Assembly (NCBI GenBank): GCA_026706635.1
Contig: JAPOYJ010000040.1
Location: forward strand, 1-42,893
Length of the DNA stretch: 42,893 nucleotides
Direction of reading: 5' to 3'
Source of the DNA: Gemmatimonadota bacterium
GTDB taxonomy: Bacteria > Gemmatimonadota > Gemmatimonadetes > Longimicrobiales > Gaopeijiaceae
A program made the translations under genes and the position numbers. Below, piece by piece: positions 1-42,893 of the stretch. Every line of letters begins with the position of its first letter. Within the stretch, counting starts at the first letter, position 1. A model generated the notes under the pieces. The model worked only from the letters and a program-made list of their open reading frames with translations. It was not told the DNA's origin and ran no database searches.

Positions 1-55
1 CCAAAGCGGACATTTCACATGCTCCGAAAACCGGACATTCTACTTGCTCCCAACA
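1..55. mobile_element. Terminal repeats of an IS21/IS481-type insertion sequence
   Basis: Two 25-bp direct repeats lie at 1-25 and 26-50, each built around GGACATT and ending in GCTCC. Read on the minus strand from 55, the end starts TGTTGGGAGC, and a 5'-TG terminus followed by tandem subterminal repeats is typical of IS21-family and some IS481-family ends. No transposase is visible because the element lies outside the window. The repeat unit differs from that at the right edge, so two different ISs are likely. Confidence 0.6.
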
Positions 56-184
56 CCGGGCCGCACATCGCCGGGTGTCAAGCCGGGTCGTGCTAGCAGA
101 GGCCGATGTCCGAGTTGCAGCGGACAGAGCCGCTAACCATTCTTGTCGCTTCCAGCTATGGGCACGGACCGTAGGGAGCGAGCG

Positions 185-3100
185 ATGAGCGGACGCACAG
201 CAACTCTGGCCTGCAGGGGAATCCTGGCGGCGGCTCTCTGCCTTGCTGCCTGCGACTCCAACGAGGGACCGGCCGTCGTGGGTAGCATCCCCAATCAGAC
301 CGTGCCGGTCGGCGAGACGATCGACATTTCGCTTGCTCAGTACTTCAGCGACCCGGACGCCGACGACCTCTCCTACAAGGCGATCTCCTCCGACCAAGGG
401 GTGGCCACGGCCTCCGCGTCGGGCGCCTCCCTGAGCGTGGCGGGAGTCAGCCAGGGGACCGCCACCGTGAAGGTGACGGCCACAGACCCGGGCGGCCTCT
501 CGGTCGACCAGAGCTTCACGGTCACCGTGCCGAACCGGGCGCCCGAAGTCTCCAACCAGATCCCCGGCAACGAGGTCCATGTCGGTGAGACGGTGGATGT
601 GGACCTCTCGCAGCACTTCGCCGACCCGGACGGCGACGACCTCTCCTACGCGGCGACCTCCTCCGACGAGGGGGTGGCCACAGCCTCCGCTTCGGGCACC
701 TCCCTGACCGTGGCGGCCGTCAGCCAGGGGACCGCCACCGTGACGGTCACAGCCACCGACCCCGGCGGCCTCCTGGCCGACCAGAGCTTCACGGTCACCG
801 TGCCGAACCGGGCGCCCGTAGCCTCCGATCCGATCCCCGACGTCGAGCTCCACGTCGGCGAGACGGTAGATGTGGACCTCTCGCAGCACTTCGGCGACCC
901 GGACGGCGACGACCTCTCCTACGCGGCGGCCTCCTCCAGCGAGAGGGTGGCCACGGCCTCCGTATCGGGCGCCTCCCTGACCGTGGCGGCCGTCGGCCAG
1001 GGGACCGCCACGGTCACGGTCACCGCCACCGACCCAGGCGGACTCTCGGTCGAGGAGAGCTTCACGGTCACCGTGCCGAACCGGGCACCCGAAGTATCCG
1101 ACCCGATCCCCGACGCCGATGTATATGTCCGCGAGTCCCTCGAGCTCACCCTCCCCGACCACTTCAGCGACCCGGACGGCGACGACCTCTCCTACGCGGC
1201 AGCCTCCTCCGACGAGAGGGTGGCCACTGCCTCCGCGTCGGGCGCCACCCTGACCGTGGCGGGAGTCGGCCAGGGGACCGCCACCGTCACGGTCACCGCC
1301 ACCGACCCAGGCGGCCTCTCGGCCGAGGAGAGCTTTACGGTCACCGTGCCGAATCGGGCGCCAACGGTCTCGGATTCATTCCCCGACGCCCAGATCGGGC
1401 CCAACGACACGATCGTGGCGGTCCTCTCGGACCACTTCGCGGACCCGGACGGCGACGACCTCTCCTTCAGGGCAGGCTCCTCCGACAGAGACGTGGTCAG
1501 GAGACGCTTATCGGGCGACACCCTGATGGTGTTCCCGTACGACAATGGGACCGCCGCCATTACGGTCACCGCTACCGACCCAGGCGGCCTCTCTGTCGAG
1601 GACGTCTTCGAGGTGACAGTGTCAGACTCGGTACGCCAGATCCTGGAGGCCTTCTACGACGCGGGCAGCGGGGACGACTGGAGCGTGAATACCTGCTGGA
1701 AGCAGTGCGACGATCTCAACGACTGGCATGGAGTCGGGTACACCGGGTTCCCACGGCGGTTCCAAGTCCTCCAGATGGACCGCAACAACGTCTCAGGAAC
1801 GATATTGCCGCTGCTTGGGGGAGCCACCGACCTTGTCGCCCTCTCCCTCGTCGCCAACGACATCTCGGGAGGCATCCCCGCCGAGCTGGGCAACATGGCC
1901 AAGCTGGCGAGTCTGCGGCTAGCCCGAAACCCCCTCGGTGGAACCCTGCCGCCGGAGCTGGGGAACCTGGGGTCGGTTCAGCAGGTGTGGCTCTCGCGGA
2001 ACGGGCTGTCGGGAACGATCCCGCCGGAGATGGGGAGGCTCGGCAACGTGGTCTCCGTCTGGCTCTCGGAGAACCACCTGTCGGGACCGATCCCGCCCGA
2101 GCTCGGGGGCCTTGCCAGACTCGAGCGCCTCAGGCTGGACCACAACAGCCTTAGCGGCTCGATCCCGCCGGAGATGGGCAAGCTAGACCACCTCGACACG
2201 CTGAACCTGAGCGACAACAACCTGAGCGGACCGCTCCCTGCGGAGCTAGGCCAGCTCGACGGACTGCAGGCGCTGAGGCTCGAGAACAACGCCGAACTCT
2301 CCGGACCGGTGCCCCTCGAGTTCACCGGGATGACCAGCCTGAACGCCTTCCGGGCCGACGGCACCGACCTCTGCGCGCCGAGGGACGCCGACTTCCTCGA
2401 GTGGCTCCGGGGCGTGGACGACCGCAGGCTGCCGGCTTGCGCACCCGACAGCCTCGCCTACATGGTCCAGCCCGTGCAGGACTGGGACTACCCCGTCTCG
2501 CTGATAGCCGACCGCGAGGCGCTGCTCCGCGTCTTCGTGCTCGCCACCAGAGCCAACAGCGAGGACATCCCCGAAGTGGTCGCCACCTTCTACGTCGACG
2601 ACGAGGAGACCCACAAGGAGACCATCGCCTCCAAGTCCGGACCGATCCCGACGGAGGTGGACGAGGGCTCGCTCGCCAAGTCGTCAAACGCCGACATACC
2701 CGCGAGCGTGCTAGAGCCGGGGCTCGAGGTGGTGATCGAGATCGACCCCGACGGGGAGCTCGGCGACGAGCTGCTCGTGACGAGGCGCATCCCCAGCGAG
2801 GGCAGGATGCCCATCGGGGTCGACGAGCACTCCGACTTCGAGCTGACCGTGATCCCCTTCCTGCTCGAGGACGACCCCGACTCGTCGGTCATCGACATCG
2901 CCGACGACATGGAGGACGAAGAGGAGGACCACGAGTATCTGCAGGCCACCTACGACCTGCTGCCGATGGCCACCCTGTCGGCCGTTGCCCATGAACCCGT
3001 CGAGACCGACTCCGACATCCCCTTCGACATCGTCGTCGAAGTGATGGCGATGCGGAAGTCCGAGGACGGCGAAGGCCACTGGGTCGGGATGATCGCCGAG

Positions 3101-3880
3101 TTCGGGGGAGGCTGGGGCGGCATCGCCGAGACTCCGGGATGGTCCAGCGCAGTCGTGCCCCAAGCCCTGGTCATCGCGCACGAGCTGGGGCACAACCTCA
3201 GCCTGCTGCACGCGCCGTGCGGCGGCGCCCCCCGCCCCGACCCGCTCTTTCCCGACCCCGACGGCCAGATCGGGAGCTACGGGTACGACCACCGCGACGA
3301 CGAGGTCGTCGAGCCCGACGTATACGACATGATGGGCTACTGCAGCTGGCTCGACGAATGGATCAGCGAGTACCACGCCTCGAAGGCGGCGGGCTACAGG
3401 CGGTCGCAGGCGTTCGAGCGGCGCATCAGGATCGACGGGCCGGCGCTGCTCCTCTGGGGCGGCGTCGACGAGCAGGGCGAGCTGGTCCTGAAGCCCGCCT
3501 TCGTCGTGGATGCCAAGTCGGCGGTCGTGCCGACGCCCGGCCCCTACTCGCTGACGGGCAGGGACGGCGACGGCAGGACCCTCTTCTCCCTCTCCTTCGA
3601 GATGGCTGGGCTCTCCGACCTTGGCGACGCCAAGGCCTTCGCCCACCTGCTGCCCGTCGAGGCCGTCTGGAGGGGCGCACTCGCGAGCATCGAGCTTTCG
3701 GGACCCGAGGGGGAAGTCACGGTCGACACGGAGACCGACGACCCGATGACGATCCTCCGCGATCCCGACTCGGGCCAGTTCCGGGCCTTCCTGAGGGGAG
3801 TGCGCCCCGACGGCTCCTTCGACCCCAACCTGACCGCGCTCCGGAGCCGGGGACTGCCGGTAGTGGCGGAGGGCCGCTGA
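185..3880 (+). CDS. Surface lipoprotein: Ig-like repeats, leucine-rich repeats, metzincin protease
   Basis: 1231 residues from ATG 185, chosen over upstream TTG/ATG because AGGGAG precedes it and it gives a lipoprotein signal ending LCLAAC. Residues about 30-480 hold bacterial Ig/cadherin-like repeats (each with NRAP, DPDGDDLSY and TVTATDPGGLS). Residues about 480-750 are plant-type leucine-rich repeats (LSGxIPPELG). The C-terminal part contains a zinc site HELGHNLSLLH (His999, Glu1000, His1003, His1009) and a Met-turn YDMMGYC, so it is a metzincin-type metalloendopeptidase; the usual Gly between the second and third His ligands is Ser. A beta-rich tail follows. The likely role is a surface-anchored protease with protein-binding repeats; the substrate is unknown. 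Confidence 0.85.
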   Translation: MSGRTATLACRGILAAALCLAACDSNEGPAVVGSIPNQTVPVGETIDISLAQYFSDPDADDLSYKAISSDQGVATASASGASLSVAGVSQGTATVKVTATDPGGLSVDQSFTVTVPNRAPEVSNQIPGNEVHVGETVDVDLSQHFADPDGDDLSYAATSSDEGVATASASGTSLTVAAVSQGTATVTVTATDPGGLLADQSFTVTVPNRAPVASDPIPDVELHVGETVDVDLSQHFGDPDGDDLSYAAASSSERVATASVSGASLTVAAVGQGTATVTVTATDPGGLSVEESFTVTVPNRAPEVSDPIPDADVYVRESLELTLPDHFSDPDGDDLSYAAASSDERVATASASGATLTVAGVGQGTATVTVTATDPGGLSAEESFTVTVPNRAPTVSDSFPDAQIGPNDTIVAVLSDHFADPDGDDLSFRAGSSDRDVVRRRLSGDTLMVFPYDNGTAAITVTATDPGGLSVEDVFEVTVSDSVRQILEAFYDAGSGDDWSVNTCWKQCDDLNDWHGVGYTGFPRRFQVLQMDRNNVSGTILPLLGGATDLVALSLVANDISGGIPAELGNMAKLASLRLARNPLGGTLPPELGNLGSVQQVWLSRNGLSGTIPPEMGRLGNVVSVWLSENHLSGPIPPELGGLARLERLRLDHNSLSGSIPPEMGKLDHLDTLNLSDNNLSGPLPAELGQLDGLQALRLENNAELSGPVPLEFTGMTSLNAFRADGTDLCAPRDADFLEWLRGVDDRRLPACAPDSLAYMVQPVQDWDYPVSLIADREALLRVFVLATRANSEDIPEVVATFYVDDEETHKETIASKSGPIPTEVDEGSLAKSSNADIPASVLEPGLEVVIEIDPDGELGDELLVTRRIPSEGRMPIGVDEHSDFELTVIPFLLEDDPDSSVIDIADDMEDEEEDHEYLQATYDLLPMATLSAVAHEPVETDSDIPFDIVVEVMAMRKSEDGEGHWVGMIAEFGGGWGGIAETPGWSSAVVPQALVIAHELGHNLSLLHAPCGGAPRPDPLFPDPDGQIGSYGYDHRDDEVVEPDVYDMMGYCSWLDEWISEYHASKAAGYRRSQAFERRIRIDGPALLLWGGVDEQGELVLKPAFVVDAKSAVVPTPGPYSLTGRDGDGRTLFSLSFEMAGLSDLGDAKAFAHLLPVEAVWRGALASIELSGPEGEVTVDTETDDPMTILRDPDSGQFRAFLRGVRPDGSFDPNLTALRSRGLPVVAEGR
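277..1620 (+). repeat. Ig-like repeats in exact 273-bp register
   Basis: The junction GTGCCGAAccGGgC recurs at 527, 800, 1073 and 1346, spaced exactly 273 bp (91 codons). The units are highly similar in DNA as well as protein, which points to recent unit duplication or gene conversion inside the protease gene. Confidence 0.9.
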
Positions 3881-3929
3881 CGAGCAGCGTCGGGCTGGGT
3901 TGTGGGCGCTAAGCCCCCGGCACGACGCC

Positions 3930-3968
3930 TGTAAATCGTGGATTACAAATTGTAAAGCACACATTACA
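3930..3968. promoter_or_regulatory. Paired TGTAA-N8-TTACA dyads (site A)
   Basis: Dyads at 3930-3947 and 3951-3968 are each TGTAA-N8-TTACA with a 3-bp gap, giving a 21-bp centre-to-centre repeat. It lies between the convergent 3' ends of its two neighbours, so it controls neither in an obvious way. A fragment of the CTAG palindrome starts 17 bp to the right. The binding protein, if any, is unknown. Confidence 0.6.
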
Positions 3969-3984
3969 ATTTTGAACAGGATAA

Positions 3985-4047
3985 CGAAGCGGTCCAGCGG
4001 GGATGCAGCGCCGCTCCTGCCATTGGAGGCTGTCCACGGGCCGCTAG
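3985..4047 (+). repeat. CTAG palindrome element, right-half fragment
   Basis: Matches the right half of the complete copy at 41310-41490: CGAAGCGGTCCAGCGGGG, GATGCAGCGCCGCTC and the end TGTCCACGGGCCGCTAG. The middle is slightly diverged. Confidence 0.8.
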
Positions 4048-4050
4048 TCC

Positions 4051-5130
4051 TCAGCTCACGTCAGGTCCGCAGAGCGGAGGGGTGCCCGGTCGGAGCTCCG
4101 TGCCCCAGATGCGTACAACTCTGCGCGTGGTCGTCGAGAATACGCCGGTGCCATCCCTGAAGACCGAAGGGATGCGCACCTCGCCCGAGGGATTGAAGTT
4201 GCCGCCCCGCTCCCAGTTCACCCAGTTGCGGTCGGCTGCGGCCATCGCCAACGTAGCGCGGACCCCGCCAGGCAACCCCCGTCGAAGCTCACGGATGACG
4301 TCGCGCTCCTCGTCCGTTGCTGCGAAGAACTCGAATATCCCGAACTCCGAGGAAAACACCAGCGTCGAGTCCTCGGCGTCGATCGCGAAGCCCAGCAGGT
4401 AGAGCGTGTCGGGCGAATCGATGCCGCGCTGGGCCATCGGAAGTCTGAGGCCCTCGAGGCGTGCGTCGGCCAGGTACGACCACGCATTCTCGGCGAAGCG
4501 CCACTGGAAGCGATAGTTGGTGTCGGGATCGAGGCGGCACCTCCCATCCTCCTCGTCCAGCTCCACCAGGTCGAACGCGCCGGGCACCAAGCTCCTCCCC
4601 ACCAGTACGCGGCCGTCTGGGGTGGTGATCTTCAGCGAGAGCCGGTCTCCCGGATCGAATGGCGACACGGTGATGTTGGCGCGGTAGCACACGGCGTTCG
4701 GAGCCAGCTCGCCAGGGATCGTGTCCCGGCTCTGCGAATTGGGAATCACGCACTCCTCGACGTCGCGCCTCTCTTCCAGCCGCACCGACCCCTTCGTGGG
4801 CTCGGAAATCACAACCGTGGAGCCCCGGAGCGTGGGCGTCTCCTCCCGCTGGAGTGTGCGGTGCAGCAGAGCCCCCGCTTCGAAGGAGATGCCGTCCCCG
4901 TTCCACTCGTGGGTGAGTAGCACCTGCACCTCGGCGATGATCACGTCCTCGAGATCGGCGATCTGGACGTCGATCAGGGCGCACCCCGCGAGCGCTACCG
5001 CGCCCAGCGCGCCTGCCCACCTGGCAGCCCGTGGACACCCCCCCCACGGCATTCGAGCGGCGCTGCATCCCCGCTCTCGGTGATCGCGCGAGATTATCCG
5101 CGGACTGCCAGCAATTGGCCGGGCGTTCAT
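4051..5130 (-). CDS. DUF4249-type outer-membrane lipoprotein
   Basis: 359 residues if translation starts at ATG 5130, which overlaps the TonB receptor stop (ATGA) and implies coupling. The body fits DUF4249, a lipoprotein family encoded next to TonB receptors with carboxypeptidase-like domains: early beta domain (VIIAEVQVLLTHE), YRANITVSPFDPGDRLSLKI, and a C-terminal domain with WGTELRP. The N-terminus is odd. Codons about 7-36 are made by an inserted CTAG palindrome (5021-5111), and the hydrophobic part and lipobox (ALAGC) come after it. A second start, ATG 5052, lies inside the repeat and would give a short normal lipoprotein signal. The family call is good; the start in use is uncertain. 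Confidence 0.7.
   Translation of the reverse strand: MNARPIAGSPRIISRDHRERGCSAARMPWGGCPRAARWAGALGAVALAGCALIDVQIADLEDVIIAEVQVLLTHEWNGDGISFEAGALLHRTLQREETPTLRGSTVVISEPTKGSVRLEERRDVEECVIPNSQSRDTIPGELAPNAVCYRANITVSPFDPGDRLSLKITTPDGRVLVGRSLVPGAFDLVELDEEDGRCRLDPDTNYRFQWRFAENAWSYLADARLEGLRLPMAQRGIDSPDTLYLLGFAIDAEDSTLVFSSEFGIFEFFAATDEERDVIRELRRGLPGGVRATLAMAAADRNWVNWERGGNFNPSGEVRIPSVFRDGTGVFSTTTRRVVRIWGTELRPGTPPLCGPDVS
5021..5111 (-). repeat. CTAG palindrome element, internally deleted, inside the DUF4249 start
   Basis: Ends CTGGCAGCCCGTGGA and TCCGCGGACTGCCAG form inverted termini. The interior keeps CATTCGAGCGGCGCTGCATCC and CCGCTCTCGGTGATCGCGCG but lacks the central palindrome of the 181-bp copy. 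It stays open in the reading frame of the host gene. Confidence 0.85.
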
Positions 5131-7493
5131 CAGAAGGAAATCTCCAGTCCGATCGTAGGCAGCAGGGGAATCATCGACACGCCGGTGCGCGTCGGAGGAT
5201 CGGCCCCGTAGTCGAAGAAGTAGAAGAGGACATTCTTCCGGTTGTAGAGGTTCACGACGCTCAGGTAGGGCACCATGCTGCCCCAGCTCCTCTCGAGCCG
5301 CTTTCGGAGCGAAATGTCGAGGCGGTGGCGGGCCGGGTAGCGGGCGCTGTTACGATCCCCTAGCGCCACCGCGGTGGCATTGTCGTAGTAGACCCGCCCC
5401 TCGACCGCCCGCTGCCGGTACATGTCGAACTGCCCCAGGACCGGGGTGTAGGGCGTGCCGGTCCCGAAGTTGGCGCGGAGCCCCGCCTCGAGCCCCCACC
5501 AGATCAGCGAACGGCGGAGCACCAGGTCGATGTCGACGCGGCGGTCGAAGACCGGCGGGTAGGTGATCGAGGGCGGTGGATCGACCCCGGAGAGCAGGTC
5601 GGGAAATGTGCGCTCGGTCCTGAGGAACGATGCGGAGATCCACCCAGTGGTGGCGCCCGCGTCGCGCCGAACCATCAGGTCGAGGCCGTATGACCAGCCG
5701 TCCCCGCTCAGGACGTCGTCCAGATCATCGCCGGGATCGTCGGCCGGATTGCTCGTGATCACCCCGTCGTAGGTGCGGTAGTACCCCTCGAGCGAGGCGT
5801 ACCAGTCGTTGTTGCCGAAGAACCCCTCGACCGCCATCTGCACCTGGTCGGAGACGATCCTGGGGGCCAGCTCTCCAGTCAGCACCCAGATGTCTACCCC
5901 AAGCGGAAATTCCTCGTCGCGCAGCGAGTGCAGAAACTGGGAGTAGCGCCCCCCCGCCAGCCGCACGGCCGCGGTCCGGTCCCCGAAGAACCGCTTGACC
6001 GCGAAGCGCGGAGCGACCGTCGTCGCGCCCTCGCCGGGGTCCGGCTCCAAGTGGTCGAGTCTAAGCCCCGTCTCGATCAGCCAACTCCGCCCCAAGTCCC
6101 AGCCGATCTGGCTGTAGGCGGACAACTCCAACCCCTCGCCGCGGCTCTCGGCAAAGGTGGTGCCGCCAGCCTCGATTCCGTAGTCGTAGCCTAGGTCCTT
6201 GGCGGAAACCCCTGACTTCCACCGAAGCCGGGCGGTCGGTCGCAGCTCGAAGTTGGCGGCCGCGCCCCCCTCCCGCACATGCGTGCGGAAGCGCGCCTCC
6301 GTCTCCGTGATCTCGAAGTCGGACGAAAAACGCGAGAAATGTGTTGCGATGTCCATCGAGCTGCCTCCGCGCATCGGATGCGCCCACGAGAGACCGACCG
6401 CATCATTGCCCCACGACCACCTGAGCGGCAGCGGGTTGTCGCCCAGGTCGGAGGTGTTGAGAACATCGCGCCCGCTGTACCCGGTGACCCGGATGCGGTT
6501 TCCGCCGGGTGTCCACCCCTCGAAGACACCCTGCATGTCGGTCAGGTAGTAGGGGAAGGAGGTCCACGGCCTGACGAGGAGATCGAAGTAGGAGCGCCGC
6601 CCGGACACGCGCCAGCGGGAGTGCGCAAGCCCGAGCTTGCCATCGAGGGCCGCGGGGAGCGATCCATCCACCGCCGCACGCGACGCCAGGAGGCTGACGC
6701 CCGCGTCAACAGAGGGCTCGCCGTCGCCCGGGTCGGTCTTGACGACCAGTACCGACGACACGCGCCCGCCGTACTCGGCCGGGAAGCCGCCCGCCCGTAG
6801 CTCCGCCCGCTCCACCATGTCGGCGTTGAAGACCGAGAAGAGGCCGCCTAGGTGGAAGGGGTTGTAGATCGGCACATTGTCCAGGAGGATGAGGTTCTGG
6901 TCCGCCGAGCCTCCACGCACATTGAAGGCGGCCGAGAAGTCGGAGACGGTGCCCACGCCCGGCAGCACCTCGATCGCCCGGATCGGATCGGTCTCGACGA
7001 CCCCGGGAATTGACTTCATCGCCTTCCGCTCGATCTCCTGCACGGTGATCCCGGCCGACTCGGCGAAGCGCTCCAAGGCGCGGCTGCGCGCTGCCTCGAC
7101 CGTTATCGCACCCAGCTCGACTGCCCGTGTAGCGAGCACCAGCTCGAGCTGGACGACCGCTTCGTCCACTCGCACCTCGATGCGGCGGGGCTCGAAGCCG
7201 AGCTTGGTTGCCGTCAACTCGTAGACGCCAGGTGCCACCTCGCCCACCTCGAAGAACCCAAGCCGGTCGGTTCGGGCCAGGCGCACCCGCGACGAGTCGG
7301 CCAGCTCCTGCAACCGCACCCCGGCGCCCGCGAGGATCTGCCCTTCGGCCGACCGGACCCGCCCAGTTACCGCACCCTCCTGCGCTGCGGCGCCCAGGGG
7401 TGCTACCAGTGCGCAGCAGGCCGCTAGCAGCCCGCGGAGAAACCTCCCACGGCATTCGAGCGGCGCTGCATCTCGAGAGACGCGGTAGCTCAC
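5130..7493 (-). CDS. TonB-dependent outer-membrane receptor with carboxypeptidase-regulatory domain
   Basis: 787 residues from GTG 7493, whose GTGA overlaps the stop of the gene before it. Signal peptide ends near LGAAAQ. Residues about 35-110 form a CarboxypepD_reg-like domain (GRVRSAEGQILAGAGVRLQ, GVYELTATKLGFEPR). The plug follows (VVETDPIRAIEVLPGV, FNVRGGSADQNLILLDNVPIYNP), then a beta barrel ending in aromatic Phe (LEISF). It imports an unknown ligand using TonB energy; the coupled DUF4249 lipoprotein is the probable surface partner, as in Bacteroidota pairs. Codons about 8-24 (DAAPLECRGRFLRGLLA) are encoded by a CTAG palindrome fragment, so part of the signal peptide is repeat-derived. 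Confidence 0.85.
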   Translation of the reverse strand: MSYRVSRDAAPLECRGRFLRGLLAACCALVAPLGAAAQEGAVTGRVRSAEGQILAGAGVRLQELADSSRVRLARTDRLGFFEVGEVAPGVYELTATKLGFEPRRIEVRVDEAVVQLELVLATRAVELGAITVEAARSRALERFAESAGITVQEIERKAMKSIPGVVETDPIRAIEVLPGVGTVSDFSAAFNVRGGSADQNLILLDNVPIYNPFHLGGLFSVFNADMVERAELRAGGFPAEYGGRVSSVLVVKTDPGDGEPSVDAGVSLLASRAAVDGSLPAALDGKLGLAHSRWRVSGRRSYFDLLVRPWTSFPYYLTDMQGVFEGWTPGGNRIRVTGYSGRDVLNTSDLGDNPLPLRWSWGNDAVGLSWAHPMRGGSSMDIATHFSRFSSDFEITETEARFRTHVREGGAAANFELRPTARLRWKSGVSAKDLGYDYGIEAGGTTFAESRGEGLELSAYSQIGWDLGRSWLIETGLRLDHLEPDPGEGATTVAPRFAVKRFFGDRTAAVRLAGGRYSQFLHSLRDEEFPLGVDIWVLTGELAPRIVSDQVQMAVEGFFGNNDWYASLEGYYRTYDGVITSNPADDPGDDLDDVLSGDGWSYGLDLMVRRDAGATTGWISASFLRTERTFPDLLSGVDPPPSITYPPVFDRRVDIDLVLRRSLIWWGLEAGLRANFGTGTPYTPVLGQFDMYRQRAVEGRVYYDNATAVALGDRNSARYPARHRLDISLRKRLERSWGSMVPYLSVVNLYNRKNVLFYFFDYGADPPTRTGVSMIPLLPTIGLEISF
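7424..7472 (-). repeat. CTAG palindrome element, right-half fragment forming a signal peptide
   Basis: Begins CTAGCAGCCCGCGGAGAAACC and continues CCCACGGCATTCGAGCGGC-GCTGCATC, the reverse of the right half of the complete copy. It lies wholly inside the start of the TonB receptor gene. Confidence 0.85.
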
Positions 7494-7894
7494 TTCTCCG
7501 CGTACACCCCGAGGCGCAGCGGCGGCTCGACCGACCAGTGGAAGCGGAAGCGGTTCTCGCCCCCCACGACGACCGCCTCGCGACGTTCGCGCGTCTTGGG
7601 CCAGTCGTCCCGCTCGTTCCGAACGACGAGCAGCTGCCCAGGCTCGAGCGCCGCAACCCGCCGCTCGATCGCCTCGTCCATCCTGGCCAGGAGATCGCGT
7701 TCGGCGTGCCGCTGAACATCGCCCCCCGCCTCGGCGACCACCTCGTGATCGGCGACGCTAACGTACTTCGCCTCGAGTTCGGATGCGGAGATCGAGAGGG
7801 CGCGGTCGCGCTGAAAGCCTATCTCCGTAAGGGCGGAGGGGTTGAAGTTGGTGCGCACGCTGTGGTACCAGCTGCCGTACCTTCTGAGGATCAT
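7490..7894 (-). CDS. Hypothetical protein, first gene of the TonB/DUF4249 operon
   Basis: 134 residues from ATG 7894; I do not recognise the family. No signal peptide or membrane segment is visible. The C-terminal half has a beta-like stretch (QLLVVRNERDDW, EAVVVGGENRFRFHWSVE). Its stop overlaps the GTG of the TonB receptor, so the three genes 7894-4051 look translationally coupled. No clear Shine-Dalgarno sequence precedes the ATG. Confidence 0.55.
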   Translation of the reverse strand: MILRRYGSWYHSVRTNFNPSALTEIGFQRDRALSISASELEAKYVSVADHEVVAEAGGDVQRHAERDLLARMDEAIERRVAALEPGQLLVVRNERDDWPKTRERREAVVVGGENRFRFHWSVEPPLRLGVYAEK

Positions 7895-7927
7895 CCCAGT
7901 GTCCCCCTTTGGGTTGTGGCGGTGGCG

Positions 7928-7946
7928 AAAACGGTTGGATCAACCG
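7928..7946 (-). terminator. Rho-independent terminator of the ABC/amidohydrolase operon
   Basis: On the minus strand CGGTTG-ATC-CAACCG is a perfect 6-bp hairpin followed by TTTT. It lies 60 bp after the amidohydrolase stop and before the next minus-strand gene. Confidence 0.65.
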
Positions 7947-8006
7947 ACGCTCCCCCTACGCCGGTTGTCGGAAGGAAAGTACCCCGCTGTTGCACCTACC
8001 GGTCCA

Positions 8007-9818
8007 TCACCGAGGCGGAGGGACCTGCCGGGAGTAGCGCACCACACCTCCGACGACGGTGAGATCCACGCGCGCCTCGGCCAGGTCGTCGTCCGGGAGA
8101 GTCAGGATGTCGCGGTCGAGCACGACCACGTCGCCCACCTTGCCGACTTCGAGCGACCCCTTGTACTCCTCCTCGAAAGCCGCGTACGCATTGCTCAGGG
8201 TGTAGCTCCGAAGCGCCTCATCGCGTGTCATCCGCTCCTCGGGGTAGAAGACCGAGCCTGCGGCCGTCTGGCGCGTGACCGAGGCGCGGAAGCTCGCCAG
8301 CGGGTCGATGTCCTCGACCGGCGTGTCGGTGCCGTTGCCAACCACGACCCCGGCATCGAGGAGCGTCCTCCACAGGTACGTCCGCTCGGCCGCCCTCTCG
8401 TCCCCTATCCGGAGCGGCACCCAGGGCGCGTCGGAGGTGGCGTGGATGCCCTGCACCGCCGCGACGACCCCGAGCTCGGCGAAGCGCGCGATGTCGCTCG
8501 GGTGGAGATGCTGCGCATGCTCGATCCGCCAGCGGAGGCCCTTTCCGGCGCCAGCCGAGTCAAATACCGCCTCGTATATGTCGAGAACCTCGCGGTTGGC
8601 CCGGTCCCCGATCGCGTGGGTGTTGAGCTGAAAGCCGTGCCTGATCGCGAGGTGGGCCGTCGTGGAGATATCCTCGACGCTCTCGAGCACGAGACCGGTC
8701 GAGCTCGGCAGGTCGGCGTATGGCTCCAGGAGCCACGCTCCGTGCGACCCGAGTGCACCGTCGATCTGCCGCTTGATCGAGCGCACCGCCAGGTAGTCGT
8801 CCCCCTTCGACGGCATGTAGTACTCGGCGAGCCGTCGCTCCAGCTCCTCGTTGCTCTCGCCCCGCACCATCACGTAGAGGCGGATCTGCAGCGCACCCTC
8901 CTCCTCGAGCCGCCTAAGGCGGTCGATCGTGGCGAAGGACGCGCCGGCGTCGTGGAAGGATGTCACTCCCTTCGAGAGCGCCTCCTCGGTCGCGAGCGCC
9001 ACCTCCCGCCGGAAGCGCGCCTCGGTCTCCTCGGACGAAAGGTCGGCAAGCGAGCGCTCGTAGGCTGCCGCCACTGGTCGCTGCGCCGTCTCGCGGAGCA
9101 GCCCCGTCAGGTTGCCCTCGGCGTCGCGCTGGAGCTCCCCGCCGGGGGGCGGCTCCGATCCCCTTTGGTAGCCAGCGGCCTCCAGGGCGGCCGCGTTGGC
9201 GAAGGCGGCGTGCCCCGAGGCGTGGACGAGGAGGACCGGGTTCGCAGGCGAGACTGCCGATAGCGAGGCGTGGGTCGGGTAGCCCGCCACCGCCGGGTCG
9301 GGTGGCTCGTTCCACTTCTCCTGGTGCCAGCCCCGCCCGCGAATCCACTCTCCGGGATCGGCATCGGCGACGGCATCGGCGACCATGGAGACGATCCCCT
9401 CCCAGCTCGTGGCCGCGTTCAGGTCAAGTATCGTCTTGCTCGCACCCAGGCCCAGGAGGTGACCGTGCCCCTCGATGAAGCCGGGCACCGCGAGGCGCCC
9501 GTCGAGCTCGATCACCTCGGTACCCGGGCCGATGTACTGCGCGATCTCCCCGTCGTCCCCGGTGGCCACGATCCAACCGTCGGCGATCGCCAGCGCCTCG
9601 ACGAGCGTATTCGCCGAGTCGACAGTGGCGACCACGCCGCCGCGCATCACCAGGTCGGCATCGACGGACGCGTCGCCGCGGCAGCCAACCGCCGCCAGGA
9701 GCGCTATTCGCGCTGCGAAGCGCCTTGCCAGCGGGGCGCTTCGCCGGTCTCGGCGCTCGTCCGGGCCTGTCCACGGGCCGCCGGCGCAGCACCCCTCTCG
9801 GTGCTCGTGCGAGATCAT
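8007..9818 (-). CDS. Amidohydrolase (amidohydrolase-3, YtcJ/NfdA type), predicted lipoprotein
   Basis: 603 residues from ATG 9818, 21 bp after the permease stop. The enzyme body matches the metal-dependent amidohydrolase-3 family: GFIEGHGHL (HxH metal ligands), HAIGDRANRE, RIEHAQHL, a late GTDTPVEDIDPL and the closing GKVGDVVVLDRD. These enzymes hydrolyse amide-type bonds; the substrate is unknown. A possible lipobox (LLAAVGC) stands about 45 residues in. Everything before it is encoded by a CTAG palindrome copy (9700-9832), which also provides the ATG. No good ribosome site or alternative start is seen closer to the lipobox. Gene order suggests co-transcription with the ABC exporter. Confidence 0.8.
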   Translation of the reverse strand: MISHEHREGCCAGGPWTGPDERRDRRSAPLARRFAARIALLAAVGCRGDASVDADLVMRGGVVATVDSANTLVEALAIADGWIVATGDDGEIAQYIGPGTEVIELDGRLAVPGFIEGHGHLLGLGASKTILDLNAATSWEGIVSMVADAVADADPGEWIRGRGWHQEKWNEPPDPAVAGYPTHASLSAVSPANPVLLVHASGHAAFANAAALEAAGYQRGSEPPPGGELQRDAEGNLTGLLRETAQRPVAAAYERSLADLSSEETEARFRREVALATEEALSKGVTSFHDAGASFATIDRLRRLEEEGALQIRLYVMVRGESNEELERRLAEYYMPSKGDDYLAVRSIKRQIDGALGSHGAWLLEPYADLPSSTGLVLESVEDISTTAHLAIRHGFQLNTHAIGDRANREVLDIYEAVFDSAGAGKGLRWRIEHAQHLHPSDIARFAELGVVAAVQGIHATSDAPWVPLRIGDERAAERTYLWRTLLDAGVVVGNGTDTPVEDIDPLASFRASVTRQTAAGSVFYPEERMTRDEALRSYTLSNAYAAFEEEYKGSLEVGKVGDVVVLDRDILTLPDDDLAEARVDLTVVGGVVRYSRQVPPPR

Positions 9819-9832
9819 CCACGAACTGATAG
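9700..9832 (-). repeat. CTAG palindrome element, left half with a ~45-bp insertion
   Basis: Plus-strand reading gives CGCCTTGCCAGCGGGGCG, CTTCGCCGGTCTCGGCGCTC, then extra DNA containing TGTCCACGGGCCG, then CTCTCGGTGCTCGTGCGAGA, TCATCCACGAACTGATAG. This matches the reversed left half of the complete copy, with a second end-like piece inserted. It encodes the amidohydrolase N-terminus. Confidence 0.8.
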
Positions 9833-9838
9833 CGCGAA

Positions 9839-10708
9839 TCACAGGTCCCGATAGCGCATCGTCGCATAGCCCGCGGCGAAGAGCACCACCACGTAGACGT
9901 GCACCGCGATGAGGAGGCCCTTCACGGGGGCAGTGCCAGGCGGACTCATGCCGACGACCTCGGCCATCTCGAGAACCCCGGGGAGCGCCTCCGGGTAGTG
10001 GGCCATGCGATTCCCGAGCGCAGTGGCCAGCCCGGCGGGCAGGTAGCGGAGCACCACATCGAGCAGCTCGCTCCTGCCGCCGAGGATCGCGGCCGCGATC
10101 GGCTCTGCGACGACGTAGCCGATGAAGGCGACCATGGCGGGAGCGCCGGCGCGCAACGTGCACGACAGCCACAGGCCAGCCGCCCCAGCCATCAGCGAGG
10201 CCGCCGTGTAGCTGGCGAGGAACTGCACGTCGCCTGCACCAAGCCCATTCGACTCCCACTCCACGGGGCCGACGGCCGCTCCGATAAAGCCCAGCACCAG
10301 TGCCAGGATCACCGACAGCGCCGAGAGCGCCAGAACCGTAATGCACTTTGCCGCGTAGTAGCGATCCACGCCGAGCCCGTCTATCACGCTCTGGCGCGCC
10401 GTCCGCCAAGTGAACTCGGGGGCGAAGAGCGCGATCACGAGGAGGCCCACGAAGGCCGGGCCGATCGAGGCCGGGATCGCCAACGTCGCTGGCCAGGAGC
10501 CGGGGGGCACAAGCAGGAAGGCCATCTCCTCACCCACCGCAACCGAGGCAATCGCGAACTTCATCGTCGCCAGGAGCGCGAAGAGCACCACCGCAACCCA
10601 GAAGATCCGTCGCTTCAGCAACTTCAGGAGCTCGATGCGCACCAGCACGCCGACGCTGCCCGCCAGTCGGGCAGTCCGCGACCCTTGGGCCAGGGCGAAC
10701 CGGCTCAT
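9839..10708 (-). CDS. ABC-2 type permease subunit
   Basis: 289 residues from ATG 10708, which overlaps the ATPase stop (ATGA), so the two are coupled. It has about six hydrophobic segments, starting with FWVAVVLFALLATMKFAIA and ending with GLLIAVHVYVVVLFAAGYATM, and the layout of ABC-2/BcrB-like exporter membrane subunits. With the ATPase it should form an inner-membrane exporter. The substrate cannot be read from the sequence. Confidence 0.8.
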   Translation of the reverse strand: MSRFALAQGSRTARLAGSVGVLVRIELLKLLKRRIFWVAVVLFALLATMKFAIASVAVGEEMAFLLVPPGSWPATLAIPASIGPAFVGLLVIALFAPEFTWRTARQSVIDGLGVDRYYAAKCITVLALSALSVILALVLGFIGAAVGPVEWESNGLGAGDVQFLASYTAASLMAGAAGLWLSCTLRAGAPAMVAFIGYVVAEPIAAAILGGRSELLDVVLRYLPAGLATALGNRMAHYPEALPGVLEMAEVVGMSPPGTAPVKGLLIAVHVYVVVLFAAGYATMRYRDL

Positions 10709-11649
10709 GCTCCCCCCTCCGTCCGGGAACCGCCCGCCCCGGTGAGCTCCACGAAGACCTCCTCGAGGCTCTGACGGTGCCGCGCCAAGTGCGAGAGGTG
10801 GATGCCGCACCCGGCCAGATAGCGGTTGAGAGCAGCCAGGTCGTCGCTCGCCAGCGAGACGATCACGCCCTCGTGCCCGCGCCGCGCGCCTTTCCCGTCC
10901 GGGTACTCCGCGAGGGCTTCGAGGAGCGCGCTCTCGTCCCCGGCGCGCACCAGCGCCGAGATGTCGCCGCTCGCGATCTCCTCGACCGGCCCCGAAGCGA
11001 CAATCCGCCCCTTCCGCACGATGGCAACGTGCGAGCAGACGCGCTCCACCTCCCAGAGGAGGTGGCTCGAAAGGAAGATCGTCGTGCCGCGGCCGGCCAG
11101 GTCGCGTATGATGGTCCGGATCTTTCGCATCCCCTGCGGGTCCAGCCCATTGGCGGGCTCGTCCAGGACCACGAGCTCCGGATCGTTCAGCATCGTGGCG
11201 GCGAGCGAGAGCCGCTGCTTCATCCCGAGCGAGTAGGTACTGAAGCGGTGCCCGGCTCGGTCGGCGAGCCCCACGAGTTCCAGGCACTCCTCGACGCGGG
11301 CTCGGTGGGCCCCCTTGATCGCTGTCGCTATGCGCAAGTTGTCGCGGCCGCTCAGATACGGGTAGAAGTTGGGCGTCTCCAGCGTCGCGCCGACGCGGGC
11401 CCTGGCCGCCACCAGCTCCCTCGGGCCGGTTGCGCCCAGGAGGCTGAAGGAGCCCGCCGTCGGGCGCACGACCCCGGTGAGCATCCCGATCGTCGTCGTC
11501 TTGCCGCTCCCATTCGGCCCCAGGAAGCCGAAGACCTGCCCCCGCTCGACCGATAGCGTGACGCCATCCACGGCGAGCACCGACCGCGCGCCGCGCCTCC
11601 CGTAGCGCTTGGTCAGCTCGAAGGTCTCGATCACGCTATCAGATGTCAT
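10705..11649 (-). CDS. ABC transporter ATPase, BcrA-like
   Basis: 314 residues. Walker A GPNGSGKTT (44-52), signature YSLGMKQR in the BcrA style rather than LSGGQ, Walker B LVVLDEPANGLDP and switch His in LSSHLL are all intact, followed by a C-terminal domain (QSLEEVFVELTG) usual for DrrA/BcrA exporters. First gene of the operon ATPase-permease-amidohydrolase. The ATG lies inside a paired dyad (11644-11682). On the minus strand TAATCT stands four bases before the ATG, compatible with a leaderless or very short-leader transcript covered by the dyads, hence likely repressor control. Confidence 0.9.
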   Translation of the reverse strand: MTSDSVIETFELTKRYGRRGARSVLAVDGVTLSVERGQVFGFLGPNGSGKTTTIGMLTGVVRPTAGSFSLLGATGPRELVAARARVGATLETPNFYPYLSGRDNLRIATAIKGAHRARVEECLELVGLADRAGHRFSTYSLGMKQRLSLAATMLNDPELVVLDEPANGLDPQGMRKIRTIIRDLAGRGTTIFLSSHLLWEVERVCSHVAIVRKGRIVASGPVEEIASGDISALVRAGDESALLEALAEYPDGKGARRGHEGVIVSLASDDLAALNRYLAGCGIHLSHLARHRQSLEEVFVELTGAGGSRTEGGA

Positions 11650-11682
11650 CTACAGATTACACTTTGTCAACTACAGTTTACG
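11644..11682. promoter_or_regulatory. Paired dyads at the ABC operon start (site D)
   Basis: TGTCA-N8-TTACA (11644-11661) and TGTCA-N8-TTACG (11665-11682) with a 3-bp gap have the same layout as sites A, B and C, with one or two changed arms. Both cores contain CTACAG. The start codon of the ATPase (11647-11649) is inside the first dyad, so a bound protein would block transcription or translation start. Minus-strand TTGACA also lies here. Confidence 0.6.
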
Positions 11683-11996
11683 TTTTTTCCGAGCGAGCCA
11701 CCGAAGTCCTCTCGCCCACCCGGTCTACTGTACCACCCTGGTGCGCACAATACTGCATTTCACCACCAGACGGTGCAAATCCCTCCTCGATCCCGGGGCT
11801 GTTCCGGCCCTGCGGCCACCGTCCCGCCGGATTCCCGCGGAGTCCTGTGCGGGTGACGGCACAGCGGTCCGACTTCGCGCCGACGGCGTACTGCCGATGC
11901 TCCGAGCCTTGCCGGCGGAGCGCCTCGCCTCTCTCGGTGCTCGCGCGAGACTATCCGCGGACTGATAGTTCCGCCGGATCGGAATGGCCGGTGTCT
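11683..11996. other. Intergenic stretch between ABC operon start and response-regulator end
   Basis: No gene is supported. It holds a T-run beside site D, no clear hairpin terminator for the regulator, and a CTAG palindrome fragment at its right end. Small ORFs here have no ribosome site and look like chance ORFs. Confidence 0.5.
11905..11968 (-). repeat. CTAG palindrome element, left-half fragment
   Basis: GCCTTGCCGGCGGAGCGCC, CTCTCGGTGCTCGCGCGAGA and CTATCCGCGGACTGATAG match the reversed left half of the complete copy. It lies just downstream of the response-regulator stop. Confidence 0.8.
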
Positions 11997-12647
11997 TCAC
12001 CCCTCAGCACGCAGCATCCCGTTCTTCAGCGCGAAGCGCACGATGTCGCGCCGGTTGCTAAGCCCGAGCTTGGTCTTGGCCCGACCGATGTAGCCCTCGA
12101 CGGTCTTCGGACTGAGGAACATCTTCTCGGCTGCCTCGGAGGCCGAATACCCCTGCGCGTACAACTCGATCACCGTACGCTCGCGGGAGGATAGCACTTC
12201 GGGCCCTGGGTCGTGGCTCTGCGAGGCTCCTTCCCTCTTCAGGCGCGCCACCAGAGCAGCCGCGCGGCGCGGCAGATAGGAGTGGCCGCGCATGATCGCC
12301 TCGACGGCTCCCACGAGATCGGTGTCGGCCACGGACTTGTTCAGAAAGCCAGCCGCTCCTGCTTCCATTGCCGGCAACAGGAAGTCATCCTCGTCGTGGA
12401 CCGTGAGGACCAGAATCTTCGTTTCGAGACCCAGCTCGGTGATGCGCCGGGTCGCCTGGACTCCGTTCATTCCGGGCATCGCCAGGTCCATGATGACGAT
12501 GTCCGGTTCCAGCCTCCGGGCCTTGTTCACCGCCTCCTCACCCGACGATGCCTCGCCCACGACATCTACCCGACCGGTGGACTCCAGCAATGCTCTCAGA
12601 CCGGCGCGCACGACCTGGTGGTCGTCAGCGAGCAGCACCCTCACCAT
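11997..12647 (-). CDS. NarL/FixJ-type response regulator
   Basis: 216 residues. The receiver has Asp8-Asp9, the phospho-acceptor Asp54 in IVIMDLAMPG, Thr82 and Lys104, all intact. A LuxR-type helix-turn-helix follows (LSSRERTVIELYAQGYSASEAAEKMFLSPKTVEGYIGRA, residues about 150-190, quoted across the helix). It should be a DNA-binding regulator switched on by the adjacent kinase. Its ATG overlaps the kinase end by 7 bases, so kinase and regulator are co-translated. Targets are unknown. Confidence 0.92.
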   Translation of the reverse strand: MVRVLLADDHQVVRAGLRALLESTGRVDVVGEASSGEEAVNKARRLEPDIVIMDLAMPGMNGVQATRRITELGLETKILVLTVHDEDDFLLPAMEAGAAGFLNKSVADTDLVGAVEAIMRGHSYLPRRAAALVARLKREGASQSHDPGPEVLSSRERTVIELYAQGYSASEAAEKMFLSPKTVEGYIGRAKTKLGLSNRRDIVRFALKNGMLRAEG

Positions 12648-13696
12648 TGTTCGCCGTCCGGCCTCACCATCGGCACGGTGGCCTGAACCGTGGTTCCCTT
12701 GCCCGGAGAGGTGAGCACGGTGAGGCTGCCACCGACCAACTCCGCCCTCTCACGCATCGCGGTGAGGCCGATGTTGTCACCGTCGGGTGCCGCTCCAGAA
12801 TTGGCCAACTCGAACCCGCACCCCTCGTCTCGGATCTCCGCAACGATCATCCGGTCGGCCGACCTGATTGTCACGGCGGCCTCCCTCACCCCCGCGTGCG
12901 TCGCTGCGTTGGTCACGGCCTCCTGCACGATCCGGTACACGGCCAAGACGGTGACAGGATCTAGCTCGTCGGCCACCCAGTCAAGCCTGACGGTGGCGTG
13001 GATCGTGACTCCATGCACCTGCCGGGCATCACGAAACAGCGTGGCGAGGGCGGAAACAAGCCCCTGCTGGTCGAGTTTCGGAGGCCGCAGCCCCCGAATC
13101 AACCGCTTCACCCCCCGGATCGCGTCAAGGATCTGGCTGGCGATCACACCCCACGCCCGTTCTCTCTCCTCCCGGTCCATCTCGTCTACCAGGAGCTTCC
13201 CCCTGATCTTGAGCGCCACGAGGAACTGAAGAAACTCGTCGTGCAACTCGCGGGAAATGTGCTTCCGCTCATTCTCGGCAGCGATCGCCTTCATTCGGGA
13301 CAACCACTGCACGCGCTTCAACCCGGTGATGTCGCGGATCGTGCAGATCACGTGTTCCGGCCCCGATGCCAGCTTGCCGGGGCTCAGGCTGATCTCCACA
13401 GGGAAGGCTGTGCCGTCCTTGCGCAAGGCCTGCAAATCGAGTCCCCGCCCCATCGGCCGAGGGCTCGGCGCCTCGGCGTAGCGCAGACGGTGTCGCTCGT
13501 GGAGCCCACGGTTGGCGGTGGGTACGAGCATCTCCACCTGGGAGCCCTCCATCTCTTCGCGGGTCCATCCGAACATCGCAAGAGCCTGAGGGTTGAGATC
13601 CCGGATCACTCCCTCGGAGTCCACGACCAACATCGCGTCGGGCGACGCCTCGAACACGGCTCGGTAGTCCCTGTCGCAGAGCAACGGCTGCTCCAT
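12641..13696 (-). CDS. PAS-domain sensor histidine kinase (HisKA_3 type)
   Basis: 351 residues from ATG 13696, the start that best matches the paralogue at 15309-16325; ATG 13720 and a GTG further upstream are alternatives, and none has a strong ribosome site. PAS domain at about 10-125 (YRAVFEASPDAMLVVD, CTIRDITG). Phospho-acceptor His152 in SRELHDEFLQ, a HisKA_3 box. Then ATPase motifs YRIVQEAVTNAATHAG, EIRDEGCGFE and SPGKGTTVQATVP. No membrane segment, so a cytoplasmic sensor. It is the cognate partner of the overlapping NarL-type regulator. Site B lies about 260 bp upstream. Confidence 0.88.
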   Translation of the reverse strand: MEQPLLCDRDYRAVFEASPDAMLVVDSEGVIRDLNPQALAMFGWTREEMEGSQVEMLVPTANRGLHERHRLRYAEAPSPRPMGRGLDLQALRKDGTAFPVEISLSPGKLASGPEHVICTIRDITGLKRVQWLSRMKAIAAENERKHISRELHDEFLQFLVALKIRGKLLVDEMDREERERAWGVIASQILDAIRGVKRLIRGLRPPKLDQQGLVSALATLFRDARQVHGVTIHATVRLDWVADELDPVTVLAVYRIVQEAVTNAATHAGVREAAVTIRSADRMIVAEIRDEGCGFELANSGAAPDGDNIGLTAMRERAELVGGSLTVLTSPGKGTTVQATVPMVRPDGEQW

Positions 13697-13955
13697 CCCG
13701 TCGTTGGCACGAATCGACATCACGCGGTCGCCGCAGCCTTCCGGTACCGGGCGATCCTCATTCACGAGAAGCGCTCCGCCGGACGAAGTCAACGGGCATC
13801 CCATCGCTGGGACGCCCACCGGCGTCCGGAAAGGTCAGTGTTCCAGACGCTCCGCTGCGCCGCGAGCGGCCCGAGCAACAACTCTCAAGGGGATCTGGGG
13901 TAGTGTCGGTTTTTGACGGACAGGCGGTCCTTACGCCCCCCTGCGGTACGGGCAC

Positions 13956-13994
13956 TGTAAACTACAGTTTACATATTGTAAGGTATACATTACA
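13956..13994. promoter_or_regulatory. Paired TGTAA-N8-TTACA dyads (site B)
   Basis: Perfect arms at 13956-13973 (TGTAAACTACAGTTTACA) and 13977-13994, 3-bp gap, 21-bp period. It lies upstream of the first kinase gene, about 260 bp from its start, and directly abuts a CTAG palindrome fragment. Confidence 0.65.
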
Positions 13995-14562
13995 ACGCAG
14001 CGCCGCTCGAATGCCCTGGGAGCCTTGTCCACGGAGGGATCCTCTGGACGAAGGTCGGCAGCTCCATCTCGCACGGTCCGCTGGCGTTGATCGGCGACCC
14101 TCGGCTCCCGCCGAGCGATGGAGGCACTACACCCCTCCCCGACGGCCTCGACGGGCTGCTGTCCGGGGCCGAACCCGACGTCTCGGGAGCGGGGGACGCA
14201 TCCGCCCTGGGGCGGTTCCGCACGCTGAGCCTTGGCGCAGGACCATGCGTCGACGCCGGATGCGCCCCCACAACGACCGGCGAGCGCCCCCCCACCGCCT
14301 CGTGCCGCACACCAGTCGGCTTCTCCCCGTCCCCGCCAGTTCCGGGTTCGGCTCGCTCCCCGCGCCTGCGGGCAGAGAGCGCCGCGACGCGGGCGGAGAG
14401 CGACGCCTCTTTCAGGTGCGCATCCAGGAGGACACCCGGCGCGCCGTGAATCGGGATGTTGTCCAGGAGCGGCGACTGGACCGCCTCGCTGGCGGCGAAA
14501 AGGGCGCGGTCCCCGCCCCGACCGATCCCGGTGCCGAAGACCCAGGTGCGCTTGTTCCTCAT
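13990..14562 (-). pseudogene. ORF starting with an FtsZ-like fragment
   Basis: The ORF opens at ATG 14562 behind a strong ribosome site (AAGGAGGA). Residues about 8-46 match the core just after the FtsZ T7 region: FGTGIGRGGDRALFAA, SEAVQSPLLDN and HGAPGVLL, compared with the family pattern GxGxxxGExRAxxAA..SPLL..GAxGVL. After residue 46 (14425) the similarity stops and the ORF runs on as low-complexity Pro/Ser/Arg sequence, ending in a CTAG palindrome. The FtsZ GTP-binding domain and T7 loop are absent, so it cannot be a working FtsZ. It is either a captured gene fragment or a decayed gene; the intact 5' signals come from a repeated module. Confidence 0.6.
13994..14035 (+). repeat. CTAG palindrome element, right-half fragment
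   Basis: CGCAGCGCCGCTCGAATGCC then CTGGGAG and TTGTCCACGGAG match the right half of the complete copy. It forms the end of the FtsZ-like ORF on the other strand. Confidence 0.75.
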
Positions 14563-15125
14563 TTTCGACTTCCTCCTTGAGAATGGGTTGGACCTTGCCG
14601 TGTATCTCAATACTGGCACCGCTTTCCGGCGCTCCTAGCGGGAAAACCCGGTGGTCTTGACGGGGAACCCCTTGCTTCGTCGCGACGGGAGATTCCTGTC
14701 ACCGAGTGCTGGCGGCGGCGTCCAGACATGCCCAAAGGGGGCAATCATCGATCGTTGACACTCGAGACGCGGGGGTTTGCCCGCCATCCGCAGACATGGA
14801 TTTCCCCTACAAATTGCCGGGTTTTCCCTCGCCGACACGCTCACACGCCTTGTCGATATTGGAGTCAGGCTGGGACACTCGGCTCCGGCTGCGGGACCAT
14901 TCGAAACTACGGAGGAGAGTCATGAAACGATGGACTCACCTGCTTTCCAGTATGGCCATCGCGGCCGCGGTGGCCCACTACGGGATTGCCGTGGCCGTCC
15001 GTCGCGACCAACGAACCGCGCCCGACGGATGGAAGCCACACGACGGCCCGAGAAGCGCTGGTCCACGGTTGCCACACCGGGCCGGACGATCAACTGAGCG
15101 CACGAATGTCAGTGTGGCTCCACAC
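14546..15125. repeat. ~560-bp repeated module, copy 1 (contiguous)
   Basis: By eye this matches 23605-23780 plus 24376-24750. Shared parts, left to right: start codon and ribosome site of a leftward ORF (cctcat... ctccttgagaatggg), a hairpin-rich stretch with GGGAAAACC and TTGACGGGGAA, GGCGGCGGCGTCC, then GGGGGTTTGCCCGCCATCC, GATTTCCCCTACAAATTGCC, and a rightward small ORF. Several short hairpins of the type GGG-AAAA-CCC and GCGGG-CAAAC-CCCGC are kept. The part of the module before 14562 reads as a 5' leader for leftward genes. Confidence 0.8.
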
Positions 15126-15206
15126 CGCGACGTACCGCTGGACTCAGGCGCAGTAGGGGCGAAGGAAAAGACGCTCGATCGACTCCGGCGGAGTGGCGCG
15201 ATCTGA
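14922..15206 (+). CDS. Small secreted-type ORF of repeated module, copy 1
   Basis: 94 residues from ATG 14922, with GGAGGAGAG seven bases upstream. The N-terminus looks like a signal peptide (MKRWTHLLSSMAIAAAVAH). Its first ~65 residues align with the ORF at 24553-24756, but many changes alter amino acids, so protein-level selection is not evident. Function unknown; it may be a chance ORF in a mobile or duplicated module. Confidence 0.35.
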   Translation: MKRWTHLLSSMAIAAAVAHYGIAVAVRRDQRTAPDGWKPHDGPRSAGPRLPHRAGRSTERTNVSVAPHRDVPLDSGAVGAKEKTLDRLRRSGAI

Positions 15207-15272
15207 GGCACGGTAGCTCCCTCCGGTCCGTCGACGCCCATGCTCCCGCTGGTTTCAACTGCCGGGGATGGG

Positions 15273-15323
15273 CGTAGGAGGATAGCACTCGGGGCCCTGG
15301 ATCGTGGATCAGCGAGGCTCCTT
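15273..15323 (-). pseudogene. Remnant of a NarL-type response-regulator gene
   Basis: About 43 of 49 positions match 12183-12233, the linker region of the intact regulator (GASQSHDPGPEVLSS). It lies exactly where the regulator partner of the second kinase should be, on the same strand. The last codons of that kinase (KEPR-stop) are read from this remnant. A deletion that removed the receiver domain and most of the output domain explains this. Confidence 0.7.
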
Positions 15324-16325
15324 CGATTCCGCACCCGCTACGGGCACGGTGGCTCGAATCGTGGTGCCCTTCCCCGGTGCCGTAGCGATAGCGATGCGGC
15401 CTCCGATCATAGCCGCCCGTTCGCGCATGCTGTTCAGGCCGAAGTGCCTGTCAAACACGAAACCGCAGCCTTCGTCGCGGATCTCGGCAACGACGACCCC
15501 GCCTTCCGACCTGGCCGTCACGGTGGCGTCGCTGACCCCGGCGTGCCTGGCGGCGTTGTTCACGGCCTCCTGGATGATCCTGTACAGCGCCAAGGTGGCG
15601 ACCGAATCCAAGTGGTCGTCGACCTGGTCGAGTTTCGCGTGGATCTTGAAGCCGTACACCTCCCGCAAATCGCGAAACTGGGAGGCGAGCGCGAAAGCCA
15701 GACCGTGCTGTTCGAGCTCAGAGGGGTGCAGTCCCCTTATCATCCGCTTCACCCCCTGGATCGCCGCGTGGATCTCCCTGGCGATATGTACCCGCGCACG
15801 CCCTCTCTCCTCCTCGTCGGGCTCCTCCGCGAGGAGCTTCACCCGGATCTTCAGCGCCACCAGTGACTGGAGGTACTCGTCGTGCAGCTCGCGGGACAGG
15901 CTCTTCCGTTCGTTCTCGGCCGCCGCCACCATGGTCCTGGACACCTGCCGCATCTGCTTCCACCCTGTAATGTCGCGAACCGCGCAAATGACATGTCCCG
16001 GTCCCGATCCCAGTGTCGCGCGACTGAGACTTACCTCGACCGGCAGGCTAGTGCCGTCCTTGCACAGAGCCAACAGCTCCAGTGCCTGTCCCATTGGCGA
16101 TGGAGGCGGCGAGTTGACGTAGTCTTCTCGGTACTTCCGGTGACGGTTCCGGCTGGCCATGGGCACTAGGCGTTCCACCGAGGAGCCCTCCAGCTCTTCA
16201 CGGCTCCATCCGAACATCGCGACGGCCCGCGGGTTCAGGTCCCGGATCACTCCTTCCCAATCCACGACGAGCATCGCCTCGGGTGATGCCTCGAAGACGG
16301 CTCTGTAGTCCCTGTCGGTGAGCAC
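15309..16325 (-). CDS. PAS-domain sensor histidine kinase, orphan paralogue
   Basis: 338 residues from GTG 16325, chosen because AAAGGAG stands five bases before it. Same architecture as the kinase at 12641-13696: PAS (YRAVFEASPEAMLVVD), phospho-acceptor His148 in SRELHDEYLQ, ATPase motifs YRIIQEAVNNAARHAG, EIRDEGCGFV and APGKGTTIRATVP. All catalytic motifs are intact. No complete response regulator follows; only a ~50-bp remnant of one is present. It may act on the neighbouring NarL regulator or be losing function. No membrane segments, so cytoplasmic. Confidence 0.88.
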   Translation of the reverse strand: MLTDRDYRAVFEASPEAMLVVDWEGVIRDLNPRAVAMFGWSREELEGSSVERLVPMASRNRHRKYREDYVNSPPPSPMGQALELLALCKDGTSLPVEVSLSRATLGSGPGHVICAVRDITGWKQMRQVSRTMVAAAENERKSLSRELHDEYLQSLVALKIRVKLLAEEPDEEERGRARVHIAREIHAAIQGVKRMIRGLHPSELEQHGLAFALASQFRDLREVYGFKIHAKLDQVDDHLDSVATLALYRIIQEAVNNAARHAGVSDATVTARSEGGVVVAEIRDEGCGFVFDRHFGLNSMRERAAMIGGRIAIATAPGKGTTIRATVPVAGAESKEPR

Positions 16326-16884
16326 GCAAACTCCTTTCGCGCTGTCAGGCCGACGGCCGGCAGTTACCTCGATTCCCGCATCGAATAGCAACACGCGCAC
16401 CGGTGGATGGTGCACCGCCGGACATTGCCATGTCAACCCCCCCATATTCACCAACGCAGGGCGGACAGGGGGCGGCAGGAGGATCGCGAAGCGCGAGAGG
16501 AGAGTGGACCATTTCGCCTGCATCCGCCTCCACCTTCCGCTCGCGCCTTCGGCTACCAGATCATGCCCAGTGCGCCGCGCCGGGGCGCATGACGGGAACC
16601 GGCTGGCTCCTCGGGCGGCTCCCCGAGCGGGTGCTCGGCACGTCGGCCCGCCGGATCACGATCACCACTGGAGAGGCCTCGTCGTAATGGCACGCGCTCG
16701 TGCGCGGGCCCGCGCATCCATATGGCAGCTGCGCGGCCATCGCGCCACCCACCGCGAGGCGGAACGGCCCCGCCCTCCAACTCCCCACCCAAGAAGCCGC
16801 CCCCGGCCGGGCCAACCCGACCGGGGGCGCTCACACCTTCAGGAAACTCGCGAACTACGTCGCCGCGAGACCCCTTCCGGAAGA
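16326..16884. other. Intergenic region without a supported gene
   Basis: Holds the ribosome site of the orphan kinase and, at 16799-16828, a hairpin that may end the giant gene. ORFs here are short, Arg/Pro/Gly-rich in several frames and lack ribosome sites. Confidence 0.5.
16799..16828 (-). terminator. Possible hairpin after the giant lipoprotein gene
   Basis: GCCCCCGG and CCGGGGGC form an 8-bp stem about 55 bp past the stop codon. The U-tract is poor, so intrinsic termination is uncertain. Confidence 0.35.
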
Positions 16885-19800
16885 CTACTTCTCGGTGTCC
16901 AGCACGGTGAATCTGATCGCGTACTCCACCTCATCGTCTCCGATGAAGTGCCCGTTGTCGTTGATGTCGTCCTGCTCCATCGCAATGAACGTCACTTCAT
17001 ACTCGCCGGCATTCGCCGCATCCGGCGGAGTGACATTGACATTCAGAGAGTACGTGGTCTGGTCCAACGAAACAGTGGCTCCTCCGGTGCCGTCGTTGAA
17101 CAGGCAGGTCCACTCCTTCGGACAACCGAGAGCCAGATCCAGGGAATCGAAGACCACGGCGTTGTCGAGTATTGTCCGGGCCTGGTCATCCACAGCATCG
17201 CGTCTCCACAAAACCACTCTCGTGGCGTACGCTCGTCCGGGAACGACGTTGGCCGCTTGCGTCTGTACTACAAGCCTATGATCCGTATTGTCAAGCCAGT
17301 TGACGGCGATGTCCGGATAGTCAACCTCGTCGTATCCGCCGCCGCTGGCATCCACCGCAATGTCAAAGTCGTTTCCATCCACGTCGCCAAAGACGTTGAA
17401 GACGGCTCCAGTATTCCAACTGGCCGCGTCGATATCCAGCGACGACAGGTCAGCGTCTCCACCACTTGTCGGTGCGATAACCAGATTCACAACAGCAGTG
17501 GGCTCGGTACTCAGCGTTGTGACCACCGGTGACCGGTAATTCTCGCCGTTGATGTCAGCCTCGACACCCTCGATTGCCGAAATCTCCGTCGGACCCACGA
17601 ACTGCTTGATGTCGTTGTCCACGAACGTCACAGCGATCGTCCCACTGCCCGCGTGACCAACGTCGCCCCCACTCGCCGTAATGGTGAAGGTGCTATCTTC
17701 GTTTTCGCCGTCGTCGTCTTCGGCATGGACCAGATCATATGCCTTCGTGTCGTGATCGGTACTGGTGAAGGTCCACGAACTGTCTCTAAAGACAACGGTA
17801 ACATCGTTGCCGGTGGTAGGATCGGCCCAGAGCGACACGCCCAGCTTCACTGCGTCGCCGCCCTCCTTCACCTCAACCGCATCGATCAGCTCGCCGTCCT
17901 CGTCTGTCACCTTGACGCGGTCGGTAGTCCGGAAAATGTCGATCGTGTACGTGGCAGTGCTGTCCCCCGCCTCCGCCGTCCCGGTGACAGAGAAGGTGCT
18001 CGTATGTCCGGCGGCTCTCAGCTGCACCCAGCCGATATCGCCCGACACCTCCGCGCGACTGTCGACCTCGGCGGCGATTTCGATCGAGTCACGATCCCAG
18101 CCGACGGTCATCTCGTAGCTGCTGCCGTCGGGATCGCCAGCCTCGAATCCCGGCACGGTGTCGCCGTCGACCGTCAGGTTCTTCAGCGTTGCGAGGACCG
18201 GGACGATGTCGGTGACCTTGAAGATGGTCTCGCGCTCGTACTCCCCCTGGTCCCGTTGACCGTCGTCGCGCTCCTGATAGAACACATACAGGGTCTCGAG
18301 ATAGTACGTGGCGTCGATCTCCTCACCCTCCCCATGCGGGTCGCCGGAATACGAGTAGCTGGCGGAATCCAGCCCGTACCTCTCTGTCTGGGTGCTTTTC
18401 AGGGTGTATACCCCGTCGTTCACCTCGTCCCACTCGAAGTCCTTATCCGTGGCAATGGAGGATTCGACGTTCGCGGTCGGGCTGACGCCCTCCAGCGTGA
18501 CGGTCATAGCCTCTTCGAGCTCCTCGTCCTCCTCGTACGGGCGCCCCGTGTAGGTGCGCGGCCAGAACGCGCCAGTCACCTGGTTGTTCGTCCACTGGTA
18601 CCCGTGTGTGACGCATTCGTCGTGCCCATTGTCAGGTGTGATGTCGCCGGAAGACTCGCCGCACAACCACATCTCCGGGTGGCCGCCGCCATCCGCACCG
18701 AAGGTGTTGAAGACGCCGTCGGCGTTTCTGACTCCGCGCGTCAGACCGATGCCGAAGGCGTCGATCTCCTTTGGACCCGCGTAGTGGCTCTTGTCCGTGC
18801 CGATGTCCGTAAGATTGATCTCGAGCTCGGTGTCGGTCGGGATCCTCGGGAAGCGCACCAACCAGTCGTTCACCCACTCGGCTGCGTCGTCGGCACCTAC
18901 GTCCTCAGTATCCGGGTCACCGTCGTGATCCCACTCGAATGTCGCGTAGCGACCAGCCCCGTCCGGGGATCTGAACGTCCAGCTCACGTCGTCCTCAAGG
19001 TGATCGCCGACCGGACGATGGTCCAGGGGCACATCGCCGCCGACCCAGCTGTCCGTAAAGCCGGGCCGCCCGTCCACCTCGCGGTAGAAGCCGAAGTAGA
19101 GCGACTGCGTGGTCCAATTGATCGAGATCGCACCAATGTCGGCGACCGCAGCGTCGGGCAGATCGAGCCCGGTGTGCGTGTACGACAGCGTCCCGCTGCT
19201 CTCCCACTCCTCCCCTGTTGCGTCGGGCTGGCCCTCTGCGTCTAGGACTACCGTGTACTCTCTCGGAATCTCAGCGACGGGGATGGAAGCTTCGCCTGTC
19301 GTGGCGGAGCCGTTTCTGCCAGCCGCCACGCTGACCGCCGCCGCACCGCCGATCACGGTTGCCTTCCATCCTGCCAGAGGCTTCCCGCCGACCTCCCTGT
19401 CGGCGCTCATCACGCTCCACCGGAAGTGCGAAGCGGTGTTGACAAGCCCGATCGTCTTCGTCGCGTCAGTGGTCCGCTCGGTGAACTCGAAGACCGCTTC
19501 GAAGCGCCCGGTGGGATCGAGGATCAGCAGATCGTCGTGGTAGTCGGATCTGTCGGGGTCGACCTCCACGATGACCACGCCATCGGTCGGCGTGCCCGGC
19601 CCGCCGGGGCCGTAGTCGTTCGCCCGGGCGAAGGTCACCGCCGCGGTGCCGCTGGCCGCAGTCGTGCCGCTACCGAGCGCATCGCGGCCTTCGCGGGCCG
19701 CCGCAAGGTTCGGATAGACCTGGTAGGCCACTCCCTCCACGCCGGTGGTCGTAGTGACGGTCCCGTTGGCCATGACCGCACCGATGTTGATCGTCTGCTT

Positions 19801-22800
19801 GGTGATCTCGTACGGAAGGTCCACCGTCTCCTCGGAGGTGCCGGTCAGCTCGACGCTCACCCCGGCGGAGTCGCCCGCGAAGCCGTATCCGGCGTTGTAC
19901 AGGTCGCCGTTGCTGGCCGTGTCGTGCCTCAGGGTGTACGTCCCGGCCTTGAGGTCCGTGAACTCGTAGCTCCCTTCGGCCGTGGCGCTCGCGTGCCAGG
20001 CACCGCCGCCCTCGTCCTCCAGGATCAGCTTGGCCATGGTCGCGGCCGCGCCCGCGAAGACGGGCTCGCCGTCGCCCCGGTCGCCGTTCTTGTCGACCTC
20101 GTCCAGGAAGAGCGTGCCGCTGATGGAGGCATCGCGGACGTGCTCGCCGCTGAAGTCGACGATCTCTGCCTCGTCGGAATCCCGGCCGTCGACGGTCACC
20201 TCAGTCACCTCGAAGACGTACCTGTCCGCATCGGGGTTGGCGATCGAAACCGTGTAGTCGCCCTTGCGCAGGCCGTCGAAGATGTACTTGCCGTCGCCGT
20301 CGGTCACCGCGCTGCCCTCGTCATCTCCCGAGAGCATCACCGTAACGCCCTCGAGGGGGTGGCCCTCGACGTGCACCTGGCCGCTGATGCTGCGCAGCAT
20401 CGAACCGGCGAAGGAGACATCGTCCTGCTCCTGACCAACCGCGACTCTGATTTCGCGCTCCGTGGTCTGGAAGTCGTACACCTTCTCGTCGGGGTTGGCG
20501 ATCGAAATCGTGTAGTCGCCCTTGCGCAGGCCGTCGAAGGCGTACTTGCCGTCGGCGTCGGTCACCGTCGCGTTGTCGTCCGGCGCATGCTCGCCCTCGA
20601 TCACGACCTCGACGTCGACGACGGGATCGCCGTCCGCCGTCACCTCGCCGCCGATCACCGCGGTCCTGACGATCGCGCCAACGAAGTTGATCGTCGCCGT
20701 ATCGTCGGTGGCGACGTACCCGCTCCACGCCACGAACTCCTGGCCAGCCAACGGGATCTTCGGGAAGTCGTACTCGTCGTCGTGCCCCGTGATCAGCACG
20801 GCGTACGTGTCGTCGAGAAGGCCGCCGAAGGTGAACTCGCCGTTGTCGTCCGTGATCTGGGTGCCGCCCATGACCGGCACGATCTTGGTCGGGGTGGCCA
20901 CCCTAAAGAGACTCGCATTCGCGCCGGCGATCATCTCGCCCTCGGCCGTTACCGAGCCCGTGATGACCACGGTGCGGAGCGACCGGCCCGCAAAGTACTC
21001 GGTCCTGCGCTCGCCTGGCATCAACGTGACGTCCACGCTCTCCGGCGCGTACTCGTACCCTTCCGGGTCGAAGCCGCTGAGCTCGAGGGTGTAGTCTCCA
21101 GCCGCGAGGCCAGGGAAGTCGTACTGGCCGTCGGCGTTCGTCTCCATCTCGGCGTCGTGCGCACCGCTCAGGGCGATGGTGATGTTGTCGGCGGGATCGC
21201 CGTCCAACGTGACGCGGCCGCTGATGCTGGCAGTGCGGAGCGGAATGCCGTGTTCGAAGAGGACCTCGGCCATCTCGCGCAGTTCGACCCTTATCGACCG
21301 TTCGGCCGGGTCGAACTCGAACCCCCTCTCGTATCCGGAGATGGCAACCGTGTAGTCGCCAGCGTGGAGACGATCGAGCGAGAACGCGCCCGCGGCGTCG
21401 GTGAGCGCGGTGACCGTCTCGTCGGCCCTGCCGCCCGATACCGTCACCGTAACGTCGGCAAGCGGCTCGCCTTCGGCGGCCACGGTGCCGTAGATCCCGA
21501 CCGTGCGGAGCTTGACGCCCGGGAAGTCGACCTCGGCCACCTCGCCCAGTTCGACCATGATCGTCTGCGACGGCGAGTCGAATTCGTATTCGTCGGCGTC
21601 GAAGCCGGAGACGGTGATGGTGTATTCGCCCGCGTGGAGACGATCAAGCGAGTACGTGCCCTCGGCGTCGGTGAGCGCAGCGAGCGTCTCGTCGGCCCTG
21701 CCGCCCGATATGGTCACTGTGACGCCGCCGAGCGCCTCGCCTTCGGCGGCTACGGTACCGAAGATCTCGACCGTGCGGAGCTTGGCGCCCGCGAAGTCGA
21801 CGTTGGCCATCTCGCCCAGTTCGACCGAAATCGACCGCGACGCCGCCTCGAATTCGTACTCCTCGGTGTCGAAGCCGGAGATGGCGACCATATAGTCTCC
21901 CGCGTGCAGCCGATCGAGCGAGTACGCGCCCGCGGCGTCGGTGAGCGCGGTGACCACCTCGTCGGCCCTGCCGCCCGATACCGTCACGGTGGCGCCGGCG
22001 AGCGGTTCGCCGTCGGTGGTTACGGTACCCATGATCTCGACCGTGCGGAGCACTATGCCGTCGAAGCCGATGTCAGCCGTCTCGCGCAGTCCGACCGAAA
22101 TCGACTGCGACGCCAGCTCGAACTCGTATTCGTCGGTGTCGAAGCCGGAGATGGCGACCGTGTAGTCGCCCGCGTGGAGATGATCGGCCGAGTACGCGCC
22201 CTCCACGTCGGTGATCGCGGTGACCACCTCGTCGGCCCTGCCGCCCGATATCGTCACGGTGACGCTGGCGAGCGGGTCGCCCTCGATGCTGACCTGGCCC
22301 GAGATCGCGGCCGTGCGCAGCTCGATGCCGTCGAAGTCGACCGTGGCGGTCTCCCTGAGCGCGACCGTCACGCTGGCGGAGGTCTCGCCGAAGCCGTACT
22401 CGTCGGTGTCGTACCCCGAAATGCCGACCGAGTAGCTGCCCGCGTGCAGACGGGTGAATGCCCACTGGCCAGCCGCGTCGGTGACCACCGACAGATCCGC
22501 GCCCTCGCCGGTCAGGCTGACGGTGACGCCCTCAAGGCCGGTGCCCTCGATCGTTACCGCGCCGCTGACTGCCGCCGTGCGAAGCGCGATTCCGTCGAAG
22601 GGCACGTCCGCTGTCTCGGCGCGGGCGACCGTAACGTTCCGCGAGGTCACCGCGAAGCCGTACTCGTCGGTGTCGTAGCCCGAAATTGCGATCGCGTAGT
22701 CGCCCTTCCGGAGCTCCGTGAAGCTGAACTGGCCGCCGCTGTTGGTCCCGACCTCGAGGTCGCGGTCCACGCCCTGGAGGCTGACCGTGACGCCCGCGAG

Positions 22801-23445
22801 TCCCTCGCCGTCTACGGTCACCTGGCCCATGACGGCCGAGGTGCGCAGATAGCTCCCCTGGAAGTCGAGCTCCTCAGTCTCGCCGACCGCGACCTCGGCG
22901 ACCGCGGAGGTGGCGGGGAAGCCGATGTCATCGTCATCGAAGCCCGATATCTCGACGGTGTGGATGCCCGCCCGGAGGCCAGGGAAGCTGTAGGCCCCGA
23001 TGGCGCTCGTCGTCGTCTCGGCTTCGGACATCCCCGTGAGCTTCACGATCACTCCCTCGAGCCCGGCCCCCTCCACCGTCACCTCACCGTCAATGGACGA
23101 GGTGCGGATCCAGGAGCCGGTGAAGTTGACCGTCACCTTCTGGCCGTCGTTCGCAATCGTCGCGGACTGGTCGGTCTCATCGAAGCTCCCGTCCTCCGCA
23201 AAGCCGCTGATCGTGACGGTGTAGGTCCCGGCCTCGACGTCCGCGAAGCTGAAGGAACCCGTGCTGGTAGTGGTGGCGGTGGCGCCGGTGTTGAGCTTCA
23301 CCGTGACGCCGGCCTGCTGCTCGCCCTCGATCACCACCTGCCCGCCGATCGACCCCAAGGCCAGGGGGGGAGTCGGATCTCCGCAGGCGTTGACCAGAGG
23401 GACCGCCAGCAAAGCGGCGGCCGCCAGTAGCTTGATTCTGTTCAT
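16885..23445 (-). CDS. Giant surface lipoprotein with carboxypeptidase-regulatory-like repeats
   Basis: 2186 residues from ATG 23445, giving a lipoprotein signal ending LVNACGD. About the first 1200 residues are tandem ~90-residue beta-sandwich units of the CarboxypepD_reg/prealbumin-like type, each with a core like GEPLAGVTVTVSGG, T-DAxGxYSxDxLHAGDY and VAISGFDTDEYEF. An SdrD-B-like unit (GTLFLDEVDKNGDRGDGEP) follows, then divergent beta domains, and near the C-terminus a Calx-beta/cadherin-like domain (VEVKEGGDAVKLGVSL, TIAVTFVDND). No enzyme motif is seen. The likely role is a long stalk or adhesin on the cell surface. An in-frame upstream ATG at 23610 with a better ribosome site could extend the protein by 55 residues but would bury the signal peptide. 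Confidence 0.85.
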   Translation of the reverse strand: MNRIKLLAAAALLAVPLVNACGDPTPPLALGSIGGQVVIEGEQQAGVTVKLNTGATATTTSTGSFSFADVEAGTYTVTISGFAEDGSFDETDQSATIANDGQKVTVNFTGSWIRTSSIDGEVTVEGAGLEGVIVKLTGMSEAETTTSAIGAYSFPGLRAGIHTVEISGFDDDDIGFPATSAVAEVAVGETEELDFQGSYLRTSAVMGQVTVDGEGLAGVTVSLQGVDRDLEVGTNSGGQFSFTELRKGDYAIAISGYDTDEYGFAVTSRNVTVARAETADVPFDGIALRTAAVSGAVTIEGTGLEGVTVSLTGEGADLSVVTDAAGQWAFTRLHAGSYSVGISGYDTDEYGFGETSASVTVALRETATVDFDGIELRTAAISGQVSIEGDPLASVTVTISGGRADEVVTAITDVEGAYSADHLHAGDYTVAISGFDTDEYEFELASQSISVGLRETADIGFDGIVLRTVEIMGTVTTDGEPLAGATVTVSGGRADEVVTALTDAAGAYSLDRLHAGDYMVAISGFDTEEYEFEAASRSISVELGEMANVDFAGAKLRTVEIFGTVAAEGEALGGVTVTISGGRADETLAALTDAEGTYSLDRLHAGEYTITVSGFDADEYEFDSPSQTIMVELGEVAEVDFPGVKLRTVGIYGTVAAEGEPLADVTVTVSGGRADETVTALTDAAGAFSLDRLHAGDYTVAISGYERGFEFDPAERSIRVELREMAEVLFEHGIPLRTASISGRVTLDGDPADNITIALSGAHDAEMETNADGQYDFPGLAAGDYTLELSGFDPEGYEYAPESVDVTLMPGERRTEYFAGRSLRTVVITGSVTAEGEMIAGANASLFRVATPTKIVPVMGGTQITDDNGEFTFGGLLDDTYAVLITGHDDEYDFPKIPLAGQEFVAWSGYVATDDTATINFVGAIVRTAVIGGEVTADGDPVVDVEVVIEGEHAPDDNATVTDADGKYAFDGLRKGDYTISIANPDEKVYDFQTTEREIRVAVGQEQDDVSFAGSMLRSISGQVHVEGHPLEGVTVMLSGDDEGSAVTDGDGKYIFDGLRKGDYTVSIANPDADRYVFEVTEVTVDGRDSDEAEIVDFSGEHVRDASISGTLFLDEVDKNGDRGDGEPVFAGAAATMAKLILEDEGGGAWHASATAEGSYEFTDLKAGTYTLRHDTASNGDLYNAGYGFAGDSAGVSVELTGTSEETVDLPYEITKQTINIGAVMANGTVTTTTGVEGVAYQVYPNLAAAREGRDALGSGTTAASGTAAVTFARANDYGPGGPGTPTDGVVIVEVDPDRSDYHDDLLILDPTGRFEAVFEFTERTTDATKTIGLVNTASHFRWSVMSADREVGGKPLAGWKATVIGGAAAVSVAAGRNGSATTGEASIPVAEIPREYTVVLDAEGQPDATGEEWESSGTLSYTHTGLDLPDAAVADIGAISINWTTQSLYFGFYREVDGRPGFTDSWVGGDVPLDHRPVGDHLEDDVSWTFRSPDGAGRYATFEWDHDGDPDTEDVGADDAAEWVNDWLVRFPRIPTDTELEINLTDIGTDKSHYAGPKEIDAFGIGLTRGVRNADGVFNTFGADGGGHPEMWLCGESSGDITPDNGHDECVTHGYQWTNNQVTGAFWPRTYTGRPYEEDEELEEAMTVTLEGVSPTANVESSIATDKDFEWDEVNDGVYTLKSTQTERYGLDSASYSYSGDPHGEGEEIDATYYLETLYVFYQERDDGQRDQGEYERETIFKVTDIVPVLATLKNLTVDGDTVPGFEAGDPDGSSYEMTVGWDRDSIEIAAEVDSRAEVSGDIGWVQLRAAGHTSTFSVTGTAEAGDSTATYTIDIFRTTDRVKVTDEDGELIDAVEVKEGGDAVKLGVSLWADPTTGNDVTVVFRDSSWTFTSTDHDTKAYDLVHAEDDDGENEDSTFTITASGGDVGHAGSGTIAVTFVDNDIKQFVGPTEISAIEGVEADINGENYRSPVVTTLSTEPTAVVNLVIAPTSGGDADLSSLDIDAASWNTGAVFNVFGDVDGNDFDIAVDASGGGYDEVDYPDIAVNWLDNTDHRLVVQTQAANVVPGRAYATRVVLWRRDAVDDQARTILDNAVVFDSLDLALGCPKEWTCLFNDGTGGATVSLDQTTYSLNVNVTPPDAANAGEYEVTFIAMEQDDINDNGHFIGDDEVEYAIRFTVLDTEK
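21232..22320 (-). repeat. 270-bp tandem units in the giant lipoprotein gene
   Basis: The marker cCGTGCGgAG recurs at about 21231, 21501, 21771, 22041 and 22311, spaced 270 bp (90 codons). Units are close to identical at DNA level here, and diverge with small length changes on both sides (about 20250-23400). This indicates recent duplication or gene conversion. Confidence 0.85.
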
Positions 23446-23610
23446 CGTCTTCCGTTCCTCATGTGGGATGGGGGAATTTTCGCTGCCCCGGCTTTCCAGC
23501 CGGCCTCGTGCCGGAGGATCCGCAGGCAGTGAGAGTTTCTGGTGAGCGTCTCCCGGGAGGACCGCACGCGCGGTCGCCCGAGAGACGATGCTCTTGGGGT
23601 TGTCCCTCAT
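23446..23610 (-). other. Upstream reading frame or leader peptide before the giant gene
   Basis: Opens at ATG 23610 behind CAAGGAG and reads in frame into the giant gene (MRDNPKSIVSRATARAV...). Start codon, ribosome site and first codons (MRDN) match the module copy before the FtsZ-like ORF (MRNK). It could be an N-terminal extension, a leader peptide, or a leftover of the module insertion. Confidence 0.4.
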
Positions 23611-23780
23611 TTCGGTTTCTCCTTGAGAATGGGTTTGGAACTTGCTGCGTATTTCAATATTGGTGCCGCTTTCCGGTGCTCCTACCGGGAAAACCTGGTG
23701 TTTTTGACGGGGAATCCCCGGCCTCGTCGCGAAGGGAGTTTCCTGTTGCCGAGTGTTGGCGGCGGCGTCCGGCGGGGCAA
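23605..23780. repeat. Repeated module, copy 2, left block
   Basis: Matches 14550-14736: ribosome site and start, hairpin TTTCCGGT-GCTCCT-ACCGGGAAA, TTGACGGGGAA, GTTGGCGGCGGCGTCC. It is the 5' region of the giant lipoprotein gene. Confidence 0.8.
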
Positions 23781-24375
23781 ATGCCGTACGGAGCGCCCTG
23801 GAACTCTATCGACACGGCACTTCACCCTTCGCAGTGGGGGGTTGGGTAGCGGAACCTGCACGCCTACTACAGGCGGAAGCGCGAAGGTTCCACGGGCTTC
23901 CCAGTGGGGGTGGGAACGCGGCCTACGTCATCCTCTTCGCAATCCGCTTCGCGATTCTGCCCGCGTGGAGCACTCGAACGCAGCCCACGACGACGGTGGG
24001 GATCTGGAGCGTGCGGTGGGGATCTGGAGCGTGCGGAACCTGCCGTCTGGGTCCCGCTCGCGTGGGTGCCAGCCTTCTCGGTGGGGGCTCATCGGCCCGT
24101 CCACGATGGCTCTCGCAGTCGGTCTGGTCGTCGGACTGGACCGGTCCTCGGTCTCCGGCTACTGGGACCTGACCCGGGAGACGTTCGTTGTGGCCGTCCT
24201 GCTCACCCTGGGATTCTTCCCCGCTAGGCCGGCTGACAGAACGACTCAGGCGCCAGGGAGACGGGCAGTACCAGGATCAGCGTGTAGAGGAGAACTAGCC
24301 CGAACTTCAGCCACCGCCGGTGTCCACCTGATCCTCTCGGCAGGCCGGGTAGTCGTGGTGTTCGCGGCGGCGATG
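23781..24375. other. ~600-bp mosaic insertion between the two blocks of module copy 2
   Basis: Absent from copy 1. It contains a perfect 20-bp tandem duplication (23995-24014 and 24015-24034) and hydrophobic ORF pieces on both strands: plus near 24105 (VGLVVGLDRSS, FVVAVLLTLGFF) and minus near 24224-24330 (LKFGLVLLYTLILVLPVSL). These look like fragments of membrane-protein genes. No complete gene is supported. Confidence 0.45.
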
Positions 24376-24750
24376 ACGTCGATCGTTGATACGCGAGGTG
24401 CGGGGGTTTGCCCGCCATCCGCAGACATGGATTTCCCCTACAAATTGCCGGGTTTTTCCTCGCAGAAACGCTCACACGCCTTGTCGATGTTGGAGTCAGA
24501 CTGAAACAACCGGCTCCGGCTGCGGGACCATTCGAGACTGCGGAAAAGAGTGATGAAGCAATGGACTCACCTGCTTTCCGGCGTGGCCATCGCGGCCACG
24601 ATGGTCCACTGCGCCGCCACCGTGGCCGTCTGTCGCGACCAACGAGCCGCGCCCGAAGGATGTAGGTCACACGACGACCCGGGAAGCACCGGTCCACGGT
24701 TGCCCCACCGGGCCATACGACCATCTGGACGCGCGGATGTCAGTGTGGAG
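24376..24750. repeat. Repeated module, copy 2, right block
   Basis: Matches 14748-15122 over about 370 bp: GATCGTTGA, GGGGGTTTGCCCGCCATCC, GATTTCCCCTACAAATTGCC, CGGCTCCGGCTGCGGGACC, the small rightward ORF and GGTCCACGGTTGCC. Divergence is roughly one in five bases by eye. Confidence 0.8.
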
Positions 24751-24756
24751 GCATGA
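24553..24756 (+). CDS. Small secreted-type ORF of repeated module, copy 2
   Basis: 67 residues (MKQWTHLLSGVAIAATMVH...), paralogous to the ORF at 14922. The N-terminus is signal-peptide-like; GAAAAGAG is a weak ribosome site. It stops earlier than copy 1. Many substitutions change residues, so coding status is doubtful. Confidence 0.3.
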   Translation: MKQWTHLLSGVAIAATMVHCAATVAVCRDQRAAPEGCRSHDDPGSTGPRLPHRAIRPSGRADVSVEA

Positions 24757-25289
24757 GATGATTGTCACAATCAGGGTCCGGCCGTCGCAACATGGCGGCA
24801 AGGACGAATACGTGCGGCTGGCCGAGATGGCGACCACGGGTGAGGTCTTGACAGAGCTTGCCGCCACGGCGCGGTATTACGCAAGAATCCGGAATCACCA
24901 CCACCGGGCGACCGCTTGGTCGTTCTACGGAAAGGTGCTGGCAACCGTTGGCGCGAGCCCTGCGCATTCCAGCGGTTTCGACCACCCGTTCCGTCGATTT
25001 CAATCACCGATTCCCGACGATTTCGATCACCTGGGTGAAGCGGAGGACCGCGGCGGTGCCGGAGGCGAGGTGCAGGAACTCGCGCACGGCCACTTTCGGC
25101 CCGGCGTGGATGTCCCAGGACATGTAGCAGCCCGTGGACACACCTCCCCCGGAGCAGCAGGCGGAGCACCGACAGGGGCCTCCTCGAGGACGATTGGAGG
25201 GACCATGCGACACAAGACGGCGGCGCTCTGCCCGAGTGGACGGGAAAGTCGATAGCGACCCGAACGGGCCGTCTCGCCCACGTTGGGCG
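24757..25289. other. Decayed intergenic DNA
   Basis: No gene is supported. A minus-strand ORF end at about 25004-25126 (AVREFLHLASGTAAV) resembles the signal region of a secreted protein but stops at once. A CTAG palindrome end follows at 25124. Confidence 0.4.
25124..25151 (-). repeat. CTAG palindrome element, end fragment
   Basis: GTAGCAGCCCGTGGACA then CACCTCCC matches the reversed right end. The rest is lost. Confidence 0.6.
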
Positions 25290-25814
25290 ATGCACCCTTC
25301 GCAGCCGTCGGCGACGCTGGCACTTCGACCCTCGCTCGGCGCGGTGCGCGGCCTGCTCGCGCTCCTGGTCGCGACCTCGGGGTGCCTGAGGGACATGGAT
25401 GAGCTGAAGCCCGCACCCTTTCCCGCCGAGCCGGCGGTCTTCCACGACCGAGTACACCAGCCTTGTCTACGCGGGGATCGAGTTCACCTCGCCGACCGTT
25501 GACGTCACTCCGACGACCCGCATCCGCCTTGACCTAGTGCGGACGCTCGCCGACCCCACTCTCTTCCCGAGAGTCGCCTCGGCATGAGCGCAACTGTAAA
25601 CCGAGTAGTCGGAGGAGGGGATCGTCTGGTTCGTCGACGACACCTATCACAGCGTCGGCAGGACGATACGCCGGGGCAGTGGGTATTCGACCAACCCTCC
25701 TTCATCCTCCCGAACGTGGCCGTGGGCGGACACTTCGTCGGCTCCCCCGACGCGTCCACGACGTTCCCGCAGTCGATGCCCGTCGACTGGGTGCGCGTCC
25801 ACCAGCAGGAGTAG
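25290..25814 (+). pseudogene. GH16 endo-beta-1,3-glucanase-like pseudogene
   Basis: Pieces of a secreted family-16 laminarinase lie in order but in different frames. From 25290 a lipoprotein signal (ALLVATSGCLRDMDE). At about 25445-25585 a carbohydrate-binding-type segment (EYTSLVYAGIEFTSPTVDV). At about 25605-25814 the family's C-terminal part (IVWFVDDTYHSV, then WVFDQPSFILPNVAVGG, GSPDASTTFPQSMPVDWVRV). The catalytic ExDxxE segment is missing and at least two frameshifts are needed, so it is dead. An ancestor degraded laminarin-like glucans. Confidence 0.8.
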
Positions 25815-25833
25815 TGACCGTGCGGACGATCAA

Positions 25834-25925
25834 CCTGGCAACCCGTGGACACCCTCCCACGGCAGGAGCAGCGCTGCATGCGTGCTGGATCGCTTCGCTC
25901 TGCGTTGCTTCTTGGGCCAGTGGCT
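25834..25925 (-). repeat. CTAG palindrome element, right half plus centre
   Basis: CTGGCAACCCGTGGACACC, CCTCCCACGGCA, GCAGCGCTGCATG, CTGGATCGCTTCGCTCTGCG and TTGCTTC match the reversed right half. It sits directly after the GH16 pseudogene. Confidence 0.8.
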
Positions 25926-25959
25926 CCGCCATGCGCCCCGCGACTCCACTTGCACTATC

Positions 25960-25977
25960 GGTAAACAAATGGTTACA
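25960..25977. promoter_or_regulatory. Single GGTAA-N8-TTACA dyad (site E)
   Basis: One 18-bp dyad of the same type as sites A-D, with no second dyad 21 bp away. It is 56 bp upstream of the next gene (26034) and 35 bp after a CTAG palindrome. Confidence 0.4.
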
Positions 25978-26033
25978 ATGGGCCCCCTGCAGGACCGTAT
26001 CGCTCCCACCGCCCCCGGAGCAGCCGGATCGAA

Positions 26034-26918
26034 ATGCACCTAGAGACGACCTCAGGCTCCCACGACCGCAGGCTGGACGACCTGCCGACGGTCGGCGAGC
26101 TACCGCTGGCGAGGGCCATCGTCCAGTACCGCGATGCGCAGGAGCTCTACGGCCGTCACCGCCAGATCCACGACATCGGGCTGGCCGTGGTGACCGATGG
26201 ACGCGCCGAGACGACCGTTCGGGCGATCGATCTGGGTTCGGCGGGGAGCAAGTACCTCAACCTGGCATCGGAGCTAGTGATCCTGGACTGGATATACGAC
26301 GCCACGCTGGTGCGTCTGAAGGCCATGGCCTCCGTCGCGCGAAACGACACCGCGGAGGACACGCGCCGGACCGCCGAGCTCAGGAGGTACTGCTTCGACC
26401 TGGCACTGCGGGTCCTGGGCCGGAGCGGCTTCACCCCCCTGACTCGCCCGACGCTGCTGCGGATCGGATTTCGGGACATCTGCAAGGACCTGGATCTGCA
26501 CGAGAGCGCCACCGTGCGGATCGTGACCGCTCCCGGCGAGGTTGCGCAAGTCTCGCTCGACTACGACGCGAACGCGCTCCTTTTCGAGCCCGTCGGACGC
26601 TGGCCCTGTCGCGCCACCGAGGAGGCGACCCGGGAGGTCTTCGGGGAGTCGCGGCGACGCAGCGCGAGCTTCAGTGGAGCGGGCGACCGCTGGGCCTACG
26701 AAGTCCGCTTCGGCGTTCCGGTGACATTGTCGGAGCTCCACGCCAGTCTGGCCTCTATGCGGAGCGGCCTGAGCCGGCTGGCGGCGCGCTTCGAGCCCGA
26801 CCGCCACCGCTCCGTGCGCCGCTTGTTAGCGACCTTCGGCGAGCGGAGGACACTCGACAGGATCCCCGCCCCAGTGGGCGAGGGCGGCCTTGGCCAGCCT
26901 CGCATGGCGGTACACTAG
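26034..26918 (+). CDS. Hypothetical protein, mostly helical, first of a two-gene unit
   Basis: 294 residues from ATG 26034; I do not recognise the family. No signal peptide or membrane segments. Helical N-terminal half (ELPLARAIVQYRDAQELYGRH, LDWIYDATLVRLKAMASVA) and an Arg-rich C-terminal half with a possible beta segment (TVRIVTAPGEVAQVSLDYDA). Ends 6 bp before the next gene, so the two are probably co-transcribed. Site E is just upstream. Coding is supported by length, codon bias and the tight junction, not by homology. Confidence 0.6.
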   Translation: MHLETTSGSHDRRLDDLPTVGELPLARAIVQYRDAQELYGRHRQIHDIGLAVVTDGRAETTVRAIDLGSAGSKYLNLASELVILDWIYDATLVRLKAMASVARNDTAEDTRRTAELRRYCFDLALRVLGRSGFTPLTRPTLLRIGFRDICKDLDLHESATVRIVTAPGEVAQVSLDYDANALLFEPVGRWPCRATEEATREVFGESRRRSASFSGAGDRWAYEVRFGVPVTLSELHASLASMRSGLSRLAARFEPDRHRSVRRLLATFGERRTLDRIPAPVGEGGLGQPRMAVH

Positions 26919-26924
26919 CAGCGA

Positions 26925-27560
26925 ATGCAGAGCCTTCAGGACGGCCATGTCGATGGCGCAAGATCGCGGGAAGTCAGCGGTCGCAAGGCGATCGACTCGC
27001 TCACCCGGAGCTACGACGCGTACAGGCGCCGGCACGCAGAGCGACTGGTGCGCATGGTCCCGCGCGAAGCGGTGCGCGACCTATACGCCGAAGCCCGTGA
27101 CTGGGCCAAGGCGGCAGGGCTCCACGACCGATCCGATCCGATGGCCACGCTGCTGAGCTTCGCCGAGCAACTCCTCCCCCTTCCCACCTTCGAGGTATGG
27201 CTCTCTGACCGGGCGCACAGCCCGCTCTGCCACATCGAGGACGGAGAAGGGGACGATCTCGCCACGCCCTCCAACCCCGCCAAGGTCGACGAGAGGCGCT
27301 TCGCGCATGACGGGCGCAGCTGGCTTGCGTCGCTGTACCTCTACCCGGACGGCGCGAGGTGGCGGGGGCTTCTCCAGTTCCGGGGCGAGGGCGACGATCG
27401 GCTACATCACACCGCCAGCATACTCCTGGAGGAGACCGCCAGACAGGTGCGGAGGAGCTTCCGGGGGTTCGACGGAGTCGCGTTGGGGGCGTTTCTGCGC
27501 TCCGCACTCCCCGAAATCAGTCGCGGCGCGACTGTTTCCGGTCATACGAGAATTCGGTAA
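26925..27560 (+). CDS. Hypothetical protein, second of a two-gene unit
   Basis: 211 residues from ATG 26925, six bases after the preceding stop. Unrecognised. Helical N-terminus rich in Arg/Asp, then a beta-rich middle (FEVWLSDRAHSPLCHIEDGEG, WLASLYLYPDGARWRGLLQFRG) and a helical C-terminus. The alternation recalls GAF/PAS-like sensory folds, but this is only an impression. It probably works with the upstream product. Confidence 0.55.
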   Translation: MQSLQDGHVDGARSREVSGRKAIDSLTRSYDAYRRRHAERLVRMVPREAVRDLYAEARDWAKAAGLHDRSDPMATLLSFAEQLLPLPTFEVWLSDRAHSPLCHIEDGEGDDLATPSNPAKVDERRFAHDGRSWLASLYLYPDGARWRGLLQFRGEGDDRLHHTASILLEETARQVRRSFRGFDGVALGAFLRSALPEISRGATVSGHTRIR

Positions 27561-27909
27561 ACATCTGTCGCTGCCAGGATGCGGCCGAGGCCAGCGCGGT
27601 CTATGTCAAGTCTGTTTCGTCTAGACACTTAGAGCGTGGCAGGTCCGCCACCGGCGGAACTTCGCGGGGAGTCGGAAACGAGTGATTACGGCAATTCTCA
27701 ATCTTACGTAAGTGACTATTTGACAATGGCTTACGGTTTAGGGCCGAATTTTCCCCGGTACTCTTGCGCCCCGCAACTTCGCCGCGCTACAGTTCTGGTC
27801 GTAGCCAAAGCGGGAATCAGTGGCGGGACGGGGTCGCAGCACGCCGCAAGTCGCTGGAAAACCGACTGCTCTTCACCTGCACAGTGAGAATGCGAGGTCC
27901 CTGCCGCTC
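27561..27909. other. AT-richer intergenic region
   Basis: Locally lower GC than its surroundings. Contains TTGACA at 27721, a plausible -35, but no good -10 17 bp on. No gene is supported; ORFs here lack ribosome sites. Confidence 0.4.
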
Positions 27910-28107
27910 ATGTGGAACACCCGTTCCGTCCACCTAAGTGTTCGCCTTCCCACCGAAGTCGCCTCCGAAGCCGAGGAGTTGCAGCGTTCGGATCCAGATT
28001 TCCTGAGCCGCATGATCGAATACGGGCTCGCTCGACGCGCCATCTACCGCCGTCTGCGAGCGACCGACGAGGTCGGGGCTAACGCCGCCGCTGCCCACCC
28101 GCGATAG
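27910..28107 (+). CDS. Small ribbon-helix-helix-like protein
   Basis: 65 residues from ATG 27910 (MWNTRSVHLSVRLPTEVASE). The pattern beta strand SVHLSVRLP, then helices EVASEAEELQ and DFLSRMIEYGLARRAIY, fits CopG/Arc-type DNA-binding proteins, often antitoxins or small repressors. No toxin gene adjoins. It is 165 bp before site C and could in principle bind such dyads, but nothing here shows that. Confidence 0.55.
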   Translation: MWNTRSVHLSVRLPTEVASEAEELQRSDPDFLSRMIEYGLARRAIYRRLRATDEVGANAAAAHPR

Positions 28108-28271
28108 CGCCACAGCTCGCAGGTGCAGTCCTCCCGCTACAGATTTCCTGGCTTGGCTGTGTGACGCGACCCCTGAAGCGCCTTCCTCTGCCTGCTCGGT
28201 CCGCAGCTCCCGCGTCGGCCGCGCTTCCACGTCGTGGGAGGATCGCTCGGGCCCTGGTCGCCCAGCCATAA

Positions 28272-28310
28272 TGTAAACTTTGCTTTACATTATGTAATCC
28301 ATGGTTTACA
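28272..28310. promoter_or_regulatory. Paired TGTAA-N8-TTACA dyads (site C)
   Basis: Perfect arms at 28272-28289 and 28293-28310, 3-bp gap, 21-bp period. It lies between the ribbon-helix-helix gene and feoA, about 220 bp from the feoA start, beside a CTAG palindrome fragment. Confidence 0.65.
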
Positions 28311-28326
28311 ACACCGGTGTCCGTGG

Positions 28327-28389
28327 CTTCGCTCTGCGTTGCTCCCCGGGACCTCGCCGGAGGACCTTGACACACCACGGACTGACTAG
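28327..28389 (-). repeat. CTAG palindrome element, fragment
   Basis: GCTTCGCTCTGCGTTGCTCC followed by diverged sequence and the end CCACGGACTGACTAG, matching centre and left end in reverse. Confidence 0.7.
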
Positions 28390-28404
28390 GGCTTGCGCAG
28401 AGAT

Positions 28405-28418
28405 TTAGGCTTGCCTAA
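28405..28418. promoter_or_regulatory. DtxR/IdeR-like iron box upstream of feoAB
   Basis: TTAGGC-TT-GCCTAA is a perfect inverted repeat and, with the following CT, matches most of the IdeR/DtxR consensus (TTAGGTTAGCCTAACCTAA). It is about 110 bp before feoA, the expected place for Fe2+-dependent repression of iron uptake. No DtxR-family gene is in the window. Confidence 0.7.
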
Positions 28419-28527
28419 CTTTTCTGGGCCCTTCCCTGGGTCGATGGCCTTCGCGGCCTTTGGGAGCGCCCCTCCAACCACCCCTCCGGCAACCAACGTC
28501 CGTCTTCACCGAGGAGAGGATAACGCA

Positions 28528-28794
28528 ATGACCTTGGCCGACATCAGTCCAGGCGACTCCGCGACCGTCCAGGGAATCTCGCCCCGGTGCGACGGGCCGG
28601 CGCGGCTGCGTCTCCTCGACCTGGGCGTGGTGCCCGGCACGGTAGTGCAGGCCCGCCTCGAGAGCGCGGCCGGCGACCCGATCGCATACGACATCAGGGG
28701 GGCGCTGGTGGCGCTCAGAAGGGAGCAGGCGGCGCTCATCGCCGTGACATCCGCAGGTGCGCGAGGTGAGCCGGTAGGCGCGGATTGGCGCTGA
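28528..28794 (+). CDS. feoA: Ferrous iron transport accessory protein FeoA
   Basis: 88 residues from ATG 28528, chosen over an upstream in-frame ATG because GAGGAGAGG precedes it. Small SH3-like FeoA fold: MTLADISPGDSATVQGI, LRLLDLGVVPGTVVQARLE, GDPIAYDIRGALVALRREQA. FeoA works in the cytoplasm with FeoB in Fe2+ uptake. Overlaps feoB by 10 bases. Likely iron-regulated through the IdeR-like box at 28405. Confidence 0.9.
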   Translation: MTLADISPGDSATVQGISPRCDGPARLRLLDLGVVPGTVVQARLESAAGDPIAYDIRGALVALRREQAALIAVTSAGARGEPVGADWR

Positions 28795-31016
28795 GGGCCG
28801 CTGAACGCTCCGACCTTCCGTCGGAGCGCGCCAGCCGTCTGGTCCGGCTGGGACTGAGTCCGCACCGCTGGGACCACCTGATCGCCCTTGCCGGCAACCC
28901 CAATGTCGGCAAGAGCACCGTCTTCAACGCCCTGACCGGACTGCGCCAGCACACCGGCAACTGGCCCGGCAAGACGGTTGCGCGAGCCGAGGGCGCGTTC
29001 CTGCACCAGGGAGCCAGGGTGAAGGTGGTCGATCTGCCCGGTGCCTACTCCCTCCAGGCCGGAAGCACCGACGAGGAGGTGGCTCGCGACTTCGTCCTCT
29101 TCGGCCAGCCAGACGTCACCGTGGTGGTCGTCGACGCCACCCGGCTGGAACGCAACCTGAATCTCGTCCTCCAGATACTGGAGATCACCGACCGCGTTGT
29201 CGTCTGTCTGAACCTGGTCGACGAAGCACGCAGGCGCGGTATCCGGGTGAAGGCGAAGCGGCTTGCGCACGAGCTGGGAGTGCCTGTGATCCCCACCGTC
29301 GCCCGCCGGGGAGAAGGTATCGACGATCTTCTCGCGGCCGCGCTGGCCGTGGCGACCGGGGATCGGCCCACACACCCTCGACGGATCGGGTCGCTGCCAG
29401 CGCCGATCGACGAGGCGGTCCGGTCGATTGCGCCGCTGATTTCCGAGGAGTTTCCGGAGCTGCCCAATCTTCGTTGGGTAGCGCTTCGCCTCCTTCATGG
29501 CGACGAGCGGGTCGCCGCGGCCCTGGGCTCGGGCGAGATAGGCGGCCTGGGGGGCGAGCTCCGACCGGTGGCCGCGCACTCGGAGAAGAACGGGGCGCAC
29601 CCCGGAGGGAAGCGCGTCCTCCAAGCGGCGGTGGAGTGGCGCGGCGCCCTCGGCTCTGGCCTGCACGACGAGTTTGCGGAGGCGCTCTTCGACGAGGCCG
29701 CCCGGATTGCCAAAGAGTGCGTGCGCCGAGAGGACAGGCGGTCTGGAGAGCGCCTCGACGGTCGTCTCGACCGCTGGCTCACAAGCCGTGTGTTCGGCTT
29801 CCCGCTGATGATCGGCGTGCTGGGGGTGGTCTTCTGGCTCACGATTGCCGGTGCCAACGTGCCATCGCAGTTGTTGGCGGGGCTCCTTATCGACGACCTT
29901 CACCCGATGCTCCTGGAGCTCGCCGGGTCGGTGGGCGCGCCGTGGTGGCTCTCGGGGTTCCTGATCGACGGCGTCTACCTAGCCACCGCCTGGGTCGTAA
30001 GCGTGATGCTCCCGCCGATGGCGATCTTCTTCCCGCTCTTCACCCTCCTGGAGGACTTCGGGTACCTGCCGAGGGTCGCCTTCAATCTCGACTCGCTCTT
30101 CCGGCTGGCCGGGGCGCACGGGAAGCAGGCCCTCACGATGAGCATGGGCTTTGGCTGCAACGCGGCGGGCGTGGTCGCCGCGAGGGTCATCGACAGCCCC
30201 CGCGAGCGTCTGATCGCCGTCGTCACCAACAACTTCTCGCTCTGCAACGGGCGCTGGCCGACCCAGATCCTGGTCGCGACGATCTTCATTGGGGCGCTGG
30301 CGCCGCCCCACCTGGCCGGCGCAGTCGCGGCGAGTGCCGTGGTGACGGTGGCGCTCATCGGAATCGTCTTCATGTTCGCGGTCTCCTGGGGGCTCTCGAG
30401 GACGGTGCTCCGCGGCGAGGCAACCACCTTCTCGCTGGAGCTACCGCCCTACCGGCCACCCCGCATCCTCCAGACGCTCTACACCTCCGTGATCGACCGC
30501 ACGCTGATCATCCTCCGGCGAGCGGTCCTCTTCGCGGTCCCCGCGGGCGCGGCGATCTGGCTCATCTCGAACATTTCGGTGGGGGGCACCGCGCTGGCCG
30601 GGCACGGGGTGGCGATGCTAGACCCGGTGGGAGTCGCGATCGGGCTGAACGGCGTGATCCTGCTCGCCTACGTAATCGCCATCCCGGCAAATGAGATCGT
30701 GGTCCCGACGGTGCTGATGCTCACGGTGATGGCTCTCGGGAGCCCAGAGCTCGGAGAGGGGGCCGGCGTGATCTTCGAGCGGGACTCGCTAGGCGAGGTG
30801 GCGGCTCTCCTGGGGGCTGGCGGATGGACGCTCCTCACCGGCGTCTGCCTGATGCTCTTCAGTCTGCTGCACAATCCGTGCTCGACTACGATCTACACGA
30901 TCTACAAGGAGACCGGGAGCGGTCGCTGGACCGCGGTGGCCACGCTCCTCCCGCTGGCGCTGGGCTTCGCGGTCTGCTTCCTGGTGGCCCAGCTCTGGCG
31001 ACTGGGCGCCGCGTAA
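28785..31016 (+). CDS. feoB: Ferrous iron transporter FeoB
   Basis: 743 residues from a TTG at 28785, the only start that overlaps feoA suitably. N-terminal G domain: G1 GNPNVGKS (37-44), G3 DLPG (83-86), G4 NLVD (143-146). The membrane part has two Gate-type segments with MGFGCNAAGVVAARV and NNFSLCNGRWP, including the conserved cysteine positions. It moves Fe2+ across the inner membrane using GTP hydrolysis. No FeoC follows. A minimal CTAG palindrome lies 32 bp after the stop. Confidence 0.95.
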   Translation: MALRAAERSDLPSERASRLVRLGLSPHRWDHLIALAGNPNVGKSTVFNALTGLRQHTGNWPGKTVARAEGAFLHQGARVKVVDLPGAYSLQAGSTDEEVARDFVLFGQPDVTVVVVDATRLERNLNLVLQILEITDRVVVCLNLVDEARRRGIRVKAKRLAHELGVPVIPTVARRGEGIDDLLAAALAVATGDRPTHPRRIGSLPAPIDEAVRSIAPLISEEFPELPNLRWVALRLLHGDERVAAALGSGEIGGLGGELRPVAAHSEKNGAHPGGKRVLQAAVEWRGALGSGLHDEFAEALFDEAARIAKECVRREDRRSGERLDGRLDRWLTSRVFGFPLMIGVLGVVFWLTIAGANVPSQLLAGLLIDDLHPMLLELAGSVGAPWWLSGFLIDGVYLATAWVVSVMLPPMAIFFPLFTLLEDFGYLPRVAFNLDSLFRLAGAHGKQALTMSMGFGCNAAGVVAARVIDSPRERLIAVVTNNFSLCNGRWPTQILVATIFIGALAPPHLAGAVAASAVVTVALIGIVFMFAVSWGLSRTVLRGEATTFSLELPPYRPPRILQTLYTSVIDRTLIILRRAVLFAVPAGAAIWLISNISVGGTALAGHGVAMLDPVGVAIGLNGVILLAYVIAIPANEIVVPTVLMLTVMALGSPELGEGAGVIFERDSLGEVAALLGAGGWTLLTGVCLMLFSLLHNPCSTTIYTIYKETGSGRWTAVATLLPLALGFAVCFLVAQLWRLGAA

Positions 31017-31047
31017 CGCCACCGCCGGAGCATCCGGTTGTGTCCGG

Positions 31048-31076
31048 CTAGCAGGGTTTATTCCACGGGCTGCTAG
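31048..31076. repeat. CTAG palindrome element, minimal 29-bp form
   Basis: CTAGCAGGG and TCCACGGGCTGCTAG: left and right ends joined with nearly all the interior deleted. Its right CTAG gives the TAG stop codon of the minus-strand lipoprotein (31073-31075). Confidence 0.8.
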
Positions 31077-31648
31077 GCAGGTGGTGCGAACTCCGATGCG
31101 TCCACGTTGACCGAATGGCCGCACATCATACCCGTGACCGGCCCCGTCAGCCCATCAGCCGGGTTGAGGGACCCGGTCGCGTCGACATCGACGTCAACCG
31201 CGCACTTCCCCTCCTTCTCTGGGAGCGACCAATCCAGGCTCCCGTCCAGCGCCATATCGATCAAGACCGAGGTTTCCTCGGAGGCCACCGTGCCCACTTG
31301 GTCCACGCTCCCCCCCGCGATCTCGAAGGACGAGCCTCTGCTGGTGAACTTGCACATGCTGGCCGTCATCTTCACGTCGAACATGATCCCCGACACCGGG
31401 TCGCCGCTTGCCGTCCCGGCATAGGCGAGCGTGCCTCCATCGGGACAATCGATGGTTGTGTTGAGATTGCCCACACTTGACGGCAGCAGTCGCCCAACAT
31501 TCCCTAGCGCTGACAGCAGCGCCATAGCTTCCGCCTCGGTGATCGGTTCATCGTCGCCACAGCCCACGGCGGCGGCTATGGGCAGCGACAGGGCGGCGAC
31601 GGCGGATCGGACGGCACCTCGACGGGTGCTGCGGCGTTGCATCGGCAT
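31073..31648 (-). CDS. Lipoprotein paralogue A
   Basis: 191 residues from ATG 31648, with AAGGA seven bases upstream. Signal ending IAAAVGC, lipobox cysteine, then an acidic beta-rich domain with conserved Cys (DCPDGGTL, TASMCKFTSRGS, GKCAVDVDVDATGSL, TGMMCGHSVNVD). Strongly similar to the gene at 31966-32535, so a tandem duplicate. The family is unknown to me; four Cys could form two disulfides in the periplasm. Its stop codon is inside a repeat element. Confidence 0.75.
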   Translation of the reverse strand: MPMQRRSTRRGAVRSAVAALSLPIAAAVGCGDDEPITEAEAMALLSALGNVGRLLPSSVGNLNTTIDCPDGGTLAYAGTASGDPVSGIMFDVKMTASMCKFTSRGSSFEIAGGSVDQVGTVASEETSVLIDMALDGSLDWSLPEKEGKCAVDVDVDATGSLNPADGLTGPVTGMMCGHSVNVDASEFAPPA

Positions 31649-31696
31649 GGTTCTGTCCTTCAGATCTCTAGCAGAATCCAGAACGAAAGTGAACAG

Positions 31697-31760
31697 ACAA
31701 GCCCGTGGACAATCCTCCCACGCAGAAGCGGCGCTGCATCCCCGCTGGACCGCTTCGGGG
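31697..31760 (-). repeat. CTAG palindrome element, right-half fragment
   Basis: AAGCCCGTGGACAATCCTCC, CACGCAGAAGCGGCGCTGC, ATCCCCGCTGGACCGCTTCG match the reversed right half. It lies about 50 bp before the start of lipoprotein A. Confidence 0.8.
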
Positions 31761-31913
31761 TGACGTAGCCCCCGAAGATCCGGGCAGCGGCAGGGACGGG
31801 GCACCCCCGAGGAGGGGCGACCGGGCGGGGCGGCCGGAGCTGAGCTGCGCGAGAACCCGCGCGGATCCCATAGCGCCCGGCCACCCCATTCCTAACCGGT
31901 GCTGCCCCTCCCC

Positions 31914-31955
31914 CTTGCAGCCCGTGGACAAACCTAGATTATCCACGGAGTGCTG
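31914..31955 (-). repeat. CTAG palindrome element, minimal 42-bp form
   Basis: TTGCAGCCCGTGGACAAACC joined to AGATTATCCACGGAGTGCT: both ends kept, the interior deleted. It lies 11 bp after the stop of lipoprotein B. Confidence 0.8.
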
Positions 31956-31965
31956 GGTGGGTAGG

Positions 31966-32535
31966 TCAGTTGAACTCCGATACGTCCACGTTGACCTCAT
32001 GGCCGCACATCATGCCCGTGACCGGCCCCGTCAGCTCATCATCCGGGTCTAGGGACCCGGTAGCGTCGACATCGACGTCAACCGCGCACACCCCCTCCTT
32101 CTCCGGGAGCAACCATTCCAGGCTCCCGTCCAGCGCGAGATCGAGCGAAAGCGAGGTCTGCCCGAATTGCAGCGTGCCCTTTTGGTCCACGCTCCCCCCC
32201 GCGATCTCGAAGGACGAGCCTCTGCTGGTGAATTTGCACATGCTGGCCGTCATCTTCATGTCGAATGTGATATCCGACGGTGGGTTGCCGCTTACCGTCC
32301 CGGCATAGTCGAGCGTGCCTCCACCCGGACAATTGACGGTGTCGTTGGGGTCGGTCAGATTTGACGGTGCCAGCTGCCCAACATCTCCTAGCGCTGCCAA
32401 CAGCGCCAGAGCTTCCGCCGCGGTGATAGGTTCGGGATCGCCGCCACAGCCCACGGCGACGGCGACGGGCAGAGACAGGGCGGCGATGGCGAATCGGGCG
32501 GCGCCCCGACGGGCGCTACTGCGTTGCATCGGCAT
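31966..32535 (-). CDS. Lipoprotein paralogue B
   Basis: 189 residues from ATG 32535 with CAAGGA six bases upstream. Signal ending VAVAVGC; same domain and Cys pattern as paralogue A (NCPGGGTL, TASMCKFTSRGS, GVCAVDVDVDATGSL, TGMMCGHEVNVD). Differences cluster in the middle (QFGQTSLSLDLALD against ASEETSVLIDMALD). The genes lie head to tail with two palindrome elements between them. Function unknown. Confidence 0.75.
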   Translation of the reverse strand: MPMQRSSARRGAARFAIAALSLPVAVAVGCGGDPEPITAAEALALLAALGDVGQLAPSNLTDPNDTVNCPGGGTLDYAGTVSGNPPSDITFDMKMTASMCKFTSRGSSFEIAGGSVDQKGTLQFGQTSLSLDLALDGSLEWLLPEKEGVCAVDVDVDATGSLDPDDELTGPVTGMMCGHEVNVDVSEFN

Positions 32536-32656
32536 GTTGCATCCTTGAGATTCCAGGTGGTACGTCCCACGCGGGCACGACTGGTGTCGAGTGGCGCGAG
32601 AACCCCCGCGGCAGGGGTAGCTTCCCTCCAGAGGGAGGGCCGCTCCGCGGCCTAAT

Positions 32657-33403
32657 CTAACGCCTCCTTCGCAGGGCGGAAGTAGCGCCCGTCCAGATCA
32701 TCGCGAGGGCAGCCAGGGCGGCGACGCCCGCCACCGCCCGCCCGACCAACCCCCAGAGCTCGCCGGTGTGGACCTGGAGGACGACCTCGGGGGCGCTCTC
32801 CTCTCCGCCAGGAATTGCCGCGCCGAAGATTGGATACGACCAGTCGCCGAGCGACGGAAAGGAGAGGATCGCGCCCGTCGCCGAAATCACCGCCAGGGGC
32901 AGCAGAGCCCAGACCCCGATTGCGCGGTGGAGGCGCAGGCGGCGCGCGCGGCCCCTCAGGCGACCGCGACTGGTCGGGAAGGCGAAGTTGGCGGCCAGCG
33001 CACGCCTCGACAGCGGCCAGGGGACCCAGAGCAGCGCCCCGGTGAGGAGGAGGAAGAGCAGCCCCAGATTCGCCGCTCCCGTCAACCTGCGACCGGTCCG
33101 CTCGCCCCCACCCGGAAACGCCAGCCAGCGGTGCACTTCGCGGACCCTCTCGAAGAAGCGCTCCAGGGCGGAGGGGCCCAGCGCGACCTCCGACTCGAGG
33201 TGCGAGCCGACGATTTCGCGGCGGTCGCTCGCGGCGACGATCCCGCCACCCTCCCCTTCCTCCACCTGGGTGCGGCTGCCCCAGATCGAGAGGACTGCCT
33301 CTTCGCAGGCCAGTACTGCCCCCGAGGCCGCCATGGCGGCAATGAAGACGCCAGCGGCGAGCGCCACCGACCGGTGCGCCCGAAGGAGGAGCCTGCGAAA
33401 CAC
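32657..33403 (-). CDS. PepSY-associated membrane protein
   Basis: 248 residues from GTG 33403, chosen because CCGGAG precedes it and it gives the usual short basic N-terminus (MFRRLLLRAHRSVALAAG); TTG 33469, overlapping the preceding stop, is an alternative. Four membrane segments: ALAAGVFIAAMAASGAVL, GAANLGLLFLLLTGALLW, LHRAIGVWALLPLAVISATG and LVGRAVAGVAALAALAMIW. REVHRWL and LHR-type motifs fit PepSY-TM proteins, often linked to iron or other metal uptake. Last gene of the operon starting at 34357; a GC hairpin (32624-32638) follows. Confidence 0.75.
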   Translation of the reverse strand: MFRRLLLRAHRSVALAAGVFIAAMAASGAVLACEEAVLSIWGSRTQVEEGEGGGIVAASDRREIVGSHLESEVALGPSALERFFERVREVHRWLAFPGGGERTGRRLTGAANLGLLFLLLTGALLWVPWPLSRRALAANFAFPTSRGRLRGRARRLRLHRAIGVWALLPLAVISATGAILSFPSLGDWSYPIFGAAIPGGEESAPEVVLQVHTGELWGLVGRAVAGVAALAALAMIWTGATSALRRRR

Positions 33404-33465
33404 CCGTACTCCGGCACCGGAATCGCGCGGCGAGCCGGACTCGCCAGCGACCCCGGCACCTCCAC

Positions 33466-34023
33466 TCAATGCAGCGTCACGTACCGCTCGAGGCGGGCCA
33501 CCTCCTCGCCGTCCACGTACTTTCCGATCTCCTGGCGAAACTGCCCCATGTCGGGGTAGGGGCGGTACTCCTCGAATTCGTGCGCCATCCTGGCACCCAC
33601 GCCCGGAATGAGAAGAATCTCCTCGCGGGTGGCGTCGTTCAGGCCGATCGGCAGCCACAGGTGTTCGTAGACACCCCGAGCCGCCTCGTCGCCAATCGCC
33701 GCGGACAGGACGACGTGCACATCGGCCATCGACGCAAAGGGGCGACCGCCTTCGAGCGCCGCGACCGCTTCGGCGGTCAGGCCCTCCAGAGCGACAAGCT
33801 CGGCGCTCGCCGCCTCGTTGGGGTTCACCAGCTCCGCCAAGGACGCCACCGAGAGCGCCGACGCCACGTCGTCACTGGACGCCGCGCTCTCCGCGCCGAC
33901 ACCCTCGGCCCTAGTCTCGGATTCGCCACCGGCACAGGCCCAGCCGCCAACCAACCCCACGAGAAGGGCGATCGGCAGCGCCAGAGGCCCGAGCCGCATC
34001 GTGCGGGCACGAGGCTTTGACAT
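33466..34023 (-). CDS. Helix-hairpin-helix lipoprotein (ComEA-like motifs)
   Basis: 185 residues from ATG 34023, 10 bp after the stop of the gene before it. N-terminal hydrophobic signal (LGPLALPIALLVGLVGG) with a Cys at WAC, so a possible lipoprotein. The C-terminal half carries two helix-hairpin-helix units: LVNPNEAASAELVALEGL and LPIGLNDATREEILLIPGVG, as in ComEA-type proteins, which bind DNA or mediate protein contacts. Its neighbours suggest a metal-related setting, but DNA binding for uptake is the better-known role. No competence genes are nearby. Confidence 0.7.
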   Translation of the reverse strand: MSKPRARTMRLGPLALPIALLVGLVGGWACAGGESETRAEGVGAESAASSDDVASALSVASLAELVNPNEAASAELVALEGLTAEAVAALEGGRPFASMADVHVVLSAAIGDEAARGVYEHLWLPIGLNDATREEILLIPGVGARMAHEFEEYRPYPDMGQFRQEIGKYVDGEEVARLERYVTLH

Positions 34024-34033
34024 TGGGACCAGA

Positions 34034-34357
34034 TCAGCCGCCGCAGCCGTCGTCCATGTCGCCGTCGTCGTCCATGTCGCCGTCGTCCATCTCGCCGTCG
34101 TCGCCATGGTCGTGGTCGTGGCCGTCGTCGTGCATGTGATCTTCGCCATGCATCTCGCCCTCGCCGTCCATCTCCATCTGCCCTTCGTCGCCGCCTTCGG
34201 AGGCATCCATCCCGGCCCCGCAGTCCATCATCTCGGCTTCGCTGGCGTCGTCCGTGGCATCTTCCGCGGACCCGTCCTTGCTACCCCCGGCGCACGCAAT
34301 CGCGAACGCTGGCACGAACACGACGGCGAGCAACAGTGTGAGGGTTCCCTGTCGCAT
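34034..34357 (-). CDS. His/Asp/Met-rich metal-binding-type lipoprotein
   Basis: 107 residues from ATG 34357 with AGGAGGA nine bases upstream. Signal ending FAIACAGG gives a lipidated Cys. The mature part is almost wholly acidic with His and Met: GEMHGEDHMHDDGHDHDHGD then repeats of DGDMDD. Such sequence would bind divalent metal in the periplasm or on the surface. First gene of the operon with the HhH lipoprotein and the PepSY protein. No folded domain is visible. Confidence 0.75.
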   Translation of the reverse strand: MRQGTLTLLLAVVFVPAFAIACAGGSKDGSAEDATDDASEAEMMDCGAGMDASEGGDEGQMEMDGEGEMHGEDHMHDDGHDHDHGDDGEMDDGDMDDDGDMDDGCGG

Positions 34358-34439
34358 CAGTACTCTCCTCCTAGCGAGTGGTGTGTACAGTGTGAGCCCT
34401 GGCAGTGCCGCTTCGCACGCCCAGCTTCACCTTGCCGAC

Positions 34440-34469
34440 ATTATATCGGAGCGGACGCAATCGCGCCAA
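34440..34469 (-). promoter_or_regulatory. Sigma70-like promoter of the metal-binding lipoprotein operon
   Basis: On the minus strand TTGGCG (34464-34469) and a perfect TATAAT (34440-34445) are 18 bp apart, about 80 bp before ATG 34357. Confidence 0.55.
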
Positions 34470-34635
34470 TCGGCGCCGCAGGTCGGGTGGCGGGAACCAT
34501 CGGCCTCGGCCCTACTACGGGCGAGTGCGCAACCAGGGGAGCGGGACTTCCTAGCCTAGAACTGCTGCGCGCCCCGGCGGACCGGAGCCCGCCTGAGGGC
34601 CGACCAGCGGCTGGAGTCGTTGCGGGGTTGGGCCT

Positions 34636-35343
34636 CTACCCGGGCTTTCTTCCCAACACCGCGATGCGACGGCGGAGTAGGGGAATCCACCTCCCCGCGA
34701 CCCGCTCGATCCAGCTGAGCACAGGCAGGTGGGACTCGGCGTAGTACGCCCTCTCCACCCGGAACCCCGCTTCGGTCAGGAGCGCCTTCAGGCGCGGCAT
34801 GGACTTGTAGTCCACATGGCTGACGTCGCGCCTGAGGACGATGTCGTTGTTCTTCAGCACCTCCAGGAGGTGGCTGCGGCAGGGGGTCCATACCGCGAAG
34901 GCGCCACCCGCCCGCAGGAGCCGAAAGGCCTCCCCGGCCACCGAGCCGGAGTCTTCGGGGTAGAGGTGCTCGAAGAGGTCGGCCGCCACGACCAGGTCGA
35001 ACGATCCCGCCGCCAGCCCACTTGCCCCGGCGTCTCCCACCCGGAAGACGACGTTCGAGAGTGCCTGCCGCTCCAGCTCTCGATCGCACGTCGCGACCGC
35101 CCTCTCCGAGAAGTCGAGTCCGACGACCTCGCGAACCAGGGGTGCCAGGGCGAAGCTGATGGTGCCCAGCCCGCACCCAAGGTCGAGCACCCTGTCGCTA
35201 GCAGTCGGACGGGCGAGATCCAGCACCTTCGCCACCCGGTAGCGCTGGAAGCGGCTCCCGAAGTCACGGATGTGGTCGCCAGCATCGAAGTAGGCGGACC
35301 GGTCGTACCAATCGCGATCGATTCTTTCGGCGTTGCCGTCCAC
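34636..35343 (-). CDS. Class I SAM-dependent methyltransferase
   Basis: 235 residues from GTG 35343. SAM-binding motif VLDLGCGLG (52-60), acidic loop VVGLDFSERA, then GDAGASGL and FDLVVAADLFEHLYPED. This is the UbiE/COQ5-like small-molecule methyltransferase fold; the substrate is unknown. The basic C-terminus (WIPLLRRRIAVLGRKPG) is unusual. The GTG start is part of a CTAG palindrome end (CCCGTGGAC), and no good ribosome site precedes it. It follows rpsN by 63 bp on the same strand and may be co-transcribed. Confidence 0.85.
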   Translation of the reverse strand: MDGNAERIDRDWYDRSAYFDAGDHIRDFGSRFQRYRVAKVLDLARPTASDRVLDLGCGLGTISFALAPLVREVVGLDFSERAVATCDRELERQALSNVVFRVGDAGASGLAAGSFDLVVAADLFEHLYPEDSGSVAGEAFRLLRAGGAFAVWTPCRSHLLEVLKNNDIVLRRDVSHVDYKSMPRLKALLTEAGFRVERAYYAESHLPVLSWIERVAGRWIPLLRRRIAVLGRKPG

Positions 35344-35353
35344 GGGCTGCTAG
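35338..35353. repeat. CTAG palindrome element, end only
   Basis: GTCCACGGGCTGCTAG is the right end alone. The complement supplies the GTG start codon of the methyltransferase gene. Confidence 0.65.
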
Positions 35354-35406
35354 GTCTCCGCGGCGAGCCGCCAGCGGTATCCCCGCTTCCTATGCGCCGC
35401 CAGGAG

Positions 35407-35712
35407 CTACCAGGACGACTTGCGCACCCCCGGTATGAGCCCGTGCAGCGACATTTCACGGAGCGCTATGCGCGAGATGCCGAAGTGTCGAATGAAGCCG
35501 CGCGGCCGCCCGCTCATCTGGCAGCGATTGCGGTAGCGCACCGGCGAGGAGTCCCGAGGCATAGCCTGAAGCTCGGCCATCGCCTGGCGCTTCTCGGCCT
35601 GGGAGACGGAGGGGTCCTTCATCGCCGCCACAAGCTGCCCGCGCCTCTCGGCGTACTTGGCGACGAGCTGCGCACGTCGCTCGTTCCTCTGAAGCTTGCC
35701 CTTCTTGGCCAT
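35407..35712 (-). CDS. rpsN: 30S ribosomal protein S14, zinc-independent long form
   Basis: 101 residues from ATG 35712, with GAGGT six bases upstream. C-terminal signature [19 protein letters not shown] and [18 protein letters not shown]. The zinc-ribbon cysteines of the short form are absent, so this is the C-minus type. It lies outside the usual spc ribosomal operon, beside a methyltransferase. In many bacteria a stand-alone C-minus S14 replaces the zinc form under zinc shortage; no Zur-like box could be identified upstream. Confidence 0.95.
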
Positions 35713-35866
35713 GGGATACCTCGGTCGGCTATCTATGTGGAGCGGTGATCGTCGTCGGGTAGGACGCGGCGGCAGCCACGACGCGGAATTCTAGAAGCAC
35801 CGCCGGTCGGTGACAAGCACCTGCTGGGATTTGTGTCGCGAGCTGAGCGCCGGGCGAGGGGCGCTC

Positions 35867-35923
35867 AGGAGCCCGTGGAACGAACCGCCACCTCATTCTC
35901 GCGGACTTGTCCACGGACTCCTG
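35867..35923. repeat. CTAG palindrome element, diverged short form
   Basis: Ends CAGGAGCCCGTGGA and TCCACGGACTCCTG are 14-bp inverted repeats around a 29-bp interior. It lies between rpsN and the His-rich lipoprotein. Confidence 0.65.
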
Positions 35924-36003
35924 ACCCCCCCCCCGTAGCGGCACGGTATCCGCTGCCCGGGGGGTGACCCCGCTTCAGGTATCCAGCGGCAGATGCCGCC
36001 CTT

Positions 36004-36456
36004 CTAATCCTCGTGCACGTGCGCGTGGACGGGCTTGGTCGTGAAGTCGGCGTGGTCGCCGTGCATGAGGTTGAAGGTGACGTCCGTCTCCCCCTCGCTC
36101 TTGCCGTGCAGGTGGCCGCCGAACTCGCCCGGCTTGTCCTGCTCCCACTCGGCTATCGATTCGTCCTCGACGTCGACCCTCAGGGAGAGGTCTTCTCCTT
36201 GGATCACTTCGTCGTCCTCATCTAGGAAGCGGACTGTGAAGTGCGCCGTCTCCTCGCCGACATCGACCTCCAGCTCGTCGGACCATGCTCCCGTTGAGGC
36301 GACGTAGGAGGCGACTACCTGCCCGCTGAGGACGAGTTCCACCTTCTCGGGTTCGTGGTGTTCTCCGTTCTCCGGGTCGGTCCCGCACGCCGCCAGCGCC
36401 AGTGCGCACACCATCGCCGCCACTTTCGCCAGCTCACTGCCGTTCAACTTCTTCAT
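36004..36456 (-). CDS. His-rich lipoprotein partner of the TonB receptor
   Basis: 150 residues from ATG 36456 with AGAGGAGA upstream. Signal ending ALAACGTDPENGEHHEPE. The mature part is a small acidic beta-sandwich (KVELVLSGQVVASYVAS, ETAHFTVRFLDEDDEV) with His near the C-terminus (GGHLHGKSEGE, LMHGDHADF, PVHAHVHED). The clustered His suggest surface or periplasmic capture of a divalent metal, passed to the receptor encoded 81 bp upstream in the same operon. The metal is unknown; zinc is the first guess. Confidence 0.75.
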   Translation of the reverse strand: MKKLNGSELAKVAAMVCALALAACGTDPENGEHHEPEKVELVLSGQVVASYVASTGAWSDELEVDVGEETAHFTVRFLDEDDEVIQGEDLSLRVDVEDESIAEWEQDKPGEFGGHLHGKSEGETDVTFNLMHGDHADFTTKPVHAHVHED

Positions 36457-36537
36457 CGTTCATTCTCCTCTTTGGTTGGTGTTTTTTCGCAAAACACTAG
36501 TTCGCCGAATCCATGCCCGTGAGTCAGAATGACCACA

Positions 36538-38787
36538 TCAGAACACGATCCGGTAGGTCACACTCAGTCCCCTTCCGGCCTCCGGCATGATCTCCTTCAC
36601 CCGGGAGAGGTGGTTGTAGTACCTCTCGTTCGTGGCGTTGTCGAGGCTGACGGTGAGGATGCTCAGGCGTCCTCCGAAGGTCAGCCGCGCACCCGCCGCC
36701 GCGTTGTAGACCACATACCCGTCGGTCGGGTTCTCGAACTGGCCGATACGGTCCTGCCGGGCCGCCATCTCGGCCTCGCACCGAATGAACCAGAGCGGCC
36801 GCTCGTACTTCAGCGCCACCTGTCCCTTGAGCGGAGGGACGAGGGGCAGCGCCTGCGCAGTGTCCTTCAGATTCCCGTTCACCGACGACGCCACCGCCTC
36901 TAGGGCCAGTCCGCGCCAGACGTGCAGGTCCACGTCTGCCTCGAAGCCGCTGAACACGGCGTCGTTGCCCCGGAACTGGTATTCGGGATGGAGCGTGGGG
37001 CTCTCGCGGCCCGTGTCCTCGCCGTAGAGGTAGCCCCTGATGTCGTTGTAGAACCCGGTCACTTCGGCTCTGATCCGGTCGGACTCGAAACGGAGAAAGA
37101 GATCGATCCCCCTTCCGACCTCGGCCTCCAGCTCCGGGTTGCCGACCTCGAAGACATGCGCCGCCAGATGCGGCCCTTCCGAGTAGAGTTCGTTCACGTC
37201 CGGCGTGCGGAACGCCCGCACTGCGCTGGCCCCGAGCGTCATCCCGGACCCGTGGTTGTAGAGCACGCCCAGCGACCCCGAGAGGGAGCGGAAGCTGCGG
37301 TCGCGGATCTCGCCGATGTCCGAATCCGGGTCCTCTTCCAGAGGATCGGCCAGGGTCCAGTCGTAGCGCAGCCCCCATTCGATCTTCGCTGGCCCCAGAT
37401 CCACCTCCTCGAGCATGTAGAGCGCCGCCTTGAACCGGCGCGTGTCGGGCGTGTGCAGACCACCGCCGTATCGGAAGTCTTCCCACGAGAAGCGGGCTCC
37501 CACCGCTCCCGCCGCCAACGGCCCCCACCGGCCGTGCCGCCCCAGAACGTCCCCGCCGGCGGCCTCCTGCACATAGCTCGTACCGAGAATGCCCCGCGAT
37601 TCGATCTCCCGGTGCCTGTACCAGGTGTAGGTCGCGTCGAAACGGAGATTGTCGAAGATCGCGACGGGCCTGTCGACCACGGTCCGGAACTTCGAAGCGG
37701 TGCGCTCCATCTCGATGCGCACCCCTTTCGCGTGCCCGCCCACGAATCCGCCGGGGATGCCGTAGTCGTTTAGGTAGCCGCGGAAGGAGGCGCCCATGTG
37801 ACCCCACTCGGAAACGTAGGCCACCCCCGCTCCCCCGCTCCATAGCCTGCCGTCGGTGTTGCGAAGCGTATCGCCGGGCGTCTTCAGGTCGCCGGATGTC
37901 CTGGCCGCCACCTCCACGCGCACCGGGACCTTCTCCGCCACGGCGAAGAAGGCGGTCGCGCTCCCGGCAAGCGCACTGGTCACGGTCTGGGTCTGCAGCG
38001 TCGCCGCCCCCGTAGCGTGGTGGGGCACCGCCGAGGGGATCTCGTCGCGGATGACGTTGACGACGCCGCCCAGCGCGTTGCCCCCGTAGAGCAGCGCACC
38101 CGGACCCCGGACGAGCTCGATCCGCCGGGCGGAGGACGGATCGAGGGCGGTGGTGTGGTCCGACCCGGAGTTGGAGGCATCTCCCGTCGTGGTCCCGTCC
38201 TCGAGGATCAGCACCCGGTCGCCGGTCAGTCCCCGGATCACCGGCTGCGATACGGCTGGACCCATGCTGGCGACCGCCAGCCCCGGCATCGACGCCAGCG
38301 TCGCCGCAACGGTCGCCTCCATTCCGCGCTGCAGTTCGTCGCCCGCCAAGACGCCCACCGGCCGCAGGGCCTCCGCAGCGCCGCGTTCGCTGATAGCCCC
38401 CGTCACCACCATGCCCGGAAGTCCTATTGGGGAAGGCACCAGCTCGATGACGACCACCGCCGACCGGTCCCCCACCGCGACATCGACCGCAGCGCCCCGG
38501 TACCCGAGCCGGTCCACCCGGAGGGTGTAGTCGCCCGCGGAGATCCCGGTTAGATGGAAGGTCCCGTCACCGTGGGTAATGGCACCCGTGCCCGACCCGA
38601 CCACGGACACGTCGGCGCCCGCGAGCGGCCGTCCCGTCTCGGAGTCCCGCACCACACCCTCGATCTCGTCCTCGTGCTCGACCACCTGGGCGGACGCGGC
38701 TACCGCGAGTGGTGCCGTGTCCGCCCCCAGCAGGATCAGCGCGATCCCGATGGCAAGGCACGGTCTGCAAGTCTGGTCCAGAAGCAT
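36538..38787 (-). CDS. TonB-dependent outer-membrane receptor, probable metal (ZnuD-like) uptake
   Basis: 749 residues from ATG 38787 (signal ending AVAASAQ). CarboxypepD_reg-like domain at about 45-115 (GVVRDSETGRPLAGADVSV, TLRVDRLGYRG). Plug with TLASMPGLAVASMGPAVSQ, PVIRGLTGDRVLILEDG and RIELVRGPGALLYGGNALGG. The barrel has NDYGIPGGFVGGH followed by VRIEMERTASKFRTVV, the arrangement of ZnuD-type zinc receptors, and ends YRIVF. Next to a His-rich lipoprotein and a small His/Cys secreted protein, a role in metal import is likely. The iron box near feoAB is not found here. Confidence 0.85.
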   Translation of the reverse strand: MLLDQTCRPCLAIGIALILLGADTAPLAVAASAQVVEHEDEIEGVVRDSETGRPLAGADVSVVGSGTGAITHGDGTFHLTGISAGDYTLRVDRLGYRGAAVDVAVGDRSAVVVIELVPSPIGLPGMVVTGAISERGAAEALRPVGVLAGDELQRGMEATVAATLASMPGLAVASMGPAVSQPVIRGLTGDRVLILEDGTTTGDASNSGSDHTTALDPSSARRIELVRGPGALLYGGNALGGVVNVIRDEIPSAVPHHATGAATLQTQTVTSALAGSATAFFAVAEKVPVRVEVAARTSGDLKTPGDTLRNTDGRLWSGGAGVAYVSEWGHMGASFRGYLNDYGIPGGFVGGHAKGVRIEMERTASKFRTVVDRPVAIFDNLRFDATYTWYRHREIESRGILGTSYVQEAAGGDVLGRHGRWGPLAAGAVGARFSWEDFRYGGGLHTPDTRRFKAALYMLEEVDLGPAKIEWGLRYDWTLADPLEEDPDSDIGEIRDRSFRSLSGSLGVLYNHGSGMTLGASAVRAFRTPDVNELYSEGPHLAAHVFEVGNPELEAEVGRGIDLFLRFESDRIRAEVTGFYNDIRGYLYGEDTGRESPTLHPEYQFRGNDAVFSGFEADVDLHVWRGLALEAVASSVNGNLKDTAQALPLVPPLKGQVALKYERPLWFIRCEAEMAARQDRIGQFENPTDGYVVYNAAAGARLTFGGRLSILTVSLDNATNERYYNHLSRVKEIMPEAGRGLSVTYRIVF

Positions 38788-38966
38788 GTGTGCGACCCAC
38801 CCCGGTCGCAGGCACCGAATCGGTGCCGGAAGACAACTGGCCGCACGGCCAAGACGACCGCACGAAGAACGGGCCCGGGAGAACGGCCTCACGAGGCCCG
38901 GGGAGGAGTGGCAGTCCGCCGCGGCCGCATCCAGTCGCTCATGGCGACCGGTCCGGCCTCGGGCTG

Positions 38967-39326
38967 CTAGGTCGTGGGCGGGCCCCTAGGAATGACGGGG
39001 CCGGACATTATCGGCGAGTTTCGGATGAATGTCGCCTCAGGGCTCCCGTCCCGGTGTCGGACCGGCGGTGCCGGCGAATCCGCAGGGTTGACGCCGCCGG
39101 AGATGTCCGCGAGGGACAGCGACCGCACCAACTGACAGAGGTGCACATGGTGGGAGGTGCAGTCCGCGCTTCCCGGAGACTCGATGTGGACTGGGGCATG
39201 GGCGAGCTCGGCGTCAAGGATCGCGTCTGCGGGTCCCAGCGCGGAAGCCGTCCCGATGTGGAACAGACCGACGCAGGCAACGCCGAAGCGCCGCAGGCGC
39301 CCTGGATCCGATCGCCGAATGAACAA
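38967..39326 (-). CDS. Small His/Cys-containing secreted protein upstream of the metal receptor
   Basis: 119 residues from TTG 39326; start uncertain, no strong ribosome site. A signal-like N-terminus (RRFGVACVGLFHIGTASA) is followed by HIESPGSADCTSHHVHLCQ, a spaced Cys/His cluster that could bind metal. Same strand as the TonB receptor and 180 bp upstream, so probably one unit. The C-terminal third is low complexity. The gene overlaps a weak CTAG palindrome end near 38963. Confidence 0.5.
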   Translation of the reverse strand: MFIRRSDPGRLRRFGVACVGLFHIGTASALGPADAILDAELAHAPVHIESPGSADCTSHHVHLCQLVRSLSLADISGGVNPADSPAPPVRHRDGSPEATFIRNSPIMSGPVIPRGPPTT

Positions 39327-39555
39327 GTGGCGTCACCCACGCGGAAGTGAAATGACCGTACAGCTCCCCAGCGTGGAAGTGAACGCCGCCCGCTTGCGCC
39401 TGTCAAGACCCCCGTGAGCCGACACCTGCCATGAGCCGCCTGACCCGCCATGAGCGCCCGCTGGGGGTCCTCCGGGAACCGGAGACTCCACCTGCTCCGA
39501 CTCCCCAGACACCGCTTGACCGCCACTCCCCGACCCGCTACCGTTAGTGGCTTAC
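39327..39555. other. Intergenic region before the tRNA array
   Basis: Contains two GGAAGTGAA-like repeats about 33 bp apart (39343-39384), which resemble degenerate IS-end repeats, and the array promoter. No gene is supported. Confidence 0.35.
39516..39544 (+). promoter_or_regulatory. Candidate promoter of the tRNA array
   Basis: TTGACC (39516-39521) and TACCGT (39539-39544) are 17 bp apart; the predicted transcript start is a few bases before the first tRNA. Confidence 0.45.
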
Positions 39556-39629
<74 letters not shown>

Positions 39630-39780
39630 TCGTGGCATCGGAGTACACGGGCTGTACGCATGGAATCGACCGGGACTGGCCGTCCTGCCGCCCCACGAGG
39701 GTGAGCTGGCCGCAGCGGATCCGGTCGGTTTTTTCTGGAGGGTGCGCGGGCCGCGGCTCGGTAGTGGCCAGGCAGGCGAG

Positions 39781-39851
39781 GCCAGGTAGCTCAGTTGGTA
39801 GAGCACGCGACTGAAAATCGCGGTGTCGGCGGTTCAATTCCGTCCCTGGCC
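39781..39851 (+). tRNA. tRNA-Phe (GAA)
   Basis: Cloverleaf with loop CTGAAAA between CGCGA and TCGCG; acceptor GCCAGG/CCTGGC. Confidence 0.92.
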
Positions 39852-39863
39852 ATGACATACGTT

Positions 39864-39937
39864 AGGTCCGTAGCTCAATTTGGTAGAGCACCGGTCTCCA
39901 AAACCGGCGGTTGGGGGTTCGAGTCCCTCCGGGCCTG
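39864..39937 (+). tRNA. tRNA-Trp (CCA)
   Basis: Loop CTCCAAA between CCGGT and ACCGG; acceptor AGGTCCG/CGGGCCT. Confidence 0.93.
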
Positions 39938-39951
39938 TGGCGCGGATCGGA

Positions 39952-40023
39952 GCCCTCATCGTCTAACGGTCAGGACACCACTCTTTCAAGGTGGAGATCG
40001 GGGTTCGATTCCCCGTGAGGGTA
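39952..40023 (+). tRNA. tRNA-Glu (TTC)
   Basis: Loop CTTTCAA between CCACT and GGTGG; acceptor GCCCTCA/TGAGGGT. Confidence 0.93.
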
Positions 40024-40062
40024 TGGCTCGTGACCCTAGGGTTCCGGGCGACGCGAGGAGTT

Positions 40063-40138
40063 GGGGCTGTAGCTCAGTTCGGTTAGAGTGCCGGTCTGTC
40101 ACACCGGAGGCCGCGGGTTCGAGTCCCGTCAGCCCCGC
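40063..40138 (+). tRNA. tRNA-Asp (GTC)
   Basis: Loop CTGTCAC between CCGGT and ACCGG; acceptor GGGGCTG/CAGCCCC. Confidence 0.93.
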
Positions 40139-40168
40139 TTTGGGTCGGTTGTTTGAAAACGCGGGTTG

Positions 40169-40241
40169 GGGGCCGTAGCTCAGTTGGGAGAGCGCCTGAA
40201 TGGCATTCAGGAGGTCAGGGGTTCGAATCCCCTCGGCTCCA
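40169..40241 (+). tRNA. tRNA-Ala (GGC)
   Basis: Anticodon GGC between CCTGAAT and ATTCAGG; acceptor GGGGCCG/CGGCTCC. Confidence 0.93.
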
Positions 40242-40245
40242 TCGC

Positions 40246-40330
40246 GCTCGGGTGGCGGAATTGGTAGACGCGCAGGATTCAGGATCCTGTGGGGGTTAAC
40301 CCCGTGAGGGTTCGAGTCCCTCCCCGAGCA
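40246..40330 (+). tRNA. tRNA-Leu (CAG)
   Basis: Loop TTCAGGA between CAGGA and TCCTG; long variable arm; acceptor GCTCGGG/CCCGAGC. Starts five bases after tRNA-Ala. Confidence 0.92.
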
Positions 40331-40380
40331 CTCTGGCGGCCCTCGGACGATCCTCCCACGGCGGAGAGGTGCCGCAGGAA

Positions 40381-40464
40381 GCCCACGTGCTGGAATTGGT
40401 AGACAGGCTGGTTTGAGGGACCAGTGTTCGAAAGGACGTACAGGTTCGAGTCCTGTCGTGGGCA
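40381..40464 (+). tRNA. tRNA-Leu (GAG)
   Basis: Loop TTGAGGG between CTGGT and ACCAG; long variable arm; acceptor GCCCACG/CGTGGGC. Confidence 0.92.
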
Positions 40465-40489
40465 CTGCCGGAGCCATCCGGCAAGGCGA

Positions 40490-40563
40490 GCGCCCGTAGC
40501 TCAATTGGATAGAGTACCTGACTACGGATCAGGGGGTTGGGGGTTCGAGTCCTCCCGGGCGTA
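40490..40563 (+). tRNA. tRNA-Arg (ACG)
   Basis: Loop CTACGGA between CCTGA and TCAGG; acceptor GCGCCCG/CGGGCGT. Confidence 0.92.
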
Positions 40564-40575
40564 CTGACGGGCGGC

Positions 40576-40621
40576 CCAGCAGTCCGTGGATAATCTCGCC
40601 CGAGCACCACGGGCGGCCGAG
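40576..40621 (+). repeat. CTAG palindrome element, left-half fragment in the tRNA array
   Basis: CAGCAGTCCGTGGATAATC, TCGCCCGAGCACCACGGGC match the left half of the complete copy. It lies between tRNA-Arg and tRNA-Val. Confidence 0.75.
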
Positions 40622-40635
40622 GCACGGGCCGCGTA

Positions 40636-40709
40636 GGGCGCGTAGCTCAGCTGGCTAGAGTGCCACGTTGACATCGTGGAGGTCACAGGTTCGAGTCCTG
40701 TCGCGCCCA
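40636..40709 (+). tRNA. tRNA-Val (GAC)
   Basis: Loop TTGACAT between CCACG and CGTGG; acceptor GGGCGCG/CGCGCCC. Confidence 0.93.
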
Positions 40710-40714
40710 TCGCC

Positions 40715-40787
40715 GGGGCCGTAGCTCAGTCGGGAGAGCGCAGCGTTCGCAACGCTGAGGTCAGGGGTTCGAATCCCCTCGGCTCCA
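40715..40787 (+). tRNA. tRNA-Ala (CGC)
   Basis: Loop TTCGCAA between CAGCG and CGCTG; body nearly identical to tRNA-Ala (GGC). Confidence 0.93.
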
Positions 40788-40795
40788 CTGGGAAG

Positions 40796-40868
40796 GCCAC
40801 CGTAGCTCAGCTGGTAGAGCACGTCACTCGTAATGACGGGGTCGTCGGTTCAAGTCCGACCGGTGGCT
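40796..40868 (+). tRNA. tRNA-Thr (CGT)
   Basis: Loop CTCGTAA between CGTCA and TGACG; acceptor GCCACCG/CGGTGGC. Confidence 0.93.
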
Positions 40869-40903
40869 CTGCGCTGGATCGGCGCGGTCCGACGCCGTCG
40901 CAA

Positions 40904-40976
40904 AGCCCCGTGGTGTAACTGGCAACACGTCTGACTCTGGATCAGAAGAGTCCTGGTTCGATCCCAGGCGGGGCTA
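40904..40976 (+). tRNA. tRNA-Gln (CTG)
   Basis: Loop CTCTGGA between TCTGA and TCAGA; acceptor AGCCCCG/CGGGGCT. Confidence 0.92.
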
Positions 40977-40979
40977 CTT

Positions 40980-41064
40980 GGAGGGATGGCTGAGCGGCTA
41001 AAAGCGGCGCCCTGCTAAGGCGTTGGTCCATGGGACCACGTGGGTTCGAATCCCACTCCCTCCG
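40980..41064 (+). tRNA. tRNA-Ser (GCT)
   Basis: Loop CTGCTAA between GCGCC and GGCGT; long variable arm; acceptor GGAGGGA/TCCCTCC. Followed by GTGAGCGTTAGCGA, also found after tRNA-Ser (GGA). Confidence 0.92.
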
Positions 41065-41078
41065 TGAGCGTTAGCGAG

Positions 41079-41162
41079 GGAGGCGTAGCCCTAACTGGTA
41101 AGGCACCGCACTCGAAATGCGGCGTGCGCAAGCACTTGGGGGTTCGAGTCCCTCCGCCTCCG
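41079..41162 (+). tRNA. tRNA-Ser (CGA)
   Basis: Loop CTCGAAA between CCGCA and TGCGG; long variable arm; acceptor GGAGGCG/CGCCTCC. Confidence 0.9.
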
Positions 41163-41216
41163 CTTTGGAAGTACCGGCCCTCCGTGCGGTTCGCCATCGC
41201 GCCGACACGGGAGACA

Positions 41217-41290
41217 CGGGGCGTGGCTCAGTCCGGTAGAGCGCTGCGTTCGGGACGCAGAGGTCCCCGGTTCAAATCCGGGCGCCCCGA
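41217..41290 (+). tRNA. tRNA-Pro (CGG)
   Basis: Loop TTCGGGA between CTGCG and CGCAG; acceptor CGGGGCG/CGCCCCG. Confidence 0.93.
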
Positions 41291-41309
41291 TTGTTGGCGG
41301 TTAGTGGTG

Positions 41310-41490
41310 CTAGCAGTCCGTGGATTATCTCGCGCGAGCACCGAGAGCGGCGAAGCGCCCCGCTGGCAAGGCGCGACGAAGGGCCAATAGCCGCAGCGCT
41401 ATTGGTCCGAGGAGCAACGCAGAGCGAAGCGGTCCAGCGGGGATGCAGCGCCGCTCGAATGCCGTGGGAGGTTTGTCCACGGGCTGCTAG
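41310..41490 (+). repeat. CTAG palindrome element, complete 181-bp copy
   Basis: Ends CTAGCAGTCCGTGGA and TCCACGGGCTGCTAG are 15-bp inverted repeats with one mismatch. The whole element is an imperfect palindrome: centre CCAATAGC-CGCA-GCGCTATTGG, flanked by GCGCCCCGCTGG against CCAGCGGGG and GAGAGCGGCG against CGCCGCTC. It has no transposase ORF, so it is MITE-like. It lies between tRNA-Pro and tRNA-Ser and is the reference for all other copies. Confidence 0.9.
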
Positions 41491-41512
41491 GGCTATGGCC
41501 GCGAGCCGCAGA

Positions 41513-41596
41513 GGACGGGTGGCCGAGTGGCTTAAGGCGCACGACTGGAAATCGTGTGGGCATCTGCCCGCGTGGGTTCGAATCCCACCCCGTCCG
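41513..41596 (+). tRNA. tRNA-Ser (GGA)
   Basis: Loop CTGGAAA between CACGA and TCGTG; long variable arm; acceptor GGACGGG/CCCGTCC. Its 3' end is repeated at 41719-41734. Confidence 0.92.
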
Positions 41597-41734
41597 TGAG
41601 CGTTAGCGAACGTGCGGGAGGGGATTCGAACTTGTCGAGCCGGAGGCGGCGGGGCCGCAGGCGCCCGGCGCGGGAGGCGACCTAGCGGGCGGCGCTTGCG
41701 ACGGCCCAGCGGAGGTCCATCCCACCCCGTCCGT
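41582..41734. repeat. Direct repeat of the tRNA-Ser 3' end (att-like)
   Basis: ATCCCACCCCGTCCGT at 41582-41597 (tRNA 3' end) recurs at 41719-41734. Such duplication is what a tRNA-targeting integrase leaves. The 120 bp between hold a reversed tRNA T-arm-like piece (GGGGATTCGAAC) but no integrase, so this is at most a scar. Confidence 0.55.
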
Positions 41735-41793
41735 AGGCCAAGTCCCGCTGGAGCGTGACGAGTGACGCGCTTCCACCCCCAAGAGGGCTCACC

Positions 41794-42893
41794 ATGAGCA
41801 AGACACAACGCTCTCGGCACATCGTCGCGACGGCGCTCGGCGCGGTCACGCTTCACACAGGCGACGCGGCCTCACAGCTAGTCACCGACGCCGAACCGAT
41901 GGAGGCCTGCGAGGTCCTCCGGCTCGGTGACGGGCTCGATGTGCCCGAGTGGCTCGCATTCACTCGGGCCCCGGGACTGATGGTGGATGCGATGGGCAGA
42001 GTCCATGTGCGAGCGGGCCAGGTCGCGGCCGTCACGGTGCTGGATTCCGACGGTGGCTTTGTGCGAACCATCGGTGGCAAGGGCGAGGGTCCAGGTGAGT
42101 TCGTCGCCATCGGCGCAACGGGTTTCGTGGGTGACACGCTCTGGCTGCAGAACTGGCCGATGCTTCACACGTCATTCTTAGATTCCACGGGCACGCATCT
42201 CAAGACGGAAGCCGATCACGGCCCTCCCATTACGGGCCCCCAGACCCAGGGAACATCGATTCCGCTTGCCGGGGGACAGGGATTCTACATTCCCGCCGCC
42301 GGAGGTCACGACGAAGCTCGAGTGCGCCTGCCGATGACGGTGGGAAGCCGGTCGGATGCGTCGCGCGACACACTCGCGTTCAAGTTCGACGTCACCGACA
42401 TGCGGATCGGGGGCGTGGGCGTCTTCTACTATAGCGCGACCGTCACCCCGCCGATCCATCGGATCGATCCCGAGGGCAACGGCGTAGTCATCGCCGACTG
42501 GGTGCCCGACCGGCCGGAAACCGTCACCATCCGGCGCTTCGACGAATACGGCCGCCTGATGCGCGAGATCGCCATTGGGGCGGAGCTGCACCCGATTCCG
42601 CCCAGCGCGAAGAGGGGGTTCATCGAGGAGGGCATGAAGAAGGCGAAGGGCCCGTACGAATCCGCTCGTCAGCGCGGTCAAAAGGTCCCCGGGAGCCTCA
42701 GGGCCGCGGTTGAGGAGGGGCTGTTGCTGCCCGACTACTACGCGCCCGTCCAGAGCATGCTGCTGACGCGCTCCGGGCGCGTATGGTTGCGGGAAACGAC
42801 CAAGGCGGATGCCCATGAGGGGCAGTGGGTCGTTCTTGTGTCAATGGCCATTGAAAATGTCAGGGTTGTGGCCATCGAAAATGTCAGGGTTGG
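41794..42893 (+). CDS. 6-bladed beta-propeller-type exported protein, C-terminus cut by an IS
   Basis: Open from ATG 41794 (AGAGGG upstream) to the window edge without a stop. About 348 native residues up to 42838, then IS-end sequence. Short signal-like start (HIVATALGAVTLHTG), then propeller-type repeats: VTVLDSDGGFVRTIGGKGEGP, GEF, TSFLDSTGTHLK, HRIDPEGNGVVIADWVPD and IRRFDEYGRLMREI. This matches the NHL-like 6-bladed propeller proteins abundant in Gemmatimonadota, role unknown. The last strand (WLRETTKADAHEGQWVVL) breaks where IS repeats begin, so the gene is probably inactivated. Confidence 0.8.
   Translation, partial: MSKTQRSRHIVATALGAVTLHTGDAASQLVTDAEPMEACEVLRLGDGLDVPEWLAFTRAPGLMVDAMGRVHVRAGQVAAVTVLDSDGGFVRTIGGKGEGPGEFVAIGATGFVGDTLWLQNWPMLHTSFLDSTGTHLKTEADHGPPITGPQTQGTSIPLAGGQGFYIPAAGGHDEARVRLPMTVGSRSDASRDTLAFKFDVTDMRIGGVGVFYYSATVTPPIHRIDPEGNGVVIADWVPDRPETVTIRRFDEYGRLMREIAIGAELHPIPPSAKRGFIEEGMKKAKGPYESARQRGQKVPGSLRAAVEEGLLLPDYYAPVQSMLLTRSGRVWLRETTKADAHEGQWVVLVSMAIENVRVVAIENVRV
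42839..42893. mobile_element. Terminal repeats of an IS21/IS481-type insertion sequence
   Basis: Starts TGTCAATGGCC and carries two 24-bp direct repeats (42845-42868 and 42869-42892) with core GAAAATGTCAGGGTTG. The layout matches IS21-family ends. It interrupts the propeller gene. The body of the IS lies beyond the window. Confidence 0.65.

Follow-up and report, generated by a model that had tools for sequence, protein, structure and literature searches.

In E. coli, the HisKA_3 kinases NarX and NarQ, which carry the HDxxxQ motif, act on the NarL-type regulators NarL and NarP, and two kinases serve one regulator.

Cross-phosphorylation between paralogous two-component pairs has been described for ChrSA and HrrSA of Corynebacterium glutamicum (PMC9491836). 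In PMC3040137, kinases from lineage-specific expansions are reported to be orphans more often, and pairs in which one partner has become a pseudogene are reported as well. For the orphan kinase K2 described here, the loss of a partner is clear and in itself fairly ordinary, and the unusual twist is that the scrap of regulator sequence directly behind it matches the regulator of the neighbouring pair.

The locus and the genomes compared

The host is a sponge-symbiont-type Gemmatimonadota bacterium with a genome of 2.81 Mb in 86 contigs that is 96% complete. The group that includes Candidatus Palauibacter has been described in PMC10469786, and the largest genomes there are those found in sponges. 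The window, i.e. the whole stretch of DNA that was analysed, comprises 42,893 nucleotides. The features that matter for the argument are the following:

15309-16523, minus strand: K2, orphan sensor kinase, PAS - HisKA_3 - HATPase_c, 404-aa ORF (Pfam)
12641-13819, minus strand: K1, paralogous kinase, PAS - HisKA_3 - HATPase_c, intact and paired with RR1 (Pfam)
11997-12647, minus strand: RR1, intact NarL/GerE-type response regulator, Response_reg + GerE (Pfam)
12186-12233, minus strand: linker segment of RR1 matched by the scrap (local alignment, BLAST)
15277-15324, minus strand: regulator-linker scrap, RR codons 139-154, 43/48 ungapped to RR1
15323-15325: junction A, where K2-type kinase homology ends and the RR linker begins (K2/G003:C124 alignment)
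15274-15277: junction B, where the sequence shared with the leader region P1-P3 in G007:C1 ends and the scrap begins (alignment with L092)
14744-15274, plus strand: P1 small-ORF leader region abutting the scrap, 74% to G007:C1
13944-14540, minus strand: ftsZ C-terminal pseudogene fragment and 3' flank between K1 and P1, 79-89% to the ftsZ-like locus G000:C15:60039-60851

The start of RR1 overlaps the end of K1. Homologues of K2 were gathered from 59 related genomes, 20 extra stretches and a named genome collection that covered Gemmatimonadota, Candidatus Palauibacter included.

Upstream of K1, an 18-bp palindrome, TGTAAACTACAGTTTACA, lies at 13956-13973, and a variant in tandem form is found at 11665-11682 upstream of an ABC transporter gene (11649, minus strand). 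With up to two mismatches, the palindrome has 34 forward and 30 reverse matches in the genome and the reversed control has 0, and it looks like a putative large operator family. A BlaI-type repressor was considered as its owner and rejected, as only two PF03965 genes were found and nothing links them to it. The window also contains internal DNA repeats of 79-85% identity (338-1621; 31088-31665 and 31972-32551).

A regulator-linker scrap between two junctions

The best local alignment between the 3' region of K2 and RR1 pairs 15277-15324 with 12186-12233 over 48 columns without any gap, and the 43 identical positions fall into exact runs of 13, 9, 6, 2 and 13 bases. Of the 48 bases of the scrap, 16 form the 3' end of the K2 ORF (15309-15324, with the stop) and 32 lie past the stop. 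In the minus-strand regulator frame it reads EGASLIHDPGPRVLSS, and codons 139-154 of RR1 read EGASQSHDPGPEVLSS; K2 reads the scrap in a frame other than that of the regulator and ends with ...AESKEPR and the stop. In a BLAST search of the whole genome, the match has an E-value of 9e-12. When 200-base segments drawn at random from the window were aligned with the regulator gene, the highest score was 17.5, vs 35.5 for the match, and with random 116-base segments it was 24 vs 40. A preliminary description of this DNA had claimed that the end of K2 and the following 35 bp match the linker of RR1, and had proposed a pairwise alignment as a check. In this alignment, the match stands far above random segments of the window and extends 32 bases past the stop, near the 35 bp claimed, but the outer limits of 15266 and 12183 that had been given were slightly too wide. 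The observation of a regulator-linker match beside K2 is thus confirmed. A third copy was not detected by BLAST in the whole genome, nor was any match found in the 22 other genomes of the genus, which rules out a dispersed repeat.

On the kinase side, the alignment of K2 with its homologue at G003:C124 runs to ...CGGAATCGA-AGG at about 15323, and the linker match starts at 15324. Past the scrap, homology to G007:C1 (L092) covers 14744-15274; at this limit, L092 instead continues into the small ORF P3. With the kinase homology ending at about 15323 and the leader homology at 15274, the scrap is bounded by two breaks, and it keeps the orientation and frame of a regulator directly behind K2. HTH or receiver traces gave no match around the scrap, and the flank past 15274 is P1 leader sequence. 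A short A/G-rich similarity at junction A, shared by the linker and the sequence just 5' of the regulator start in G003:C124 (AAGGAG), could have mediated the deletion.

The ftsZ fragment between K1 and P1 has its counterpart on contig C15, where the ORF reads as a full FtsZ-like protein, and the P1 leader at 14744-15274 is 86% identical to a second copy at 24379-24748 over 370 nt (whole duplicate 14552-15117 vs 23600-24748, 84-86%). The ftsZ fragment and the second copy of the P1 leader indicate that partial copies and deletions are common in this region. The P1 duplicate comprises the leader of a large surface-type gene together with the small ORF P1 (MKRWTHLL..., MKQWTHLL...); the large gene (16885-23610, minus strand) encodes a 2241-aa ORF with many carboxypeptidase-regulatory-like and SdrD-B-like repeats that are 68-74% alike in DNA. 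The P1 copy at 24 kb is followed by the small ORF P3, which recurs beside kinase-regulator pairs of the family in relatives. Pfam searches gave no match for P1 and P3.

Partner loss at K2

The kinase tree makes K2 the sister of the kinase at G003:C124 (support 0.99), with G007:C132 next and K1 in another clade. A full regulator is located directly downstream of the kinase in all five nearest K2 homologues (G003:C124, G007:C132, G017:C10, L101 and L105), and K2 itself has no intact regulator gene adjacent to it. On the basis of these five paired homologues, the loss of an adjacent NarL-type regulator by K2 is well supported. The claim that K2 descends from a kinase-regulator pair is therefore supported, and so are the claims that the regulator is gone and that K2 now runs on into part of a regulator linker. 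We also looked for relatives whose kinase ends in the same way without a regulator and found none among the five nearest homologues. The 48-nt scrap is a sequence trace of a regulator at this site, and with its RR1-type identity it may or may not stem from the native one. No closer strain that carries K2 was found in the named genome collection, and no strain with K2 and an RR1-like regulator among the relatives compared.

K1 and K2 share 71% DNA identity, and 52% at shared four-fold sites. A recent duplication of the whole pair is ruled out by this kinase identity and by the trees, in which K1 and K2 are not each other's closest relatives. Judged from their different clades, the two kinases are old paralogues, and the split between them is older than the genus members compared.

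State of K2 and its predicted partner

The K2 ORF has neither internal stops nor frameshifts and contains a PAS domain, HisKA_3 (PF07730, E 7e-10) and HATPase_c (PF02518, E 1.2e-11), and its H-box SRELHDEYLQ retains the phospho-acceptor His and the HDxxxQ motif. K2 is thus indeed intact, as had been stated at the outset. Homology to relatives begins near residue 55-66 of the 404-aa ORF, and both K1 and K2 remain far below equivalog cut-offs. Because the PAS sensor, the phospho-acceptor His, the HDxxxQ motif and the ATPase domain were all kept, K2 most likely still signals.

Irrespective of where the scrap came from, K2 could also be a decaying gene with no function left, a reading that we consider unlikely but that several data would favour. 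K2 has 44 amino-acid changes vs 12 in G003:C124, and it departs from nearly invariant family positions 11 times, compared to 3 times for K1 and 12 times for the broken copy on contig C37, and this would fit a kinase that is sliding toward decay. In addition, the genome is smaller than those of its genus mates (2.8 Mb vs mostly 4-4.9 Mb), and a third pair of the family on C37 is broken. However, stops and frameshifts are absent and the catalytic motifs are kept, and the pairwise dN/dS of K2 and G003:C124 is about 0.11, a value that averages two branches at a dS near saturation. The ratio of unique amino-acid changes to unique synonymous changes is 44:44 in K2, which resembles K1 (30:35) and not the broken C37 copy (58:26). 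As K1 is also evolving fast, part of the speed of K2 is genome-wide. We read K2 as a kinase that is retained, though loosened.

As to the present partner, RR1 is the only intact regulator of the family with more than 50% identity in this genome; the regulators on C20 and C79 reach 45-46%, and that on C37 is truncated. The helix-1 residues of the receiver are nearly identical in K1-type and K2-type regulators. Signalling through RR1 is the most likely function predicted for K2, a plausible assignment for which we see the chances as evenly balanced.

Origin of the scrap

When the linkers of the family were compared in a codon-anchored alignment, RR1 agreed with the scrap at 43 of 48 positions (90%), the next best linker of the genus (G002:C95) at 34 of 45, and the linkers of K2-type regulators at 23-27 of 45 (51-60%; L101 24/45, L105 23/45, the others 25-27/45). 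From this difference it follows that the scrap derives from RR1-type sequence. Nearly all relatives resemble RR1 more closely than they resemble the scrap, which identifies the scrap as a drifted copy of such sequence. Of the five bases at which scrap and RR1 differ, four lie in codons with a changed amino acid, among them codon 150, which specifies Arg in the scrap and an acidic residue in the relatives compared, as expected for a drifting copy.

A co-inherited, unselected scrap should not exceed selected kinases in likeness. As the scrap is more alike (90%) than the kinases (71%), the RR1-type sequence must have reached the slot beside K2 later, within the lineage, and an extra step that placed it there is thus needed. 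The trees of the two partners are also in strong conflict. Each data set rejects the topology of the other: delta lnL is 99.5 (AU p 2e-5) for the kinase topology on the regulator data and 422 (AU p 1e-5) for the regulator topology on the kinase data, in tests that used a short regulator alignment, anchored columns and one model. Regulators thus appear to be exchanged or converted between the pairs of this kinase-regulator family, and it is because of this conflict that we prefer an account in which RR1 first converted the K2 regulator and deletion came afterwards. K2 would initially have formed a K2-type pair with a regulator of its own. The regulator slot beside it would then have been filled by RR1-type sequence, either by gene conversion or by an exchange with the nearby K1-RR1 pair. 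Two-sided deletions would thereafter have taken the receiver domain and the HTH, with 16 linker codons remaining, and one of these deletions would have fused the 3' end of K2 to the linker, so that K2 acquired a different C-terminal tail and stop codon. From then on, K2 would phosphorylate and dephosphorylate RR1, with two kinases acting on one regulator. For this account as a whole, including the retention of K2 and its signalling via RR1, we see about equal grounds for acceptance and doubt. The order of events is our inference, and that conversion preceded deletion we hold with slightly less confidence still. A repair patch copied from RR1 would leave an identical scrap.

Such a templated repair is the main rival. 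The native K2-type regulator would have been deleted and the break healed with 48 bases from RR1, some 3 kb away, and the scrap would then never have belonged to a gene beside K2. This could account for the high identity to RR1 together with the sharp ends, and further partial copies are present in this gap, namely the ftsZ C-terminus and the P1 leader. We nevertheless regard it as rather unlikely, since the orientation and the family of the scrap exactly match the missing gene and since a similar linker-only scrap is found at G011:C108. Even less probable is a segmental duplication in which a larger RR1 block was copied and then mostly deleted after K2 had lost its own regulator. While a second partial block, the P1 leader, has diverged to a similar extent as the scrap, P1 and scrap are oppositely oriented, whereas relatives such as G007:C104 have P1-P3-K-RR on the same strand, and several nested deletions would be required. 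The single duplication of the preliminary description, which would have produced K1-RR1 and K2-RR2 at once and would make the scrap the unconverted linker of the co-born RR2, agrees with the paralogy of the kinases and with the regulators of K2-type relatives. It is largely refuted by the identities, i.e. 90% of the scrap to RR1 vs 71% between the kinases and 51-60% to K2-type linkers, and by a kinase split that antedates the genus members compared, and thus has very little left in its favour. Chance is ruled out by the E-value and by scores far above random segments, and although the source assembly is fragmented, the longest exact shared run computed is only 13 bases, so that usual assembly k-mers are unlikely to have joined the copies and an artefact can for practical purposes be dismissed.

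Recurrence in the genus

The family comprises about 45 loci in the genus. Four other kinases with an intact core lack an intact adjacent regulator (G011:C87, G011:C108, G003:C27 and G003:C113), and as the latter two are sisters, at least three further regulator losses are to be counted. The regulator of G011:C87 stops near codon 35. The linker scrap after the stop of G011:C108 covers RR codons about 134-156 and scores 33 vs a null maximum of 26. The converse, a broken kinase with an intact regulator, is also found, e.g. at G003:C147 and G014:C173. In the genome of K2 itself, the third family pair is the decayed one on C37 (G000:C37:14745-16339, L034), with a stop in the kinase and a regulator that is cut after the receiver. 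As a bold and on present data improbable generalization, family pairs might repeatedly swap regulator sequence and then lose superfluous regulators through deletions with an endpoint in the linker, and several kinases would come to share few regulators. If true, separate pairs would have a recurring natural path to many-to-one signalling, and each step along it would be marked by a scrap.

Comparison with known systems

K2 is a well-marked example of the way in which a kinase is orphaned, as the junctions, the scrap and the relatives with both partners can all be seen. If K2 drives RR1, a two-component pair would have been merged with its neighbour instead of being lost. The family would moreover offer a good natural series in which one can ask which partner, kinase or regulator, usually goes first, and how well paralogues are insulated from each other.

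Like NarX and NarQ, K1 and K2 are HisKA_3 kinases with an HDxxxQ motif that belong to a system with a NarL-type regulator, but NarX and NarQ are membrane nitrate sensors, and K1 and K2 have a PAS sensor. In case of ChrSA and HrrSA, there are likewise two paralogous pairs per cell, and the kinase of one pair can act on the regulator of the other; these systems have, however, retained both regulators, and their cross-talk is measured, whereas that of K2 with RR1 is inferred. With the orphans treated in PMC3040137, K2 shares that it is a kinase of an expanded family without an adjacent regulator, and it differs from them in that the loss has been caught with a scrap of regulator sequence still in place, a scrap that is of the type of the neighbouring pair.
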